A DNA stretch of 56,152 nt, taken from the NCBI GenBank assembly GCA_021845725.1, contig JAJZVL010000013.1:1-56152 (forward strand). Direction: 5' to 3'. Under the pieces are notes generated by a model. That model saw nothing but the letters and a program-made list of their open reading frames with translations, had not been told where the DNA came from and ran no database searches. A program made the position numbers and the translations under genes. Below are positions 1-56,152 of this stretch, piece after piece. Within the stretch, counting starts at the first letter, position 1. Each line of letters starts with the position of its first letter. The DNA is from Actinomycetes bacterium (GTDB lineage Bacteria > Actinomycetota > Acidimicrobiia > Acidimicrobiales > RAAP-2).

Positions 1-1120
1 GCGTCTCGCCCTGGCGCTGGTACGACGAGCCGATCGTCGGGCCGTAGAGGATGTCGGGCGGCTCGAGCATCCGCTCGAAGGTGAGCTTGCAGACCGTCTG
101 GCCGTGCTCGATGACGAACGGCACGTCATGGGCGCGTACCTCGAGCGCCGCACGCGACCCGTGGAACCCGCCGGCCGGATCGAACCCGAAGCCCGGGTCG
201 AAGAAGCCCGCGTAGTGGGTGCGCAGCTCGCCGCTCGTCGGGTCGTACGCGGTCATCTCCGCGGCGAGGTCCGGGGGTACCGAGACGGCGTCGTCGGACA
301 TGAGGAGGTAGAACTTGTTGGGGGACAGGACGAGCCGGTTCCCCCGCTCTCGCACCACGGGGTTCCAGAACGGCTCGGGGTCGAGCTCACCGGATCCGGT
401 CAGGTCGAGCAGCGGCGCGTGTTCGCGGGCGGAGTAACCGACGCGACCCTGCGCGTCCCCGCGTAGGTCGAGACCGAGGAACAGACCGTTGGAGAGGACG
501 AGCTCTGTGGCGGGCAGCGGGCGGTCCGCGCGGTAGAGAAGGGGCTGGCGCTCGTGCGCCTCGCGGATCTCTGTGTCGGTGAGGGTTGGCCTCCCGATCG
601 CGAGGCGCAGCTGGTTGAGCGTGAGGTCCTCCCGTACCCGGATCGCGAACGAGAGCGGCACCACCTCGAGGTAGAGCGCGCCGTCGTAACCGTTGGTGAC
701 CTCGTCGAACCGCTCGCTGCGGTCGGTGACCACGCGCGTGAAGACGTCGATGCGGCCGGTCGAGCTCTTCGGGTTCGCCTTGCCGCGCAGCCCCTCGGGC
801 AGGTGCAGGCGCTCCTTGAGCTCCACGAGGTAGGGGTGGCCGACCTCGAGCATGGCGCCTCGGCGGAGGTCGATCTCGTCGAGGGTGTACTCCTCGAGCT
901 TCGCTGCCACCGAGTCGTGACCCGGGAGGAAGCTGCAGCGGATGCGGTAGGCGGTCTCACCGAGCCGGAGGTCGAGGCTCGCGGGTTGGATGTTCTCCGC
1001 GGGGATCTTGAAGCGGCCGGCATCGACGTACCCTGCCGTGACGGCGTGTTCGATCAGCTGCCCGGGGAGCACGCCGACGCCACCGCGGGGCAGCCCGGGC
1101 ACGATCTGAGGTCCAGCCAC
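1..1120 (-). CDS. dcd: 2'-deoxycytidine 5'-triphosphate deaminase, two-domain type (3' end beyond window)
   Basis: Deaminates dCTP to dUTP for thymidylate synthesis in the cytosol. Reading the minus strand gives PASLDLRLG near the N-terminus, then KANPKSSTGRIDVFTR, the hallmark dCTP-deaminase/dUTPase segment, and in the second half YAGFFDPGFGFDP followed by HGQTVCKLTFERM. About 373 residues are visible and the C-terminus runs off the left edge, so this is the long two-domain family rather than the usual single domain of about 190 residues. I chose GTG at 1120 because a TATCAT -10 box (1132-1127) lies 6 bp upstream; an in-frame ATG at 1174 would add 18 residues of no obvious family similarity. 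High confidence in family, moderate in start. Confidence 0.85.
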   Translation of the reverse strand, partial: MAGPQIVPGLPRGGVGVLPGQLIEHAVTAGYVDAGRFKIPAENIQPASLDLRLGETAYRIRCSFLPGHDSVAAKLEEYTLDEIDLRRGAMLEVGHPYLVELKERLHLPEGLRGKANPKSSTGRIDVFTRVVTDRSERFDEVTNGYDGALYLEVVPLSFAIRVREDLTLNQLRLAIGRPTLTDTEIREAHERQPLLYRADRPLPATELVLSNGLFLGLDLRGDAQGRVGYSAREHAPLLDLTGSGELDPEPFWNPVVRERGNRLVLSPNKFYLLMSDDAVSVPPDLAAEMTAYDPTSGELRTHYAGFFDPGFGFDPAGGFHGSRAALEVRAHDVPFVIEHGQTVCKLTFERMLEPPDILYGPTIGSSYQRQGET

Positions 1121-1126
1121 CGTGGG

Positions 1127-1132
1127 ATGATA
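1127..1132 (-). promoter_or_regulatory. -10 box TATCAT of the dcd gene
   Basis: TATCAT on the minus strand ends 6 bp before GTG 1120, which would give an mRNA starting at or next to the start codon. No convincing -35 box is visible. Confidence 0.5.
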
Positions 1133-1226
1133 TGCGGGTCCGTACGAAGACGGCGCCTCGCCGCCTTCCACCATGGGCCAAGATGCGACCGGGAGCACGA
1201 GCCGGCGCGAGGTGAGAGGAGTGACC

Positions 1227-1709
1227 ATGGAAGACATCACCGTGCGGAGCGCGCAGTTCGAAGAAGGCCGGCCGATCCCGGTGTCGGCCGCTCACCGGGC
1301 TGCGGGCGGGCAGAACAAGAGCCCCCAGCTCTCGTGGAGCGGCGTTCCCGAGGGGACGAAGAGCCTCGCCCTCAGCTGCTGGGACCCTGACGCCCCGACG
1401 ACGGTGGGGTTCGCCCACTGGGTTCGCGTCGGGATGCCGCCGTCGCTAGCCGAGCTTGCTGAAGGCGCTGGTACGGAGCGTGGCGAGTGGCAGGACGGCC
1501 TCACCGACTGGGGCGAGCACGGCTACGGCGGCATGGCGCCGCCCGCAGGCGACCCTCCCCACCACTACCAGTTCACCGTCTACGCGCTCGACGCCGAGGC
1601 GAAGGAGCTCGGGCTCGACGAGCACACGACGTACGCGAAGCTCCGGTTCCTCGTGCGTGGCCACGTCCTTGCGTCCGGAACCCTGACCGGCACCTACGCC
1701 GTGGCCTGA
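1227..1709 (+). CDS. YbhB/YbcL-family (PEBP, Raf-kinase-inhibitor-like) protein
   Basis: A 160-residue protein of the phosphatidylethanolamine-binding-protein fold. Family signatures are SPQLSWSGVPEGTKSLAL near residue 35, then CWDPDAPTTVGFAHWVR (the DPDAP ligand-pocket strand) and the C-terminal HYQFTVYALDAE and RGHVLASGTLTGTY. Bacterial members are small soluble proteins of unclear role; ligand binding has been suggested. The start at 1227 is preceded by a purine-rich GAGAGGAG ribosome site; the longer in-frame ATG at 1173 would add 18 unrelated residues. It sits 14 bp upstream of the ABC exporter genes and could be co-transcribed with them. Length is normal for the family. Confidence 0.85.
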   Translation: MEDITVRSAQFEEGRPIPVSAAHRAAGGQNKSPQLSWSGVPEGTKSLALSCWDPDAPTTVGFAHWVRVGMPPSLAELAEGAGTERGEWQDGLTDWGEHGYGGMAPPAGDPPHHYQFTVYALDAEAKELGLDEHTTYAKLRFLVRGHVLASGTLTGTYAVA

Positions 1710-1723
1710 GCCTCCGCGCCCCC

Positions 1724-2715
<992 letters not shown>

Positions 2716-2716
<1 letters not shown>

Positions 2717-3540
2717 TGGCGCTCGCCACGAGGGCGCCGTCGGCCACGCGTGCGCCGTCGGTCACGCGTGCGCGCCCGCTGTGGGTGCGGTCGCTCGGCT
2801 ACTGGGTCTTCCAGTACAAGCGCACCTGGCGCAGCTCGCTCTCGACCAGTGTGCTCGAGCCGCTGGTGTACCTCGCCGCGATGGGGATCGGTCTCGGCGC
2901 GCTCGTCGACCACCACGTCCACCACGTGGGAGGGGTGAGCTACCTCGCGTTCGTCGGGCCGGGGCTGCTCGCGTCGGCGGCGATGCAGGTCGCGGTCAGT
3001 GAGGCGACGTACCCGGTGATGGGAGCGATCAAGTGGGTGAAGACGTACCTCGCGATGCTCGCCACGCCGCTTCGTGTCGTCGACGTGCTCCGCGGGCATA
3101 TGGCGTGGATCGCGCTGCGTCTCACGCTTGCGACCGGCATCTTCCTTGGGATCCTCGTGGGGTTCGGCCTCGCGCGCTCGTGGGAGGCGGCGTTCGCCCT
3201 CCCTGCGGGGGTCCTCACCGGGCTCGCCTTCTGCGCGCCCGTGGCCGCCTTCGCGGCGACCCGCGAGAACGACGTGGCGTTCTCGGTCATCTACCGCTTC
3301 GGGGTGGTGCCGCTCTTCCTCTTCTCGGGTGTCTTCTTCCCGATCACGATGCTCCCGGGGTGGCTGCAACCCGTCGCCTGGGCGACGCCCCTCTTCCACG
3401 GCGTGGCGCTGTGCCGCTCCCTCGTGCTCGGGGACGCCACGCTCGGCATCTCGGTCGTGCACGTCGCGTACCTCGTGGCGCTGGGTGCCGGAGGCTACGC
3501 GGCCGCGAGGGTCACCTACCGGCGGCGTCTCGTGCAGTGA
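2716..3540 (+). CDS. ABC-2 type permease, first subunit
   Basis: A 274-residue integral membrane protein with about six hydrophobic segments and ABC-2 family hallmarks: an amphipathic N-terminal entry (YWVFQYKRTWRSSLSTSVLEP) and the conserved C-terminal FLFSGVFFPITMLPGWLQPV before the last helices. It would pair with the second permease and the upstream ATPase to form the exporter. The N-terminus contains a short duplicated stretch (TRAPSATRAPSVTRA). ATG 2716 overlaps the ATPase stop and its own TGA overlaps the GTG of the next permease, so all three are one operon. Confidence 0.9.
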
Positions 3541-4379
3541 GCACCACGCCCGCGGGAGATACGACGCGTGGTACGACCAGCGGCACTACGTTGCGCATCA
3601 CGCCCGCCGCGTTGCTCGGGAGCCGTCGCGCCGTGCACATGGTCGAGCGCAACGTCTACGTCTACCGGCGCAGCTGGATCTTCCTCGTATCGGGGTTCTT
3701 CGAGCCGTTCTTCTACCTGCTGTCCATCGGGATCGGCATGAGCTCACTGGTCGGCCCCCTGCGCGTCGGCGCCGAGACCGTCGCCTATCCGGTCTTCGTC
3801 GCTCCGGGGCTGCTCGCCTCATCGGCAATGAACGGCGCCCTCTTCGACTCGACGTTCAACCTCTTCCACAAGCTGAAGTTCGCGCACACCTATGACGCCG
3901 TCCTCTCGACGCCGCTCACCGTGGCCGATGTCGTCGCGGGGGAGATGGGGTGGTCGCTCCTGCGCTCCGGCCTGTATGCGCTCTCGTTCATGTGCGCCAT
4001 GGCTGCGCTCGGGGACGCCAGGACGAGCTGGGCGGCGCTGTGCTATCCCGAGGCGCTGCTCGTCGCCTTCGCCTTCTCGGCGGTCGGCATGGCGACGACG
4101 ACGTACCTGCGGGGTTGGCGGGACTTCGAGATGGTGATGCTCGCCATCGTCCCCATGTTCTTGTTCTCTGCGACCTTCTACCCGCTCTCCGTCTACCCCG
4201 GCTGGCTCCAGGCGGTCGTGCGTCTCACGCCCCTCTACCAGGGGGTGGCGCTCCTGCGTGGGACCGACCTCGGCAGCTTCCAATGGGCGATGGCAGGCCA
4301 CGCCGCGTACCTCGCGATCCTCGGGCTCGTCGGCCTCGCGGCCACCCGCGCCCGGCTCGGCAGGCTGCTGCTTCCCTGA
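3537..4379 (+). CDS. ABC-2 type permease, second subunit
   Basis: A 280-residue membrane protein clearly paralogous in layout to the preceding permease: VYRRSWIFLVSGFFEPFFYL at the N-terminus, about six hydrophobic segments, and MFLFSATFYPLSVYPGWLQAV in the conserved ABC-2 C-terminal position. The start is GTG 3537, giving the four-base GTGA overlap with the upstream stop; the open frame extends further but into antisense-like sequence. The first 20 residues are rich in Thr and Gly. Two different permeases with one ATPase suggest a heterodimeric channel. Substrate is unknown. Confidence 0.9.
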   Translation: MSTTPAGDTTRGTTSGTTLRITPAALLGSRRAVHMVERNVYVYRRSWIFLVSGFFEPFFYLLSIGIGMSSLVGPLRVGAETVAYPVFVAPGLLASSAMNGALFDSTFNLFHKLKFAHTYDAVLSTPLTVADVVAGEMGWSLLRSGLYALSFMCAMAALGDARTSWAALCYPEALLVAFAFSAVGMATTTYLRGWRDFEMVMLAIVPMFLFSATFYPLSVYPGWLQAVVRLTPLYQGVALLRGTDLGSFQWAMAGHAAYLAILGLVGLAATRARLGRLLLP

Positions 4380-4448
4380 CCCCCCACCCACCGTGAGCGC
4401 GGCGATCAGCCCTGGGCCCCCGGGCGGCCGGAGACCTCCCCGAGCGGC

Positions 4449-4454
4449 TAGACC
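4449..4454 (+). promoter_or_regulatory. -10-like box TAGACC of the aldo/keto reductase
   Basis: TAGACC ends 6 bp before ATG 4461, the same placement seen at other genes in the window, and argues for a leaderless transcript starting at that ATG. Confidence 0.4.
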
Positions 4455-4460
4455 GTGGGC

Positions 4461-5408
4461 ATGGAGCTCCGCACGGTGGGACGTTCGGGATTGCAGGTGT
4501 CCGTGCTCGGCCTTGGTGCCAATAATTTCGGTACGCGCATCGACGAGGACGCTTCGCGCGCGGTGGTCAGGGCATGCCTGGACGTCGGGGTCACCTTCTT
4601 CGACACCGCCAACTCGTACGGCGGCGGGCGATCGGAGGAGCACCTGGGCCGCGCACTCGAGGGCCATCGCGACGAGGTGGTGATCGCGACCAAGTTCAGC
4701 TCTCGTGTCGGCGATGGCCCCTACGACGCGGGCGCCTCGCGCAAGCACCTCGTGGCTGCGTGCGAGGCCAGCCTGCGGCGGCTCGGCACGGACTTCATCG
4801 ACCTCTACTACCAGCACTGGCCCGACCCGAAGACCCCCGTGGAGGAGACGCTCGAGACGCTCGACGTCCTTGTGCGTGCCGGCAAGGTCCGCTACGCGGG
4901 GAGCTCGAACTTCGCCGGGTGGCAGATCGTCGAGGCAGAGCACATCGCCCGGGCGCGCGGCACGACGCGGTTGGTCGCGAGCCAGTCGGAATGGAGCCTG
5001 CTGCGCCGCGGCGTCGAGGCCGAGGTCGTCCCCGCCTGCACCGCCTACGGCGTCGCGCTGGTGCCGTACTTCCCTCTCGCGTCGGGGCTCCTCACGGGCA
5101 AGTACTCACGCGGGAAGCCACCGCCCGAGGGAACCCGGTTGGCGAGGTCGGCGGACTTCGCCAAGCTCGCGACCGGTGAGGCGTTCGATACGCTCGACCG
5201 GCTCTCCGCCGTCGCTGAGAAGAGCGGGCGGACGCTCCTCGAGCTTGCGATCGGCTGGCTCGCGGGACAGCCCGCCGTGCCGAGCGTCCTCGTCGGTGCC
5301 ACCAGTCCCGAGCAGGTCCGGGCCAACGCTGCGGCTGCCGAGGTCGTGCTCAGCCCCGAGGAGCTCGCGGCCATCTCGGAGGCGACCGTCGCGCCGGCTG
5401 CGTCCTGA
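4461..5408 (+). CDS. aldo/keto reductase
   Basis: NAD(P)H-dependent oxidoreductase of the AKR superfamily with a (beta/alpha)8 barrel, 315 residues. It opens with the family signature MELRTVGRSGLQVSVLGLGANNFG. The catalytic tetrad residues are visible: Asp and Tyr in FFDTANSYGGGRSE, Lys in ATKFSS and His in YYQHWPDP. The C-terminal VLVGATSPEQVRANA is the cofactor-binding segment. It resembles the AKR11-15 type proteins related to the potassium-channel beta subunit. ATG 4461 is preferred over GTG 4455 because it begins the family signature and lies 6 bp after the -10-like box. Substrate is unknown. Confidence 0.9.
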   Translation: MELRTVGRSGLQVSVLGLGANNFGTRIDEDASRAVVRACLDVGVTFFDTANSYGGGRSEEHLGRALEGHRDEVVIATKFSSRVGDGPYDAGASRKHLVAACEASLRRLGTDFIDLYYQHWPDPKTPVEETLETLDVLVRAGKVRYAGSSNFAGWQIVEAEHIARARGTTRLVASQSEWSLLRRGVEAEVVPACTAYGVALVPYFPLASGLLTGKYSRGKPPPEGTRLARSADFAKLATGEAFDTLDRLSAVAEKSGRTLLELAIGWLAGQPAVPSVLVGATSPEQVRANAAAAEVVLSPEELAAISEATVAPAAS

Positions 5409-5477
5409 CCCTCGCACCGCCGCTCGGCGGCTGGCGGCGCCCGGCGCCCGGCGCCGTGTTCTGGCTGTGCGACGCGC

Positions 5478-6911
5478 TCAGGAGTCGAAGCCGAGGCCGA
5501 GCCGGTCCAGCAGGCGAAGCCAGGCATTGCGTCGCCCGCCATGCGCATCGGCGTGCGCGATCGACAGCCGCGTCGCCTGGATGACGAGCCAGGCGAAGGG
5601 CTCCGGCGGGAAGGGGGTCGGCTTGGTGCGCACGAGCTCGAGATCGGTCAGCTCGGTGCGCCGTCCCGAGAGGAGGTCCAGCATCACGCGGGCGCCGAAC
5701 CGGCTGGCGCCGACCCCCAGCCCCGTATACCCCGCCGCGTACGCCACGCGCCCGCCCGCGGCCGTGCCGAAGAACGCACAGAACCTCCCGGACGTGTCGA
5801 TGGCGCCCCCCCAGCGGTGCGTGAAACGCACGCCGTCGAGCTGGGGGAACGTCTCGTAGAAGTGGCGGGCAAGGGTGTGGAACGTCGCCGGTCGCTGGTC
5901 GTACTCGGGCCGCACCTTGCGCCCGTAGTGGTAGATCGCGTCCCACCCGCCCCACAGGATCCGGTTGTCCTCGGTGAGCCGGTAGTAGTGGAACTGGTTG
6001 CCTGCATCCGAGAGCCCCTGGCGGTGGCGCCAGCCGATCGCGCCGAGCTGCTCCTCGCTCAGCGGTTCGGTGACCAGCACGTGGTCGTAGACGGGAACGA
6101 TGCGCAGCCGTACGCGCTGGAGGAGGGGGCCGAACGCGTTGGTGGCGAGGGCAACCCGGTCGGCGCGGACACGGCCTGTGGCCGTCTGTAGCTCGACGCC
6201 GGGGGAGAGCAGCCCGCGGATGCGATGTCCCGTCGAGCCGCGCGACATGCCGACGACAGGCGTGTGCTCGAAGATCCGCACGCCCGCTTCGAGGCAGGCG
6301 GAGCGGATGCCCCACGCGAGGCGCGCAGGGTTGACCATCGCGCAGCCGTCGCGGTCCCAGACCCCGCCGAGGTAGGTCGGCGAGGAGACCTCCTCCAAGA
6401 GTGCCTCCCGATCGAGGAACCCAGGCGGCGGCGGACCTTCGCCGCGGAGCTCTTCGAGCTGCCAGGGTGCGGTCGCGACGCTGAGCTGCCCGGTGCGTTC
6501 CCACCCGCAGTCGACCTCGTGCTCCTTCACGAACTGCTCGATCGCGTCGAGGTTCTCCATGCCGAGCTCTTGGAGCCGGTCGAAGCTGTCAGGGAAGCGC
6601 GCACGGCCGTTCGCCTCGCCGTGGGTGAGGCTGGCTTCGCAGAAACCACCATTGCGTCCGGTCGCGGCCCAGCCTGCCCGCTCGCCCTCGACCACCACGA
6701 CGCTGAGCGCAGGGTCTGCCTGCTTGGCCAAAAAGGCGGTCCACAGCCCGGTGAAGCCCGCGCCCACGACTGCGAGGTCCGCGTACACCGTGCCAGTGAG
6801 CGGGGGCTGGGGCCTGGGCGCGGCGGGGTCGTCGAGCCAGAAGCTGACCGGCTTCGCCGGCGCGATCGCGTCGTCGATGCGCAGTGTCCCGAATTGCGCC
6901 AGTCTGTTCAT
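5478..6911 (-). CDS. FAD-dependent amine/amino-acid oxidoreductase (DAO family)
   Basis: A 477-residue flavoprotein of the DAO superfamily, closest in style to gamma-glutamylputrescine oxidase and other secondary-amine oxidases. The dinucleotide-binding motif VVGAGFTGLWTAFLAK is near residue 47 and is preceded by an N-terminal segment with SFWLDD, as in PuuB-type enzymes; WAATGRNGGFCEASLTHG is the conserved second FAD contact, and YAAGYTGLGVG near the C-terminus closes the flavin site. It probably oxidises an amine or N-substituted amino acid to an aldehyde or imine. ATG 6911 is 7 bp after a TAGGTT -10 box, which supports this start over ATG 6974. Divergent from the Rieske oxygenase. Confidence 0.87.
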   Translation of the reverse strand: MNRLAQFGTLRIDDAIAPAKPVSFWLDDPAAPRPQPPLTGTVYADLAVVGAGFTGLWTAFLAKQADPALSVVVVEGERAGWAATGRNGGFCEASLTHGEANGRARFPDSFDRLQELGMENLDAIEQFVKEHEVDCGWERTGQLSVATAPWQLEELRGEGPPPPGFLDREALLEEVSSPTYLGGVWDRDGCAMVNPARLAWGIRSACLEAGVRIFEHTPVVGMSRGSTGHRIRGLLSPGVELQTATGRVRADRVALATNAFGPLLQRVRLRIVPVYDHVLVTEPLSEEQLGAIGWRHRQGLSDAGNQFHYYRLTEDNRILWGGWDAIYHYGRKVRPEYDQRPATFHTLARHFYETFPQLDGVRFTHRWGGAIDTSGRFCAFFGTAAGGRVAYAAGYTGLGVGASRFGARVMLDLLSGRRTELTDLELVRTKPTPFPPEPFAWLVIQATRLSIAHADAHGGRRNAWLRLLDRLGLGFDS

Positions 6912-6918
6912 GCCGCCC

Positions 6919-6924
6919 AACCTA
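6919..6924 (-). promoter_or_regulatory. -10 box TAGGTT of the FAD oxidoreductase
   Basis: TAGGTT on the minus strand ends 7 bp before ATG 6911. It is one arm of a compact divergent promoter region shared with the Rieske gene. Confidence 0.5.
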
Positions 6925-6975
6925 TGCGCGCCTGAGCTGGCGGAGAAAAGCCTGCGTGGCCATGCTCGCGTCACC

Positions 6976-6981
6976 TACGCT
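6976..6981 (+). promoter_or_regulatory. -10 box TACGCT of the Rieske oxygenase
   Basis: TACGCT ends 10 bp before ATG 6992, giving a leaderless or almost leaderless transcript and favouring that ATG over the upstream ATG 6962, which would lie upstream of the transcript start. Confidence 0.5.
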
Positions 6982-6991
6982 CGCCTCAACG

Positions 6992-8122
6992 ATGCCCGGC
7001 CAGCTCGAGCTCACCAACACCCATCCCGCGCTGCGGTACTGCTGGCACCCGGTTGCCCGGTCTGCCGACGTGGGCGAGCGCCCGGTCCGCGTGCTCCTGC
7101 TCGGCGAGCCCTGGGTGCTCGCCCGTCTCGGGGAAGGGGGACAGCTGGCCGCCTTCGCCGACCGCTGCCCCCACCGCTCGGCCCCCTTGTCGATCGGATC
7201 GGTCGGTGCGCACGGCAGCGACGGCGCGAGGGTGCTGCAGTGCGCGTACCACGGCTGGCGCTTCGGAGCCGGGGGCGAGTGCGTGGAGATCCCAGCCATC
7301 GGGCCTGAGGGTCGCATCCCTCCCAGGGCGCGCCTGCGGGCTGCGGCCGGCGTCGCGGAGCGCCACGGCATGGTGTTCCTCCGTCCCGACACGGCCGATG
7401 CGGGGACGGCCGGCGTGGCGCTCGAAGCGCTCGGGGAGCTGCCCGACGTCGCCGAGTCGCACGACCCCGCGTTCATGGCCGGTGACCTCCCGGTGCTGTG
7501 GGCGAGCGCATCTGCGGGCATGCTCGCCGACAATTTCTTGGACATGGCGCACTTCCCGTTCGTGCATCGGGCGACCTTCGGAGCCGGGGAGAGGCTCGTG
7601 CCGCCGATCCGGGTCGAGCGCGACGCGCAGGACACCCGCGGCCGATGGTCGTTCACCGCGGTGAGCGAGCACCTGTTCTTGAACCGGGAGGATCCCGGGG
7701 TCGCAGCCGGTCTCCGCCCGCTCGAGCAGCGCCGCCGCGTCACCTACCGTGTCCACGCGCCGTTCCACCTCGTCCTGCGTCTCGACTTCCTCGACGCCGG
7801 CGGCACGAACGTGATCGGCTTCTTCCTCCAGCCCGAGACCGGCGACCGATGCCGCATCTTCTCGACGATCTGGCGCGACGACCTCGGTCACGACCCCGGG
7901 CGTATGGCCGACGCGGTCGGCTTCGAGGTGAAGGTCATCGAGGAGGACCTTGCGGTCCAGGAGGCCTATGACGTCAGGTTCCTGGCGCTCGACCCGACGG
8001 CCGAGGTCCATACCCGGGCGGACCGGACGACGCTCGAGCTGCGCCGAATGCTCGCCGACCTGGTCGAGGCTGCGTCGGCGCACGAGATCCGAGCGCCGCA
8101 GCACACAGGGGTCGTACCGTGA
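6992..8122 (+). CDS. Rieske-type non-haem iron oxygenase, alpha-subunit type
   Basis: A 376-residue ring- or side-chain-hydroxylating oxygenase like vanillate O-demethylase. The N-terminal Rieske domain holds CPH near residue 57 and CAYHGW near 83, the four [2Fe-2S] ligands; the gap between the pairs (about 22 residues) is a little longer than the common 15-17. The catalytic domain shows the mononuclear iron motif DNFLDMAHFPFVH near residue 180. It needs an electron-donating reductase, which is not encoded next to it. Its end overlaps upp by four bases (GTGA), so the two are co-translated. Substrate is unknown. Confidence 0.88.
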   Translation: MPGQLELTNTHPALRYCWHPVARSADVGERPVRVLLLGEPWVLARLGEGGQLAAFADRCPHRSAPLSIGSVGAHGSDGARVLQCAYHGWRFGAGGECVEIPAIGPEGRIPPRARLRAAAGVAERHGMVFLRPDTADAGTAGVALEALGELPDVAESHDPAFMAGDLPVLWASASAGMLADNFLDMAHFPFVHRATFGAGERLVPPIRVERDAQDTRGRWSFTAVSEHLFLNREDPGVAAGLRPLEQRRRVTYRVHAPFHLVLRLDFLDAGGTNVIGFFLQPETGDRCRIFSTIWRDDLGHDPGRMADAVGFEVKVIEEDLAVQEAYDVRFLALDPTAEVHTRADRTTLELRRMLADLVEAASAHEIRAPQHTGVVP

Positions 8123-8751
8123 CCGCCGGCGTCCTCGTCGTCGAGCATCCCGTGGTGCAGCACCGCCTCGCAGCGCTGCGCGACGAGACGACCGATCCCG
8201 CCGCCTTCCGGCAGGTCGTCCACGACCTTTCCGCGCTCGTCGCGTACGCGGCGATCCAGCACCTCGACACCGAGCAGGTCGCTGTCCGCACGCCGGTAGG
8301 CGTCGCGACGTGCACGAAGATCGCAGAGACCGTGCTGCTCGTGCCGATCCTGCGCGCAGGGCTCGGGATGGTGCCCGCCATCCAAGGGCTGCTGCCCTAC
8401 ACCGAGGTCGCGCACGTCGGGCTCCGGCGCGACGAGGCAACCCTGCGTTCCCAGGTCTACCTCGACCGGCTTCCGCGGGACCTCACGGGTCGGCGCGTCG
8501 TGGTGTGCGACCCCATGCTCGCGACGGGAGGTTCCCTCGTGCAGGCGTGCGATCTCGTCGCATCGCGCGGCGCCGCTCACGTCCAGGCGGTCTGCCTGAT
8601 CGCGTCGGTGCCGGGGATCGAGCGGTTCCGCACGTTCCATCCCGACGTGCCCGTTGCGTGCGCCGTGGTCGACCCCGGGTTGGACGAACGTGGCTTCATC
8701 GTCCCTGGGCTCGGCGATGCCGGGGATCGCTTGTTCGGCCCTCCGGACTGA
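8119..8751 (+). CDS. upp: uracil phosphoribosyltransferase
   Basis: Converts uracil and PRPP to UMP in pyrimidine salvage. At 210 residues it has normal length. Family segments are ILRAGLGMVPAIQGLLP (uracil-site loop), the PRPP-binding VVVCDPMLATGGSL near residue 128, and the C-terminal uracil-binding GFIVPGLGDAGDRLFG. The GTG start overlaps the stop of the Rieske gene, so translation is coupled. The cytosine deaminase at 11492-12019 would supply its substrate, although it is on the other strand. Confidence 0.95.
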   Translation: MTAGVLVVEHPVVQHRLAALRDETTDPAAFRQVVHDLSALVAYAAIQHLDTEQVAVRTPVGVATCTKIAETVLLVPILRAGLGMVPAIQGLLPYTEVAHVGLRRDEATLRSQVYLDRLPRDLTGRRVVVCDPMLATGGSLVQACDLVASRGAAHVQAVCLIASVPGIERFRTFHPDVPVACAVVDPGLDERGFIVPGLGDAGDRLFGPPD

Positions 8752-8800
8752 TTGTGACCGTGCCGTTATGCGGGTGTAATGAAACCGTAGTATGGTGAGA
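8752..8800 (+). promoter_or_regulatory. AT-richer block with a -10-like TAGTAT after upp
   Basis: This stretch is visibly less GC-rich than its surroundings and contains TAGTAT (8788-8793), but no ordinary gene follows on this strand. It precedes the hairpin at 8821-8858. It could drive a short RNA or be the decayed promoter of a lost gene; no -35 is evident. Confidence 0.25.
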
Positions 8801-8820
8801 TCAGGCCCGACGGACGAGGG

Positions 8821-8858
8821 GGGCCGCTCCTCCAACCCTCCGCCAGCAGGAGCGGCCC
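8821..8858. terminator. 11-bp perfect inverted repeat between convergent genes
   Basis: GGGCCGCTCCT (8821-8831) pairs perfectly with AGGAGCGGCCC (8848-8858) across a 16-nt loop. It lies between the ends of upp and the oppositely directed kinase-aminotransferase gene, where a bidirectional terminator would be expected. There is no T tract on either strand, so it is not a classical intrinsic terminator. Confidence 0.45.
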
Positions 8859-8901
8859 GCCGGGCCACTGAGCCGTGCGACCTCGAGGAAGGCCCTCTGC
8901 G

Positions 8902-8947
8902 ATCCCTGCCCAGGGCGCTACCGCATCCCTGCCCAGGGCGCTACCGC
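8902..8947. repeat. 23-bp tandem duplication covering the stop codon of the kinase-aminotransferase gene
   Basis: Two perfect adjacent copies, 8902-8924 and 8925-8947. The second copy contains the last codons and stop (8941-8943) of the minus-strand gene, so the first copy is a duplicate of that gene end placed just after it. Confidence 0.8.
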
Positions 8948-11229
8948 TCGCCGAGCACGGAGAACGCCTCGTCCAGGCGCGTGGCGACCTCCTCGCCGTC
9001 GGCCTCGGTGAACACGAGCGGGGGCCGGATCTTGAGCACGTTCGCCGAAGGGCCCGTCGTCCCGATCAAGACGCCCAGCTGGCGCATCCGGTTCACCAGC
9101 TGGCGCGCTCGCTGCGGGTCGGGCGAGCCGTCGCTTCGCACGATGTCCACCCCGAGGACGAGACCCCAGCTGCGCACCGCGCCCGCGGCGTCGTGGCGTG
9201 CCACCACCTCGTCGAGGAGCCCCCGCAGGTGCGCCCCGGAAGCGGCTGCCCGCTCGGCAAGGCGCTCTTCCTCGACGACTCGGAGCAGGGCGAGCGCTGC
9301 GGTGCACGCAAGCGTGCTCCCACCGAAGGTGCTGAAGAACCCGGTCCTTTCGACGAAGGGGTCCACGAGCTCCGCGCGTGCGAGCACCGCGGCGACTGGA
9401 AAGCCGTTGCCCATGGGCTTGCCGAGCGTGACCATGTCGGGCTCGATCCCCGAGCTCGTGATGCCCCAGAGGCCTTCGCCAGAGCGGCCGAAGCCGATCT
9501 GGACCTCGTCGTCGACGAAGAGCCCCCCTGACCCACGCATGGCCGCCACGGCGTCGGCGAGCCACCCGCGTGCGGGACCCAGGACACCGTCGCTCGTGAA
9601 GGCGGAGTCGACGAACAGCGCTGCCGGAAGATGGCCTGCCTCGCAGAGCCCGTCGAGGACGCGGGCGGCGTCGTTCGCGCCGCCAGGCGGCGAGAGCAAG
9701 CCCACGTGCTCAGGCGCGTAGCCCTCCGGCCACTCTTCGGGCGACAGGTCGGTCGTCGCCGCCGTCACGCCGTGGTAGGCGAAGCGCGTGACCAAGAGCC
9801 CGTCGTGGCCGGTCGCCAAGCGGGCGATCCGCACTGCCACGTCGTTGGCCTCGCTGCCCGAGTTGACGAAGAGGACCCGCCCGAGGTGCCCCGGAGCGCG
9901 CTCGAGGAGCGCCTCGGCCAGCTCGACGTTCGACTCGTGCAGGTAGCGGGTGTTCGTCACCAGGCGCCGGCTCTGCGCAGCGATCGCCGCAGCGACCTTC
10001 GGGTGGCAGTGCCCGGCGACGGGCACGTTGTTGTACGCGTCGATGTAGCGGCGACCTCCGGCGTCGAAGAGGTGCACGCCCTCTGCGCGCACGAGGTGGA
10101 GGGGCTCGTCGTAGCTGAGCTCCACCGCGCCGAGCACGCGGCGGCGCGCGGCTCGGAGGTCGGCGGTGGACCGGGCGCGATAGGGGAGCGACGACCGCGA
10201 CACGCCGGGGGAGCGGTGGGCGGCTTCTTCGAGGTGCACGGCGAGAGCGTCCAGGCCCTCGCCCTCGACCCGGCGCAGCAGCGCCATCGACGCATCGGGG
10301 AGCTCTTCGGCGTGAGCGTGGTGGAGGCGCCTCCAGGTCGTCACGACGACGTCGGTGGCAGCGCGTGCCATGACCAGGTCGGCCAGGACCGCGGCTTCGT
10401 CGTCTTCGAGGGGGGTCTCGTCGCAGTAGCCGGCGACCATGGGCGCCGCAGCCTGCAACCCGTCGTCGCGCGCGGCGGCCACCTCCGCGATCGCCACGGC
10501 CAGATCGCAGACGAGCGCGGTATGCGTCATGTCTCCGAAGTCGGTGATGCCGACGATCCGGTTGCCTTCGTCGACGAGCACGTTGTGCGGGTTCATGTCG
10601 TTGTGAATGATCTGTGCCCGCAACGCCTCGAAGCGCGGGACGACGCGGAACTCGAACCGGTCGATCGTCGCCTCGACGAGCTTCCTGTCGTCGGGCTCGA
10701 GGAGGTCGAGCCGGTCGCGTAGGGAGACGGTGTGCCGCACGTCCCATTGGATCCGGTAGCCGGCCGCGGGGTGGAAGAAGCCGCGTAACGCCCGTCCCAG
10801 CCGCGCGGTGCACCGCCCCCACTCGTAGAGGGCGGACGAGTCGAGCCCTGGCGGGTCTGGATGGGCTCCACCGAGGAAGGTGACCAGCTGGACGTCGGAG
10901 ATCCGGCCGTCTGCCCCGGCGACCGCAGCGCGTACCGCCCCGGCAGGAGTGGGCACCACCTCGGGCACGGGAAGACCGGGGTCCACCCTGCGGACATGGC
11001 CCATCGCCAGCGTCCGCATCTCGACGACGTCTCCTGAGTCCTCGGGGTGGTGGACTTTCAGCACGTAGCGGCGGCCGTCGGTGGCGTCGACGCGGAAGTT
11101 CAGGTCACGCTCCCCGTGCAGCTCGGTCAGGCTGCCCGAGATCCCGTAGACGTCGGTCAGCAGCGCAGCCGCCATCTCCGGACTGACGTCGGGACGTGGC
11201 GCGAGCAGCGGATCGACCATCACGGTCAT
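8941..11229 (-). CDS. fused APH-type kinase and class-III aminotransferase-fold enzyme
   Basis: A 762-residue two-enzyme fusion. Residues about 1-340 are an aminoglycoside-phosphotransferase/choline-kinase fold with the catalytic loop HNDMNPHNVL near 206 and the metal-binding DFGD about 20 residues later. Residues about 360-762 are a class-III PLP enzyme with the SGSEAND phosphate site, the Asp-containing FVDDEVQIGFGR, and the PLP lysine in LGKPMGNGFP near 602. The two halves match, separately, hydroxylysine kinase and the phosphohydroxylysine / ethanolamine-phosphate phospholyases, so a coupled phosphorylate-then-eliminate reaction on an amino alcohol is plausible. ATG 11229 starts the frame, but ATG 11220 has a better ribosome site (AGGA 6-9 bp upstream). 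Confidence 0.87.
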   Translation of the reverse strand: MTVMVDPLLAPRPDVSPEMAAALLTDVYGISGSLTELHGERDLNFRVDATDGRRYVLKVHHPEDSGDVVEMRTLAMGHVRRVDPGLPVPEVVPTPAGAVRAAVAGADGRISDVQLVTFLGGAHPDPPGLDSSALYEWGRCTARLGRALRGFFHPAAGYRIQWDVRHTVSLRDRLDLLEPDDRKLVEATIDRFEFRVVPRFEALRAQIIHNDMNPHNVLVDEGNRIVGITDFGDMTHTALVCDLAVAIAEVAAARDDGLQAAAPMVAGYCDETPLEDDEAAVLADLVMARAATDVVVTTWRRLHHAHAEELPDASMALLRRVEGEGLDALAVHLEEAAHRSPGVSRSSLPYRARSTADLRAARRRVLGAVELSYDEPLHLVRAEGVHLFDAGGRRYIDAYNNVPVAGHCHPKVAAAIAAQSRRLVTNTRYLHESNVELAEALLERAPGHLGRVLFVNSGSEANDVAVRIARLATGHDGLLVTRFAYHGVTAATTDLSPEEWPEGYAPEHVGLLSPPGGANDAARVLDGLCEAGHLPAALFVDSAFTSDGVLGPARGWLADAVAAMRGSGGLFVDDEVQIGFGRSGEGLWGITSSGIEPDMVTLGKPMGNGFPVAAVLARAELVDPFVERTGFFSTFGGSTLACTAALALLRVVEEERLAERAAASGAHLRGLLDEVVARHDAAGAVRSWGLVLGVDIVRSDGSPDPQRARQLVNRMRQLGVLIGTTGPSANVLKIRPPLVFTEADGEEVATRLDEAFSVLGER

Positions 11230-11290
11230 CCTGCCAGACGCGCGCGTCGCTGCACCACGGTTCCGGCTTCGACTTGGCTCTTCGCCGCTG

Positions 11291-11365
11291 CAAGTGCCCG
11301 GCCCCCGAGCCGCTCGGGAATTGTTCGGCGGCCCCCTGGCGAGCCAGGGGGCCTGCAGCGCACTT
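11291..11365 (-). ncRNA. candidate three-way-junction RNA in the 5' leader of the kinase-aminotransferase gene
   Basis: On the minus strand CAAGTGC (11365-11359) pairs with GCACTTG (11297-11291), enclosing a 10-bp hairpin GGCCCCCTGG/CCAGGGGGCC with a CTCG loop (11353-11330) and a 6-bp hairpin CCCGAG/CTCGGG with a CGG loop (11318-11304). The fold ends about 60 nt before the start at 11229 and lies after the cytosine deaminase stop. It may be a structured leader, an attenuator or simply the terminator of the upstream gene; no known riboswitch class is recognised. Confidence 0.35.
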
Positions 11366-11491
11366 GTGCACCCAGCACACCAGGTTTCCGAGCGCGTCTC
11401 CAGTCACCCGGGCGAGCGGTGCTGTCGCCTCCCTCCTGCAGCCTCCCTGGGTGCCCTCTGACGCGGCGCAGCCTCGACAGCGATCCGCTCC

Positions 11492-12019
11492 TCAGTCCCC
11501 GATGCCGATGTCCTCGTGCCACAGCGCCGGGCGTGCGGCGATGAAGCCGCCGAGGAGCTCGGTGCACGCGGGATCGTCGAGGACCAGCACCTCGACTCCG
11601 AGCTCGGCCAGCCACTCGTGCCCGCCGGTGAAGGTCCGGGCCTCGCCGACCACGAGGCCGCCGATCCCGAACTGGCGGACCAGGCCGCTGCAGTACCAGC
11701 ACGGGGAGAGGGTCGTCACCATCACGCAGTCCGTGTAGTCGCGGCGCCGGCCTGCGTCGCGAAACGCCGCCGTCTCGGCATGGACAGAGGGGTCGCCGTC
11801 CTGGACACGCCGGTTGTGGCCTCTGCCGAGGAGCGTCCCGTCCCGGCGGAAGAGGGCGGCGCCGATGGGGATGCCCCCTTCGGCGAGACCTTCACGCGCC
11901 TCTTCGAGCGCGACCTCGAGGAGCCGCTGCGCCAAGTCCTCGTCGAGTGGAGGCTGCCCTTGTCGCCGGTCCCGCCCTGTCGCTTCCCGATCCCGGGCTG
12001 TCGGTGCTGTCGTGACCAT
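11492..12019 (-). CDS. cytosine deaminase, yeast FCY1-like CDA-fold type
   Basis: A 175-residue zinc deaminase that would convert cytosine to uracil (or a related base). The zinc site is HAETAAF with the catalytic Glu and SPCWYC with two Cys. Several positions specifically match the yeast cytosine deaminase rather than tRNA or guanine deaminases: TTLSPCWYCSGLVRQFGI, VVGEARTFTGG and the C-terminal FIAARPALWHEDIG. Usual bacterial CodA is an unrelated amidohydrolase. It lies upstream of, and codirectional with, the kinase-aminotransferase gene, 262 bp away. The product uracil could be salvaged by upp in this window. A broader nucleoside-deaminase specificity cannot be excluded. Confidence 0.82.
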   Translation of the reverse strand: MVTTAPTARDREATGRDRRQGQPPLDEDLAQRLLEVALEEAREGLAEGGIPIGAALFRRDGTLLGRGHNRRVQDGDPSVHAETAAFRDAGRRRDYTDCVMVTTLSPCWYCSGLVRQFGIGGLVVGEARTFTGGHEWLAELGVEVLVLDDPACTELLGGFIAARPALWHEDIGIGD

Positions 12020-12114
12020 GCAGCAAGTGTCTCAGGAATCCGAGGGCGTCCGCTCGGTCGAGTGCGCAGCGGGCCCGCACACGCAGACGGGGGCGGCGGC
12101 GAGGCGAGAAGCGG

Positions 12115-12120
12115 TAAGAC
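12115..12120 (+). promoter_or_regulatory. -10-like box TAAGAC of the threonine dehydratase-like gene
   Basis: TAAGAC ends 7 bp before ATG 12128. The last base differs from the TAnnnT pattern used elsewhere in the window. Confidence 0.35.
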
Positions 12121-12127
12121 GTCGGTG

Positions 12128-13186
12128 ATGACGACCCCTGTCAACCCTGTCAACCCTGCCAACCCTGTCAACCCTGCCAACCCGGTCTCCCCGGGCTCTT
12201 CGGCGAGGCCGGTTCCTGTGGTCACCCCCACCGACGTCCGCGAGGCCGCGGAGCGCCTTGCGGGTGTGGTCCACCGTACGCCGGTCGTGAGCTCCCGCAC
12301 CCTGGACCGCCTGGCTCGGCGGACCGTGTTCGTCAAGTGCGAGAACTTCCAGCGCGTCGGTGCCTTCAAGTTCCGAGGCGCCTACCACGCGGCGTCGCGC
12401 CTTCCCGCGGACGTGCTCGCGGCCGGGATCGTCACCTACTCGTCGGGGAACCACGCACAGGCCGTCGCGCTTGCTGCCCACGAGCTCGGAACCCGAGCGG
12501 TGGTGGTCATGCCCGAGGACGCCCCCCGCTCCAAGGTCGACGCCGTCGCCGGCTACGGGGCCGAGATCGTGACCTACGACCGCTACCAGGAGGACAGGGT
12601 GGCGATCAGCGCGCAGCTCGCAGAGGCACGGGGCATGGCGGTCCTCCCGCCCTACGAGCACCCGCACGTGATCGCCGGCCAAGGCACCGTTGCGCTCGAG
12701 CTCTTGGAAGAGGTCGGCCGCCTCGACGCTCTCGTCGTCCCGGTCGGCGGTGGCGGGCTGATCGCAGGCTGCTCGACGATCGCATTGGCGATGTGCCCTG
12801 ACCTGCGCGTGGTGGGGGTCGAGCCCGAGGCGGGCGACGACACCAAGCGTTCCCTCGACGCCGGTCGCCGAGTCCAGATCCCCGTGCCGCGCACGATCGC
12901 CGACGGGCTCGCAGCGGAGCTGCCGGGGGAGCTCACCTTCTCGATCAACCGCCGCCTGCTTGCCGGCATCACCTTGGTGAGCGATGCCGAGATCGTCGAC
13001 GCGATGCGGTTCGCCTTCGACCGGCTGAAGCTGGTCATCGAGCCGAGCGCCGCGAGCAGCCTCGCCGCGGTCTTGGCCGGACGCGTCGACGAGGTCGCCC
13101 CGGGGGCCGAGCGCGTCGGCGTCGTCGTGTCAGGCGGCAACGTGGACACCCGGCGTTTCGCCGAGCTCATGGTCGCGACAACCTGA
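12128..13186 (+). CDS. threonine/serine dehydratase-like PLP enzyme (fold type II)
   Basis: A 352-residue catabolic-type threonine ammonia-lyase or serine/hydroxyaspartate dehydratase. The PLP lysine is in FQRVGAFKFRGAYHA, the substrate loop is TYSSGNHAQAVA, and the glycine-rich phosphate site is PVGGGGLIAG. It lacks the ACT regulatory domain of biosynthetic IlvA, so feedback control by isoleucine is unlikely. The first 25 residues are a low-complexity Asn-Pro repeat encoded by five copies of a 9-bp unit; the enzyme fold begins only at about residue 30, and GTG 12218 is an alternative start that would skip the repeat. Confidence 0.88.
   Translation: MTTPVNPVNPANPVNPANPVSPGSSARPVPVVTPTDVREAAERLAGVVHRTPVVSSRTLDRLARRTVFVKCENFQRVGAFKFRGAYHAASRLPADVLAAGIVTYSSGNHAQAVALAAHELGTRAVVVMPEDAPRSKVDAVAGYGAEIVTYDRYQEDRVAISAQLAEARGMAVLPPYEHPHVIAGQGTVALELLEEVGRLDALVVPVGGGGLIAGCSTIALAMCPDLRVVGVEPEAGDDTKRSLDAGRRVQIPVPRTIADGLAAELPGELTFSINRRLLAGITLVSDAEIVDAMRFAFDRLKLVIEPSAASSLAAVLAGRVDEVAPGAERVGVVVSGGNVDTRRFAELMVATT
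12140..12184 (+). repeat. five tandem copies of a 9-bp unit (GTCAACCCT / GCCAACCCT)
   Basis: The units encode alternating Val-Asn-Pro and Ala-Asn-Pro at the N-terminus of the dehydratase. Copies differ only at the second base and at the last base of copy five. The repeat keeps the reading frame whatever the copy number. Confidence 0.85.
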
Positions 13187-13249
13187 CGTCGGCAAACCGC
13201 GCGTCCAGGTGCGGGTAGGGGGTGGCGCGCTGGCGGCGGGCCGGTCAGC

Positions 13250-13885
13250 TCACGCGAGCAACGATGCATCTTGCCCCACCTCAGCCAGCGCGGCGCGCAG
13301 CATTCGGGACACGACCCGGCGCGACGATGCGACCGAGAGCCCTTCGACCCTGCGTAACCGGTCCCAGGTCCGCAGCGAGACCGCAACGCCGAGCGCGGCG
13401 ACGAGCTCCTTGCGCTGTCTGCCTGCAGCCTGGATCTCGGGAGCGAAGGTGCGCTCGAGGAGCCGGTTCAATGTGGAGCGGACGGACGTGAGCGCGGTGG
13501 CGAAACCAGGGTGGCTGAGGGCGAGCACCGCGGAGTTCCGTCCGAGGTTCCCGATCGCTTCGTAGAGCGCGGCGCGGCGGTCGACGGTGCGCTCGATGCG
13601 TGTGTGGAGCGGCAGGTCGGCGGGGACATCGGGCGCGAGCTTCCCGTACCGTTCGACGGAGAGCTCGTTCACCGCCTGGTAGAGAGCATCGAGGTCCTCG
13701 AAGTGATGGAACACCAGGCGGAGCGACACCCCCGAGCGCTCGGCGATCTCGCGGGAGGTCGGTGGGACCCCGCGCTCTACGAGGAGGGCGAGCGTGGACT
13801 CGGCGATGCGACGCCGAGTGCGTTCACCCCGCACGTTCGGCGGAACCCGTCTCGCGGGTGACCCTTCCCTGTCGACTTCCGTCAT
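13250..13885 (-). CDS. TetR/AcrR-family transcriptional regulator
   Basis: A 211-residue repressor. The N-terminal helix-turn-helix is visible as RRRIAESTLALLVERGVPPTSREIAERSGVS, followed by the recognition helix region LRLVFHHFEDLDALYQAV. The C-terminal ligand-binding half is helical and not recognisable. A purine-rich GGGGAAGGGGCGC stretch precedes the ATG. An inverted repeat (13951-13967) lies in the divergent region upstream and is the natural operator candidate. The downstream neighbour is the convergent dehydratase gene and the divergent neighbour is the PAS protein; which of them it controls is not known. Confidence 0.88.
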   Translation of the reverse strand: MTEVDREGSPARRVPPNVRGERTRRRIAESTLALLVERGVPPTSREIAERSGVSLRLVFHHFEDLDALYQAVNELSVERYGKLAPDVPADLPLHTRIERTVDRRAALYEAIGNLGRNSAVLALSHPGFATALTSVRSTLNRLLERTFAPEIQAAGRQRKELVAALGVAVSLRTWDRLRRVEGLSVASSRRVVSRMLRAALAEVGQDASLLA

Positions 13886-13950
13886 CGCGCCCCTTCCCCT
13901 TCCCCTTCGTCTTTCCCCGGCGCTGACAGACTAGCGAAGTGCAACCCATA

Positions 13951-13967
13951 TTGCCCAAGTCAGGCAA
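13951..13967. promoter_or_regulatory. inverted repeat TTGCC-N7-GGCAA, candidate TetR operator
   Basis: A 17-bp perfect-arm palindrome located 66-82 bp upstream of the tetR start and just upstream of its TAGTCT box. TetR proteins commonly bind such 15-19 bp palindromes in their own promoter region. Confidence 0.45.
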
Positions 13968-14051
13968 CCGGGCCGCTGCTTCCGCCTCGATGACGGCGGC
14001 GGACCCCGGCTGGCGCAGTGGACCAAGCCCCTGTTGGGCTGCATGCGTTGC

Positions 14052-14080
14052 TTGAACTCGGCGAACGACCTCGGTACGGT
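14052..14080 (+). promoter_or_regulatory. promoter TTGAAC-17-TACGGT for the PAS protein gene
   Basis: -35 TTGAAC (14052-14057) and -10 TACGGT (14075-14080) at the ideal 17-bp spacing. The transcript would start near 14087, about 130 nt before ATG 14219, so unlike many genes here this one has a long leader. Confidence 0.5.
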
Positions 14081-14218
14081 CTCGCTCTGGAACGATGTCG
14101 CCCTGGACCTCGGCGGCTCAGTGAATGCGTGGTCGGAGGTCCTCGTGGCGTTGCCCAGCGAATCGCACCTGTGTCTGGCCATTCGTCTGGCAACGGCCCC
14201 GAGTGCCGGTGGCCGGCC

Positions 14219-15238
14219 ATGAGCGGCCATCCTCGTGAGGTAACACGCACGGTCCTGGCGGGCGTGATCGAGGCTGCACCGGACGGGGTGCTCCTCGCCG
14301 ACGACGAGGGCACGATCCTGCTGGCCAACCGCCGCATGGAGCTGCTCTTCGGCTACTCGAAAGAAGAGCTCCTCGGCCAGCCCGTGGAGCTGCTCGTTCC
14401 CGAGCACCTGCGTGAAGGCCATCGCCGCCACCGGGCCGCCTTCGCCCGCAGTCGGACCACGAGGCTGATGGGCTTCGGGCTCCCGGTGCTCGGGTTGCGC
14501 CGCGACGGTAGCGAGTTCGCTGCCGAGATCAGGCTGGGCCCGTTGCAGACGGACGACGGCGCCCGCACCATCGCGATCGTGCGAGATCTGTTCGACCACC
14601 TGGAGGTCGAGCTGCGGGCCATCGGGGCCGACGACGGCGCCGGAGTGCGCGACGAGCGCCAGCGCATGGTCAGGGAGCTGAACGACAGGGTTTCCGAGCG
14701 TCTCTTCGCCGCCGGCATGGCGGTCCAATCCGCCTACGGGATCGCCTCCGGCCCTTTCCTTCGCGATCGGCTGGGCCGGGCGCTCGAGGAGATCGACAGC
14801 GCCATCTTCGACCTCCGCTCTCCCATGTTCGAACCGGATCCCGACAGGGCGCCCGAGTCGCTGCGTGCCAGGGTCATCGCGGTCTGTGCCGAGATGCACA
14901 CCAAGCTCGGCCTCGCACCCAGCACGCGCTTCCTCGGCCCGGTCGAGACCGCCGACGCACGAGTGGTCGAAACGCTGCTCGTGGTGCTGCGAGAGGCGCT
15001 GTCGGGAGTCGCACAGCAGGCTGGGGCGTCGAGCGTGGCGGTCACCCTCACGGCGGGTGATGGGCTCGCGCTCGTCGTCGACCTCGACGGTGTCAGGCCA
15101 TCGGTGATGGCTGAAGAGCCGATGGGCGGCCGCCTTCGCGCGCTGGTGGCTCGAGCGCGCGAGCTCGGCGGCACGCTCTTCGTCGGTCCCAATGGCGCTT
15201 CGGGCACGCGGCTGGAGTGGCGAGTGCCGATCGGGTGA
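14219..15238 (+). CDS. PAS domain protein with degenerate DevS-type histidine kinase region (pseudokinase)
   Basis: A 339-residue protein. Residues about 8-135 are a PAS sensor domain (EAAPDGVLLADDEGTILLAN ... FGYSKEELLGQ ... LRRDGSEFAAEI). The remainder aligns by eye with the dimerisation and ATPase regions of mycobacterial DevS/DosT-type kinases, for example RLFAAGMAVQSA, but the phospho-acceptor motif reads RELNDRV where active kinases have DLHD, so the His is Asn. The ATPase part is also degenerate: REALSGVAQQA lacks the N-box Asn and no DNGxG motif is seen. It may bind ligands and a partner but should not autophosphorylate. ATG 14219 begins just before the PAS fold; the longer frame from 14018 has no family support. 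Confidence 0.82.
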   Translation: MSGHPREVTRTVLAGVIEAAPDGVLLADDEGTILLANRRMELLFGYSKEELLGQPVELLVPEHLREGHRRHRAAFARSRTTRLMGFGLPVLGLRRDGSEFAAEIRLGPLQTDDGARTIAIVRDLFDHLEVELRAIGADDGAGVRDERQRMVRELNDRVSERLFAAGMAVQSAYGIASGPFLRDRLGRALEEIDSAIFDLRSPMFEPDPDRAPESLRARVIAVCAEMHTKLGLAPSTRFLGPVETADARVVETLLVVLREALSGVAQQAGASSVAVTLTAGDGLALVVDLDGVRPSVMAEEPMGGRLRALVARARELGGTLFVGPNGASGTRLEWRVPIG

Positions 15239-15249
15239 TCGGCCGAGCG

Positions 15250-15267
15250 TAGGGACCTTTGGCCCTA
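15250..15267. promoter_or_regulatory. DosR/DevR-like operator TAGGGACCTTTGGCCCTA
   Basis: The sequence matches the GGGAC-N4-G-N-CCC core of DosR/DevR boxes known from mycobacteria, with symmetric TAGGG/CCCTA arms. It lies 23 bp upstream of ATG 15290 of the SRPBCC-like gene and directly after the DevS-like pseudokinase gene. Confidence 0.5.
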
Positions 15268-15289
15268 GACGGCTGGATGGCCGAGCCTC

Positions 15290-18519
<3,230 letters not shown>

Positions 18520-18525
18520 AGAGCT

Positions 18526-18555
18526 ACAGTAGTCCAACTCTGATATTGGAGTCAA
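18526..18555 (-). promoter_or_regulatory. furA-katG promoter with embedded Fur-like operator
   Basis: On the minus strand TTGACT (18555-18550) and TACTGT (18531-18526) form a promoter with an 18-bp spacer; the -10 ends 6 bp before the furA GTG. Within it lies a nearly perfect inverted repeat, plus strand AGTCCAA (18531-18537) and TTGGAGT (18546-18552), as expected for FurA autoregulation. Confidence 0.65.
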
Positions 18556-18575
18556 TCGTGATAATGGTGCTCGGC

Positions 18576-18680
18576 GGCCGGCGGGGAGCGTGTCGGCGCG
18601 GCCGGCGGGGAGCGTGTCGGCGCGGCCGGCGGGGAGCGTGTCGGCGCGGCCGGCGGGGAGCGTGTCGGCGCGGCCGGCGC
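18576..18680. repeat. 24-bp minisatellite, four perfect copies plus a 9-bp fragment
   Basis: Perfect copies start at 18576, 18600, 18624 and 18648. They fill the gap between the furA promoter and the ribosome site of the next plus-strand gene. They can be read as in-frame peptides on both strands, which is a consequence of the 24-bp period and not evidence of translation. Confidence 0.9.
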
Positions 18681-18692
18681 CGGCAGGCGACA

Positions 18693-19013
18693 ATGGGCGC
18701 CATGCTCTACGACGACGGCGGGATCGCCTGCGACGACCATGCCCTCATCATCCGGCGGTACTACCCGTGGTGCGGCGCCAAGCAGGTCCCGTACTCGGCC
18801 ATCCGAAGCATGGAGAGGCGGCCACTCACGGCGATGACCGGCAAGTGGCGCATCTGGGGCTCCGGCGACCTCGTGCACTGGTGGAACCTCGACACGAAGC
18901 GGCCTGGCAAGCAGGTCGCCCTCGTGGTCGACCTCGGGAGACGAGTCATGCCGGTGATCACGCCGGATGACCCCGACGCCGTCGAGAGGATCCTCGCGGC
19001 GCACCGCGGGTGA
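18693..19013 (+). CDS. small conserved-looking protein, PH-like fold suspected
   Basis: A 106-residue soluble protein. Aromatic and strand-like pattern IIRRYYPWCGAKQVPYSAIRSME followed by a C-terminal helix DPDAVERILAAHRG is reminiscent of bacterial PH-like domain proteins, but I do not recognise the family firmly. ATG 18693 has a GGCAGG ribosome site; ATG 18702 is possible. It ends just before the phosphoribosyltransferase gene. Function unknown. Confidence 0.6.
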   Translation: MGAMLYDDGGIACDDHALIIRRYYPWCGAKQVPYSAIRSMERRPLTAMTGKWRIWGSGDLVHWWNLDTKRPGKQVALVVDLGRRVMPVITPDDPDAVERILAAHRG

Positions 19014-19066
19014 CCGCCGCGGTGCGCCGCCAGACAGCAAGCTCGCCAGGAGTGGGAGGAACGTGC

Positions 19067-19741
19067 ATGATCCACGAGATGCGCACACAGACGGGACCGC
19101 GCACACAGACGGGACCGCGACGAGGGACCGAGCCACGCAGCTACCGGACCACCATCGGCTCGCAAGCGGTCGACCTGCCCCTCGTGCAGGTCGCCCCCGA
19201 CGTCACCATCGCCTTGCTCGTCTGCGTCGACTACGGGGTGGCCTTCTCGGAGCGTGCTGGCAAAGAGCTCGCTACGCGTCTCGCAGACACCCGCCCAGAG
19301 TGCGTGGTCTCGGTCGCGACGATGGGGATCCCCCTCGCCATCGAAGTGACCCGGGCGCTCGGCCTCGACGACTACGTCATCCTCTACAAGACCCCGAAGA
19401 TCCATCTCGGGGACACATGGGTCGAGCCAGTGCGCTCGATCACGACGGGGGCCGACCAGAGCCTGCGCCTCGACCCTGCGCGGGTCGGGACGCTGAAGGG
19501 CCGCCGCGTGGCGGTCGTCGACGACGTGGTGTCGACGGGTGCGTCGCTGCGAGCGTCGCTGCAGCTGCTGCGCCGGGTCGGTGCCGAGCCGGTCGTCGTC
19601 GGCGCCTTCCTCACCGAGGGACAGCAGTGGCGTCGTGCGCTCGGGGAGGATGCGGAGATGGTCCGAGCGCTCGGTGCGATCCCGCTCTTTCGCACCGGTC
19701 CCGACGGGAGCCTGGTCGAGGACTGGCTGGGAGACGTCTGA
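19067..19741 (+). CDS. phosphoribosyltransferase (type I, adenine/purine PRT-like)
   Basis: A 224-residue PRPP-dependent transferase or PRT-fold regulator. The PRPP-binding loop is VAVVDDVVSTGASL near residue 150, and the upstream VVSVATMGIPLAIEVTRALG is the hood/PPi loop region; the combination resembles adenine and related purine phosphoribosyltransferases. Base specificity cannot be read from the sequence. The ATG at 19067 is preceded by GGAGGA at 6-bp spacing. The first 20 residues include a duplicated hexapeptide from an 18-bp tandem repeat. The gene overlaps nothing and ends 51 bp before the convergent glycosyltransferase. Confidence 0.82.
   Translation: MIHEMRTQTGPRTQTGPRRGTEPRSYRTTIGSQAVDLPLVQVAPDVTIALLVCVDYGVAFSERAGKELATRLADTRPECVVSVATMGIPLAIEVTRALGLDDYVILYKTPKIHLGDTWVEPVRSITTGADQSLRLDPARVGTLKGRRVAVVDDVVSTGASLRASLQLLRRVGAEPVVVGAFLTEGQQWRRALGEDAEMVRALGAIPLFRTGPDGSLVEDWLGDV
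19081..19116 (+). repeat. two tandem copies of an 18-bp unit inside the phosphoribosyltransferase gene
   Basis: Perfect copies at 19081-19098 and 19099-19116 duplicate six residues in the unstructured N-terminus of the encoded protein. Confidence 0.8.
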
Positions 19742-19792
19742 TGATCTCGAGGCTCGCCACGGCGCGAACAGCAGAGTCGTGCGCCGGCGCGT

Positions 19793-20725
19793 TCATGTGC
19801 TGGCGTAGGAGAACCGATGGCGTGCGTACTCGCCTCCCACGAACTCGCCTACCCGGTGGTCGGGGTCGATCGGCTCGGGCATCGTGCCTGCATGCACTCG
19901 GGCGCGCAGCTCCTTGGCAACGGTGCGCGATATCTCGTCGCCAGCGGCCTCGAGTTGCTCGAGACGTTCGAGCGCGAGGTCCTGCCGGCTGTAGCGCCAG
20001 GGCAAAAGAACGCTAGCCAGCGCTGACTGCTCGCGCTCACGCTCGCTCACGCGGATGACCGCGCGCTCGTCGAGCCTCTTGTCGTGGAAGATCCGCGCGG
20101 TCGGCCGGTGGACGACCCGCCATCCGGCCAGTCGCGTGCGCCAGGAGAAGTCGACGTCGTCGCCGTGAAGGAAGAAGAGATCGGCGTCGAACCCCCCGGT
20201 CGTCTCGACCACGTCTTTGCGCACGAGAAAGCACGACCCCGACGCCCAGCTCACGTCGCCGGTCACCGGGTCGTAGGCCTTGGGGTGCTCGAGAGGGAGC
20301 TGGCGGGCCTCGACGATGCCGACGGAGGGGTCCTCGAGGGCTGCGACCAGCTCGGAGACGAGGCGTGGAGAGGCGTAGGTGTCGGGGTTCACGACGAGCA
20401 CCGCGTCGGCGTCGGCGTCGGTGGCGGCGAAGAGGCGGTTGTGGCCTCCTGCGGAGCCGAGGTTCGCACCGAAGTGGAGGTAGGTGACCCTAGCGAACGT
20501 GCTCGGCCCTTCCGCCAAGACCTCCTCGACGCCGCTCGCCACCGGCTCCGCGGAGGAATCGCCGATGGCGAGGTCAGCGGAGGTGATCCTCCCCGATCCG
20601 AGCGCATGCGCGCATGCGGCAGAGATCCCCGCCACGAACCGCGCGACGTCGCGGGCGGCGTTCTCGTAGAGGACCGTCTGGACGCGTACCGACGGGCTCT
20701 TCGGTCGAGCGTCGGCCTCGCCCAT
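19793..20725 (-). CDS. glycosyltransferase family 2
   Basis: A 310-residue GT-A fold transferase resembling rhamnosyltransferases. After an N-terminal strand (VRVQTVLYENAARD) come FGANLGSAGGHNRLF, typical of this subgroup, the metal/nucleotide motif VLVVNPDTYASP in the DxD position, and the acceptor-site FFLHGDDVDFSWRTRLAGW. The start is ATG 20725, 8 bp after a TACCCT box; the longer frame from 20815 has no support. It is one of two glycosyltransferases in a probable envelope-glycan locus. Donor and acceptor sugars are unknown. Confidence 0.88.
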   Translation of the reverse strand: MGEADARPKSPSVRVQTVLYENAARDVARFVAGISAACAHALGSGRITSADLAIGDSSAEPVASGVEEVLAEGPSTFARVTYLHFGANLGSAGGHNRLFAATDADADAVLVVNPDTYASPRLVSELVAALEDPSVGIVEARQLPLEHPKAYDPVTGDVSWASGSCFLVRKDVVETTGGFDADLFFLHGDDVDFSWRTRLAGWRVVHRPTARIFHDKRLDERAVIRVSEREREQSALASVLLPWRYSRQDLALERLEQLEAAGDEISRTVAKELRARVHAGTMPEPIDPDHRVGEFVGGEYARHRFSYAST

Positions 20726-20733
20726 TGGCTGCG

Positions 20734-20739
20734 AGGGTA
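20734..20739 (-). promoter_or_regulatory. -10 box TACCCT of the glycosyltransferase gene
   Basis: TACCCT on the minus strand ends 8 bp before the ATG at 20725 and implies a leaderless transcript. Confidence 0.5.
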
Positions 20740-20827
20740 GCCCACCTGCGGCTTCGCGACGAGTGGCAAGGGAGGAGGGCCGGCCTGGGCGGCGCCGACC
20801 TGCGGTGGCATCCACCGGGCGCCCGCG

Positions 20828-22153
20828 TCAGCGGGCGATCGCACGCCGCGCCGTGGTGGTGGCGCGGCGTGCTGCTCGTAGCCCCAGTCGGGCAGCGTCC
20901 AAGGCGATGAGGCCGGGCCTCGAGAGCGGGGGCGACGGCGACGGGTCGACCGATTCCCCTGGGAAGGGGTTCGCGGGCAGGGCCGCAGCACTCAGCCGCT
21001 CGACGAGCAGCCGCCGATCCAGGTCCTCGAGGGTGGTGAACCGGTGCAGGGACCCCGGCGTCCACCGGAACGTCGAACGCTCGGAGTACGCGTCGTAGTG
21101 GACGTGCCACCCTTTCTCACGTTCTGCTGGGCTGAATCGCCCTTGGCGCTCGACGAGCACCTTGCGCCTTCCGTGGGCGGCTGAGCGGATCGGGTAGTGG
21201 CGCAGGAGGAACCGGTACGGGAACACGCGGCGTCCAGGGAACGCTGCGTCGTGCCCGCCGGTGGCGGCGAAGCGGACTGGCACAGGCTGCGGCTTCCACG
21301 CCTTTTGTTGACGGAACGCCGCGTGGTGATCGCCGAACTCGAACCACTCGAATGCAGCCTGGAGGTCGCCCGTGCCCTGCCAGCGCTCGTCGACGGGGCG
21401 GAAGTTCATGACGACGTGATCGATGCAGTTGAAACCGAACTGCTCGACGCACCACAGGGCACGGCGGAGGGAAACGTCCGGCCACGGGGACTGGCGGACT
21501 TCGTCCGCGTCGTGGTGGACGACCCAGTCCGCGCCCGAGCGGTGGGCCGCGTCCTCCACCCGGATGAGCAGCTTCTCCAGCTCGAAGTAGGCAGGGGGCG
21601 CACCGGAGGGGAAGCGCTCGACAGCGATCCCCGGGTCGCTCGCGGCGCGCCTCGACGCAATGTCGAAGGTCGCGTCGGTCGACCAGTTGTCGATGAGGTG
21701 CACCCGGATGCCGTCGGCTCGAAGGCGCGCGAGGAGATCGCCGACGACGTCGGCCTCGTTGAAGGTCGTGACGATCGCGAGCACGTCGAACTCGAGCGGC
21801 GTAGGTGCGACCGCTGCGGGGTCCCAGCGGTCGAAGACCGTGAGCGGCACACGCTGGGCGGCCGCGGTGGGACCGCGGCCCGCGACGCCGCGAAAGGCGA
21901 CTCGGGCTCCGGCGTGGCGTGCGCAGAGCTCGTCCCACCACGCGGGGCTCGCCCCCGCCCGGACCGACACGGTCGCCCCGGGCGAGGGCAGGGCGAGGGG
22001 ATGCGCGAGGAGCTCGCAATAGCCGGCGTCCGATTCGCGGAGGGCGCGCTCCAAGTAGGCGCCGAAGGCGCGTACGACACTGGGCCCGGGCGCGACGTCT
22101 CCAGGGGGGAACAAGCCGGCTGTCGCGTGCGTGCCCGTTCGTCCGTCCAGCAC
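20828..22153 (-). CDS. glycosyltransferase family 2 with N-terminal extension
   Basis: A 441-residue protein. The GT-A core begins near residue 130 with EFDVLAIVTTFNEADVVGDL, followed by VHLIDNWSTDATFDI and the metal-binding HHDADEVRQSPW. The C-terminal half (for example YRFLLRHYPIRS and EKGWHVHYD) matches a bacterial subgroup annotated only as glycosyl transferase. The first 125 residues are not recognised. GTG 22153 lies 8 bp after a TAGCCT box, which decides the start; the open frame runs upstream into the antisense of the divergent methyltransferase. Confidence 0.83.
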   Translation of the reverse strand: MLDGRTGTHATAGLFPPGDVAPGPSVVRAFGAYLERALRESDAGYCELLAHPLALPSPGATVSVRAGASPAWWDELCARHAGARVAFRGVAGRGPTAAAQRVPLTVFDRWDPAAVAPTPLEFDVLAIVTTFNEADVVGDLLARLRADGIRVHLIDNWSTDATFDIASRRAASDPGIAVERFPSGAPPAYFELEKLLIRVEDAAHRSGADWVVHHDADEVRQSPWPDVSLRRALWCVEQFGFNCIDHVVMNFRPVDERWQGTGDLQAAFEWFEFGDHHAAFRQQKAWKPQPVPVRFAATGGHDAAFPGRRVFPYRFLLRHYPIRSAAHGRRKVLVERQGRFSPAEREKGWHVHYDAYSERSTFRWTPGSLHRFTTLEDLDRRLLVERLSAAALPANPFPGESVDPSPSPPLSRPGLIALDAARLGLRAARRATTTARRAIAR

Positions 22154-22161
22154 CGACGCGG

Positions 22162-22167
22162 AGGCTA
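22162..22167 (-). promoter_or_regulatory. -10 box TAGCCT of the second glycosyltransferase gene
   Basis: TAGCCT on the minus strand ends 8 bp before GTG 22153. It sits in the 78-bp gap to the divergent methyltransferase gene. Confidence 0.5.
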
Positions 22168-22231
22168 TCGCCGGTCCCGCGTCGCTCGACGTGCCAGCGG
22201 CTGAACGCGCGAGGCGAGACGTCGCGCGACG

Positions 22232-23284
22232 ATGGCGGCGGTGACCATGTCCTGTTCTCGCCGAGCCGGCGCGGCGCTCGTCCGTTCCCGGGTGCTCCGG
22301 CGTGCCGGCGAGGGCCTGGTGCGCCTCGATGCGGCGCTCGCCCGGCGAGCGGGCGTCGAGGACGGCGGGCAAGCCGGCACAGCGCTCGGCGGTGCACCCG
22401 AAGCATCCGGCGACCTGGACGTGCCGCGGACCGTCGCGCCATTCCTCGCGTTCTCCCCCCCGGGTCACTTCTATTCGCCGGTGCCGGACCTGGCCGACAT
22501 CGAGGCCCAGGCGGAGCGGCTGTTCGACGTCAACCGCGAGCTTCCCGGCATCGACCTGCGAGCCGGGGAGCAGCTCGAGCTGTTCAAGACGCTCGCGGCG
22601 CTCGCCCGCGAGGCCCCGCTCGAGGCCTCGAGTCAGGCGAGCTTGGGCACGAGCTCCCGCTTTCGTCTCGACAACCCGAACTACGGCGTCGGCGACGCGT
22701 CGATCCTCCAGGCGATGCTCCGTCACCTCCGCCCGGCTCGCTACCTCGAGGTGGGGAGCGGCTACACGACGGCGCTCGCCCTGGACACCAACGATCGGTA
22801 CCTGGGCGGGGTGATGGCCGTGACTGCGGTCGAGCCCTATCCCGATCTGGTCCGCGGCGTGACGCGACGGGGCGACCGGGTGGAGGTCCTCGCCGAGCCC
22901 GTCCAGTCGGTGCCGATCGAACGGTTCCTCTCGCTGGGCGCAGGCGACGTCCTCTTCGTCGACAGCTCCCACGTCCTGAAGACCGGCAGCGACGTCCAGC
23001 ACCTCTATACGAACGTCCTCCCGGTGCTCGCACCCGGGGTGTACGTCCACCTCCACGACATCTTCTGGCCGTTCGAGTACCTGCGCCACTGGGTGGAGGC
23101 AGGGCGGGCATGGAACGAGGCGTACCTGCTCCATGCCTTCTTGCTGTTCAACGACGCGTTCGAGATCGTCTTGTGGAACCACTACCTCGCGCTCGTCCAC
23201 CGCGGCGTCGTCGAGGCGGAGCTCCCTCAGATGCTCGAGACACCGGGCGGCGCGATCTGGCTCCGGCGGACCTCAGGGGCGTGA
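22232..23284 (+). CDS. class I SAM-dependent methyltransferase
   Basis: A 350-residue protein. The SAM-binding motif I is YLEVGSGYTTALAL near residue 170, and the acidic end of motif II falls in VTAVEPYPDL; DVLFVDSSHVLKTGSDV is the conserved post-II segment of the Methyltransf_24-like group. About 150 N-terminal residues precede the fold. The C-terminal HDIFWPFEYLRHWV is also typical. Clustering with two glycosyltransferases suggests methylation of a glycan or lipid-linked sugar. Start at ATG 22232 or 22247 is uncertain. Confidence 0.82.
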   Translation: MAAVTMSCSRRAGAALVRSRVLRRAGEGLVRLDAALARRAGVEDGGQAGTALGGAPEASGDLDVPRTVAPFLAFSPPGHFYSPVPDLADIEAQAERLFDVNRELPGIDLRAGEQLELFKTLAALAREAPLEASSQASLGTSSRFRLDNPNYGVGDASILQAMLRHLRPARYLEVGSGYTTALALDTNDRYLGGVMAVTAVEPYPDLVRGVTRRGDRVEVLAEPVQSVPIERFLSLGAGDVLFVDSSHVLKTGSDVQHLYTNVLPVLAPGVYVHLHDIFWPFEYLRHWVEAGRAWNEAYLLHAFLLFNDAFEIVLWNHYLALVHRGVVEAELPQMLETPGGAIWLRRTSGA

Positions 23285-23307
23285 CCCCGTGAGCCGGTAC
23301 GTCGCGC

Positions 23308-25842
23308 TCAGGAGGCGGCTGAGCGATCGGGGGTCTGGGTCGCTGCACGCGGCAGGAGGGTCGTGAAGGGGGGCGCAGCTCCGACGCGCCGGCGGCGGTG
23401 CCGCCACATCGACCACGCGAGGGCACCGGCGAGGGCGGCGGCCGATAGCGCGGCGACGACGAGCCCGGTGCTCAGCAGCTCCGGCCAGTAGTGGAGCACG
23501 ACGACGTGGTGTCCGGCAGGCACCACCGCGGCGAGCAGCACTGTGTCGTAGGTGCGGAGCCGCAGCGGCTGCCCGCCGATCGTGGCATGCCACCCGGGCA
23601 GCGCCGTCACCCGGGCGATGAGGAGCGAGCGCGTGTGGGCGTCGACCTGGATGTGCCATGTGCCGGCCTTGGACTCGAGCGCTCGCTGCACCGTCGGCCG
23701 GCCGGCGGCGTTCCCCTCCCAGGTGCTCGACCACATGGTGCCTTGTCCTCCCCCCGTGCCGCGTGGGAGCGGCACGAGCGTCGCGCGTCCGGAGCGTGGC
23801 ACCGCGTAGAGGCCCTCGCCGCGGATCTTGGCGACCAGCCTCGTACCGGGCGGCCCGATCGTGCCTGGCGGTTCGAGCACGTAGGCGACGCCGAAGAACC
23901 GGGCCATCTGGACCGAGGAGACCTTCGGGCAGAAGAGCGAGTCGGCGCCGGCCGGAGGTGTGCGCGAAGTGCCAAGCAACCCGCCCAGCGCGCCGTAGTA
24001 CTGCGTCGTCATGATCGGGTCGTAGTCGACGAGCTCGTCGATCCCGTAGACGGCGTTCACGTCCGGCATCACCCCGACGTCAGGGAAGGCATGGAGCTGG
24101 GCGCATGTCCCCATGCCGACGAGCTTTCTGCCGACATCGTGCTGCAGCGCCGCGATGGCCGGGGTGAGGGGGAGAGGATCAGGCGTGGACGAGACGAACC
24201 AGGCGCCGCCGATGATGCTGAAGGCCGCCTCGATGCCGACGAGGAGCGCGACGCCGGAGCGGCCCGAGCCCAGTGCGCTGGCCCGAGCGAGCGCACGCTG
24301 CGCGGCGCTGCGGGCGACCTGTGCCGCGCTCGGCGCGCGGTGGGAAGTCCGGGCGGCCGCGAGCAGCGCGCAGGCCGCGATCCCGACGGCCGGCCACAGG
24401 AAGCTCGACTGGCGGACACTGGACTGCGCAGGCTTCAAGTGGCCGAGGCCGATCCCGAGGCGTACCTCGAGGACTGCGAGCCCGAGCGCGATGAACGCGG
24501 TGCCGAGGACGAAGAGACGGTCGGTCCATTGGGCGACCAGGGGATCGAGGTCGAAGCTCTGGGTGCCCTTCGGGGTAGCGCGGTGATGCCAGGTGGCGAG
24601 GAGTGCCTGCGCACCGAACGCGCTGAGCATCGCGAAGGCGAAGTCGAGGAAGGTCGTTCCGAGGTCGAGGCGGAAGACCTTCGCCTCGGGGACGTGGCGC
24701 ATGATCGCGGCGACCTGCGGCGTGAACAGGACCACGAGCAGCACCACCACCAGGAGCAGGAACGCGCGTACCTCGGGGCGTTGGCGGATCCAGACGAGGC
24801 CGACGAGGGCGAGCACCAAGGCGACCGACCCGACGTAGACCATGGAGACGTAGAGGTTGTTCGCCCCGATGATCGAGGCGAGGCTGGTCGGGACCCCGCT
24901 GTAGCCGGTGAAGAGCAGGTGGGTGAGGTCGTGAGGCGGGAGCGACGACACGTAGGGTCCGTGCACCCGCGCGGAGCGGGCGAGGACTTGGCTGCCAGGG
25001 AGGTAGATCGGGGCGACCAGGCCGACAGCCGCGACGAGCGCTGCGAGGTGGGCCAACAGCACGCCGGCGGCCGATCCGGGCTCTCCCGCCAGCTCCCCGG
25101 TGCCGCTGCGGGCCGTGTGCCGCCTGCCCAGCGCGACCACCGTGGCAAAGACGCCGACGAAGACCACGAGGTACGCGTCGATCTGAGGCTCGCCTGCGGC
25201 GAACGCCAGGGCGAGCCCGAGTGCGAGGAGCACGGCCGGTCCGCTGCGGCGCCCCCGGGGGCGCCGCAGGAGCGCCACCGACGCCGCGAGGACCCATGGA
25301 AGGAGCATGGTGACGTCGGCGACGTAGACCCCGAGCCAGATCGTGAACGCCCCGCAGAGCTCGAAGATCGTCGCTCCCATGACCGCCGCGAGGACGTCGA
25401 GGCGGAGCATGCGCCCCAGCACGTACGTGCCGGTACCGGCGAGGACCAGCTCGGTCGCGACGGTTGCGCTGTGGGCGAGCGCGAGGGGGAAGGCGTAGCC
25501 GACGACGTTCGCGAGGCCGAAAGGCGCCGACTGGAAGTTCAAGGCGAGCGGCATCCCGAGGAGGTTGGCGGGCTGCCACAGCGGCAGGTCTCCGGCGTGC
25601 ACCTGGCGCCAAGCCAGGACCTGCCAAGGGATGAACTGCTGGATCTGGTCGGAGGCGTCCGCATTGTGGACGAGCGGATGGGCGACGCTCGTGAGGCCGA
25701 GCAGCTGGAGCAGGTCGTAGGGACCGATCGCCTTCCCGTGGCTGAGGGCCGGCGCGAGGAACCCCGCGGCGCACACGAGCAGCCAGCTGACGGCGGCGGC
25801 TTCGGTGAGCACCCGCCGGGTGCGTGCCGAGACCCCGTCCAC
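23308..25842 (-). CDS. YfhO-like multi-spanning membrane protein
   Basis: An 844-residue integral membrane protein. An N-terminal signal-anchor-like helix is followed by many hydrophobic segments up to about residue 560, then a soluble extracytoplasmic region of about 230 residues and a last helix (LLSTGLVVAALSAAALAGALAW) before a basic tail. The conserved early loop DASDQIQQFIPWQVLAWRQVHAGDLPLWQPANLLGMP matches the YfhO family, proposed to be lipid-sugar-dependent (GT-C-like) glycosyltransferases that decorate envelope polymers. GTG 25842 lies 8 bp after a TAGATT box. It fits the nearby glycosyltransferase genes. Confidence 0.85.
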   Translation of the reverse strand: MDGVSARTRRVLTEAAAVSWLLVCAAGFLAPALSHGKAIGPYDLLQLLGLTSVAHPLVHNADASDQIQQFIPWQVLAWRQVHAGDLPLWQPANLLGMPLALNFQSAPFGLANVVGYAFPLALAHSATVATELVLAGTGTYVLGRMLRLDVLAAVMGATIFELCGAFTIWLGVYVADVTMLLPWVLAASVALLRRPRGRRSGPAVLLALGLALAFAAGEPQIDAYLVVFVGVFATVVALGRRHTARSGTGELAGEPGSAAGVLLAHLAALVAAVGLVAPIYLPGSQVLARSARVHGPYVSSLPPHDLTHLLFTGYSGVPTSLASIIGANNLYVSMVYVGSVALVLALVGLVWIRQRPEVRAFLLLVVVLLVVLFTPQVAAIMRHVPEAKVFRLDLGTTFLDFAFAMLSAFGAQALLATWHHRATPKGTQSFDLDPLVAQWTDRLFVLGTAFIALGLAVLEVRLGIGLGHLKPAQSSVRQSSFLWPAVGIAACALLAAARTSHRAPSAAQVARSAAQRALARASALGSGRSGVALLVGIEAAFSIIGGAWFVSSTPDPLPLTPAIAALQHDVGRKLVGMGTCAQLHAFPDVGVMPDVNAVYGIDELVDYDPIMTTQYYGALGGLLGTSRTPPAGADSLFCPKVSSVQMARFFGVAYVLEPPGTIGPPGTRLVAKIRGEGLYAVPRSGRATLVPLPRGTGGGQGTMWSSTWEGNAAGRPTVQRALESKAGTWHIQVDAHTRSLLIARVTALPGWHATIGGQPLRLRTYDTVLLAAVVPAGHHVVVLHYWPELLSTGLVVAALSAAALAGALAWSMWRHRRRRVGAAPPFTTLLPRAATQTPDRSAAS

Positions 25843-25850
25843 GACGGGGG

Positions 25851-25856
25851 AATCTA
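25851..25856 (-). promoter_or_regulatory. -10 box TAGATT of the YfhO-like gene
   Basis: TAGATT on the minus strand ends 8 bp before GTG 25842 and fixes this start for the membrane protein. Confidence 0.5.
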
Positions 25857-25997
25857 CCCAATGCCAGTCCCGCGGTGGAAGGGGCTGACAACCTGGGAAT
25901 GACGGTCCGGTGGGCCCAGGTGACCGAGGGCCTGCGCTGCCTCCCCAGGCGTCGCGCCTGGTCGCGGGGGATCACCCGACTCGGAGCGAAAGGTTGG

Positions 25998-26003
25998 TAC
26001 CCT
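25998..26003 (+). promoter_or_regulatory. candidate -10 box TACCCT upstream of the helicase-associated gene
   Basis: TACCCT lies 22 bp before ATG 26026 and 73 bp before ATG 26077. A CCGAC motif at the -35 position (25976-25980) is weak. Confidence 0.3.
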
Positions 26004-26076
26004 GCGCGCGTCACAGCGTCTCCGAATGTCGGGCGGACTCGCTCCCGGAGCTGTCCATGGTCAGCGCGATGTCCGA

Positions 26077-28851
26077 ATGTCGAACGATCGGAAGAACGAA
26101 GCCTTGAGCCCGAAGACGAAGACGCGCGCCACGGCCGGCTCCTCGGACCGCCGACCCTCTCCGCTGTCCTCGCACGTGGAGGACCTGGAGGAACTGGACG
26201 AAGATCAGCTGGCCGTGCTGCTCGAGCTGCGCCCCGATCTCGCCGAACCAGCCCCGGCATCCATGGAAGAGCTCGAGAGCCGGGCGTTCTCGGTGCGAAG
26301 CGTCCTGCGGGTGCTCATGGACGCGGACAACTCGGTGCTCCAGGTGGTCCAGATCCTGACCCTCCTCGGCGACAAGCACGTCCGTCTGGCTGATGTCCAC
26401 CGCATGGCGGGAGAGGGGACGGAGGCGGCGGTGACCCAGGCGCTCGAATGGCTCGGGCGTCGGCACCTCGTGGTGGCGGCCGCCGACGACGAGCTGTGCA
26501 TCCACCCGTCCCTTCTCACCGTTCGCGGCGCCGCAGCCCTCGGGCCTCCGGCGGGCGAGATGGTGGAGCGGTTGACCGTCTCCGACCTCCAGTCGGTCCT
26601 GCAGTCGATCGGCAGGAGGGCGAGCGCCGGCCGCAAGGCCCAACTGGTGCGCGAGGTCCACGCCTTCTTGGAGGACGGGGACGCCGTTCGAGACCTCGTC
26701 GCCGGCGCGCCCGCCGAAGTGCGGGCGCTGGCTCGCCGCCTCTCAGCGAGCTCGGAGCCCGTGCCGCTGCCCTGGAACCTCGCCTCCAGCCCCTACGGGC
26801 GCCGCGACAGGCGGGGTGCCGTGGACGCGGCCGTGTGGCTCATCGGGCACGGGCTCGCCTACCGGGACACCTGGTTGTCGGCGATCATGCCCAGAGAGGT
26901 GGGGCTGGCGCTGCGCGGCGGCCATCCCTTCCCGGCGGACTCCTACGCCAGGCCCGGAGTCGAGCTCGCTCCGCTCGCCGAGCCGCCCGCCGGCGCCCTC
27001 GAGGCCCGGGTGGTCGCGGTGACCCGGGCCGTCGAGCGCATCGTCGAGTGCTGGGGCTCCAGGCCCGCTCTTGTGCTCAAGTCGGGCGGGGTCGGGGTAC
27101 GAGAAGTCCGCCGCCTCGCCGCCGACGTCGAGCTTCCGGAGCGAGATGCGTTCCGGCTCGTCGAGATCGCTGCTGCAGCGGGCCTGGTCGTCGAGGACAC
27201 GCACCGGGAGATCGTGCTCCCGACGCCGGTCGCAGACGTGTGGCTCGATCTCGGTCTCGCCGAACGGTGGTGGGCCCTCGCACACAGCTGGCTCGAGATG
27301 GCGGTGCACCCGAGCGTCGCCGGCGCCCTCGATACCCGACGCAAGGTCGTTCCTGCCCTCCTCTACGCGCCCGACACACCCTCGGCTGCGGCCGCACAGC
27401 GTCGCAGCGTCCTGAGGACCGTGGTCGAGCTGCGTCATGGGCATCTCGACGCCGACGCGGCGCTCGCCTCGCTCGCCTCGTGGGATGCGCCGCTTGCGTG
27501 GAGCGATACGTTCGTCCCGGCGCCGCTGCTCGTACGCTGGGTCCTCTCGGAGATGGAGCTGCTCGGCCTCACGGTCGAGAACGCGCCGGGCGCGCTCGCC
27601 AGCGCCCTCGTGGACGGGGACTTCGGCGCCGCTCGACGGCTGCTCGCCGACCCTGCCGCCGACGCTTGGGACCTCATCCTCCAGGCCGATCTCACTGCGC
27701 TTGCCACCGGCAGGGTGCCCCCCCAGGTGCGCGCCGAGCTCACACTTCTCGCCGACGTGGAAGGGCGCGGATCGGCGACTGTGTACCGCTTCGGCGAGTC
27801 CTCCGTCCGGCGGGCCTTCGACGCAGGGCGCAGCGGCGAGGAGATCCTGGACTTCCTCCACGCCCACGCGCCAAAAGGTGTCCCCCAGGCGCTCGCGTAC
27901 CTGGTCGGCGACGTCGAGCGGCGGCACGGCCACATACGGCTTGGCCGGGCCACCTGCTACGTCCGTTTCGACGACGCCGCTCTCGCGACCGAGGTGCTGC
28001 GAGCCAAGAAGCTTGCGAAGCTCGGCTTGCGCCAGATCGCTCCCACGGTCCTCGTCTCCGACAGCCCTCAGCACAGTGTGCTGAGCACCCTTCGGGCGTG
28101 CGGGTACCTCCCGGTGGAGGAGTCCGAGGACGGGACGATCGTGCGCGCCGCGTCCGGTGCCGAGCGCGCCTCGCTGGACCGCCACCGTGGAGGTGCGTAC
28201 GTGGCAGGGGCCGAGGACGGCACCGACCTGCGCCCAGGCTGCTGGGGGCTGAACGCCCACGGCACCGACACGGGAGCGGGCGCCGGTGCCGGCAAGGACC
28301 GTGCGCGAGCCCTCGCCGGTGCCCTCGTGGCGACGTCCGCAGGGGGCCCGAGCTCTGCGTCTCGTCGGGCGAGCGCCCTTGGGCGCCAGGCAGCGCCCGT
28401 CGAGCTCCCGACCCTCCTACGAAGACCGCAGGGCGTGCTCCCCGGCGACGAGGACGAGCTGTTCGAGCTGCTCGCCGCCGCCGGAGCCTTCGACGACGAG
28501 GATGAAGAGCATCTCGACGAGGACGTCGACGACTTCGGCGAGCCTCCTGGCGGAGCCGGCTTCGGCAAGGAGCTGCCTGGCGCGCAGGTCGAGCGGCCCT
28601 CGGAGATCGCCCGGACGCCCGCCGAGATCCTCCGTCTCCTGCAGTTGGCCACAGAAGAGGACTGGCTCGTCCGCATGTCGTACACCTCGGGTGCCGGGAA
28701 GACCTACGAGGTGGCGGTCAACGTCCTGGACGTCTCGGGCGAGGCGATGCTGGCGGAGGCCGCGCCGCGCTGGTCCGAGCAGAAGTACGTGCTGGAGAGG
28801 ATCGGCTGGGTCAGGGTCCTGACCGATGTCGAAGAGGAGCTTGCGTGGTGA
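26077..28851 (+). CDS. helicase-associated domain protein, partner of XPB
   Basis: A 924-residue protein of the large actinobacterial family found beside XPB (Rv0862c type). It begins with a charged segment and the repeat-like LDEDQLAVLLELRPDLAEPAP, typical of this family; the C-terminal third contains a Helicase_C_3-like region. An acidic tract (DDEDEEHLDEDVDD) precedes the last WYL-like segment WLVRMSYTSGAGKTYEVAVNVLDV. Its biochemical role is unknown; pairing with XPB suggests DNA repair or transcription-linked unwinding. Start at ATG 26026 is also possible. Its last codons overlap the XPB start, so the two are coupled. Confidence 0.85.
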   Translation: MSNDRKNEALSPKTKTRATAGSSDRRPSPLSSHVEDLEELDEDQLAVLLELRPDLAEPAPASMEELESRAFSVRSVLRVLMDADNSVLQVVQILTLLGDKHVRLADVHRMAGEGTEAAVTQALEWLGRRHLVVAAADDELCIHPSLLTVRGAAALGPPAGEMVERLTVSDLQSVLQSIGRRASAGRKAQLVREVHAFLEDGDAVRDLVAGAPAEVRALARRLSASSEPVPLPWNLASSPYGRRDRRGAVDAAVWLIGHGLAYRDTWLSAIMPREVGLALRGGHPFPADSYARPGVELAPLAEPPAGALEARVVAVTRAVERIVECWGSRPALVLKSGGVGVREVRRLAADVELPERDAFRLVEIAAAAGLVVEDTHREIVLPTPVADVWLDLGLAERWWALAHSWLEMAVHPSVAGALDTRRKVVPALLYAPDTPSAAAAQRRSVLRTVVELRHGHLDADAALASLASWDAPLAWSDTFVPAPLLVRWVLSEMELLGLTVENAPGALASALVDGDFGAARRLLADPAADAWDLILQADLTALATGRVPPQVRAELTLLADVEGRGSATVYRFGESSVRRAFDAGRSGEEILDFLHAHAPKGVPQALAYLVGDVERRHGHIRLGRATCYVRFDDAALATEVLRAKKLAKLGLRQIAPTVLVSDSPQHSVLSTLRACGYLPVEESEDGTIVRAASGAERASLDRHRGGAYVAGAEDGTDLRPGCWGLNAHGTDTGAGAGAGKDRARALAGALVATSAGGPSSASRRASALGRQAAPVELPTLLRRPQGVLPGDEDELFELLAAAGAFDDEDEEHLDEDVDDFGEPPGGAGFGKELPGAQVERPSEIARTPAEILRLLQLATEEDWLVRMSYTSGAGKTYEVAVNVLDVSGEAMLAEAAPRWSEQKYVLERIGWVRVLTDVEEELAW

Positions 28852-30536
28852 ACGATCCGGGTGCAATGGCGCGTCCAGCGGGAGGGCCGCTGATCGTCCA
28901 GTCGGACCAGACGCTGCTCCTCGAGCTCGACCACCCCGACGCCGAGGAGTGCCGAGGGGAGATCGCCGCCTTCGCGGAGCTGGAGCGCTCTCCCGAGCAC
29001 GTGCACACCTACCGGATGACGCCGCTCGGGCTGTGGAACGCGCGCGCGGCCGGCCTGGACGCCGAGAGCGTGTGTGCGTCGCTGCGGCGGTGGTCCCGCT
29101 TCTGCGTCCCTGACTCGCTCCTCGCGCAAGTCACCGAGACGATCGGACGCTACGGCCGCCTGGTGCTCGAAGACGACCCCCGGCACGGCCTGGTCCTCAG
29201 GACCAGTGATCGCCCGGTGCTCGAGGAGGCGGCCCGCGCGAAGACGATCGTCCCCCTCCTCGGACCTCGCCTCGATCCCGACACCATCTCCGTCTACCGT
29301 GAGCATCGCGGCCGGCTCAAGCAGGCGCTCATCAAGCTCGGATGGCCCGCCGAGGACCGTGCCGGATATGTCGAGGGCAGCCCGCATCCGATCGCGCTGC
29401 GCGAGGACGAGTCGTTCACCTTGCGCGGGTACCAGCGCAACGCGGCGGACGCGTTCGTGGCCTCGGGCAGTGGGGTGGTCGTCCTGCCGTGCGGCGCGGG
29501 CAAGACGGCGGTCGCCATGGCGGCTATGGCGAAGGTCTCGAGCCGGACGCTCATCCTCGTGACGAGCACGGTGGCAGCTCGCCAGTGGCGAACGGAGCTA
29601 CTCGCCCATACGTCGCTCACCGAAGACGAGATCGGCGAGTACTCCGGAGAGCGCAAGGAGATCCGGCCCGTCACCTTGGCCACCTACCAGATCGTGATCG
29701 CACGACGCGGCCGGCTCCTGCCTCATATGGAGGCGCTGTCGGCCGAGGACTGGGGCCTCATCGTCTACGACGAGGTGCACCTCCTGCCGGCGCCGGTCTT
29801 CCGGATGACGGCGGACATCCAGAGCCGGCGTCGGCTGGGGCTGACCGCGACCTTGGTGCGCGAGGACCGCAAGGAGAGCGACGTCTTCAGTCTGATCGGC
29901 CCCAAGCGCTTCGACGTGCCATGGCGGGACATCGAAGCCCAGGGCTACATCGCACCCGCGTCGTGCACGGAGGTGCGGGTGACGCTCGCAGACGAGGAGC
30001 GCATGGCCTACGCCTTGGCCGAGCCTGCTGACCGCTACCGGGCGGGAGCGACCGCGCGCTCGAAGCTCGCGGTCGTCGAGGCGCTGTGCACGGCGGCGGT
30101 GGCTGCCGGTGAGCCCACGCTGGTCATCGGGCAGTTCCTTGATCAGCTGGAGGCCCTGGGGCAGCGCCTGCACGCCCCGGTCCTCACCGGCGAGACGGCC
30201 ACGGCGGAGCGCGAGCGCCTCTTCGGCGCGTTCCGCTGCGGGGAGGTCCCGGTGCTCGTGGTGTCGAAGGTGGCCAACTTCTCGGTGGACCTTCCGGAGG
30301 CGAGCGTGGCCATCCAGGTCTCGGGCACCTTCGGCAGCCGCCAGGAGGAAGCGCAGCGGCTCGGGCGGCTGCTCCGGCCCAAGCACGACGGGCGCCAGGC
30401 GCACTTCTACTCGGTGGTCGCTCGCGACACGAACGACCAGGAGTTCGCGCTCCGCAGGCAACGGTTCCTCGCCGAGCAGGGCTACGCCTACCGCATCGTC
30501 GACGCGGAGCAGCTGCTCGGCGAGCGAGCCGGCTGA
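28848..30536 (+). CDS. DNA helicase XPB (ERCC3 type, superfamily 2)
   Basis: A 562-residue 3'-5' DNA helicase of the bacterial/archaeal XPB family. N-terminal damage-recognition-like domain starts with GPLIVQSDQTLLLELDHPD as in the mycobacterial protein. Helicase motifs are Q-like LRGYQRNAADAF, Walker A LPCGAGKT near residue 215, DEVH in VYDEVHLLPA near 307, the XPB-specific RED motif in LTATLVRED, and motif VI QRLGRLLRP. GTG 28848 gives a four-base overlap with the upstream stop and has GAGGAG 8 bp before it; ATG 28866 is an alternative closer to the mycobacterial N-terminus. Confidence 0.93.
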   Translation: MNDPGAMARPAGGPLIVQSDQTLLLELDHPDAEECRGEIAAFAELERSPEHVHTYRMTPLGLWNARAAGLDAESVCASLRRWSRFCVPDSLLAQVTETIGRYGRLVLEDDPRHGLVLRTSDRPVLEEAARAKTIVPLLGPRLDPDTISVYREHRGRLKQALIKLGWPAEDRAGYVEGSPHPIALREDESFTLRGYQRNAADAFVASGSGVVVLPCGAGKTAVAMAAMAKVSSRTLILVTSTVAARQWRTELLAHTSLTEDEIGEYSGERKEIRPVTLATYQIVIARRGRLLPHMEALSAEDWGLIVYDEVHLLPAPVFRMTADIQSRRRLGLTATLVREDRKESDVFSLIGPKRFDVPWRDIEAQGYIAPASCTEVRVTLADEERMAYALAEPADRYRAGATARSKLAVVEALCTAAVAAGEPTLVIGQFLDQLEALGQRLHAPVLTGETATAERERLFGAFRCGEVPVLVVSKVANFSVDLPEASVAIQVSGTFGSRQEEAQRLGRLLRPKHDGRQAHFYSVVARDTNDQEFALRRQRFLAEQGYAYRIVDAEQLLGERAG

Positions 30537-30613
30537 AACCGGTCCGATCGCTCAGCCCATCGGCTCGCTGCCGGTAGACGCGGAAGGTCGGCCGAGCACG
30601 ACGAGGAACGCGA

Positions 30614-31429
30614 TCAGCGGAGCCCGGTGAAGAGGTCGTCCTCGACGCCGGACTGGCCCGTCCGGTCGCGCGCCCGCACGAACGCTTCTTGGGAGAAGAC
30701 CTCGCCGAACATGTGCTCGCCGAGCGAGAGGAAGAAGATGTTCTCGGCCTGGCTCGAGTGCGCAGACAGGCTTGCGAACTTGGCGGTGGTGTACGCCGAG
30801 CAGTCGATCACTGCCCCGATCTGCTCGTCGGGCGTGCCGAAGGGGGCGTCTTCGATCTCTGCGGGCACCTGCACGCCGCGGCTTGCGAGCGTCTCGGCGA
30901 AGCGCGGGATGGCGGACGCGGGGATGGCGGGGTAGTAGAGCTTGTCGGGGATGCCGGTGCGCTCGATGGCGGCGACGGTGACGCGATGGGCCTGGATGTG
31001 GTCAGGGTGGCCGTAGAAGCCGTTCTCGTCGTAGGTCACGACCACCTGCGGGCGGTACCGCTCCATGACCCGCGCGAGCCGCTCAGCGACTTCGTGGACG
31101 TCGGTACGCCAGAACGCGTCGTCGGCGTCGTTCTGCGCCCAGCCCATCATCCCTGAGTCGTGGTAGCCGAGGAGCTCGAGGTGCCCGACCCCGAGCGCGG
31201 CGCAGCTCGCCTCGAGCTCCTGGCGACGAAGGGAGGCGACCTCCTTCCCTGTGTGGCCGGGCTCCCCGGGCTCGACTCCGCCTGGCGCGTCGCCGAGCTC
31301 GCCGTTGGTGCAGGTGACGAGAACGGTCGTGGCGCCCTCGGCGGCGTAGCGGGCGAGGATCCCCCCCGTCGAGATCGCCTCGTCGTCGGGGTGCGCGTGG
31401 ACGCACATCAAGGTGAGCCGTGATGCCAT
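30614..31429 (-). CDS. PIG-L family (LmbE-like) zinc deacetylase
   Basis: A 271-residue deacetylase that removes acetyl groups from N-acetylglucosaminyl-type substrates. The zinc site is VHAHPDDEAIS at the N-terminus plus HPDHIQAHR near residue 150. Actinobacterial members include MshB and Mca of mycothiol metabolism; the motif context here (CVHAHPDDEAISTGGILARY) is compatible with either or with other PIG-L members, and no partner gene decides. The start is ATG 31429, 6 bp after a TACAGT box. Confidence 0.88.
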   Translation of the reverse strand: MASRLTLMCVHAHPDDEAISTGGILARYAAEGATTVLVTCTNGELGDAPGGVEPGEPGHTGKEVASLRRQELEASCAALGVGHLELLGYHDSGMMGWAQNDADDAFWRTDVHEVAERLARVMERYRPQVVVTYDENGFYGHPDHIQAHRVTVAAIERTGIPDKLYYPAIPASAIPRFAETLASRGVQVPAEIEDAPFGTPDEQIGAVIDCSAYTTAKFASLSAHSSQAENIFFLSLGEHMFGEVFSQEAFVRARDRTGQSGVEDDLFTGLR

Positions 31430-31435
31430 CGTGCG

Positions 31436-31441
31436 ACTGTA
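31436..31441 (-). promoter_or_regulatory. -10 box TACAGT of the PIG-L deacetylase gene
   Basis: TACAGT on the minus strand ends 6 bp before ATG 31429. Confidence 0.5.
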
Positions 31442-31537
31442 GGGCGTGCGGCGCCGGCCGGCGCGTTCGCGTCTCGGTTGGTGGTCTCGGTCGGTGGTCA
31501 CGGTTGGTGATTGCCGCTGGGAGGCCGTCGGGCGGAG

Positions 31538-31543
31538 TAGATT
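31538..31543 (+). promoter_or_regulatory. candidate -10 box TAGATT upstream of the sigma factor gene
   Basis: TAGATT is the best -10-like box in the 270-bp gap before the sigma factor gene. It would give a leader of about 150 nt, unlike the leaderless neighbours. No -35 at good spacing is visible; TTGCCG at 31511 is 21 bp away. Confidence 0.3.
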
Positions 31544-31699
31544 GCTCGGGTCGGGGGAATCCCAGGCGAGGGGACGTGCAGCGAGCAGGACCGCAGTCCG
31601 GTAGTACGGGAGTCGATGGGGCTTGAGCGGAGAGACCGTCTCACGGGGCCGTGTTGCGGCAGGGGGGGGTCAGGCCGATCCAGTCCAGGGAGACGAGCG

Positions 31700-33946
31700 A
31701 TGGCCTTAGCGCCGACCGATGTCGCGAGCATCGACGAGACCACCGCGATCCGACTCGTTATCGCGCACCGCCGCGGTGACCGCGAGGCGTTCGCCGAGAT
31801 CGTCCGGTCCCACTACCCCTCGCTGCTCGCCACTGCCCGCCATCGGCTGGGGAACGTCGAGGACGCGAAGGACGCCGTCCAAGAGACCTTGCTGCGTGCA
31901 CTGCTCGCGCTGGACCACTTCGGGGACACCGGCGATTGGCGCCTCGCGGCCTGGTTGAACACCATCCTCCTCCACGTCTGTGTGGACATCCCGGCACGGC
32001 GCAAGCGAACCTCTCCACTCACCGACTGGGTGATCGAGAACCACCCTGACTCGAGGGAGTCGGAGGCCTCTGATCATGTGGCGCTCGCTGCTGTGCAACG
32101 GGCGATCAGTGAGCTTCCCGAGGCGCAGCGCCGGGCCTTCGAGCTCCGCCTGGTCGACGGTCGGCCCTACGAGGAGGTTGCCGGCGCGCTCGGGATCAGC
32201 GAGGTCAATGCGAGGGCGCGTGTACGCCGAGCCCGCGCCGCCTTGCGGCATGCGCTCGAGTCCACGGGAGCGGTCAAGGGAGTGTTGGCTGCGATCCCTC
32301 TCGCGCTTGGCGTTCCGCTCCGGAGCGCGTTGCGCCGCATCGTTGCTTCTGCCGGGCACCCCGCTCGCGTCGCCGGCTCGCAGGCACTCGTTTCGGGCGC
32401 TGCCACGGTCGGCTCGCCGGGTACCTCGGCCATCGCTGGAACGCCTATCGAGACGAGCCTCCAGGTGATCACCCAGGTCTCGTCGACGTCGCTAGGACAG
32501 GCCATCGTCGCCTCTGTGGCCAGCGCGCCGGCGAAGGGCTCGGTCGTGCTCGGGATCGTCGCCAGCCTGGCCACGGCGGGCGGGTTGTCGGCTCCGGCGG
32601 CGCTGTCTGGCACGACACCCCCCGTGGCAGCCTCCTCCGTGCGGGTGGCGCGTACGGCTACAGCGCCCGGGTCGACACCGGCCGCGACCGTGACAGCGAC
32701 CTCCTCCTCCTCCTCCTCCTCCTGGTCGTCGTCGTCGTCCGATGCGCCGGGCGGCTCGGCGACCATGGGCGCCGCAGCTGCACCGAGCGCGACGCCGGCC
32801 AGGCACTCACGAGGCGCTCCCGCCTGGGTGACACTCGCCGCCTCCGCCGTCGCCTACCGCTTTCGGGCGCCGAGCGGCTCCTCGGCGGTGAGCTGGCTTC
32901 CCGCCGCTTCGAGCGATGGCGCGACCACCTCGTCCACGACCTCCACCGCTCCGGCCTCCGCCGCGACGGCTCCGCCGGTCACCGGGTCGGTGCCCGCCAC
33001 GACGTCTCCGCAGGGTGCGGCCTCGACCAGCGCGGCCTCGACCAGCGCGGCCTCGACCAGCGCGGCCTCGACCAGCGCGGCCTCGACCAGCGCGGCCTCG
33101 ACCAGCGCGGCCTCGACAAGCAGCGCTGCCAACTCGCCGCCGGCGTCCTCTGCAGGGGCATTCCTTGGAAGCACCGTCTCGCTGCCGGTCGGGACGTGCA
33201 CGGGCGTCACAGGGTTCCCCGGCGTGACGGCGCCAGCCTCCGTGCCGCCGCTCACGTCTTCGGTGCTGGACGCCATCGTGAGCACTGGGTCGCTGGAGCT
33301 CGCCACGGGCGGGGGCGCTCCGGCTTTCGGCGGCACAGCACTCGTCAAGGCGACGTCGGGGTCGACAGCACCTGTCCGCGTGAAGGTTGGGACGTGCTTG
33401 GCAGAAGGTGGGTCCATCCTCGCCGTGGACATGACCGGCACCACAGGCGATGCAGTCCAACTTGTCGGCTCGCTGGTGGCGCAGCCCTTCGCGATGACCA
33501 CAGGGAGCGACGCTTACCTCTTCCGAGGGAACGTCGTTCAGGTCGCCGGGGCGGCTCGGCCGGGCGGCGCGCTCCCGTGGGGGCTTCCGCAGGGGTTCGT
33601 CGCTGAGGTGCAGGTCCGGCAGGTGGCCAAGACGGGGTCGCTCACCGTCGTCTTCCTGCACGCGCAGGGCGAGGCGTCCGGCGACTCAGCGACACCCGGA
33701 GCGGCGGGAACCACACGCGGAACCACACCCGCCACCGGGACTGCGGCGGTGGACCCCGCTGTGTCCCCGACAGCGAGCCCGTCGGCGAGCACCTCGCGGT
33801 CCGTGTCGACCACGACGTCATCGACGACACCGCGTACATCGAGCCCAGGGAGCACCACACCGTCGAGCTCGACCAGCACCACACCGTCGAGCTCGACCAG
33901 CACCACACCGTCGAGCGCTTCAGGGACGGAGGCGAGCTCCTCTTAG
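31700..33946 (+). CDS. ECF sigma factor with long C-terminal membrane and extracytoplasmic extension
   Basis: A 748-residue protein, about four times the length of a normal ECF sigma factor. Region 2 is near residues 25-95 (FAEIVRSHYPSLLATARHRL, DAKDAVQETLLRAL) and region 4 near 130-185 (LPEAQRRAFELRLVDGRPYE, ISEVNARARVRRARAAL). After it come hydrophobic segments at about 193-207 and 278-300 (the best membrane candidate), a Ser/Thr/Ala-rich linker of about 170 residues with a 15-bp coding repeat, a compact domain at about 486-660 with two cysteines (about 500 and 566), and a Ser/Thr-rich tail. No anti-sigma gene is adjacent. It may be a membrane-held sigma factor released by a signal outside. 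ATG 31700 has an AGGGAGA ribosome site. Confidence 0.85.
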   Translation: MALAPTDVASIDETTAIRLVIAHRRGDREAFAEIVRSHYPSLLATARHRLGNVEDAKDAVQETLLRALLALDHFGDTGDWRLAAWLNTILLHVCVDIPARRKRTSPLTDWVIENHPDSRESEASDHVALAAVQRAISELPEAQRRAFELRLVDGRPYEEVAGALGISEVNARARVRRARAALRHALESTGAVKGVLAAIPLALGVPLRSALRRIVASAGHPARVAGSQALVSGAATVGSPGTSAIAGTPIETSLQVITQVSSTSLGQAIVASVASAPAKGSVVLGIVASLATAGGLSAPAALSGTTPPVAASSVRVARTATAPGSTPAATVTATSSSSSSSWSSSSSDAPGGSATMGAAAAPSATPARHSRGAPAWVTLAASAVAYRFRAPSGSSAVSWLPAASSDGATTSSTTSTAPASAATAPPVTGSVPATTSPQGAASTSAASTSAASTSAASTSAASTSAASTSAASTSSAANSPPASSAGAFLGSTVSLPVGTCTGVTGFPGVTAPASVPPLTSSVLDAIVSTGSLELATGGGAPAFGGTALVKATSGSTAPVRVKVGTCLAEGGSILAVDMTGTTGDAVQLVGSLVAQPFAMTTGSDAYLFRGNVVQVAGAARPGGALPWGLPQGFVAEVQVRQVAKTGSLTVVFLHAQGEASGDSATPGAAGTTRGTTPATGTAAVDPAVSPTASPSASTSRSVSTTTSSTTPRTSSPGSTTPSSSTSTTPSSSTSTTPSSASGTEASSS
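33017..33121 (+). repeat. 15-bp minisatellite, seven copies, in the sigma factor linker
   Basis: Unit GCGGCCTCGACCAGC (Ala-Ala-Ser-Thr-Ser) repeats perfectly six times; the seventh copy has one change. Copy-number change would lengthen or shorten the linker without a frameshift. Confidence 0.9.
33854..33916 (+). repeat. 24-bp repeat, two copies plus 15 bp, in the sigma factor C-terminal tail
   Basis: Copies at 33854-33877 and 33878-33901 are perfect; 33902-33916 is a partial third. It encodes the Ser/Thr/Pro-rich end of the protein. Confidence 0.8.
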
Positions 33947-33992
33947 CCGTTGCACCCCGGAGCGGAACCCGCGTGTGCCGTGCCGCCGTGGC

Positions 33993-34940
33993 TCAGTCGT
34001 TCGAGACGAGCACGATCTTCCCGAGCTTGCTCCCTGCGGTGAACCGCGCGTAGGCCGCCTCGGCCTCGGCAAGTGGAAAGGTCGCCAACACCGGCACGCG
34101 GACCCGGCCCTCGGCGAGGAGCGGCAGGACGTGGGCGCGCACCGCGTCCGTGACGGCAGCCTTCTCGGCGCGGCTGCGGGACCGCAGCGTCGAACCGCCG
34201 ATCGTCGCGCGGCTGCGCATGAGCGCCAGCAGGTCCAGGTCGACACGCGATCCCCCGCCGACGCCGACGACGGCGATCCTCGCCCCGGTCGAGAGGGCGT
34301 CGAGCGCCTGGACGAGGGAAGGGGTGCCGACCAGCTCGAGGACCACGTCGTAGGGGCCGTGGGCAGCGAGATCGTCGCTGCCGATCACCTCGTGGGCCCC
34401 GAGGGCCGCGACCTCCTCGTGCCGGGCAGGGTCGCGCACCGACGCGAGGACGATCGCACCGGCCGCCGCGCCCAGCTGGACCGCGGCGGCTCCCACGCCG
34501 CCTGCAGCGCCGGTGACGAGGAGGCGGTCGCCGACCGAGAGGCCGCAGCGCGTGAAGAGCGCGTCGTAGGCAGTGGTGAACACCTCGGGGAAGCCCCCCG
34601 CCTCGGGCCAGGGGACCGAAGCGGGGACGGCGAGCAGATGGCTCTCGTCGACGACGGCCATGGTCGCCTGAGCACCGCCGCCGACGAGGGCCATGACGCG
34701 ATCCCCCCACTGCGCGGCCGTCACCTGCCGCCCGGTGCCGACCACCTCGCCCGCGAGCTCGAGGCCGGGGATGTCAGCGGGTGAGCCCGCCGGCGCGGCG
34801 TAGTGCCCTTGGCGCTGGAGCATGTCCGCGCCGTTCACTCCGGCTGCCCGCACTGCGACGAGCACTTCGGTGTCGCCGGGGACCGGGTCGGGGCGCTCTT
34901 CGACCCGTAGCTCTCCGTGGTCGATCACGACGGCCTGCAT
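33993..34940 (-). CDS. zinc-free medium-chain dehydrogenase, quinone oxidoreductase type
   Basis: A 315-residue NADPH-dependent enzyme of the QOR/zeta-crystallin branch. The N-terminal GroES-like domain contains AAGVNGADMLQRQGHYAAP and PGLELAGEVV; the Rossmann motif is LLVTGAAGGVGAAAVQLG. Zinc-ligand cysteines of alcohol dehydrogenases are absent. The C-terminal FPLAEAEAAYARFTAGSKLGKIVLV closes the family pattern. GGAGG is placed 6-10 bp before ATG 34940, so this gene has a normal leader. Likely reduces quinones or enones; substrate unknown. Confidence 0.9.
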   Translation of the reverse strand: MQAVVIDHGELRVEERPDPVPGDTEVLVAVRAAGVNGADMLQRQGHYAAPAGSPADIPGLELAGEVVGTGRQVTAAQWGDRVMALVGGGAQATMAVVDESHLLAVPASVPWPEAGGFPEVFTTAYDALFTRCGLSVGDRLLVTGAAGGVGAAAVQLGAAAGAIVLASVRDPARHEEVAALGAHEVIGSDDLAAHGPYDVVLELVGTPSLVQALDALSTGARIAVVGVGGGSRVDLDLLALMRSRATIGGSTLRSRSRAEKAAVTDAVRAHVLPLLAEGRVRVPVLATFPLAEAEAAYARFTAGSKLGKIVLVSND

Positions 34941-35023
34941 GGGCCACCTCCTCGATGGGTCGCTCGCAGCTGGTCCGGGAGGACGCCGGAAGAAAGGGGG
35001 CGCGCAGCCTCCCTCGGCTCCCG

Positions 35024-35029
35024 TAGCCT
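35024..35029 (+). promoter_or_regulatory. -10 box TAGCCT of the HAD phosphatase gene
   Basis: TAGCCT ends 10 bp before ATG 35040 and supports that start over upstream in-frame starts. Confidence 0.5.
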
Positions 35030-35039
35030 CACGCTAGCG

Positions 35040-35768
35040 ATGTCGGCGATCGAGAACCGAGGCGAGCCGGACGAGGTGGCAACGCCAGGGCACTTCAGGG
35101 CGGCGATCTTCGACATGGATGGGCTCCTCGTCGACTCCGAGCCGCTCTGGCACCGCGCGGAGGTCGAGCTGCTCGGTGCGCTCGGCGTCCCGGTGGCCAA
35201 GGATGACCCCCGGCGGACGAAGGGCGTCTTCGTCCGTGAGGTCACCCGCTACTGGTTCGACCGGTTCCCCTGGGACGGCCCGTCGCCCGACGAGGTGGCG
35301 AGGCAGATCGTCGACCGGGTGATCGATCTCGTCGCTGAGGAGGGCCGGCTGCAGCCGGGGGTCGACAAGGCCATCGGGCTGTGCCGAGCCCACGGTCTCG
35401 CCCTCGCCGTTGCCTCGTCGTCCGAGCACCGCCTCATCTCCTTCGTGCTCGAGCGCTTCGGGCTGGACGAGCACTTCGCCCTCGTGCACTCCGCAGAGGA
35501 CGAGCCCTACGGAAAGCCTCACCCAGCGGTCTTCCTGACGGCTGCCGAACGCCTGGGCGTCGGCCCCGACCGCTGCCTCGTGTGGGAGGACGCGCCCGCC
35601 GGTGTGCTCGCCGCGAAGGCCGCGCGCATGACCTGCATCGCCGTGCCGACGCTCGACGAGCGTGACCTGCCGGCGTTCGCCATCGCCGACGCCGTGCTCG
35701 GCTCACTCGAGGAAGCCGACGAAGAGCTGTGGCTACGGCTGGCGTCGGTGGTGGGCGCATCGCGCTGA
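35040..35768 (+). CDS. HAD-superfamily sugar phosphatase, HxpB/YniC-like
   Basis: A 242-residue hydrolase. Motif I is FDMDGLLVDSEPLW, with the two catalytic aspartates and the wording typical of the hexitol-phosphate phosphatase group; motif II is the Ser pair in AVASSSEHRL; motif III is the Lys in YGKPHPAVF; motif IV is the acidic WEDAPAGVLAAKAA. The cap domain lies between residues about 30 and 95. It probably removes phosphate from a small sugar or polyol phosphate. Divergent from the quinone oxidoreductase. Confidence 0.9.
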   Translation: MSAIENRGEPDEVATPGHFRAAIFDMDGLLVDSEPLWHRAEVELLGALGVPVAKDDPRRTKGVFVREVTRYWFDRFPWDGPSPDEVARQIVDRVIDLVAEEGRLQPGVDKAIGLCRAHGLALAVASSSEHRLISFVLERFGLDEHFALVHSAEDEPYGKPHPAVFLTAAERLGVGPDRCLVWEDAPAGVLAAKAARMTCIAVPTLDERDLPAFAIADAVLGSLEEADEELWLRLASVVGASR

Positions 35769-35888
35769 GGCGATCGGCCTGCGATTCCGTTCGGGCTCGC
35801 CACGTGCACGGTGGAGCGGCTCGGTCCCCATGGGCGCCAGGCGCGCAGGCGCAGCGGCGTGATGCTTGCCGAGAGGAAGTGCAGGCAT

Positions 35889-35894
35889 TAGCGT
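35889..35894 (+). promoter_or_regulatory. -10 box TAGCGT of the coiled-coil secreted protein gene
   Basis: TAGCGT ends 9 bp before GTG 35904, consistent with a leaderless transcript and with GTG as the true start. Confidence 0.5.
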
Positions 35895-35903
35895 TCTTGC
35901 CTC

Positions 35904-37334
35904 GTGGCCCTCGGACGTACGCGGCGCCGACGCGCGGCGCGGCCATTCGCACCTGGCAGGGTCGCAGGTCTCCCGCTGCTGGGGCGCCTCGCAGGGTGTG
36001 CGATCGCCGGTGTCGTCGCTGCGCTACTCGTGCAGGCGGCAGGGATGCTTGTCGCGTTGCCCGCTGCGGGCGCCAGCCTTCCGTCGCAGCAGGCCAGAGC
36101 CGATCAGCTCGCTCAGCAGATCGTCGCGCAGGGCGCGGCGGTGCAGCGGGCGGTCGTCCAGCAGGATGCGGCGCAGGCCAGGCTCACCAGCCTGGATGGG
36201 CAGCTCGCAGCGACCGGAGCCCGGCTCCTGAGAGACCGCCGCGCGGATACCCGAGCGGCGCGGACCCTGCGTCGGCTCGTCGTCCAGGCGTACATGACGG
36301 GGATCGGGTCAGCCAGCCTTCCCACGATCTTCGATGCCGGGAACGACGCCGCAGTTCTGGCGCGCGAGTACTCCGGAGTGGCGGCTGGCGGACTACAGCA
36401 GGCCATCAGTGCGTTCCGGGCCGCCGAGCAGCGGACCGAGATCACCGTCGCTGCTCTCCGGTCCCAGCGTGCGCAGGCCTCGGCGGCGTTGGCGCGTCTG
36501 ACGGCCGCACGGCAGAGCGCCCAGGCCTCCCTCGCCCAGGACGTCGTCCTGCTCGCCCAGGCCAAAGGAGACATCGCGGCGCTCCAGGCCGCAGCGGCGG
36601 AGCAGGCGCGTCAGGCGTCCGCCCAGGAGGCGGCACTGGCACAGGAGGAGGCCGCGCAGGCAGCACGGCAGAAGCCCCTCCTCCAGGCACCCCAGCCGAC
36701 GCCGCAGCCCACCACACCGCAGCCCACCACACCGCAGCCCACCACACCGCAGCCGGCCGTGCTGCCGGTTGCCCAGGCGGCGCCGCAGCCCACACCCCAG
36801 CCGGCTGTCCAGACGCAGACGATCCCGACCGCGGCCGTGCGGCCCGGGCCCGGCGGCTACGTCGACCCGCTGCGCGCGATCGCAGGCCTCTCCCCGGAGC
36901 GCATCGACCAGGGTGTCGACTACAGCGGCTACGGGCCGATCTACCCCATCGGGGACGGCGTGGTGCTCAACACCGTGAACACAGGCTGGCCGGGCGGGAC
37001 GTTCATCACGTACCGCCTCACTGATGGCCCGGCCGCGGGGCTGGTCGTCTACGCGGCGGAGGACATCCAGCCATCTGTGCAGGTCGGCGAGCAGGTCTCG
37101 CCGACAACGGTGCTCGGGACGATGTACGAGGGGCCCGATGGCATCGAGACCGGCTGGGCGGACTCCACAGGCAACGGCGCGACCATGGCCTACGTGGCGG
37201 GCCAATTCACCGGCGCGAACGCCACTGCTTACGGTGCCAACTTCTCGCAGCTGCTGGCCGCGCTCGGCGCGCCGCCAGGGGTGCCCAACGGGACACCGGC
37301 CGGTTCGCTGCCCTCGAACTGGCCGACCTGGTAG
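35904..37334 (+). CDS. secreted coiled-coil protein with degenerate M23-like C-terminal domain
   Basis: A 476-residue exported protein. A basic N-terminus and hydrophobic stretch (LAGCAIAGVVAALLVQAAGMLVALPAAGA) form a long signal peptide or anchor. Residues about 58-255 are Ala/Gln-rich coiled coil like the NlpC/M23-associated cell-wall amidase activators. A Pro/Thr/Gln repeat linker follows. Residues about 310-425 resemble lysostaphin-type M23 folds (RIDQGVDYSGYGPIYPIGDG, YAAEDIQPSVQVGEQVSP), but the zinc-binding His-x(n)-Asp and HxH residues are not where they should be, so it is probably not catalytic. It may activate or position a cell-wall hydrolase. Confidence 0.72.
   Translation: MALGRTRRRRAARPFAPGRVAGLPLLGRLAGCAIAGVVAALLVQAAGMLVALPAAGASLPSQQARADQLAQQIVAQGAAVQRAVVQQDAAQARLTSLDGQLAATGARLLRDRRADTRAARTLRRLVVQAYMTGIGSASLPTIFDAGNDAAVLAREYSGVAAGGLQQAISAFRAAEQRTEITVAALRSQRAQASAALARLTAARQSAQASLAQDVVLLAQAKGDIAALQAAAAEQARQASAQEAALAQEEAAQAARQKPLLQAPQPTPQPTTPQPTTPQPTTPQPAVLPVAQAAPQPTPQPAVQTQTIPTAAVRPGPGGYVDPLRAIAGLSPERIDQGVDYSGYGPIYPIGDGVVLNTVNTGWPGGTFITYRLTDGPAAGLVVYAAEDIQPSVQVGEQVSPTTVLGTMYEGPDGIETGWADSTGNGATMAYVAGQFTGANATAYGANFSQLLAALGAPPGVPNGTPAGSLPSNWPTW
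36705..36749 (+). repeat. 15-bp unit CAGCCCACCACACCG, three perfect copies
   Basis: It encodes Gln-Pro-Thr-Thr-Pro in the linker between coiled coil and C-terminal domain of the secreted protein. Confidence 0.85.
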
Positions 37335-37377
37335 CCGCGCGCGGTTGGCGGCCCCCGGAGGGCCCGCGCTGCCTGGA

Positions 37378-37383
37378 TAGGCT
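37378..37383 (+). promoter_or_regulatory. -10 box TAGGCT of ileS
   Basis: TAGGCT ends 10 bp before ATG 37394. The 59-bp gap leaves no space for a T-box leader, which often precedes ileS in actinobacteria. Confidence 0.5.
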
Positions 37384-37393
37384 CACGTGACCG

Positions 37394-40300
37394 ATGTTCA
37401 GACCCCTCTCCCCTGAAGCCGACTTCGTCGCACTCGAGACCGAGGAGCTCGAGCGGTGGCGCGCGCACCAGGTCTTCGAGCGCTCCATCTCGGGCCGCCG
37501 GGACGCCACGCCCTGGGTCTTCTACGAGGGACCACCCACCGCGAACAACCGGCCGGGGCTTCACCACGTGTGGGCGCGCGTCTACAAGGACCTCTTCTGC
37601 CGGTTCCGCACCATGCGCGGCTTCCTCGTCGAGCGCAGGGCAGGCTGGGACACCCATGGCCTCCCGGTGGAGGTCGAGGTCGAGAAGCGGCTCGGCGTCA
37701 ACAGCAAGCGCCAGATCGAAGAAGAGGTGGGGATCGCGGAGTTCGTCCGGCTCTGCCGCGAGTCCGTCTTGGGCTACGTGCAGGACTGGAAGGCGCTCAC
37801 CGAGCGCATCGGCTACTGGACGGATCTCGAGCGAGCGTACTGGACCTTCGACCGGTCCTACATCGAGTCGGTCTGGTGGTACCTGAAGCAGCTCTTCGAA
37901 CAGGGGCTGCTCTACGAAGACCTGAAGGTCGTCCCGTACTGCCCGCGCTGCGGCACGGCGCTCTCGAGCCACGAGCTGGGCCAGCCCGAGGTCTACACGG
38001 ACGAGGAGGACGAGTCTGCGTACGTGAAGCTGGCGCTGGTCGATCCCGATGCGTCGGTCGTGGGCGACGCCCGGTGGCTCGTGATCTGGACGACGACGCC
38101 TTGGACGCTGCTGTCGAACACGGGCGTCGCCGCGCACCCCGACCTCGAGTACGTCGTGGTCGACGGCATGATCGTTGCCGAGGCGCTCGCCGACGAGGTC
38201 TTGGGCGAGGGTGCGGCGGCCCGGGCAACCTGGCGGGTACGTGGCCGCGACCTCGAAGGGCTCAGGTACGAGCGGCCACTCGACGTGGTCGAGGTGCCCC
38301 CGGGCCAGGACACGAGCCGGGGCTGGCGCGTGGTGCTCGCCGACTTCGTCACGACCGACGAGGGCACCGGTCTCGTCCATCTCGCTCCGGCGTTCGGTGA
38401 GATCGACCGAGAGGTGGGGAAGGCACAAGGGCTGCCGACGCTCAACCCGGTCGGTCCCGACGGCCGGTTCACGCCAGAGGCGGGGCGGCTGTTCGCGGGA
38501 CGCGCGGTGCGCGAGTCGAACGACCTCGTGAACGACGAGCTCGAAGCCCGGGGCCTCCTCCTCCGCCGTCACCTCCACACCCACGCCTACCCGCACTGCT
38601 GGCGGTGCGGCACGGCGCTGATCTACTGGGGGAAGCCCAGTTGGTACGTGGCGACCTCCACGAGGAAGCACGAGCTCATCGCTGCGAACCAGCTGGTCGA
38701 CTGGCACCCGCCGACCATCAAGGAAGGCCGCTTCGGCGAATGGCTGGCGAACAACGTGGACTGGGCGCTCTCGCGCGACCGGTACTGGGGCACGCCGCTG
38801 CCCATCTGGCGCTGTGGCGAAGGCCATCTGGTCTGCGTGGGCTCGATGACCGAGCTCGCCGAGCTGGCCGGGCGAGACCTCTCGGACGTCGACCCGCACC
38901 GTCCGACGATCGACGAGGTCGTCTTCGGGTGCCCGCGGTGCGCTCAGCTCGCCTCGGCGCAGCAGGCCGCGGGCTCGGGGGAAGGCGGGGATGCGCCGGA
39001 GCCCGGCGTCTCGACGGCGCGGCGCGTCGAGCCGGTGATCGACGCGTGGTTCGACTCGGGGTCCATGCCTGCGGCGCAGGTTGGTTACCCCCACGTCGCA
39101 GGATCCAAGGAGGCGATGCGCTTCCCGGCGGACTTCATCGTCGAGGCCATCGACCAGACGCGCGGCTGGTTCTACTCACTGCTCGCGGTCAACGACCTCG
39201 TCTTCGGTGAGGCGCCGTACCGGCACGTGATGGTGCTCGGCCACATCGTCGACGCCGACGGCCGCAAGATGTCGAAGTCGCTCGGCAACGTCATCGACCC
39301 CTGGGACCTGGTGAACAGTCGCGGTGCCGACCCGCTGCGATGGTGGATGTTCTCCCAGGGCTCGCCGTGGACGGCCACGCGGGTGAGCCCCGGCGCGATC
39401 GACGCGGCGATGCGCGACATGCTCCTCACGCTCTGGAACACGGTGAGCTTCTTCACCACCTATGCGTCGCTCAACGGGTTCGATCCTGCTGATCCCGCGG
39501 TCCCGTCCCCTCCTGTGCGCGGAGCCCTCGACCGATGGGCGAGGTCCAGGGTGATGTCGACGCTCGAGGCCGTGACCGCCGCGCTCGACGCCTACGAGCC
39601 GCTCGAGGCGGCAACGGCCCTTGGCCGGCTCGTCGACGACCTGTCCAATTGGTACGTGCGGCGGAGCCGCCGCCGGTTCTGGCGCACGGACCCTGATGCG
39701 CTGCCGACGGACGCCCTCGCCGCCCAGGCGACCCTCTACGAGGCGCTCATCGCCGTCTCGCTCATGCTCGCGCCGTTCTGTCCGTTCGTCGCCGATCGGA
39801 TCTGGCGCGAGCTCGGCGCCTCGTCGGGCGAGGACGACTCGGTGCACCTGCAGACATGGCCCGCGCTCGACGAGACGGCGATCGACCCTGCCCTCGAGGC
39901 GCAGATGGCCCTGGCCGTGCAGCTGTCCTCACTGGGCCGCGCGGCGCGCGGCGAGGCAGGCGTGAAGGTGCGCCAGCCGCTCTCCCGTGCGCTCGTCTTC
40001 CTCGCCCCTGGCTCCCCCGCGATCCTCACGGATGTCGTCGCGGACGAGCTGAACGTGGACGAGGTCGTGGAGGCCCAGGACCTGGCCGAAGCCGTCTCCT
40101 TGGAGATCACCCCGAATTTCCGGGTCCTCGGTCCCCGGCTCGGAGAGGCGGTGAAGGAGGTGCGCAGCGCGCTGGCGCGCCTCGACGCACCAGCAGCGGC
40201 AGCCGCGCTCGAAGCGGGGGAGAGCGTGACGGTCCAGCTGTCGAGCGGGCCCGTGGCGCTCGGGCCCGACGAGCTCGAGGTGCGGGTCCGAGGGCAATCC

Positions 40301-40606
40301 GGCTTCGCCGTCTCCCGGGAGGGGAGCGCGGTCGTGGCCCTCGACCTCACGATCGACGACGACCTGCGCCGGCGCGGCCTCGTGCGCGAGGTCGTCCGCC
40401 ATGTCCAAGACCTCCGAAAGACGCGCGGCCTCGAGGTCTCCGACCGGATCCGGTTATGGCTCACCGGCGTCGATGCGGCCCTCTTCGAGCCGATCGGCCG
40501 CGAGGTGCTCGCCGTCGAGGTCGCCCGGGGTCCAGGCAGTGGGCAGGCGGTGGCGCTCGACATGGACGGCGGGGCTCACGTCGAGGCCTGGCTCGAGAAG
40601 GCCTGA
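37394..40606 (+). CDS. ileS: isoleucyl-tRNA synthetase (eukaryote-like type)
   Basis: Charges tRNA-Ile with isoleucine; 1070 residues, class Ia. The HIGH-like motif is RPGLHHVWAR near residue 54, in the context PPTANNRPGLHH that marks the second (eukaryote-like) bacterial form. The editing domain lies near 200-390 with WTTTPWTLLSN at its entrance, and KMSKSLGNVIDP is near 624. A zinc-type pair CPRCGTALSSHELG is visible near 185. The C-terminal anticodon-binding and extension domains are present, so the gene is full-length. This form is often linked to resistance to the inhibitor mupirocin; that is family knowledge, not shown here. Confidence 0.96.
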   Translation: MFRPLSPEADFVALETEELERWRAHQVFERSISGRRDATPWVFYEGPPTANNRPGLHHVWARVYKDLFCRFRTMRGFLVERRAGWDTHGLPVEVEVEKRLGVNSKRQIEEEVGIAEFVRLCRESVLGYVQDWKALTERIGYWTDLERAYWTFDRSYIESVWWYLKQLFEQGLLYEDLKVVPYCPRCGTALSSHELGQPEVYTDEEDESAYVKLALVDPDASVVGDARWLVIWTTTPWTLLSNTGVAAHPDLEYVVVDGMIVAEALADEVLGEGAAARATWRVRGRDLEGLRYERPLDVVEVPPGQDTSRGWRVVLADFVTTDEGTGLVHLAPAFGEIDREVGKAQGLPTLNPVGPDGRFTPEAGRLFAGRAVRESNDLVNDELEARGLLLRRHLHTHAYPHCWRCGTALIYWGKPSWYVATSTRKHELIAANQLVDWHPPTIKEGRFGEWLANNVDWALSRDRYWGTPLPIWRCGEGHLVCVGSMTELAELAGRDLSDVDPHRPTIDEVVFGCPRCAQLASAQQAAGSGEGGDAPEPGVSTARRVEPVIDAWFDSGSMPAAQVGYPHVAGSKEAMRFPADFIVEAIDQTRGWFYSLLAVNDLVFGEAPYRHVMVLGHIVDADGRKMSKSLGNVIDPWDLVNSRGADPLRWWMFSQGSPWTATRVSPGAIDAAMRDMLLTLWNTVSFFTTYASLNGFDPADPAVPSPPVRGALDRWARSRVMSTLEAVTAALDAYEPLEAATALGRLVDDLSNWYVRRSRRRFWRTDPDALPTDALAAQATLYEALIAVSLMLAPFCPFVADRIWRELGASSGEDDSVHLQTWPALDETAIDPALEAQMALAVQLSSLGRAARGEAGVKVRQPLSRALVFLAPGSPAILTDVVADELNVDEVVEAQDLAEAVSLEITPNFRVLGPRLGEAVKEVRSALARLDAPAAAAALEAGESVTVQLSSGPVALGPDELEVRVRGQSGFAVSREGSAVVALDLTIDDDLRRRGLVREVVRHVQDLRKTRGLEVSDRIRLWLTGVDAALFEPIGREVLAVEVARGPGSGQAVALDMDGGAHVEAWLEKA

Positions 40607-40610
40607 AGCC

Positions 40611-40658
40611 GGTCGCCCGGCTCCGAGGTCGCCCGGCTCCGAGGTCGCCCGGCTCCGA
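40611..40658. repeat. 16-bp unit GGTCGCCCGGCTCCGA, three perfect copies
   Basis: The array starts 4 bp after the ileS stop and ends 11 bp before the -10 box of the 36-residue membrane peptide gene, in the place where its -35 region would be. Confidence 0.9.
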
Positions 40659-40668
40659 TCACCCCCGA

Positions 40669-40674
40669 TAGGGT
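40669..40674 (+). promoter_or_regulatory. -10 box TAGGGT of the small membrane peptide gene
   Basis: TAGGGT ends 7 bp before GTG 40682. Confidence 0.5.
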
Positions 40675-40681
40675 GGCCATC

Positions 40682-40792
40682 GTGGCGAAGCGACAGCTCT
40701 TGAAGCCGGTGGCAGCCGTCCTCGGAGTGCTCGGGACGATGGCAAGCGTCTGGTGGTTCGCTCTCAGACCCCGTCGCAAGCACGAGCGCTGA
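40682..40792 (+). CDS. 36-residue single-span membrane peptide
   Basis: GTG-started small gene encoding a basic N-terminus (MAKRQLLKP), one hydrophobic helix (VAAVLGVLGTMASVWWFAL) and a strongly basic C-terminus (RPRRKHER), ending TGA. The length is below usual gene-calling limits. Support is the correctly placed -10 box, the coherent membrane topology and the lack of overlap with any neighbour. Function unknown; it lies between ileS and an aldehyde dehydrogenase gene. Confidence 0.6.
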   Translation: MAKRQLLKPVAAVLGVLGTMASVWWFALRPRRKHER

Positions 40793-40875
40793 GCGCCAGG
40801 AGCGCCGTTCCGGGGTCCTGCCGGCCTGCCGGACCCGTTGTGGCCCCGGTGCTGCCGGGCACGCGAGAATGTCTC

Positions 40876-42273
40876 ATGACCACGTTTGCGACCACGAACC
40901 CGGCCACCGGCAAGGTGGAGAAGACCTTCGACGCGCACACCCCCGCGGAGGTCGAGGCGCGCCTCGCTCGGGCGGAGAGCGCCTTCCAGACGATGCGCAG
41001 GACGAGCTTCGTGGAGCGTGCGCGGCTCATGCACTCGGCTGCGGACCTGCTCGACGGTGAGGTGCCCGACGTGGGGCGCATCCTCACCACCGAGATGGGG
41101 AAGACCTTCGCGGCGGCCAAGGCGGAGGTCGCCAAGTGCGCGCTCGGGCTCCGGTGGTTCGCCGACAACGCCGAACGGTTGCTCGCGCAAGAGCGGGTCG
41201 ACGACCACAGCTACGTCCGCTACGACCCGCTCGGCCCGGTGCTCGCGGTCATGCCGTGGAACTTCCCGCTGTGGCAGGTCATCCGATTCGCGGCTCCCGG
41301 GCTCATGGCCGGCAACGTCGGTGTGCTGAAGCACGCGGCCAACGTGCCGCAGTCGGCCCTCTACATCGAAGAGCTCTTCCGGCGGGCCGGGTACCCCGAG
41401 GGTGCGTTCACGACGCTGCTCATCCCCGCTTCCGACGTCGCCGCGGTCATCGAGGACGAACGCATCGTCGCGGTCACCCTCACCGGAAGCGAGCGCGCGG
41501 GTGCTGCGGTTGCCGAGACCGCTGGCCGCGTGCTGAAGAAGTGCGTGCTCGAGCTCGGCGGTTCCGACCCCTTCGTCGTGACCAAGACCGCCGATGTGGA
41601 GCGCTCCGCCGCCGTCGCGGTGGCTGCCCGGGTGCAGAACAACGGGCAGTCCTGCATCGCGGCAAAGCGCTTCATCGTCGATGCAAAGGTCTACGACGAG
41701 TGGGTGGACCGTTTCGTCGCAGGAATGGCGGCTCTGCGTGTCGGCGACCCGATGGAGAGCACGACCGACGTGGGTCCGCTCGTCACGGAGGCTCAGCGCA
41801 AGGAGATCGCAGGCCAGGTGGACGACGCACGTGAGAAGGGCGCCACGGTCGCCTGCGGTGGGTCGGCGATCGACGGTCCCGGCTGGTACTACGAGCCGAC
41901 GGTCCTGCTCGACGTGACCACGCAGATGCGCGTGCTCCAAGAGGAGGTGTTCGGCCCGGTTGCGACCGTCGAGCGCTACGGCGATCTCGACGAGGCGATC
42001 CGCATCGCCAACCGCACGCAGTACGGCCTGGGCTCGAGCATCTGGACGCACGATGCGCAGGAGCGTGAGCGTCTCACTGCGGGCATCCAGGCGGGGCAGG
42101 TGTTCGTGAACACGATGGTCGCGTCATCGCCCGAGCTTCCCTTCGGCGGGATCAAGCGCTCCGGCTACGGGCGCGAGCTGAGCGGTGTCGGCATCAAGGA
42201 GTTCATGAACGCCAAGTCCGTTCGCGAGGACGTGACCGACGCCATCCCGTCCGCCTCTGCTGCGGCTGACTAG
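40876..42273 (+). CDS. NAD(P)-dependent aldehyde dehydrogenase, succinate-semialdehyde dehydrogenase-like
   Basis: A 465-residue member of the ALDH superfamily close to actinobacterial GabD1-type succinate-semialdehyde dehydrogenases. The catalytic Glu is in LELGGSDPFVV, the nucleophile Cys in NNGQSCIAAKRF near residue 258, and the conserved EEVFGPV and PFGGIKRSGYGREL segments follow. It oxidises an aldehyde to the acid; GABA or polyamine degradation is a likely context. Start ATG 40876 begins the family N-terminus (TNPATGKVEKTF); the longer frame is not supported. Confidence 0.9.
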   Translation: MTTFATTNPATGKVEKTFDAHTPAEVEARLARAESAFQTMRRTSFVERARLMHSAADLLDGEVPDVGRILTTEMGKTFAAAKAEVAKCALGLRWFADNAERLLAQERVDDHSYVRYDPLGPVLAVMPWNFPLWQVIRFAAPGLMAGNVGVLKHAANVPQSALYIEELFRRAGYPEGAFTTLLIPASDVAAVIEDERIVAVTLTGSERAGAAVAETAGRVLKKCVLELGGSDPFVVTKTADVERSAAVAVAARVQNNGQSCIAAKRFIVDAKVYDEWVDRFVAGMAALRVGDPMESTTDVGPLVTEAQRKEIAGQVDDAREKGATVACGGSAIDGPGWYYEPTVLLDVTTQMRVLQEEVFGPVATVERYGDLDEAIRIANRTQYGLGSSIWTHDAQERERLTAGIQAGQVFVNTMVASSPELPFGGIKRSGYGRELSGVGIKEFMNAKSVREDVTDAIPSASAAAD

Positions 42274-42292
42274 TCGCGAGCCGCCGGCAGGG

Positions 42293-42298
42293 TACAAA
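42293..42298 (+). promoter_or_regulatory. -10-like box TACAAA of the cysteine desulfurase gene
   Basis: TACAAA ends 8 bp before ATG 42307; the last base deviates from the TAnnnT pattern. Confidence 0.35.
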
Positions 42299-42306
42299 GG
42301 GTCTGT

Positions 42307-43515
42307 ATGGATCGACAGATGGATCGACAGACACCGGGCGACCCGCCGCTCACCTATCTCGACCACGCCGCCTCCGCGCCGATGCGCGACGAGGTCGTCG
42401 AGGCCATGGCGCCGTTCGCCTCCGGGGTGTTCGGCCATCCATCGGGGCACCACCGCCAGGCGCGCGCGGCCCGCCAGGCTCTCGAGGAGGCTCGCGACAG
42501 GATTGCGGAGCTGCTCGGGGCGGCGCCCCGCGAGGTGGTCTTCACCTCCGGGGGGACTGAGGCCGACAACCTCGCCGTGATCGGGGTCCTCGGTGCTGTC
42601 GTGCGGCGTCGGCCCGGCGAACCGGCGGCAGTCGTGAGCTCTTCGGTCGAGCACGCAGCCGTGCTCGAGGCGTGCCGTGTGGCATCGGCGCGCCTCGGTG
42701 GCGTGGTGCACGAGCGTGTCGGCGTGGACTCGCAGGGTCTCTTCGACCTCACCCGGCTGGCGCAGACGCTCGAGGATCTCCGCGGCGACGTCGCGCTCGT
42801 GACGGTCATGCTCGCCAACAACGAGGTGGGCACCGTCCAACCGCTCGGTGAAGTGGTGGCGCTCACGAGAAGTCTCGCCCCGCAGGCGGTGGTGCACACC
42901 GACGCGGTGCAAGCGGCTGCGTGGCTCGATGTCGCACAGGTGGCATCGGGGGTCGACCTCGTCTCGGTCTCCGCGCACAAGCTCGGCGGCCCGAAGGGCG
43001 CGGGCGCGCTCGTCGTGCGCGAGGGCACCGCGATCGAGCCGCTCTTCGTGGGCGGGGGCCAGGAGCGCGAGCGCAGGTCCGGCACGCACGACGTCGCAGG
43101 CGCGGTCGGGCTCGCGGCGGCCTTGGCCGCTGTGGCGAACGAGCGGGAGGCGGAGTCGGCACGGGTAGGCGCGTTGCGAGATCGGCTCGCCGACGGGCTG
43201 CTCCATGCGGTGCCGTCGGTGATCGAGGTCGCGGAGCGCAAGTTCGTGCTGCCGGGTCACTGCCATTTGTGCTTCTCAGGGGTCGACCGGGAGGAGCTGG
43301 TGCTGCTCCTCGACGAGGCGGGCGTGTGCGTCTCGGCGGGTGCGGCGTGCGCGAGCGGCGCGCTCGAGCCCAGCCATGTGCTCGCTGCGATGGGAGTGCC
43401 GGCGCCGATCGCGCGTGGCTCGATCCGGTTCAGTCTCGGACATACGACCGCAGCGGAGGACGTCGAGCGCGCGCTTGCGGTCGTGCCCGAGGCGGTCGCC
43501 CGCCTGCGCGGCTGA
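42307..43515 (+). CDS. iscS: cysteine desulfurase
   Basis: A 402-residue PLP enzyme that mobilises sulfur from cysteine, probably for the thiolation enzyme MnmA encoded directly downstream and for Fe-S clusters. N-terminal YLDHAASAPMRDEV, TSGGTEADNLAV, the HTDAVQAAAWLDV strand, PLP lysine in SAHKLGGPKG near 224 and the catalytic Cys in SAGAACASGALEPS near 347 are all present. The N-terminus has a short duplicated MDRQMDRQ. It is the first gene of the iscS-mnmA-ligA cluster, with 20 bp to mnmA. Confidence 0.93.
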   Translation: MDRQMDRQTPGDPPLTYLDHAASAPMRDEVVEAMAPFASGVFGHPSGHHRQARAARQALEEARDRIAELLGAAPREVVFTSGGTEADNLAVIGVLGAVVRRRPGEPAAVVSSSVEHAAVLEACRVASARLGGVVHERVGVDSQGLFDLTRLAQTLEDLRGDVALVTVMLANNEVGTVQPLGEVVALTRSLAPQAVVHTDAVQAAAWLDVAQVASGVDLVSVSAHKLGGPKGAGALVVREGTAIEPLFVGGGQERERRSGTHDVAGAVGLAAALAAVANEREAESARVGALRDRLADGLLHAVPSVIEVAERKFVLPGHCHLCFSGVDREELVLLLDEAGVCVSAGAACASGALEPSHVLAAMGVPAPIARGSIRFSLGHTTAAEDVERALAVVPEAVARLRG

Positions 43516-43535
43516 CCAGGGCCGGGGCGACCGCG

Positions 43536-47056
<3,521 letters not shown>

Positions 47057-47099
47057 GCAGGCACATCGTGCCGCCGGAGAGCGGGCAGGCGCGATGGGC

Positions 47100-48770
47100 T
47101 CAGGGATGGCCGTTGCGCCCCGAGAGGAGGTCCAGGCCCTGTAGGGCGAGTGTGAGGCGGGTGCGCGTCGACTGGTCGTCCACGTCGCGCCCGAGGACCG
47201 CTTCGACGCGTGCGATGCGCTGGTAGAGGGTGCGCCGCTGGATCCCCAGCTCGCGGGCGGCATCGGCCTTGCGTCCGGCGTGCTTCAGGTACGCGCGCAG
47301 GGTGGGGACGAGCCTCGGCCGCAGGGCGCCGTCGCGCTCGAGGAGCGGGCGCAGCTCGGAGTCGACGAAGCGGGAGAGCTCGGGCCCCTCGGCGAGCCGT
47401 AGGAGCAACTGGAACGTGCCGAGCTCGGAGAAGTGATGGACACGCCGGGTGTCGTTGGCCTCCCTCGCGAACCCCACGGCGACGGTCGCCTCTTCGATCG
47501 CGCGCTGCAGCGTGTCCGGCGCGCCGGCGGCACTCGCGCCGGCGACCACCTCGACGCCGCTGCGGCGGATGGCCCGCGCCGAGGCGGTCTCCACCAGCTC
47601 GTCGAGCACGAGTCCGACGGGACGAGTCCCCGGAACCGCCACGATGGCGATCACCCGGTCGCCGCTCGTGCCTACGAGCGCGCTGCAGCCGCGTTCTGCT
47701 ACAGAGGATCTGAGGGCAGCGGCGAGCGCGCGGAGTGTCTCGAGGCGGTCGTCGTCGGCGAGGTGGTGGACACTGCGCTCACCGTGGGTCTGGCGCACGT
47801 CCAGCGCGGCAGCCACGAGCCGCCCCTCGTCGAGGACGGCACCCAGGCTCTTCGCCCGCCGAAAGATGTCGGCGGGTGAGCCGTGCCGCCCGGCGACGAT
47901 CGCCCCGATGAGCGCGTCGCTCGCGCGCTCCGCGAGGTGCGCGGCGTCCTTCTCCGAGAGCATCGCCAGCGCGAGCGCCGCACCTGCCCGGTCGACGAGC
48001 AGCTCGTCCACGTCTCCCGTTCCCAGCCCGGTGTCCAGGACGTGGAGGCGTCCCCAGCGCTCTCGGCGGATCCAGATGTCCACCCAGGTGCAACCGGGTG
48101 CCCGTGCGAACGGTCGAACACGGTGCACGCCGCCTGCGGTGCCGTCGCTCGAGTGCCCGTGGACGAGCAGAGCGTGACTGTCCCAAACGGCCGGCGTGTC
48201 GTCGTCGGCGCCCGGCCCGCACGCGGCGACCACGCGGCGCGCGGCGTCCTCGAAGACGACCTCGGTCCCGAACACCGATGCGAGGCGCGCGACGAGCGTC
48301 GCCACGTCGGCCCCGCCGAGGATCTCCTCGGCCAGCTGCCGACTCACGCGCTCGGCCCGGTCGAGGAGGTCGTACTGCCTGCTCAGGATCTCCCGGTGGA
48401 CGACCTCGGTCACTTCCACGAAGCGGGTCTCGTGCTCGAGCGAGACGAGCGGGAGCCCGCGGGCGACGGCTGCGTCGACGAGCTCGGGAGGGACCGCGTC
48501 GAAGGTGCGACCAAGCTCCACGATCACGCCGGACGCACCTGCGTCGGCCAGCTCGTCGATGTAGCGCCGTCTGGCGTTGGCCTCGCCGGCCATGCCGAGC
48601 CCGGTCGTGAGCAGCAGCTCACCACCCTCGAGGAGATGGGCGATGTCGGGCAGCTCGGCCACGTGGACCCACCGGACCGGCCGGCCGAGGTTGGCCGCGC
48701 CTGCGAGCACCCGCGCGCCTGCGCTCCGCAACGGCTCGAGCTCCAGGACCTCTCCGATGGTGAGCGGCAT
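47100..48770 (-). CDS. PucR-family transcriptional regulator
   Basis: A 556-residue regulator. The N-terminal PucR domain is PLTIGEVLELEPLRSAGARVL ... VAELPDIAHLLEGGELLLTTG; the central part is a GGDEF-like ligand/sensing region; the C-terminal helix-turn-helix is RPRLVPTLRAYLKHAGRKADAARELGIQRRTLYQRI. Members control purine, amine and amino-acid catabolic operons, usually as activators. It is divergent from the aminotransferase-mmsA operon and is its likely regulator. ATG 48770 lies 6 bp after a TAATGT box and next to an inverted repeat. Confidence 0.88.
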   Translation of the reverse strand: MPLTIGEVLELEPLRSAGARVLAGAANLGRPVRWVHVAELPDIAHLLEGGELLLTTGLGMAGEANARRRYIDELADAGASGVIVELGRTFDAVPPELVDAAVARGLPLVSLEHETRFVEVTEVVHREILSRQYDLLDRAERVSRQLAEEILGGADVATLVARLASVFGTEVVFEDAARRVVAACGPGADDDTPAVWDSHALLVHGHSSDGTAGGVHRVRPFARAPGCTWVDIWIRRERWGRLHVLDTGLGTGDVDELLVDRAGAALALAMLSEKDAAHLAERASDALIGAIVAGRHGSPADIFRRAKSLGAVLDEGRLVAAALDVRQTHGERSVHHLADDDRLETLRALAAALRSSVAERGCSALVGTSGDRVIAIVAVPGTRPVGLVLDELVETASARAIRRSGVEVVAGASAAGAPDTLQRAIEEATVAVGFAREANDTRRVHHFSELGTFQLLLRLAEGPELSRFVDSELRPLLERDGALRPRLVPTLRAYLKHAGRKADAARELGIQRRTLYQRIARVEAVLGRDVDDQSTRTRLTLALQGLDLLSGRNGHP

Positions 48771-48772
48771 AC

Positions 48773-48821
48773 ATGCACATTATCGGCACTCGAAGTCACG
48801 AGATATGCTCATTGTGTGCAT
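48773..48821. promoter_or_regulatory. inverted repeat ATGCACA / TGTGCAT, candidate PucR operator
   Basis: Perfect 7-bp arms at 48773-48779 and 48815-48821 with centres 42 bp apart, four helical turns. The left arm overlaps the pucR -10 and leader (TAATGT 48782-48777); the right arm abuts the -35 of the aminotransferase promoter. One bound regulator could therefore control both genes. Confidence 0.5.
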
Positions 48822-48849
48822 TGTCGTTCGACCTCTCCCGCTCTACGAT
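48821..48849 (+). promoter_or_regulatory. promoter TTGTCG-17-TACGAT of the aminotransferase operon
   Basis: -35 TTGTCG (48821-48826) and -10 TACGAT (48844-48849) with 17-bp spacing. The transcript would have a leader of about 67 nt with an AGAGGGG ribosome site. Confidence 0.6.
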
Positions 48850-48922
48850 CGTGGGCGCGAGCCGTTAGGGCGTCCGCGGGGCCACGAGACCCCGTGTGGT
48901 CAACACGAGCAGAGGGGTGCAG

Positions 48923-50260
48923 ATGAGCGAGAAGGGCCCTGACCGGCTCTCGGCGGACGAGATCGTCGAGCTCTCGAAGCGCTACACGCTGTTCGACTGG
49001 GTCGCGCAGTCCAAGGCGTCGCCGCTACCGGTGGTCGCCGCCAGCGGCGTCTACTTCACTGCCGCGGACGGGAAGCGCTACTTGGACTTCAACTCCCAGC
49101 TCATGAGCGTGAACGCCGGTCACGGGGACTCGCGGATCGCGGATGCCGTCGCGAAGCAGGTGCACGAGCTCGCCTATGTGAGCTCGGCGGCCATGACCAC
49201 CGAGGTGCGTGCGCTCCTCGGGCGCAAGCTCGCAGAGCTCTTCCCTGGCGACATCGAGAAGTCGTTCTTCACGCTGGGTGGCGCCGAGGCCAACGAGAAC
49301 GCCGTCCGCATCGCGCGGGCGGTCACCGGGCGCCAGAAGATCCTTGCCCGGTACCGCTCCTACCACGGGGCGACGTCCGGGGCCATCACGCTCACGGGCG
49401 ACCCCAGGCGCTGGGCGAACGAGCCGGGCATCCCCGGCGTCGTCCACGTGCTCGACTTCTACCACGGCACCACCCGTCCGTGGGGCTCCGCTGCCGAGGC
49501 GCTCGCGCTGCTCGAAGAGACCATCGAGCTCGAAGGGCCTTCTACGATCGCGGCGTTCATCGTGGAGCCGGTGACGGGCACGAACGGCATCCTGATCCCG
49601 CCTGACGGCTACCTCCAGGGTGTGCGCGAGCTGTGCGACCGCTACGGCATCCTCCTCATCGCCGACGAGGTCATGAGCGGCTTCGGGCGGACCGGAAGAT
49701 GGTTCGCCGTCGACCACTGGGGCGTCGTCCCGGACCTCGTCACCTGCGCCAAGGGTCTCACGTCGAGCTACGTGCCGCTCGGAGCCGTGGGGCTCGCTCC
49801 CCACGTCGCCGAGTACTTCGAGGACCACGTCTTCGCAGGCGGCCTCACCTACAACTCGCACCCGGTCGGGCTCGCCGCGGCGCTCGCGACGATCCGCGTC
49901 TACGAGGAGGACGGCCTCATCGAGCACGCGGCCAAGATGGGAGAGGTGATGCGCCGGCACCACGAGGAGCTGGCCGCGCGCCACCCTTCGGTCGGCGCCT
50001 GCCGGAACATCGGCCTGTTCGGATGCCTCGAGCTCGTGCGGAACCGCACCACGGGTGAGCCCATGGCGCCGTTCAACTCGTCGAGCCCCGAGATGGCCGA
50101 GCTGCAGCGGTTCACCCTCGACAACGGCGTGTTCGTGAACCTCCACTGGAACCAGGTCATGACCAACCCGCCGCTGTGCATCACCGAAGAGCAGCTCGCA
50201 GAGGGTTTCGCCGTGCTCGACCGCGCGCTCGAGATCACCGACCGCGCAGTCGCCGGCTAG
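48923..50260 (+). CDS. class-III omega-aminotransferase (beta-alanine / 3-aminoisobutyrate type)
   Basis: A 445-residue PLP aminotransferase. FTLGGAEANENAVRIAR is the phosphate site, YRSYHGATSGAI the conserved following loop, LLIADEVMSGFGRTG holds the Asp contacting the pyridine nitrogen, and the PLP lysine is in TCAKGLTSSYVPLGAV near 275. Family members act on taurine, beta-alanine, GABA or 3-aminoisobutyrate; the mmsA gene 47 bp downstream favours beta-alanine or 3-aminoisobutyrate, which give (methyl)malonate semialdehyde. Start ATG 48923 has AGAGGGG 5 bp upstream. Confidence 0.88.
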   Translation: MSEKGPDRLSADEIVELSKRYTLFDWVAQSKASPLPVVAASGVYFTAADGKRYLDFNSQLMSVNAGHGDSRIADAVAKQVHELAYVSSAAMTTEVRALLGRKLAELFPGDIEKSFFTLGGAEANENAVRIARAVTGRQKILARYRSYHGATSGAITLTGDPRRWANEPGIPGVVHVLDFYHGTTRPWGSAAEALALLEETIELEGPSTIAAFIVEPVTGTNGILIPPDGYLQGVRELCDRYGILLIADEVMSGFGRTGRWFAVDHWGVVPDLVTCAKGLTSSYVPLGAVGLAPHVAEYFEDHVFAGGLTYNSHPVGLAAALATIRVYEEDGLIEHAAKMGEVMRRHHEELAARHPSVGACRNIGLFGCLELVRNRTTGEPMAPFNSSSPEMAELQRFTLDNGVFVNLHWNQVMTNPPLCITEEQLAEGFAVLDRALEITDRAVAG

Positions 50261-50307
50261 GCCATCAGGGCAACGGAACGAGCGAGAACGAGACGAGGAG
50301 GAACGCC

Positions 50308-51798
50308 ATGGAGCGCATCAGCCACTTCATCGCAGGCAAGGTGGTGCCTGGGGAGTCCGGCCGGCACGGGGACGTCTTCAATCCCGCCACCGGGGAGCGG
50401 ACGCACCAGGTCGATTTCGCGACCGCCGAGGAAGTGGGGCGCGCCGTCGAGGCGGCGCGCGCGGCGGCTGGGCCGTGGGGGACGACCTCGCTCGCCAGGC
50501 GGGCCGAGATCCTCTTCCGCATCCGCCGGACCCTCGACGCGCACCGCGGCGATCTCGCTCGGGCGGTCACGCTCCAGCATGGCAAGGTCCTCTCCGACGC
50601 AGCGGGGGAGGTCGCGCGCGGGATCGACAACGTGGACTACGCCTGCGGGATCCCGAACCTCCTCGCGGGACGCTACGCGGAGCGCGCGTCGACGGGTGTG
50701 GACGTCTACTCGGTTCGCCAGCCTCTCGGGGTCGTGGCGGGGATCACCCCGTTCAACTTCCCGGCGATGGTGCCGCTATGGATGTGCGCGAGCGCGATCG
50801 CCTGCGGCAACGCGTTCGTCCTCAAGCCCTCCGAGAAGGACCCGGCGGCGTCGATGCTCCTCGCCGAGCTCTTCTCGGAGGCCGGCCTCCCCGACGGCGT
50901 GTTCAATGTCGTCCAAGGGGACAAGGTCGCCGTCGACACGCTGCTCGCGCACCCTGACGTGCGAGCGATCTCGTTCGTGGGGTCGACCCCGATCGCCCGC
51001 TACATCTACGAAGAGGCCGCGCGGCACGCCAAGCGCGTGCAGGCGCTCGCCGGCGCGAAGAACCACATGGTGGTGCTTCCGGACGCGGACGTCCAGATGG
51101 CAGCCGACGCAGCGGTCTCCGCGGCCTACGGGTCGGCGGGAGAGCGCTGCATGGCGGTCTCGGTGGTGGTGCCCGTGGGACGTGTGGCGGAGCCGCTTGT
51201 CCAGGCGATCACGGAGCGGCTGTCCAACCTGCGGATCGGCCCCGGGCTCGACGAGAAGTCCGAGATGGGGCCGCTCGTGACGAAAGAGCACCGCGAGAAG
51301 GTCGCGTCGTACATGGACTCGGCTGCCAAGCAGGGAGCGAAGGTCCTGGTGGACGGCAGGGACCACCCTCTCTACGGCAAGGACGGGTTCTTCTTCGGTG
51401 CGTCGCTCATCGACCAGGTGACTCCGGAGATGGACTGCTACCGGGACGAGATCTTCGGTCCGGTGCTCTCGGTGGTGAGGGCCGGGACCTACGACGAGGC
51501 GATGACGCTCGTCAACGCCAACCCCTGGGGCAACGGCGCGGCGATCTTCACCCGGGACGGTGGCGCTGCCCGACGGTTCCAAGAGGAGGTCGAGGCGGGG
51601 ATGGTGGGCGTCAACGTGCCGATCCCGGTGCCTGTGGCGTACTTCTCCTTCGGCGGATGGAAGGCGTCGCTCTTCGGCGACACCCACATCTACGGCCCTG
51701 AGAGCATCAACTTCTACACCCGAGGCAAGGTCGTCACCGAGCGCTGGCCCGATCCCTCCACGAGCGCGGTCGACCTGGGGTTCCCGCAGAACCGCTGA
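50308..51798 (+). CDS. mmsA: CoA-acylating methylmalonate-semialdehyde dehydrogenase
   Basis: A 496-residue ALDH-superfamily enzyme that converts (methyl)malonate semialdehyde to propionyl-CoA or acetyl-CoA. It starts like the family (RISHFIAGKVVPG) and carries the MMSDH-specific catalytic segment AYGSAGERCMAVSVVV with the Cys near residue 280, ITPFNFPAMVPLWM and the ending PVPVAYFSFGGWKASLFGD. The usual ALDH catalytic Glu is replaced in the LAGAKNHMVVLPDAD context, normal for this family. A strong GAGGAGGAA ribosome site precedes ATG 50308. Operon with the aminotransferase. Confidence 0.95.
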   Translation: MERISHFIAGKVVPGESGRHGDVFNPATGERTHQVDFATAEEVGRAVEAARAAAGPWGTTSLARRAEILFRIRRTLDAHRGDLARAVTLQHGKVLSDAAGEVARGIDNVDYACGIPNLLAGRYAERASTGVDVYSVRQPLGVVAGITPFNFPAMVPLWMCASAIACGNAFVLKPSEKDPAASMLLAELFSEAGLPDGVFNVVQGDKVAVDTLLAHPDVRAISFVGSTPIARYIYEEAARHAKRVQALAGAKNHMVVLPDADVQMAADAAVSAAYGSAGERCMAVSVVVPVGRVAEPLVQAITERLSNLRIGPGLDEKSEMGPLVTKEHREKVASYMDSAAKQGAKVLVDGRDHPLYGKDGFFFGASLIDQVTPEMDCYRDEIFGPVLSVVRAGTYDEAMTLVNANPWGNGAAIFTRDGGAARRFQEEVEAGMVGVNVPIPVPVAYFSFGGWKASLFGDTHIYGPESINFYTRGKVVTERWPDPSTSAVDLGFPQNR

Positions 51799-51898
51799 GG
51801 AGGTCTTTGCCGCCAGGGTGGCAGGGCTCGCGGCGAAGGCGGGAGGGTCGGTGACCGTGCCGTGACCCGCGATCCCTCACGGAGCGTCGCCGTGCCGC

Positions 51899-51904
51899 TA
51901 GCCT
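51899..51904 (+). promoter_or_regulatory. -10 box TAGCCT of the PASTA kinase gene
   Basis: TAGCCT ends 12 bp before ATG 51917, slightly further than at the other leaderless-type genes. Confidence 0.4.
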
Positions 51905-51916
51905 TCATACGGGTCA

Positions 51917-54016
51917 ATGCCCATCGTCTCCGAACCCCTCGGCCGGGTACTGGGGAACCGCTACCGGCTCGTGGCGGCCCTTGGCTCCGGCGCGTCGGCC
52001 CATGTCTTCCTCGGCGAGGACATGGTGCTCCAGCGGCGCGTCGCCGTGAAGGTCCTCCAACCGGCTCTCGCCCATGACGACGCCTTCCTGCGCCGCTTCC
52101 GGGCGGAGGCACGTTCGGTAGCGGCACTGAACCACCCCCACGTCCTTCGCGTGTTCGACTGGGGGGAAGGGGAGGACGGTCCGTACCTGGTCCTCGAGTA
52201 CCTCGAGGGTGGGAGCCTGCTCGACATGCTGGCAGCTGGTCGCAGGCTCTCTGCCGGGCAGGCCGCCCGCGTCGGGGCCCAGGCCGCCGACGGCCTCGCC
52301 TACGCCCACGCACGCGGGATCATCCATCGTGACGTGAAGCCGGCCAACATCCTCTTCGACGAGGACGGCCGGGTGCGGGTCGCGGACTTCGGCGTGGCGC
52401 GGGCGCTGTCGAGCGCGTCGACGACCGACCCGGGCACGATGCTCGGGACCGCCCGCTACGCCTCGCCCGAGCAGGCCCAGGGCATGCAGCTCGACGGGCG
52501 GTCGGACGTGTACTCGCTCGGGCTGGTCCTCTACGAGGCGGTCACCGGAACGGTGCCGTTCGCCCGGGAGACGCCCCACGCGACGCTCCAGGCCCGGATC
52601 GGCGAGCCTGTGCCGAAGGATCCGGCCCTCGGCCCCCTCGAGCCCGAGCTCAGCGCTGCGTGTGCTCCAGAGGAGAAGGACCGCCCGGACGCGGCACAGC
52701 TCGCCCGACGGCTCGGAGATCTCGCCGACGAGCTCAGCCCCTTCGATCCGCTGCCCCTGGTCCGCCGCGCCCCGCTCGAGGGCACGGAGCCCGGCGCCAC
52801 GCAGGTCGATCTGCCCATCGCCGCCCATGAGGGGGACGTCACGCGTGTGGGGACGCCCGCCGTCGTCGCGGACCTCGGTGTCACGGGTGTGCTCGGCGCG
52901 ACGCGGCTCGGATCGGCTGCGAGCGGCGGGCTGGTCGACACCGGTGAGCCGACCGCGACAATCGGTCTCGGCAGTGGGGTGCCACCCGTCGGCGCGTACG
53001 GCATGCGCGGGCACCGTAGGCGGTGGCCTTGGGTGCTCGCGGTGCTCGTCGTCGTGGCGGCCATCCTCGCCGCAGGCGGCGTCTATGCCGTGAAGAACCA
53101 TCTGTTCGCGCCTAGCCACCTCGTGCCGTCGGTGGTCGGGGACACACTCGCGACCGCTCGCAGGGTGCTGCGCGCGGACCACTTCCACGTGCAGCTCCAG
53201 CCGGGTGTCACGTCGACCAAGGTGGCACCGGGCACGGTTGCCCGGGAGGACCCGAGACCGGGCACGTCGCTCAAGGAGGGAAGCACCGTGCAGCTCGTGC
53301 CCTCCTCGGGGGTGCCCTCGGTCACGGTGCCGTCGTTGACGGGGGGTCTCGATTGCACAGTGGCGACCCGGTTGCTCTCAGGCGCGCACTTGACGGCGAG
53401 CTGCCCCGCGGCGAGCGCGTATTCGAGGACAGTGCCCAACGGGGACGTGATCAGCTGGTCGTACGACGGAAAGACCGATCCTGTGACGGCACCGTACGGG
53501 TCGAAGATCCTCGTCACGGTGTCCGAGGGAAAGCCCCCGGTCAAGATCCCGTCGTTCGCCGGTGGGACGTACACACAGGCGGCCGCCACCTTGAGCGCAG
53601 ACGGTCTCTCGGTGACCGAGGTGCAGGCGTACTCGACAACCGTGCCGAACGGGGAGGTGATCGCGACGACACCCGGCACCGGGGCGACAGCGCCCGTCGG
53701 CTCGCACGTCACCGTGAGCGTCTCCAAGGGCCCCCGCGCGGTGCCGGTGCCCACAGTGATCGGCGACACGGTGACCAAGGCGACCGCGGCGGTCCAGGCC
53801 GCCGGCCTCACGGTCGGCGCGGTGTACGGACCGGGGACAGGGGTGGTCTTCACGACCAACCCTCTCGCCGGGCAGCAGGTGAAGGTCGGGACTGCGGTCG
53901 ACCTGTACAGCGAGCCCCCGCCCTCGACAGGCAACCAGCCGAAGCCGGGGTCGTCGACGACGTCGGGCACCACGGCGGGGACGACCACGTCTACGACGTC
54001 CCCCGCAGGGGGCTAG
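51917..54016 (+). CDS. PASTA-domain serine/threonine protein kinase, PknB-like
   Basis: A 699-residue receptor kinase. The kinase domain occupies about residues 14-270: glycine loop LGSGASAHVFLG, VAVKVLQ lysine, catalytic IIHRDVKPANIL, DFG in VADFGVARAL and ARYASPEQA. One membrane helix (WPWVLAVLVVVAAILAAGGVYAV) lies near 370-392. The outside part has about four PASTA repeats, which in PknB bind peptidoglycan fragments, then a Thr/Ser/Gly-rich tail. Its stop TAG shares the palindrome CTAG with the stop of the convergent flavoprotein gene. Confidence 0.93.
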   Translation: MPIVSEPLGRVLGNRYRLVAALGSGASAHVFLGEDMVLQRRVAVKVLQPALAHDDAFLRRFRAEARSVAALNHPHVLRVFDWGEGEDGPYLVLEYLEGGSLLDMLAAGRRLSAGQAARVGAQAADGLAYAHARGIIHRDVKPANILFDEDGRVRVADFGVARALSSASTTDPGTMLGTARYASPEQAQGMQLDGRSDVYSLGLVLYEAVTGTVPFARETPHATLQARIGEPVPKDPALGPLEPELSAACAPEEKDRPDAAQLARRLGDLADELSPFDPLPLVRRAPLEGTEPGATQVDLPIAAHEGDVTRVGTPAVVADLGVTGVLGATRLGSAASGGLVDTGEPTATIGLGSGVPPVGAYGMRGHRRRWPWVLAVLVVVAAILAAGGVYAVKNHLFAPSHLVPSVVGDTLATARRVLRADHFHVQLQPGVTSTKVAPGTVAREDPRPGTSLKEGSTVQLVPSSGVPSVTVPSLTGGLDCTVATRLLSGAHLTASCPAASAYSRTVPNGDVISWSYDGKTDPVTAPYGSKILVTVSEGKPPVKIPSFAGGTYTQAAATLSADGLSVTEVQAYSTTVPNGEVIATTPGTGATAPVGSHVTVSVSKGPRAVPVPTVIGDTVTKATAAVQAAGLTVGAVYGPGTGVVFTTNPLAGQQVKVGTAVDLYSEPPPSTGNQPKPGSSTTSGTTAGTTTSTTSPAGG

Positions 54017-56152
54017 CTCGCGCCCGTCCGGGCCTTCGTGGACCCCGGCCCTCGGGAGTCGCTGTCCCACGGTGCGAGCGCCGTGTACTCGCGCAGGAAC
54101 GGCTGCGCGGCGTCGGGGCCTGGACCGGCGCCTGCGCCGGGGTCTGCGCCGGGACCGGGACCGGGGCCGGGGCCGGGGCCGACGTTGGGGCCGAGGCCGG
54201 CGTCGAACTCCTCTGCGTAACGTCGGCCCGTCCACACCGCGGCCGCGATCGTGCCAGGGGCCCACGCGTCCCCGATGCAGCGCACCGAGCGCAGGCCATG
54301 GCGGCTCCACTCGGATCGCCGGAACTCGAGGCGCCAGTAGAGGTCGTCCACCGGCAGGCGGGCCGTCACGAGGACGACGGCATCTGCTCGCTCTGCCCTC
54401 TCTTGACCGGTGAACACGCAGGCGGTGCGGACCGCTCCTGGGCCGATCTCGGTGACCGTGCGGCTCGTGGCGATCTCCACCCCTGCGGCGAGCAGGCGAC
54501 GTTGGACGGCCGCGGCCTCGAGGGTGTGCACCGTCCACGACGAGGCGAGGGGTGCGGGCGTGACGAGGCGCACCGCGTGCCCGAGCCCGGCGAGGAGCTC
54601 TGCTGCGACGCCGCCCATGTAGTAGTGGTCGTCGTCGAACACGACGACCTGGCGGCCTTCCCCGAGCCCTTCGACGGCCTGGCCGAACAGGTCGTCGGGC
54701 GTGAGGACGACCGCAGCGGGATCGACGGGCAATGGCACCGTGTGCCAGCGGCCGACGCCGTCTCTGCGCCACACCGAGCCGGTCGCGACCACGACGTCGC
54801 TCACGCCAGCGGACAAGACGTCCTCTTCGTCCATGCGGCTCTCGCGGTACACCTCGACGTGCTCGTCGCCCGTGATGCGAGAGAGCCGGTGATCGGCCAC
54901 CCTCCTCCATGCGCCGAGCGAGGGAAGGGTCGCTTCCCGTACGACACGACCTCCGAGCGTGCGGGAGGCTTCCGCGAGCACGACGCGGTAGCCGCGCCGG
55001 GCGAGCGAGCTCGCAGCTTCGAGCCCCGCGGGGCCCGATCCGACCACGAGCACCGACGCGTCGGAGGCCTTCGGGCGGATGCTCTCGGGATGCCACCCGC
55101 GCCGCCACTCCTCGCCCATCGAGGGGTTCTGCGTGCAGCGGATGGGGGACATCGTCATGTCCCCCGACACGCAGATGTTGCAGCCGATGCACTCGCGGAT
55201 GTCCTCTGTGTGGCCGTGCTCGATCTTCCAGGGCAAGAACGGGTCGGCGATGGACGGGCGCGCCGCGCCGATCAGGTCGAGCACGCCGGAGCGGACCTGG
55301 GCGGCCATCGTGTCTGGCGACGTGAAGCGGCCGACGCCGATGACCGGTTTGCTCGAGAGGGCCTTCAGCCCTGCGATGAGCGGCTCGCGCTCGTTCTCGG
55401 GGCTGAAGCGCGACGTCGTGGAGTCCGACTCCCAGGTTCCGAGCACGAAGTCCCAGGCATCGGTCAGGTGGTCGAGGCGCCCGACCGTCTCTTCGGCGTC
55501 GTCGCGCGTGAGGCCGCCGGTGGTGTCGACCTCGGCGACCGTGAGGCGGCACACGACCGCCGCGCGCCCCTCGCACTCCTCTCGGGTGTCTTCGAGGACC
55601 TCGGCGAGGAACCTCGCGCGGTTCTCGATCGGGCCCCCGTACTCGTCGGAGCGGTGGTTGTAGCGCGGCGAGAGGAAGTGCTGGAGCACGCTCAGGCTGT
55701 GCCCGGCGTACACGTAGACCACGTCGTAGCCGGCCCGAAGTGCCCGGCGGACCGCGAGGCGGTGCCAGGTCCTCAGCTCTGCGATGTCGGACTTCGACAT
55801 CCTGCGTGCCTGCACGGGGTCGTCCGACGTCACCGGCAGGTGCTCGGGGCCCAAGGGCGCCTCTCGAGACGTGAGGTTCGAGGCGCTCATGCCATTGTGC
55901 GCGAGCTCGATGCCCGCGAGCGCCCCGCCTTCGTGGATCGCGTCGGCGATCCGTGCGAGGACCGGGATGTCGCCGTCGTCCCACAGGCGCAGCTCGATGT
56001 ACGGCGTCACGTCCGAGGTCGGGTGGATCTCGACCTGCTCGGTGCAGACCACCGACCAGCCGCCCTCCGCCTTCACGCGGCGCATGGCCGCGTGCGCGCT
56101 CGGGTCCCTGTAGCCCATCCCGTTGCAGTGGGGGACCTGGACGAACCGGTTC
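54013..56152 (-). CDS. trimethylamine-dehydrogenase-like Fe-S flavoprotein (5' end beyond window)
   Basis: An Old-Yellow-Enzyme barrel fused to an FAD/ADP-binding oxidoreductase part, as in trimethylamine, dimethylamine and histamine dehydrogenases. The barrel shows VVCTEQVEIHPTSD and HRSDEYGGPIENRARF; the 4Fe-4S motif is CIGCNICVSGDM plus a fourth Cys in IRCTQNP; the second half has VLVVGSGPAGLEAA. The reading frame continues from ATG 56118 to the window edge as NRFVQVPHCNGMGYRDPSA, where the Cys corresponds to the residue that carries 6-S-cysteinyl-FMN in trimethylamine dehydrogenase, so the true start is outside. A GPGPGPG low-complexity stretch precedes the C-terminus. Substrate uncertain. 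Confidence 0.9.
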   Translation of the reverse strand, partial: NRFVQVPHCNGMGYRDPSAHAAMRRVKAEGGWSVVCTEQVEIHPTSDVTPYIELRLWDDGDIPVLARIADAIHEGGALAGIELAHNGMSASNLTSREAPLGPEHLPVTSDDPVQARRMSKSDIAELRTWHRLAVRRALRAGYDVVYVYAGHSLSVLQHFLSPRYNHRSDEYGGPIENRARFLAEVLEDTREECEGRAAVVCRLTVAEVDTTGGLTRDDAEETVGRLDHLTDAWDFVLGTWESDSTTSRFSPENEREPLIAGLKALSSKPVIGVGRFTSPDTMAAQVRSGVLDLIGAARPSIADPFLPWKIEHGHTEDIRECIGCNICVSGDMTMSPIRCTQNPSMGEEWRRGWHPESIRPKASDASVLVVGSGPAGLEAASSLARRGYRVVLAEASRTLGGRVVREATLPSLGAWRRVADHRLSRITGDEHVEVYRESRMDEEDVLSAGVSDVVVATGSVWRRDGVGRWHTVPLPVDPAAVVLTPDDLFGQAVEGLGEGRQVVVFDDDHYYMGGVAAELLAGLGHAVRLVTPAPLASSWTVHTLEAAAVQRRLLAAGVEIATSRTVTEIGPGAVRTACVFTGQERAERADAVVLVTARLPVDDLYWRLEFRRSEWSRHGLRSVRCIGDAWAPGTIAAAVWTGRRYAEEFDAGLGPNVGPGPGPGPGPGADPGAGAGPGPDAAQPFLREYTALAPWDSDSRGPGSTKARTGAS

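Follow-up and report, generated by a model that had tools for sequence, protein, structure and literature searches.

The window, the 56,152-nucleotide stretch of DNA analysed here, encodes an ECF sigma factor that is fused in a single frame to a long C-terminal extension, and this fusion is real, conserved, and bound to one lineage. Computation showed that the frame is conserved among relatives, that selection has acted on the sigma domain, on a hydrophobic segment at residues 280-302, and on a C-terminal domain with a predicted barrel fold, and that the chain contains no recognisable anti-sigma domain. The protein may sense a signal outside the cell and switch on genes as a single protein. 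The coordinates of its features are collected in Table 1.

Table 1 Features of the sigma-fusion gene and its product, with positions in the window.
Feature	Position	Strand	Basis
Entire gene: ECF sigma factor of 748 aa with C-terminal extension	31700..33946	+	Frame reading, orthologues
Conserved ribosome-binding block GGAGACGAGCG directly 5' of the ATG	31689..31699	+	Upstream alignment
Sigma region 2 (aa 34-103)	31799..32008	+	Pfam PF04542
Sigma region 4 (aa 130-182)	32087..32245	+	Pfam PF08281
First hydrophobic Arg-bearing stretch (aa 191-213), with Pro200	32270..32338	+	Alignment, model, insertion energy
Candidate membrane or internal signal segment (aa 280-302)	32537..32605	+	Hydropathy, charge, conservation
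Trp box in linker (aa 370-392, APAWVTLAA)	32807..32875	+	Motif by eye, dN/dS
15-bp tandem repeat in linker, coding A-A-S-T-S	33017..33121	+	Repeat search
Two-cysteine beta-barrel domain (aa 490-661; Cys500, Cys566)	33167..33682	+	Structure prediction, alignment
Ser/Thr-rich tail	33683..33943	+	Repeat search, dN/dS

The gene is a single frame of 748 codons that opens with ATG and closes with one stop. Position 31700, rather than an alternative in-frame ATG upstream at 31616, is likely to be the true start, because nine orthologues share MALAP as their common N-terminal start and because GGAGACGANC is conserved ahead of the ATG in all nine of the upstream regions that were aligned. No ECF promoter pair was recognised by eye in this upstream alignment of nine genus members. 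Codon 3 (31706-31708) is TTA in the window and three orthologues and CTA in the other six of the ten same-genus members, and these two codons together account for 58 of the 10,767 leucine codons (six of them TTA) in 280 genes called by script. That the A at the third position of codon 3 is kept may reflect a constraint on the RNA where the gene begins, or TTA-linked translational control, which is known from bldA of Streptomyces. Successive versions of our codon-usage gene-calling script either missed the sigma-fusion gene or called only its second half, a miscall that we put down to its repeat-rich composition.

The genes on either side encode a PIG-L protein and a zinc-dehydrogenase-like protein, both on the opposite strand, which rules out an adjacent anti-sigma gene in the window and agrees with the original prediction on this point. 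When the window was compared with 28 loci, with those of G001 and G011 set aside, the PIG-L gene was found to adjoin the sigma gene in G012, G004, G008, G006, and G002, while the dehydrogenase gene adjoins it in G012 and G004 and sits beyond PIG-L in G006. No gene of the window had a match in G003 or in the compared loci outside the genus. The neighbouring genes therefore offer no regulatory clue.

With regions 2 and 4 contained in about 190 residues, the protein is an ECF sigma factor (group 4 sigma-70). Both regions had been predicted at the N terminus, and Pfam placed them there as Sigma70_r2 (residues 34-103, E = 7e-12) and Sigma70_r4_2 (residues 130-182, E = 2e-15), each over its cut-off, with TIGR02937 matching at 79.5 bits against a cut-off of 42.9. 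In an AlphaFold2 model residues 6-188 are helical and confidently placed except for the inter-domain linker. Beyond residue 190 no Pfam family matched at E values up to 1, and NCBIfam returned no family for residues 196-748 searched alone. Neither zf-HC2 nor SnoaL matched the protein at E values up to 1, no TPR family matched it, and SnoaL is absent from the three families listed for 12 barrel-bearing members. The only cysteines of the whole protein are Cys94, in the sigma part, and residues 500 and 566. The zf-HC2 family occurs at four places in the genome from which the window derives, none of them on the window's contig (C148). At locus L149 of the same genome (contig C93), an ECF factor is fused to zf-HC2 and ends soon after it, with no membrane segment visible by eye.

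A search of 41 genomes, including that of the window, with residues 1-317 as the query identified an orthologue in nine of the 12 other genomes of the same genus, and G007, G009, and G010 gave weak ECF matches only. The same-genus orthologues keep the frame at 54-95% identity and under purifying selection, which rules out a shadow frame or chance as the origin of the long reading frame. The distribution of the C-terminal domain was followed by a profile scan of overlapping genome samples in which the window's own genome is counted. The domain was detected in 18 of 150 genomes of the family, in 7 of 198 genomes of the order, in 3 of 395 genomes of the class (all three within the same order), and in 1 of 396 genomes of the phylum, with absence from the class and phylum samples constituting weak evidence because only up to nine candidates per genome were scored there. 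The family and order samples together yielded 25 places with the domain, spread over six families that all belong to one order, and no relative of the barrel was found in viral contigs. The frame is not broken after region 4 in the orthologues: at 23 of the 25 places (the window and 22 others) the C-terminal domain shares one frame with the sigma part, and the exceptions are a contig that begins inside the gene (G011:C277) and a weak fragment (G024:C14, E = 2.4e-4) in a 132-residue frame. The sigma frames of G006, G011, and the second copy in G037 run off their contigs ahead of the barrel. Seven near relatives from a named collection proved to be MAGs, with the labels Actinomycetes (five), Acidimicrobiales (one), and Acidimicrobiaceae (one). 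Among plasmids, 79 records matched the query, none of them over more than 80% of its length, and the ten best matches cover 19-22% of the query, corresponding to the sigma part. In a tree of 45 sigma domains, which is rooted only at its midpoint and includes some long branches, a branch with 100/100 support divides the 25 members of the family from 18 fused paralogues found within that order, and each side also includes one other ECF factor of the window's genome, placed on a very long branch.

Selection along the protein was estimated with our own Nei-Gojobori script by comparing the window with its two nearest orthologues, G012 and G004, and with the more distant G008 and G001. In that order, dN/dS was 0.04, 0.12, 0.17, and 0.29 for the sigma domain and 0.14, 0.18, 0.22, and 0.24 for the barrel. 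Residues 280-302 gave a dN/dS of 0 against both G012 and G004, with an amino-acid change in none of the 23 codons at dS values of 0.34 and 0.48, and 0.19 and 0.11 against G008 and G001. The two linkers lie at 0.43-0.49 against G012 and G004; residues 188-279, at 0.31-0.41 in the four comparisons, fare barely better than the linkers; and the tail reaches 1.05 against G012 and 0.56 against G004 (0.40-0.57 over the three comparisons other than that with G012). This pattern indicates that the sigma domain, residues 280-302, and the barrel are kept, and that they are separated by filler of free length. The drift of the linkers and tail is what would be expected if the tail were degenerate or passive and the sigma part acted alone. 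However, that explanation is very improbable given the low dN/dS of both the barrel and residues 280-302 in all four comparisons and the retention of the barrel in six families.

Hydrophobic segments had been predicted after the sigma part, and hydropathy peaks do occur there, at about residues 189-209 and 268-302. In the first of these, Pro200 is invariant in all 25 members, and AlphaFold2 places a low-confidence helix at residues 205-218 of the Arg-bearing stretch. Our guess is that the first stretch (residues 191-213) may form an amphipathic helix that lies close to the membrane or contacts the sigma part. The second peak contains residues 280-302, and in all 25 members this site has the highest hydropathy of the interval that separates region 4 from the linker. 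Its mean KD value is at least 1.6 in 24 of them, and in the exception, G245, the segment scores 1.45 against 1.76 for a more hydrophobic 19-mer within the barrel of that protein. Only two of the 496 residues in alignment columns 282-301 are charged, and Lys or Arg stands immediately N-terminal to the segment in 24 of the 25 members as aligned.

Insertion energies were calculated on a biological insertion scale. For the window, residues 280-302 gave +2.6 kcal/mol, and both the first stretch (+1.99) and the best segment of the sigma domain (+1.68) scored better than this. Across the 25 members the best post-sigma segment ranges from +1.05 to +2.31, with a median of +1.77, and in 11 members, including the window, it is the first stretch and not residues 280-302. 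Eight membrane proteins of the same genome, used as a control, gave -1.2 to -4.9. At 51917-54016 the window encodes a Ser/Thr kinase that combines PASTA repeats with a strong membrane segment, and this kinase was used as a control. As the median best segment of 267 proteins from the genome is +2.23, the energy of residues 280-302 fails to separate the protein from soluble ones. The AlphaFold2 run on residues 1-312 (25 alignment rows, pTM 0.38) left residues 219-312 at pLDDT below 50 and placed no helix at 280-300. The membrane segment is therefore weaker than the original prediction assumed: a conserved and uncharged hydropathy peak is present in all 25 members, but its insertion energy is poor and the model lacks the helix. 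Insertion of residues 280-302 into the membrane is plausible from hydropathy and conservation, but the energy and the model speak against it.

The energies of residues 280-302 resemble those of signal-peptide-like N termini more closely than those of anchors, with four such N termini of the genome, selected by eye among 17 listed, giving +0.3, +1.2, +1.5, and +2.2. The segment could thus be an internal signal peptide, with signal peptidase cutting at about residues 298-302, either always or on a signal, so that the one gene would yield a sigma factor ending in a short hydrophobic tail, plus a separate, secreted barrel protein. Its Lys-Gly-Ser, hydrophobic core, and SAPA do have the look of a signal peptide with its h- and c-regions, the four N termini are similarly poor by energy, and there is a precedent in the anti-sigma factor RsiP of Bacillus thuringiensis, for which signal peptidase is reported as the site-1 protease (PMC8844934). 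Nevertheless, the Ala-rich end of the segment is not retained outside the genus, where the G018 group has ASTVLL, and we consider processing of this kind improbable.

The compact two-cysteine domain and the Ser/Thr tail expected after the linker were both found. Structure prediction yielded a folded all-beta barrel (pLDDT 82, pTM 0.80), and its two cysteines, which would form a Cys500-Cys566 disulfide, are kept in 22 of 23 members. The barrel has no relative in Pfam or NCBIfam and no clear relative in the PDB, and none of the Foldseek matches listed has E ≤ 0.001. The nearest shapes, all short of that threshold, include a DUF3237 protein, cyclases of the AbyU/PloI4 type, and avidins. Several of these shapes bind small molecules, which would suit a wholly cytoplasmic one-component factor in which the barrel binds a small molecule and acts directly on the sigma domain, with the hydrophobic stretch as a sigma-docking segment. 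The SnoaL tail of ECF41, which acts on its sigma domain, provides a parallel, and the poor insertion energy and the lack of a modelled helix at 280-300 fit this arrangement as well. On the other hand, a Ser/Thr/Ala/Pro linker of such variable length with few charges would be odd for a cytoplasmic contact, most of the proteins with Ser/Thr-rich stretches in the sampled part of the genome look exported, and the arrangement accounts poorly for the two-cysteine signature and for Lys or Arg ahead of a nearly charge-free segment. On balance a cytoplasmic factor seems rather unlikely.

The linker is rich in Ser, Thr, Ala, and Pro, contains few charges, and varies from 59 to 373 residues across members. 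Part of it in the window is encoded by the 15-bp repeat that the original prediction had pointed out, with 7.0 copies matching at 98%, and a 24-bp repeat of 2.8 copies (33851-33916) codes for part of the tail. Within the linker, a Trp box was recognised by eye in 24 of the 25 members, at 47-270 residues past the sigma/segment block and 10-153 residues ahead of the barrel where linkers are complete. The G037 member is without the Trp box and without both barrel cysteines. Over its 23 codons the box has a dN/dS of 0.06 against G012, 0.05 against G004, 0.33 against G008, and 0.56 against G001, the values for the two more distant comparisons being unreliable because the surrounding linker aligns poorly. 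A sequence kept amid a drifting linker suggests a candidate docking or cutting site, and the box is the most useful mechanistic lead that the protein offers. We know of no precedent for a Trp box in such a linker.

Ser/Thr-rich stretches were surveyed among 280 script-called genes in 424,691 bases of the same genome, by selecting products with an 80-residue stretch in which Ser and Thr make up 30% or more and charged residues 6% or less. Seven of the 280 products passed, among them the sigma fusion itself, as a partial call. Two of the remaining six are a penicillin-binding protein and a CWB2 cell-wall-binding protein, and a third appears by eye to begin with a signal peptide; the rest comprise a 317-residue protein whose gene overlaps another ECF gene, a 3,928-residue protein, and one product that is probably a false call. 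The overlapping pair (L126:499-2015, contig C79) consists of an ECF gene followed by a gene whose product joins a hydrophobic segment of small residues (+1.28) to a Ser/Thr tail, so that the pair looks like the fusion protein split into two halves. The 317-residue protein matches no Pfam family and could be an anti-sigma factor of an unrecognised type.

A second fused ECF family exists in the same order, with 18 members picked from the matches to residues 1-317 (for example, G038:C15 and G016:C24). Like the family described here, its members follow the sigma part with a stretch that bears Arg, then a hydrophobic segment of small residues, and then a tail, but they lie on the opposite side of the midpoint-rooted tree (100/100), and no barrel was seen in them. 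In many of these paralogues the tail is rich in Ser, Thr, Ala, Pro, and Gly, in some it is charged, and their best post-sigma energies are also poor, at +0.09 to +2.81. The G038:C15 protein (L143:1157-3082) has a better segment (+0.09), followed by BNR repeats, for which PF02012 scores 33.1 bits against a cut-off of 27 and BNR_2 falls under its cut-off. BNR domains usually lie outside the cytoplasm. Together, the Ser/Thr stalks, the cysteine pair, and this BNR-bearing paralogue favour export, and the tail and barrel are probably outside the cytoplasm.

We propose that the protein is a one-protein signalling device that works by tethering and release through regulated proteolysis, a model to which we give about an even chance. 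It keeps to the outline of the original prediction, whose membrane tether and release by cleavage are plausible. The ECF sigma domain (residues 1-187) would sit in the cytoplasm, and residues 280-302 would act as a weak signal-anchor that threads the remainder of the chain across the membrane with the N terminus inside, so that the Ser/Thr/Ala stalk of variable length would hold the disulfide-bearing beta-barrel sensor (residues 490-661) outside. Without a signal, the sigma domain would be kept at the membrane and perhaps also masked by the Arg-bearing residues 191-218. A signal at the barrel would expose a protease site, possibly the Trp box, after which an RseP-type site-2 protease would free the sigma domain. 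The ligand, the protease, and the release step in this scheme are guesses. The genome does encode an M50 site-2 protease with a PDZ domain. As no anti-sigma domain was recognised in the chain, inhibition could come from tethering itself, from residues 191-218 with Pro200, or from an unlinked partner.

The original prediction noted that C-terminal fusions of ECF factors are known in actinobacteria, and the sections of the literature on ECF48, ECF52, and ECF53 bear this out, describing extensions that reach 400 residues and comprise a zinc-finger domain together with either a single membrane helix or a pair of them (PMC8999054). As far as those sections go, the protein resembles these groups in being an ECF factor of actinobacteria whose C-terminal extension is long, with a candidate membrane part and a proposed release by proteolysis. 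It differs from them in having neither zf-HC2 nor any cysteine between residues 94 and 500, whereas their zinc finger lies between the sigma part and the membrane. Because this defining zinc finger tested negative, we did not file the protein under any of the three groups. ECF52 includes SCO4117 of Streptomyces coelicolor, which has a zinc finger, a membrane region, a proline-rich stretch, and a carbohydrate-binding module, and for which release by an uncharacterised protease was suggested (PMC5826349). The two proteins share a low-complexity stretch and, if the barrel is exported, an outer domain, which is a carbohydrate-binding module in ECF52 and a beta-barrel of no recognised family here. 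In IutY of Pseudomonas putida (ECF243), a sigma factor is fused to a membrane-bound regulator and is freed by Prc and RseP, according to the same source on ECF groups (PMC8999054). The present protein likewise joins a sigma factor to a putative membrane-bound regulator, but IutY serves iron cell-surface signalling through a fused anti-sigma factor, a domain not recognised here. ECF41, ECF42, and ECF238 carry SnoaL, TPR, and Cys-rich tails, respectively, and like the present protein hold sigma factor and regulator in one chain with no separate anti-sigma factor, as outlined in that section (PMC8999054). Their tails are described there as soluble, in contrast to the arrangement proposed here, and neither SnoaL nor TPR was matched in our protein.

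If the barrel is outside, one protein would serve as sigma factor, anti-sigma factor, and sensor with no recognisable anti-sigma domain, whether tethering alone can keep a sigma factor idle would become testable, and the protein would offer a compact part for synthetic signalling. A more specific version is possible, if on the doubtful side: the family would be a lineage-specific ECF group without an anti-sigma domain, in which the sigma factor is idle only through docking by a marginal, signal-peptide-like anchor, and in which the exported barrel and the Trp box of the stalk decide cutting. The weakness of the anchor would then be a design point, as marginal insertion would make the segment easy to cut or let go, and the order would have two self-anchored sigma families with exchangeable outer domains (barrel and BNR). 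We found no description of this family, or of the two fused ECF families in one order, in open-licence literature as judged by titles and the starts of abstracts, and publication elsewhere is possible.

Two further observations concern the rest of the window. Positions 36030-37334 hold a frame of 434 residues with a hydrophobic N terminus and no Pfam family at E 0.001. Perfect short tandem repeats with periods of 15-24 bp occur at 18574-18679, 44471-44585, 8902-8947, 40611-40658, and 36702-36754.
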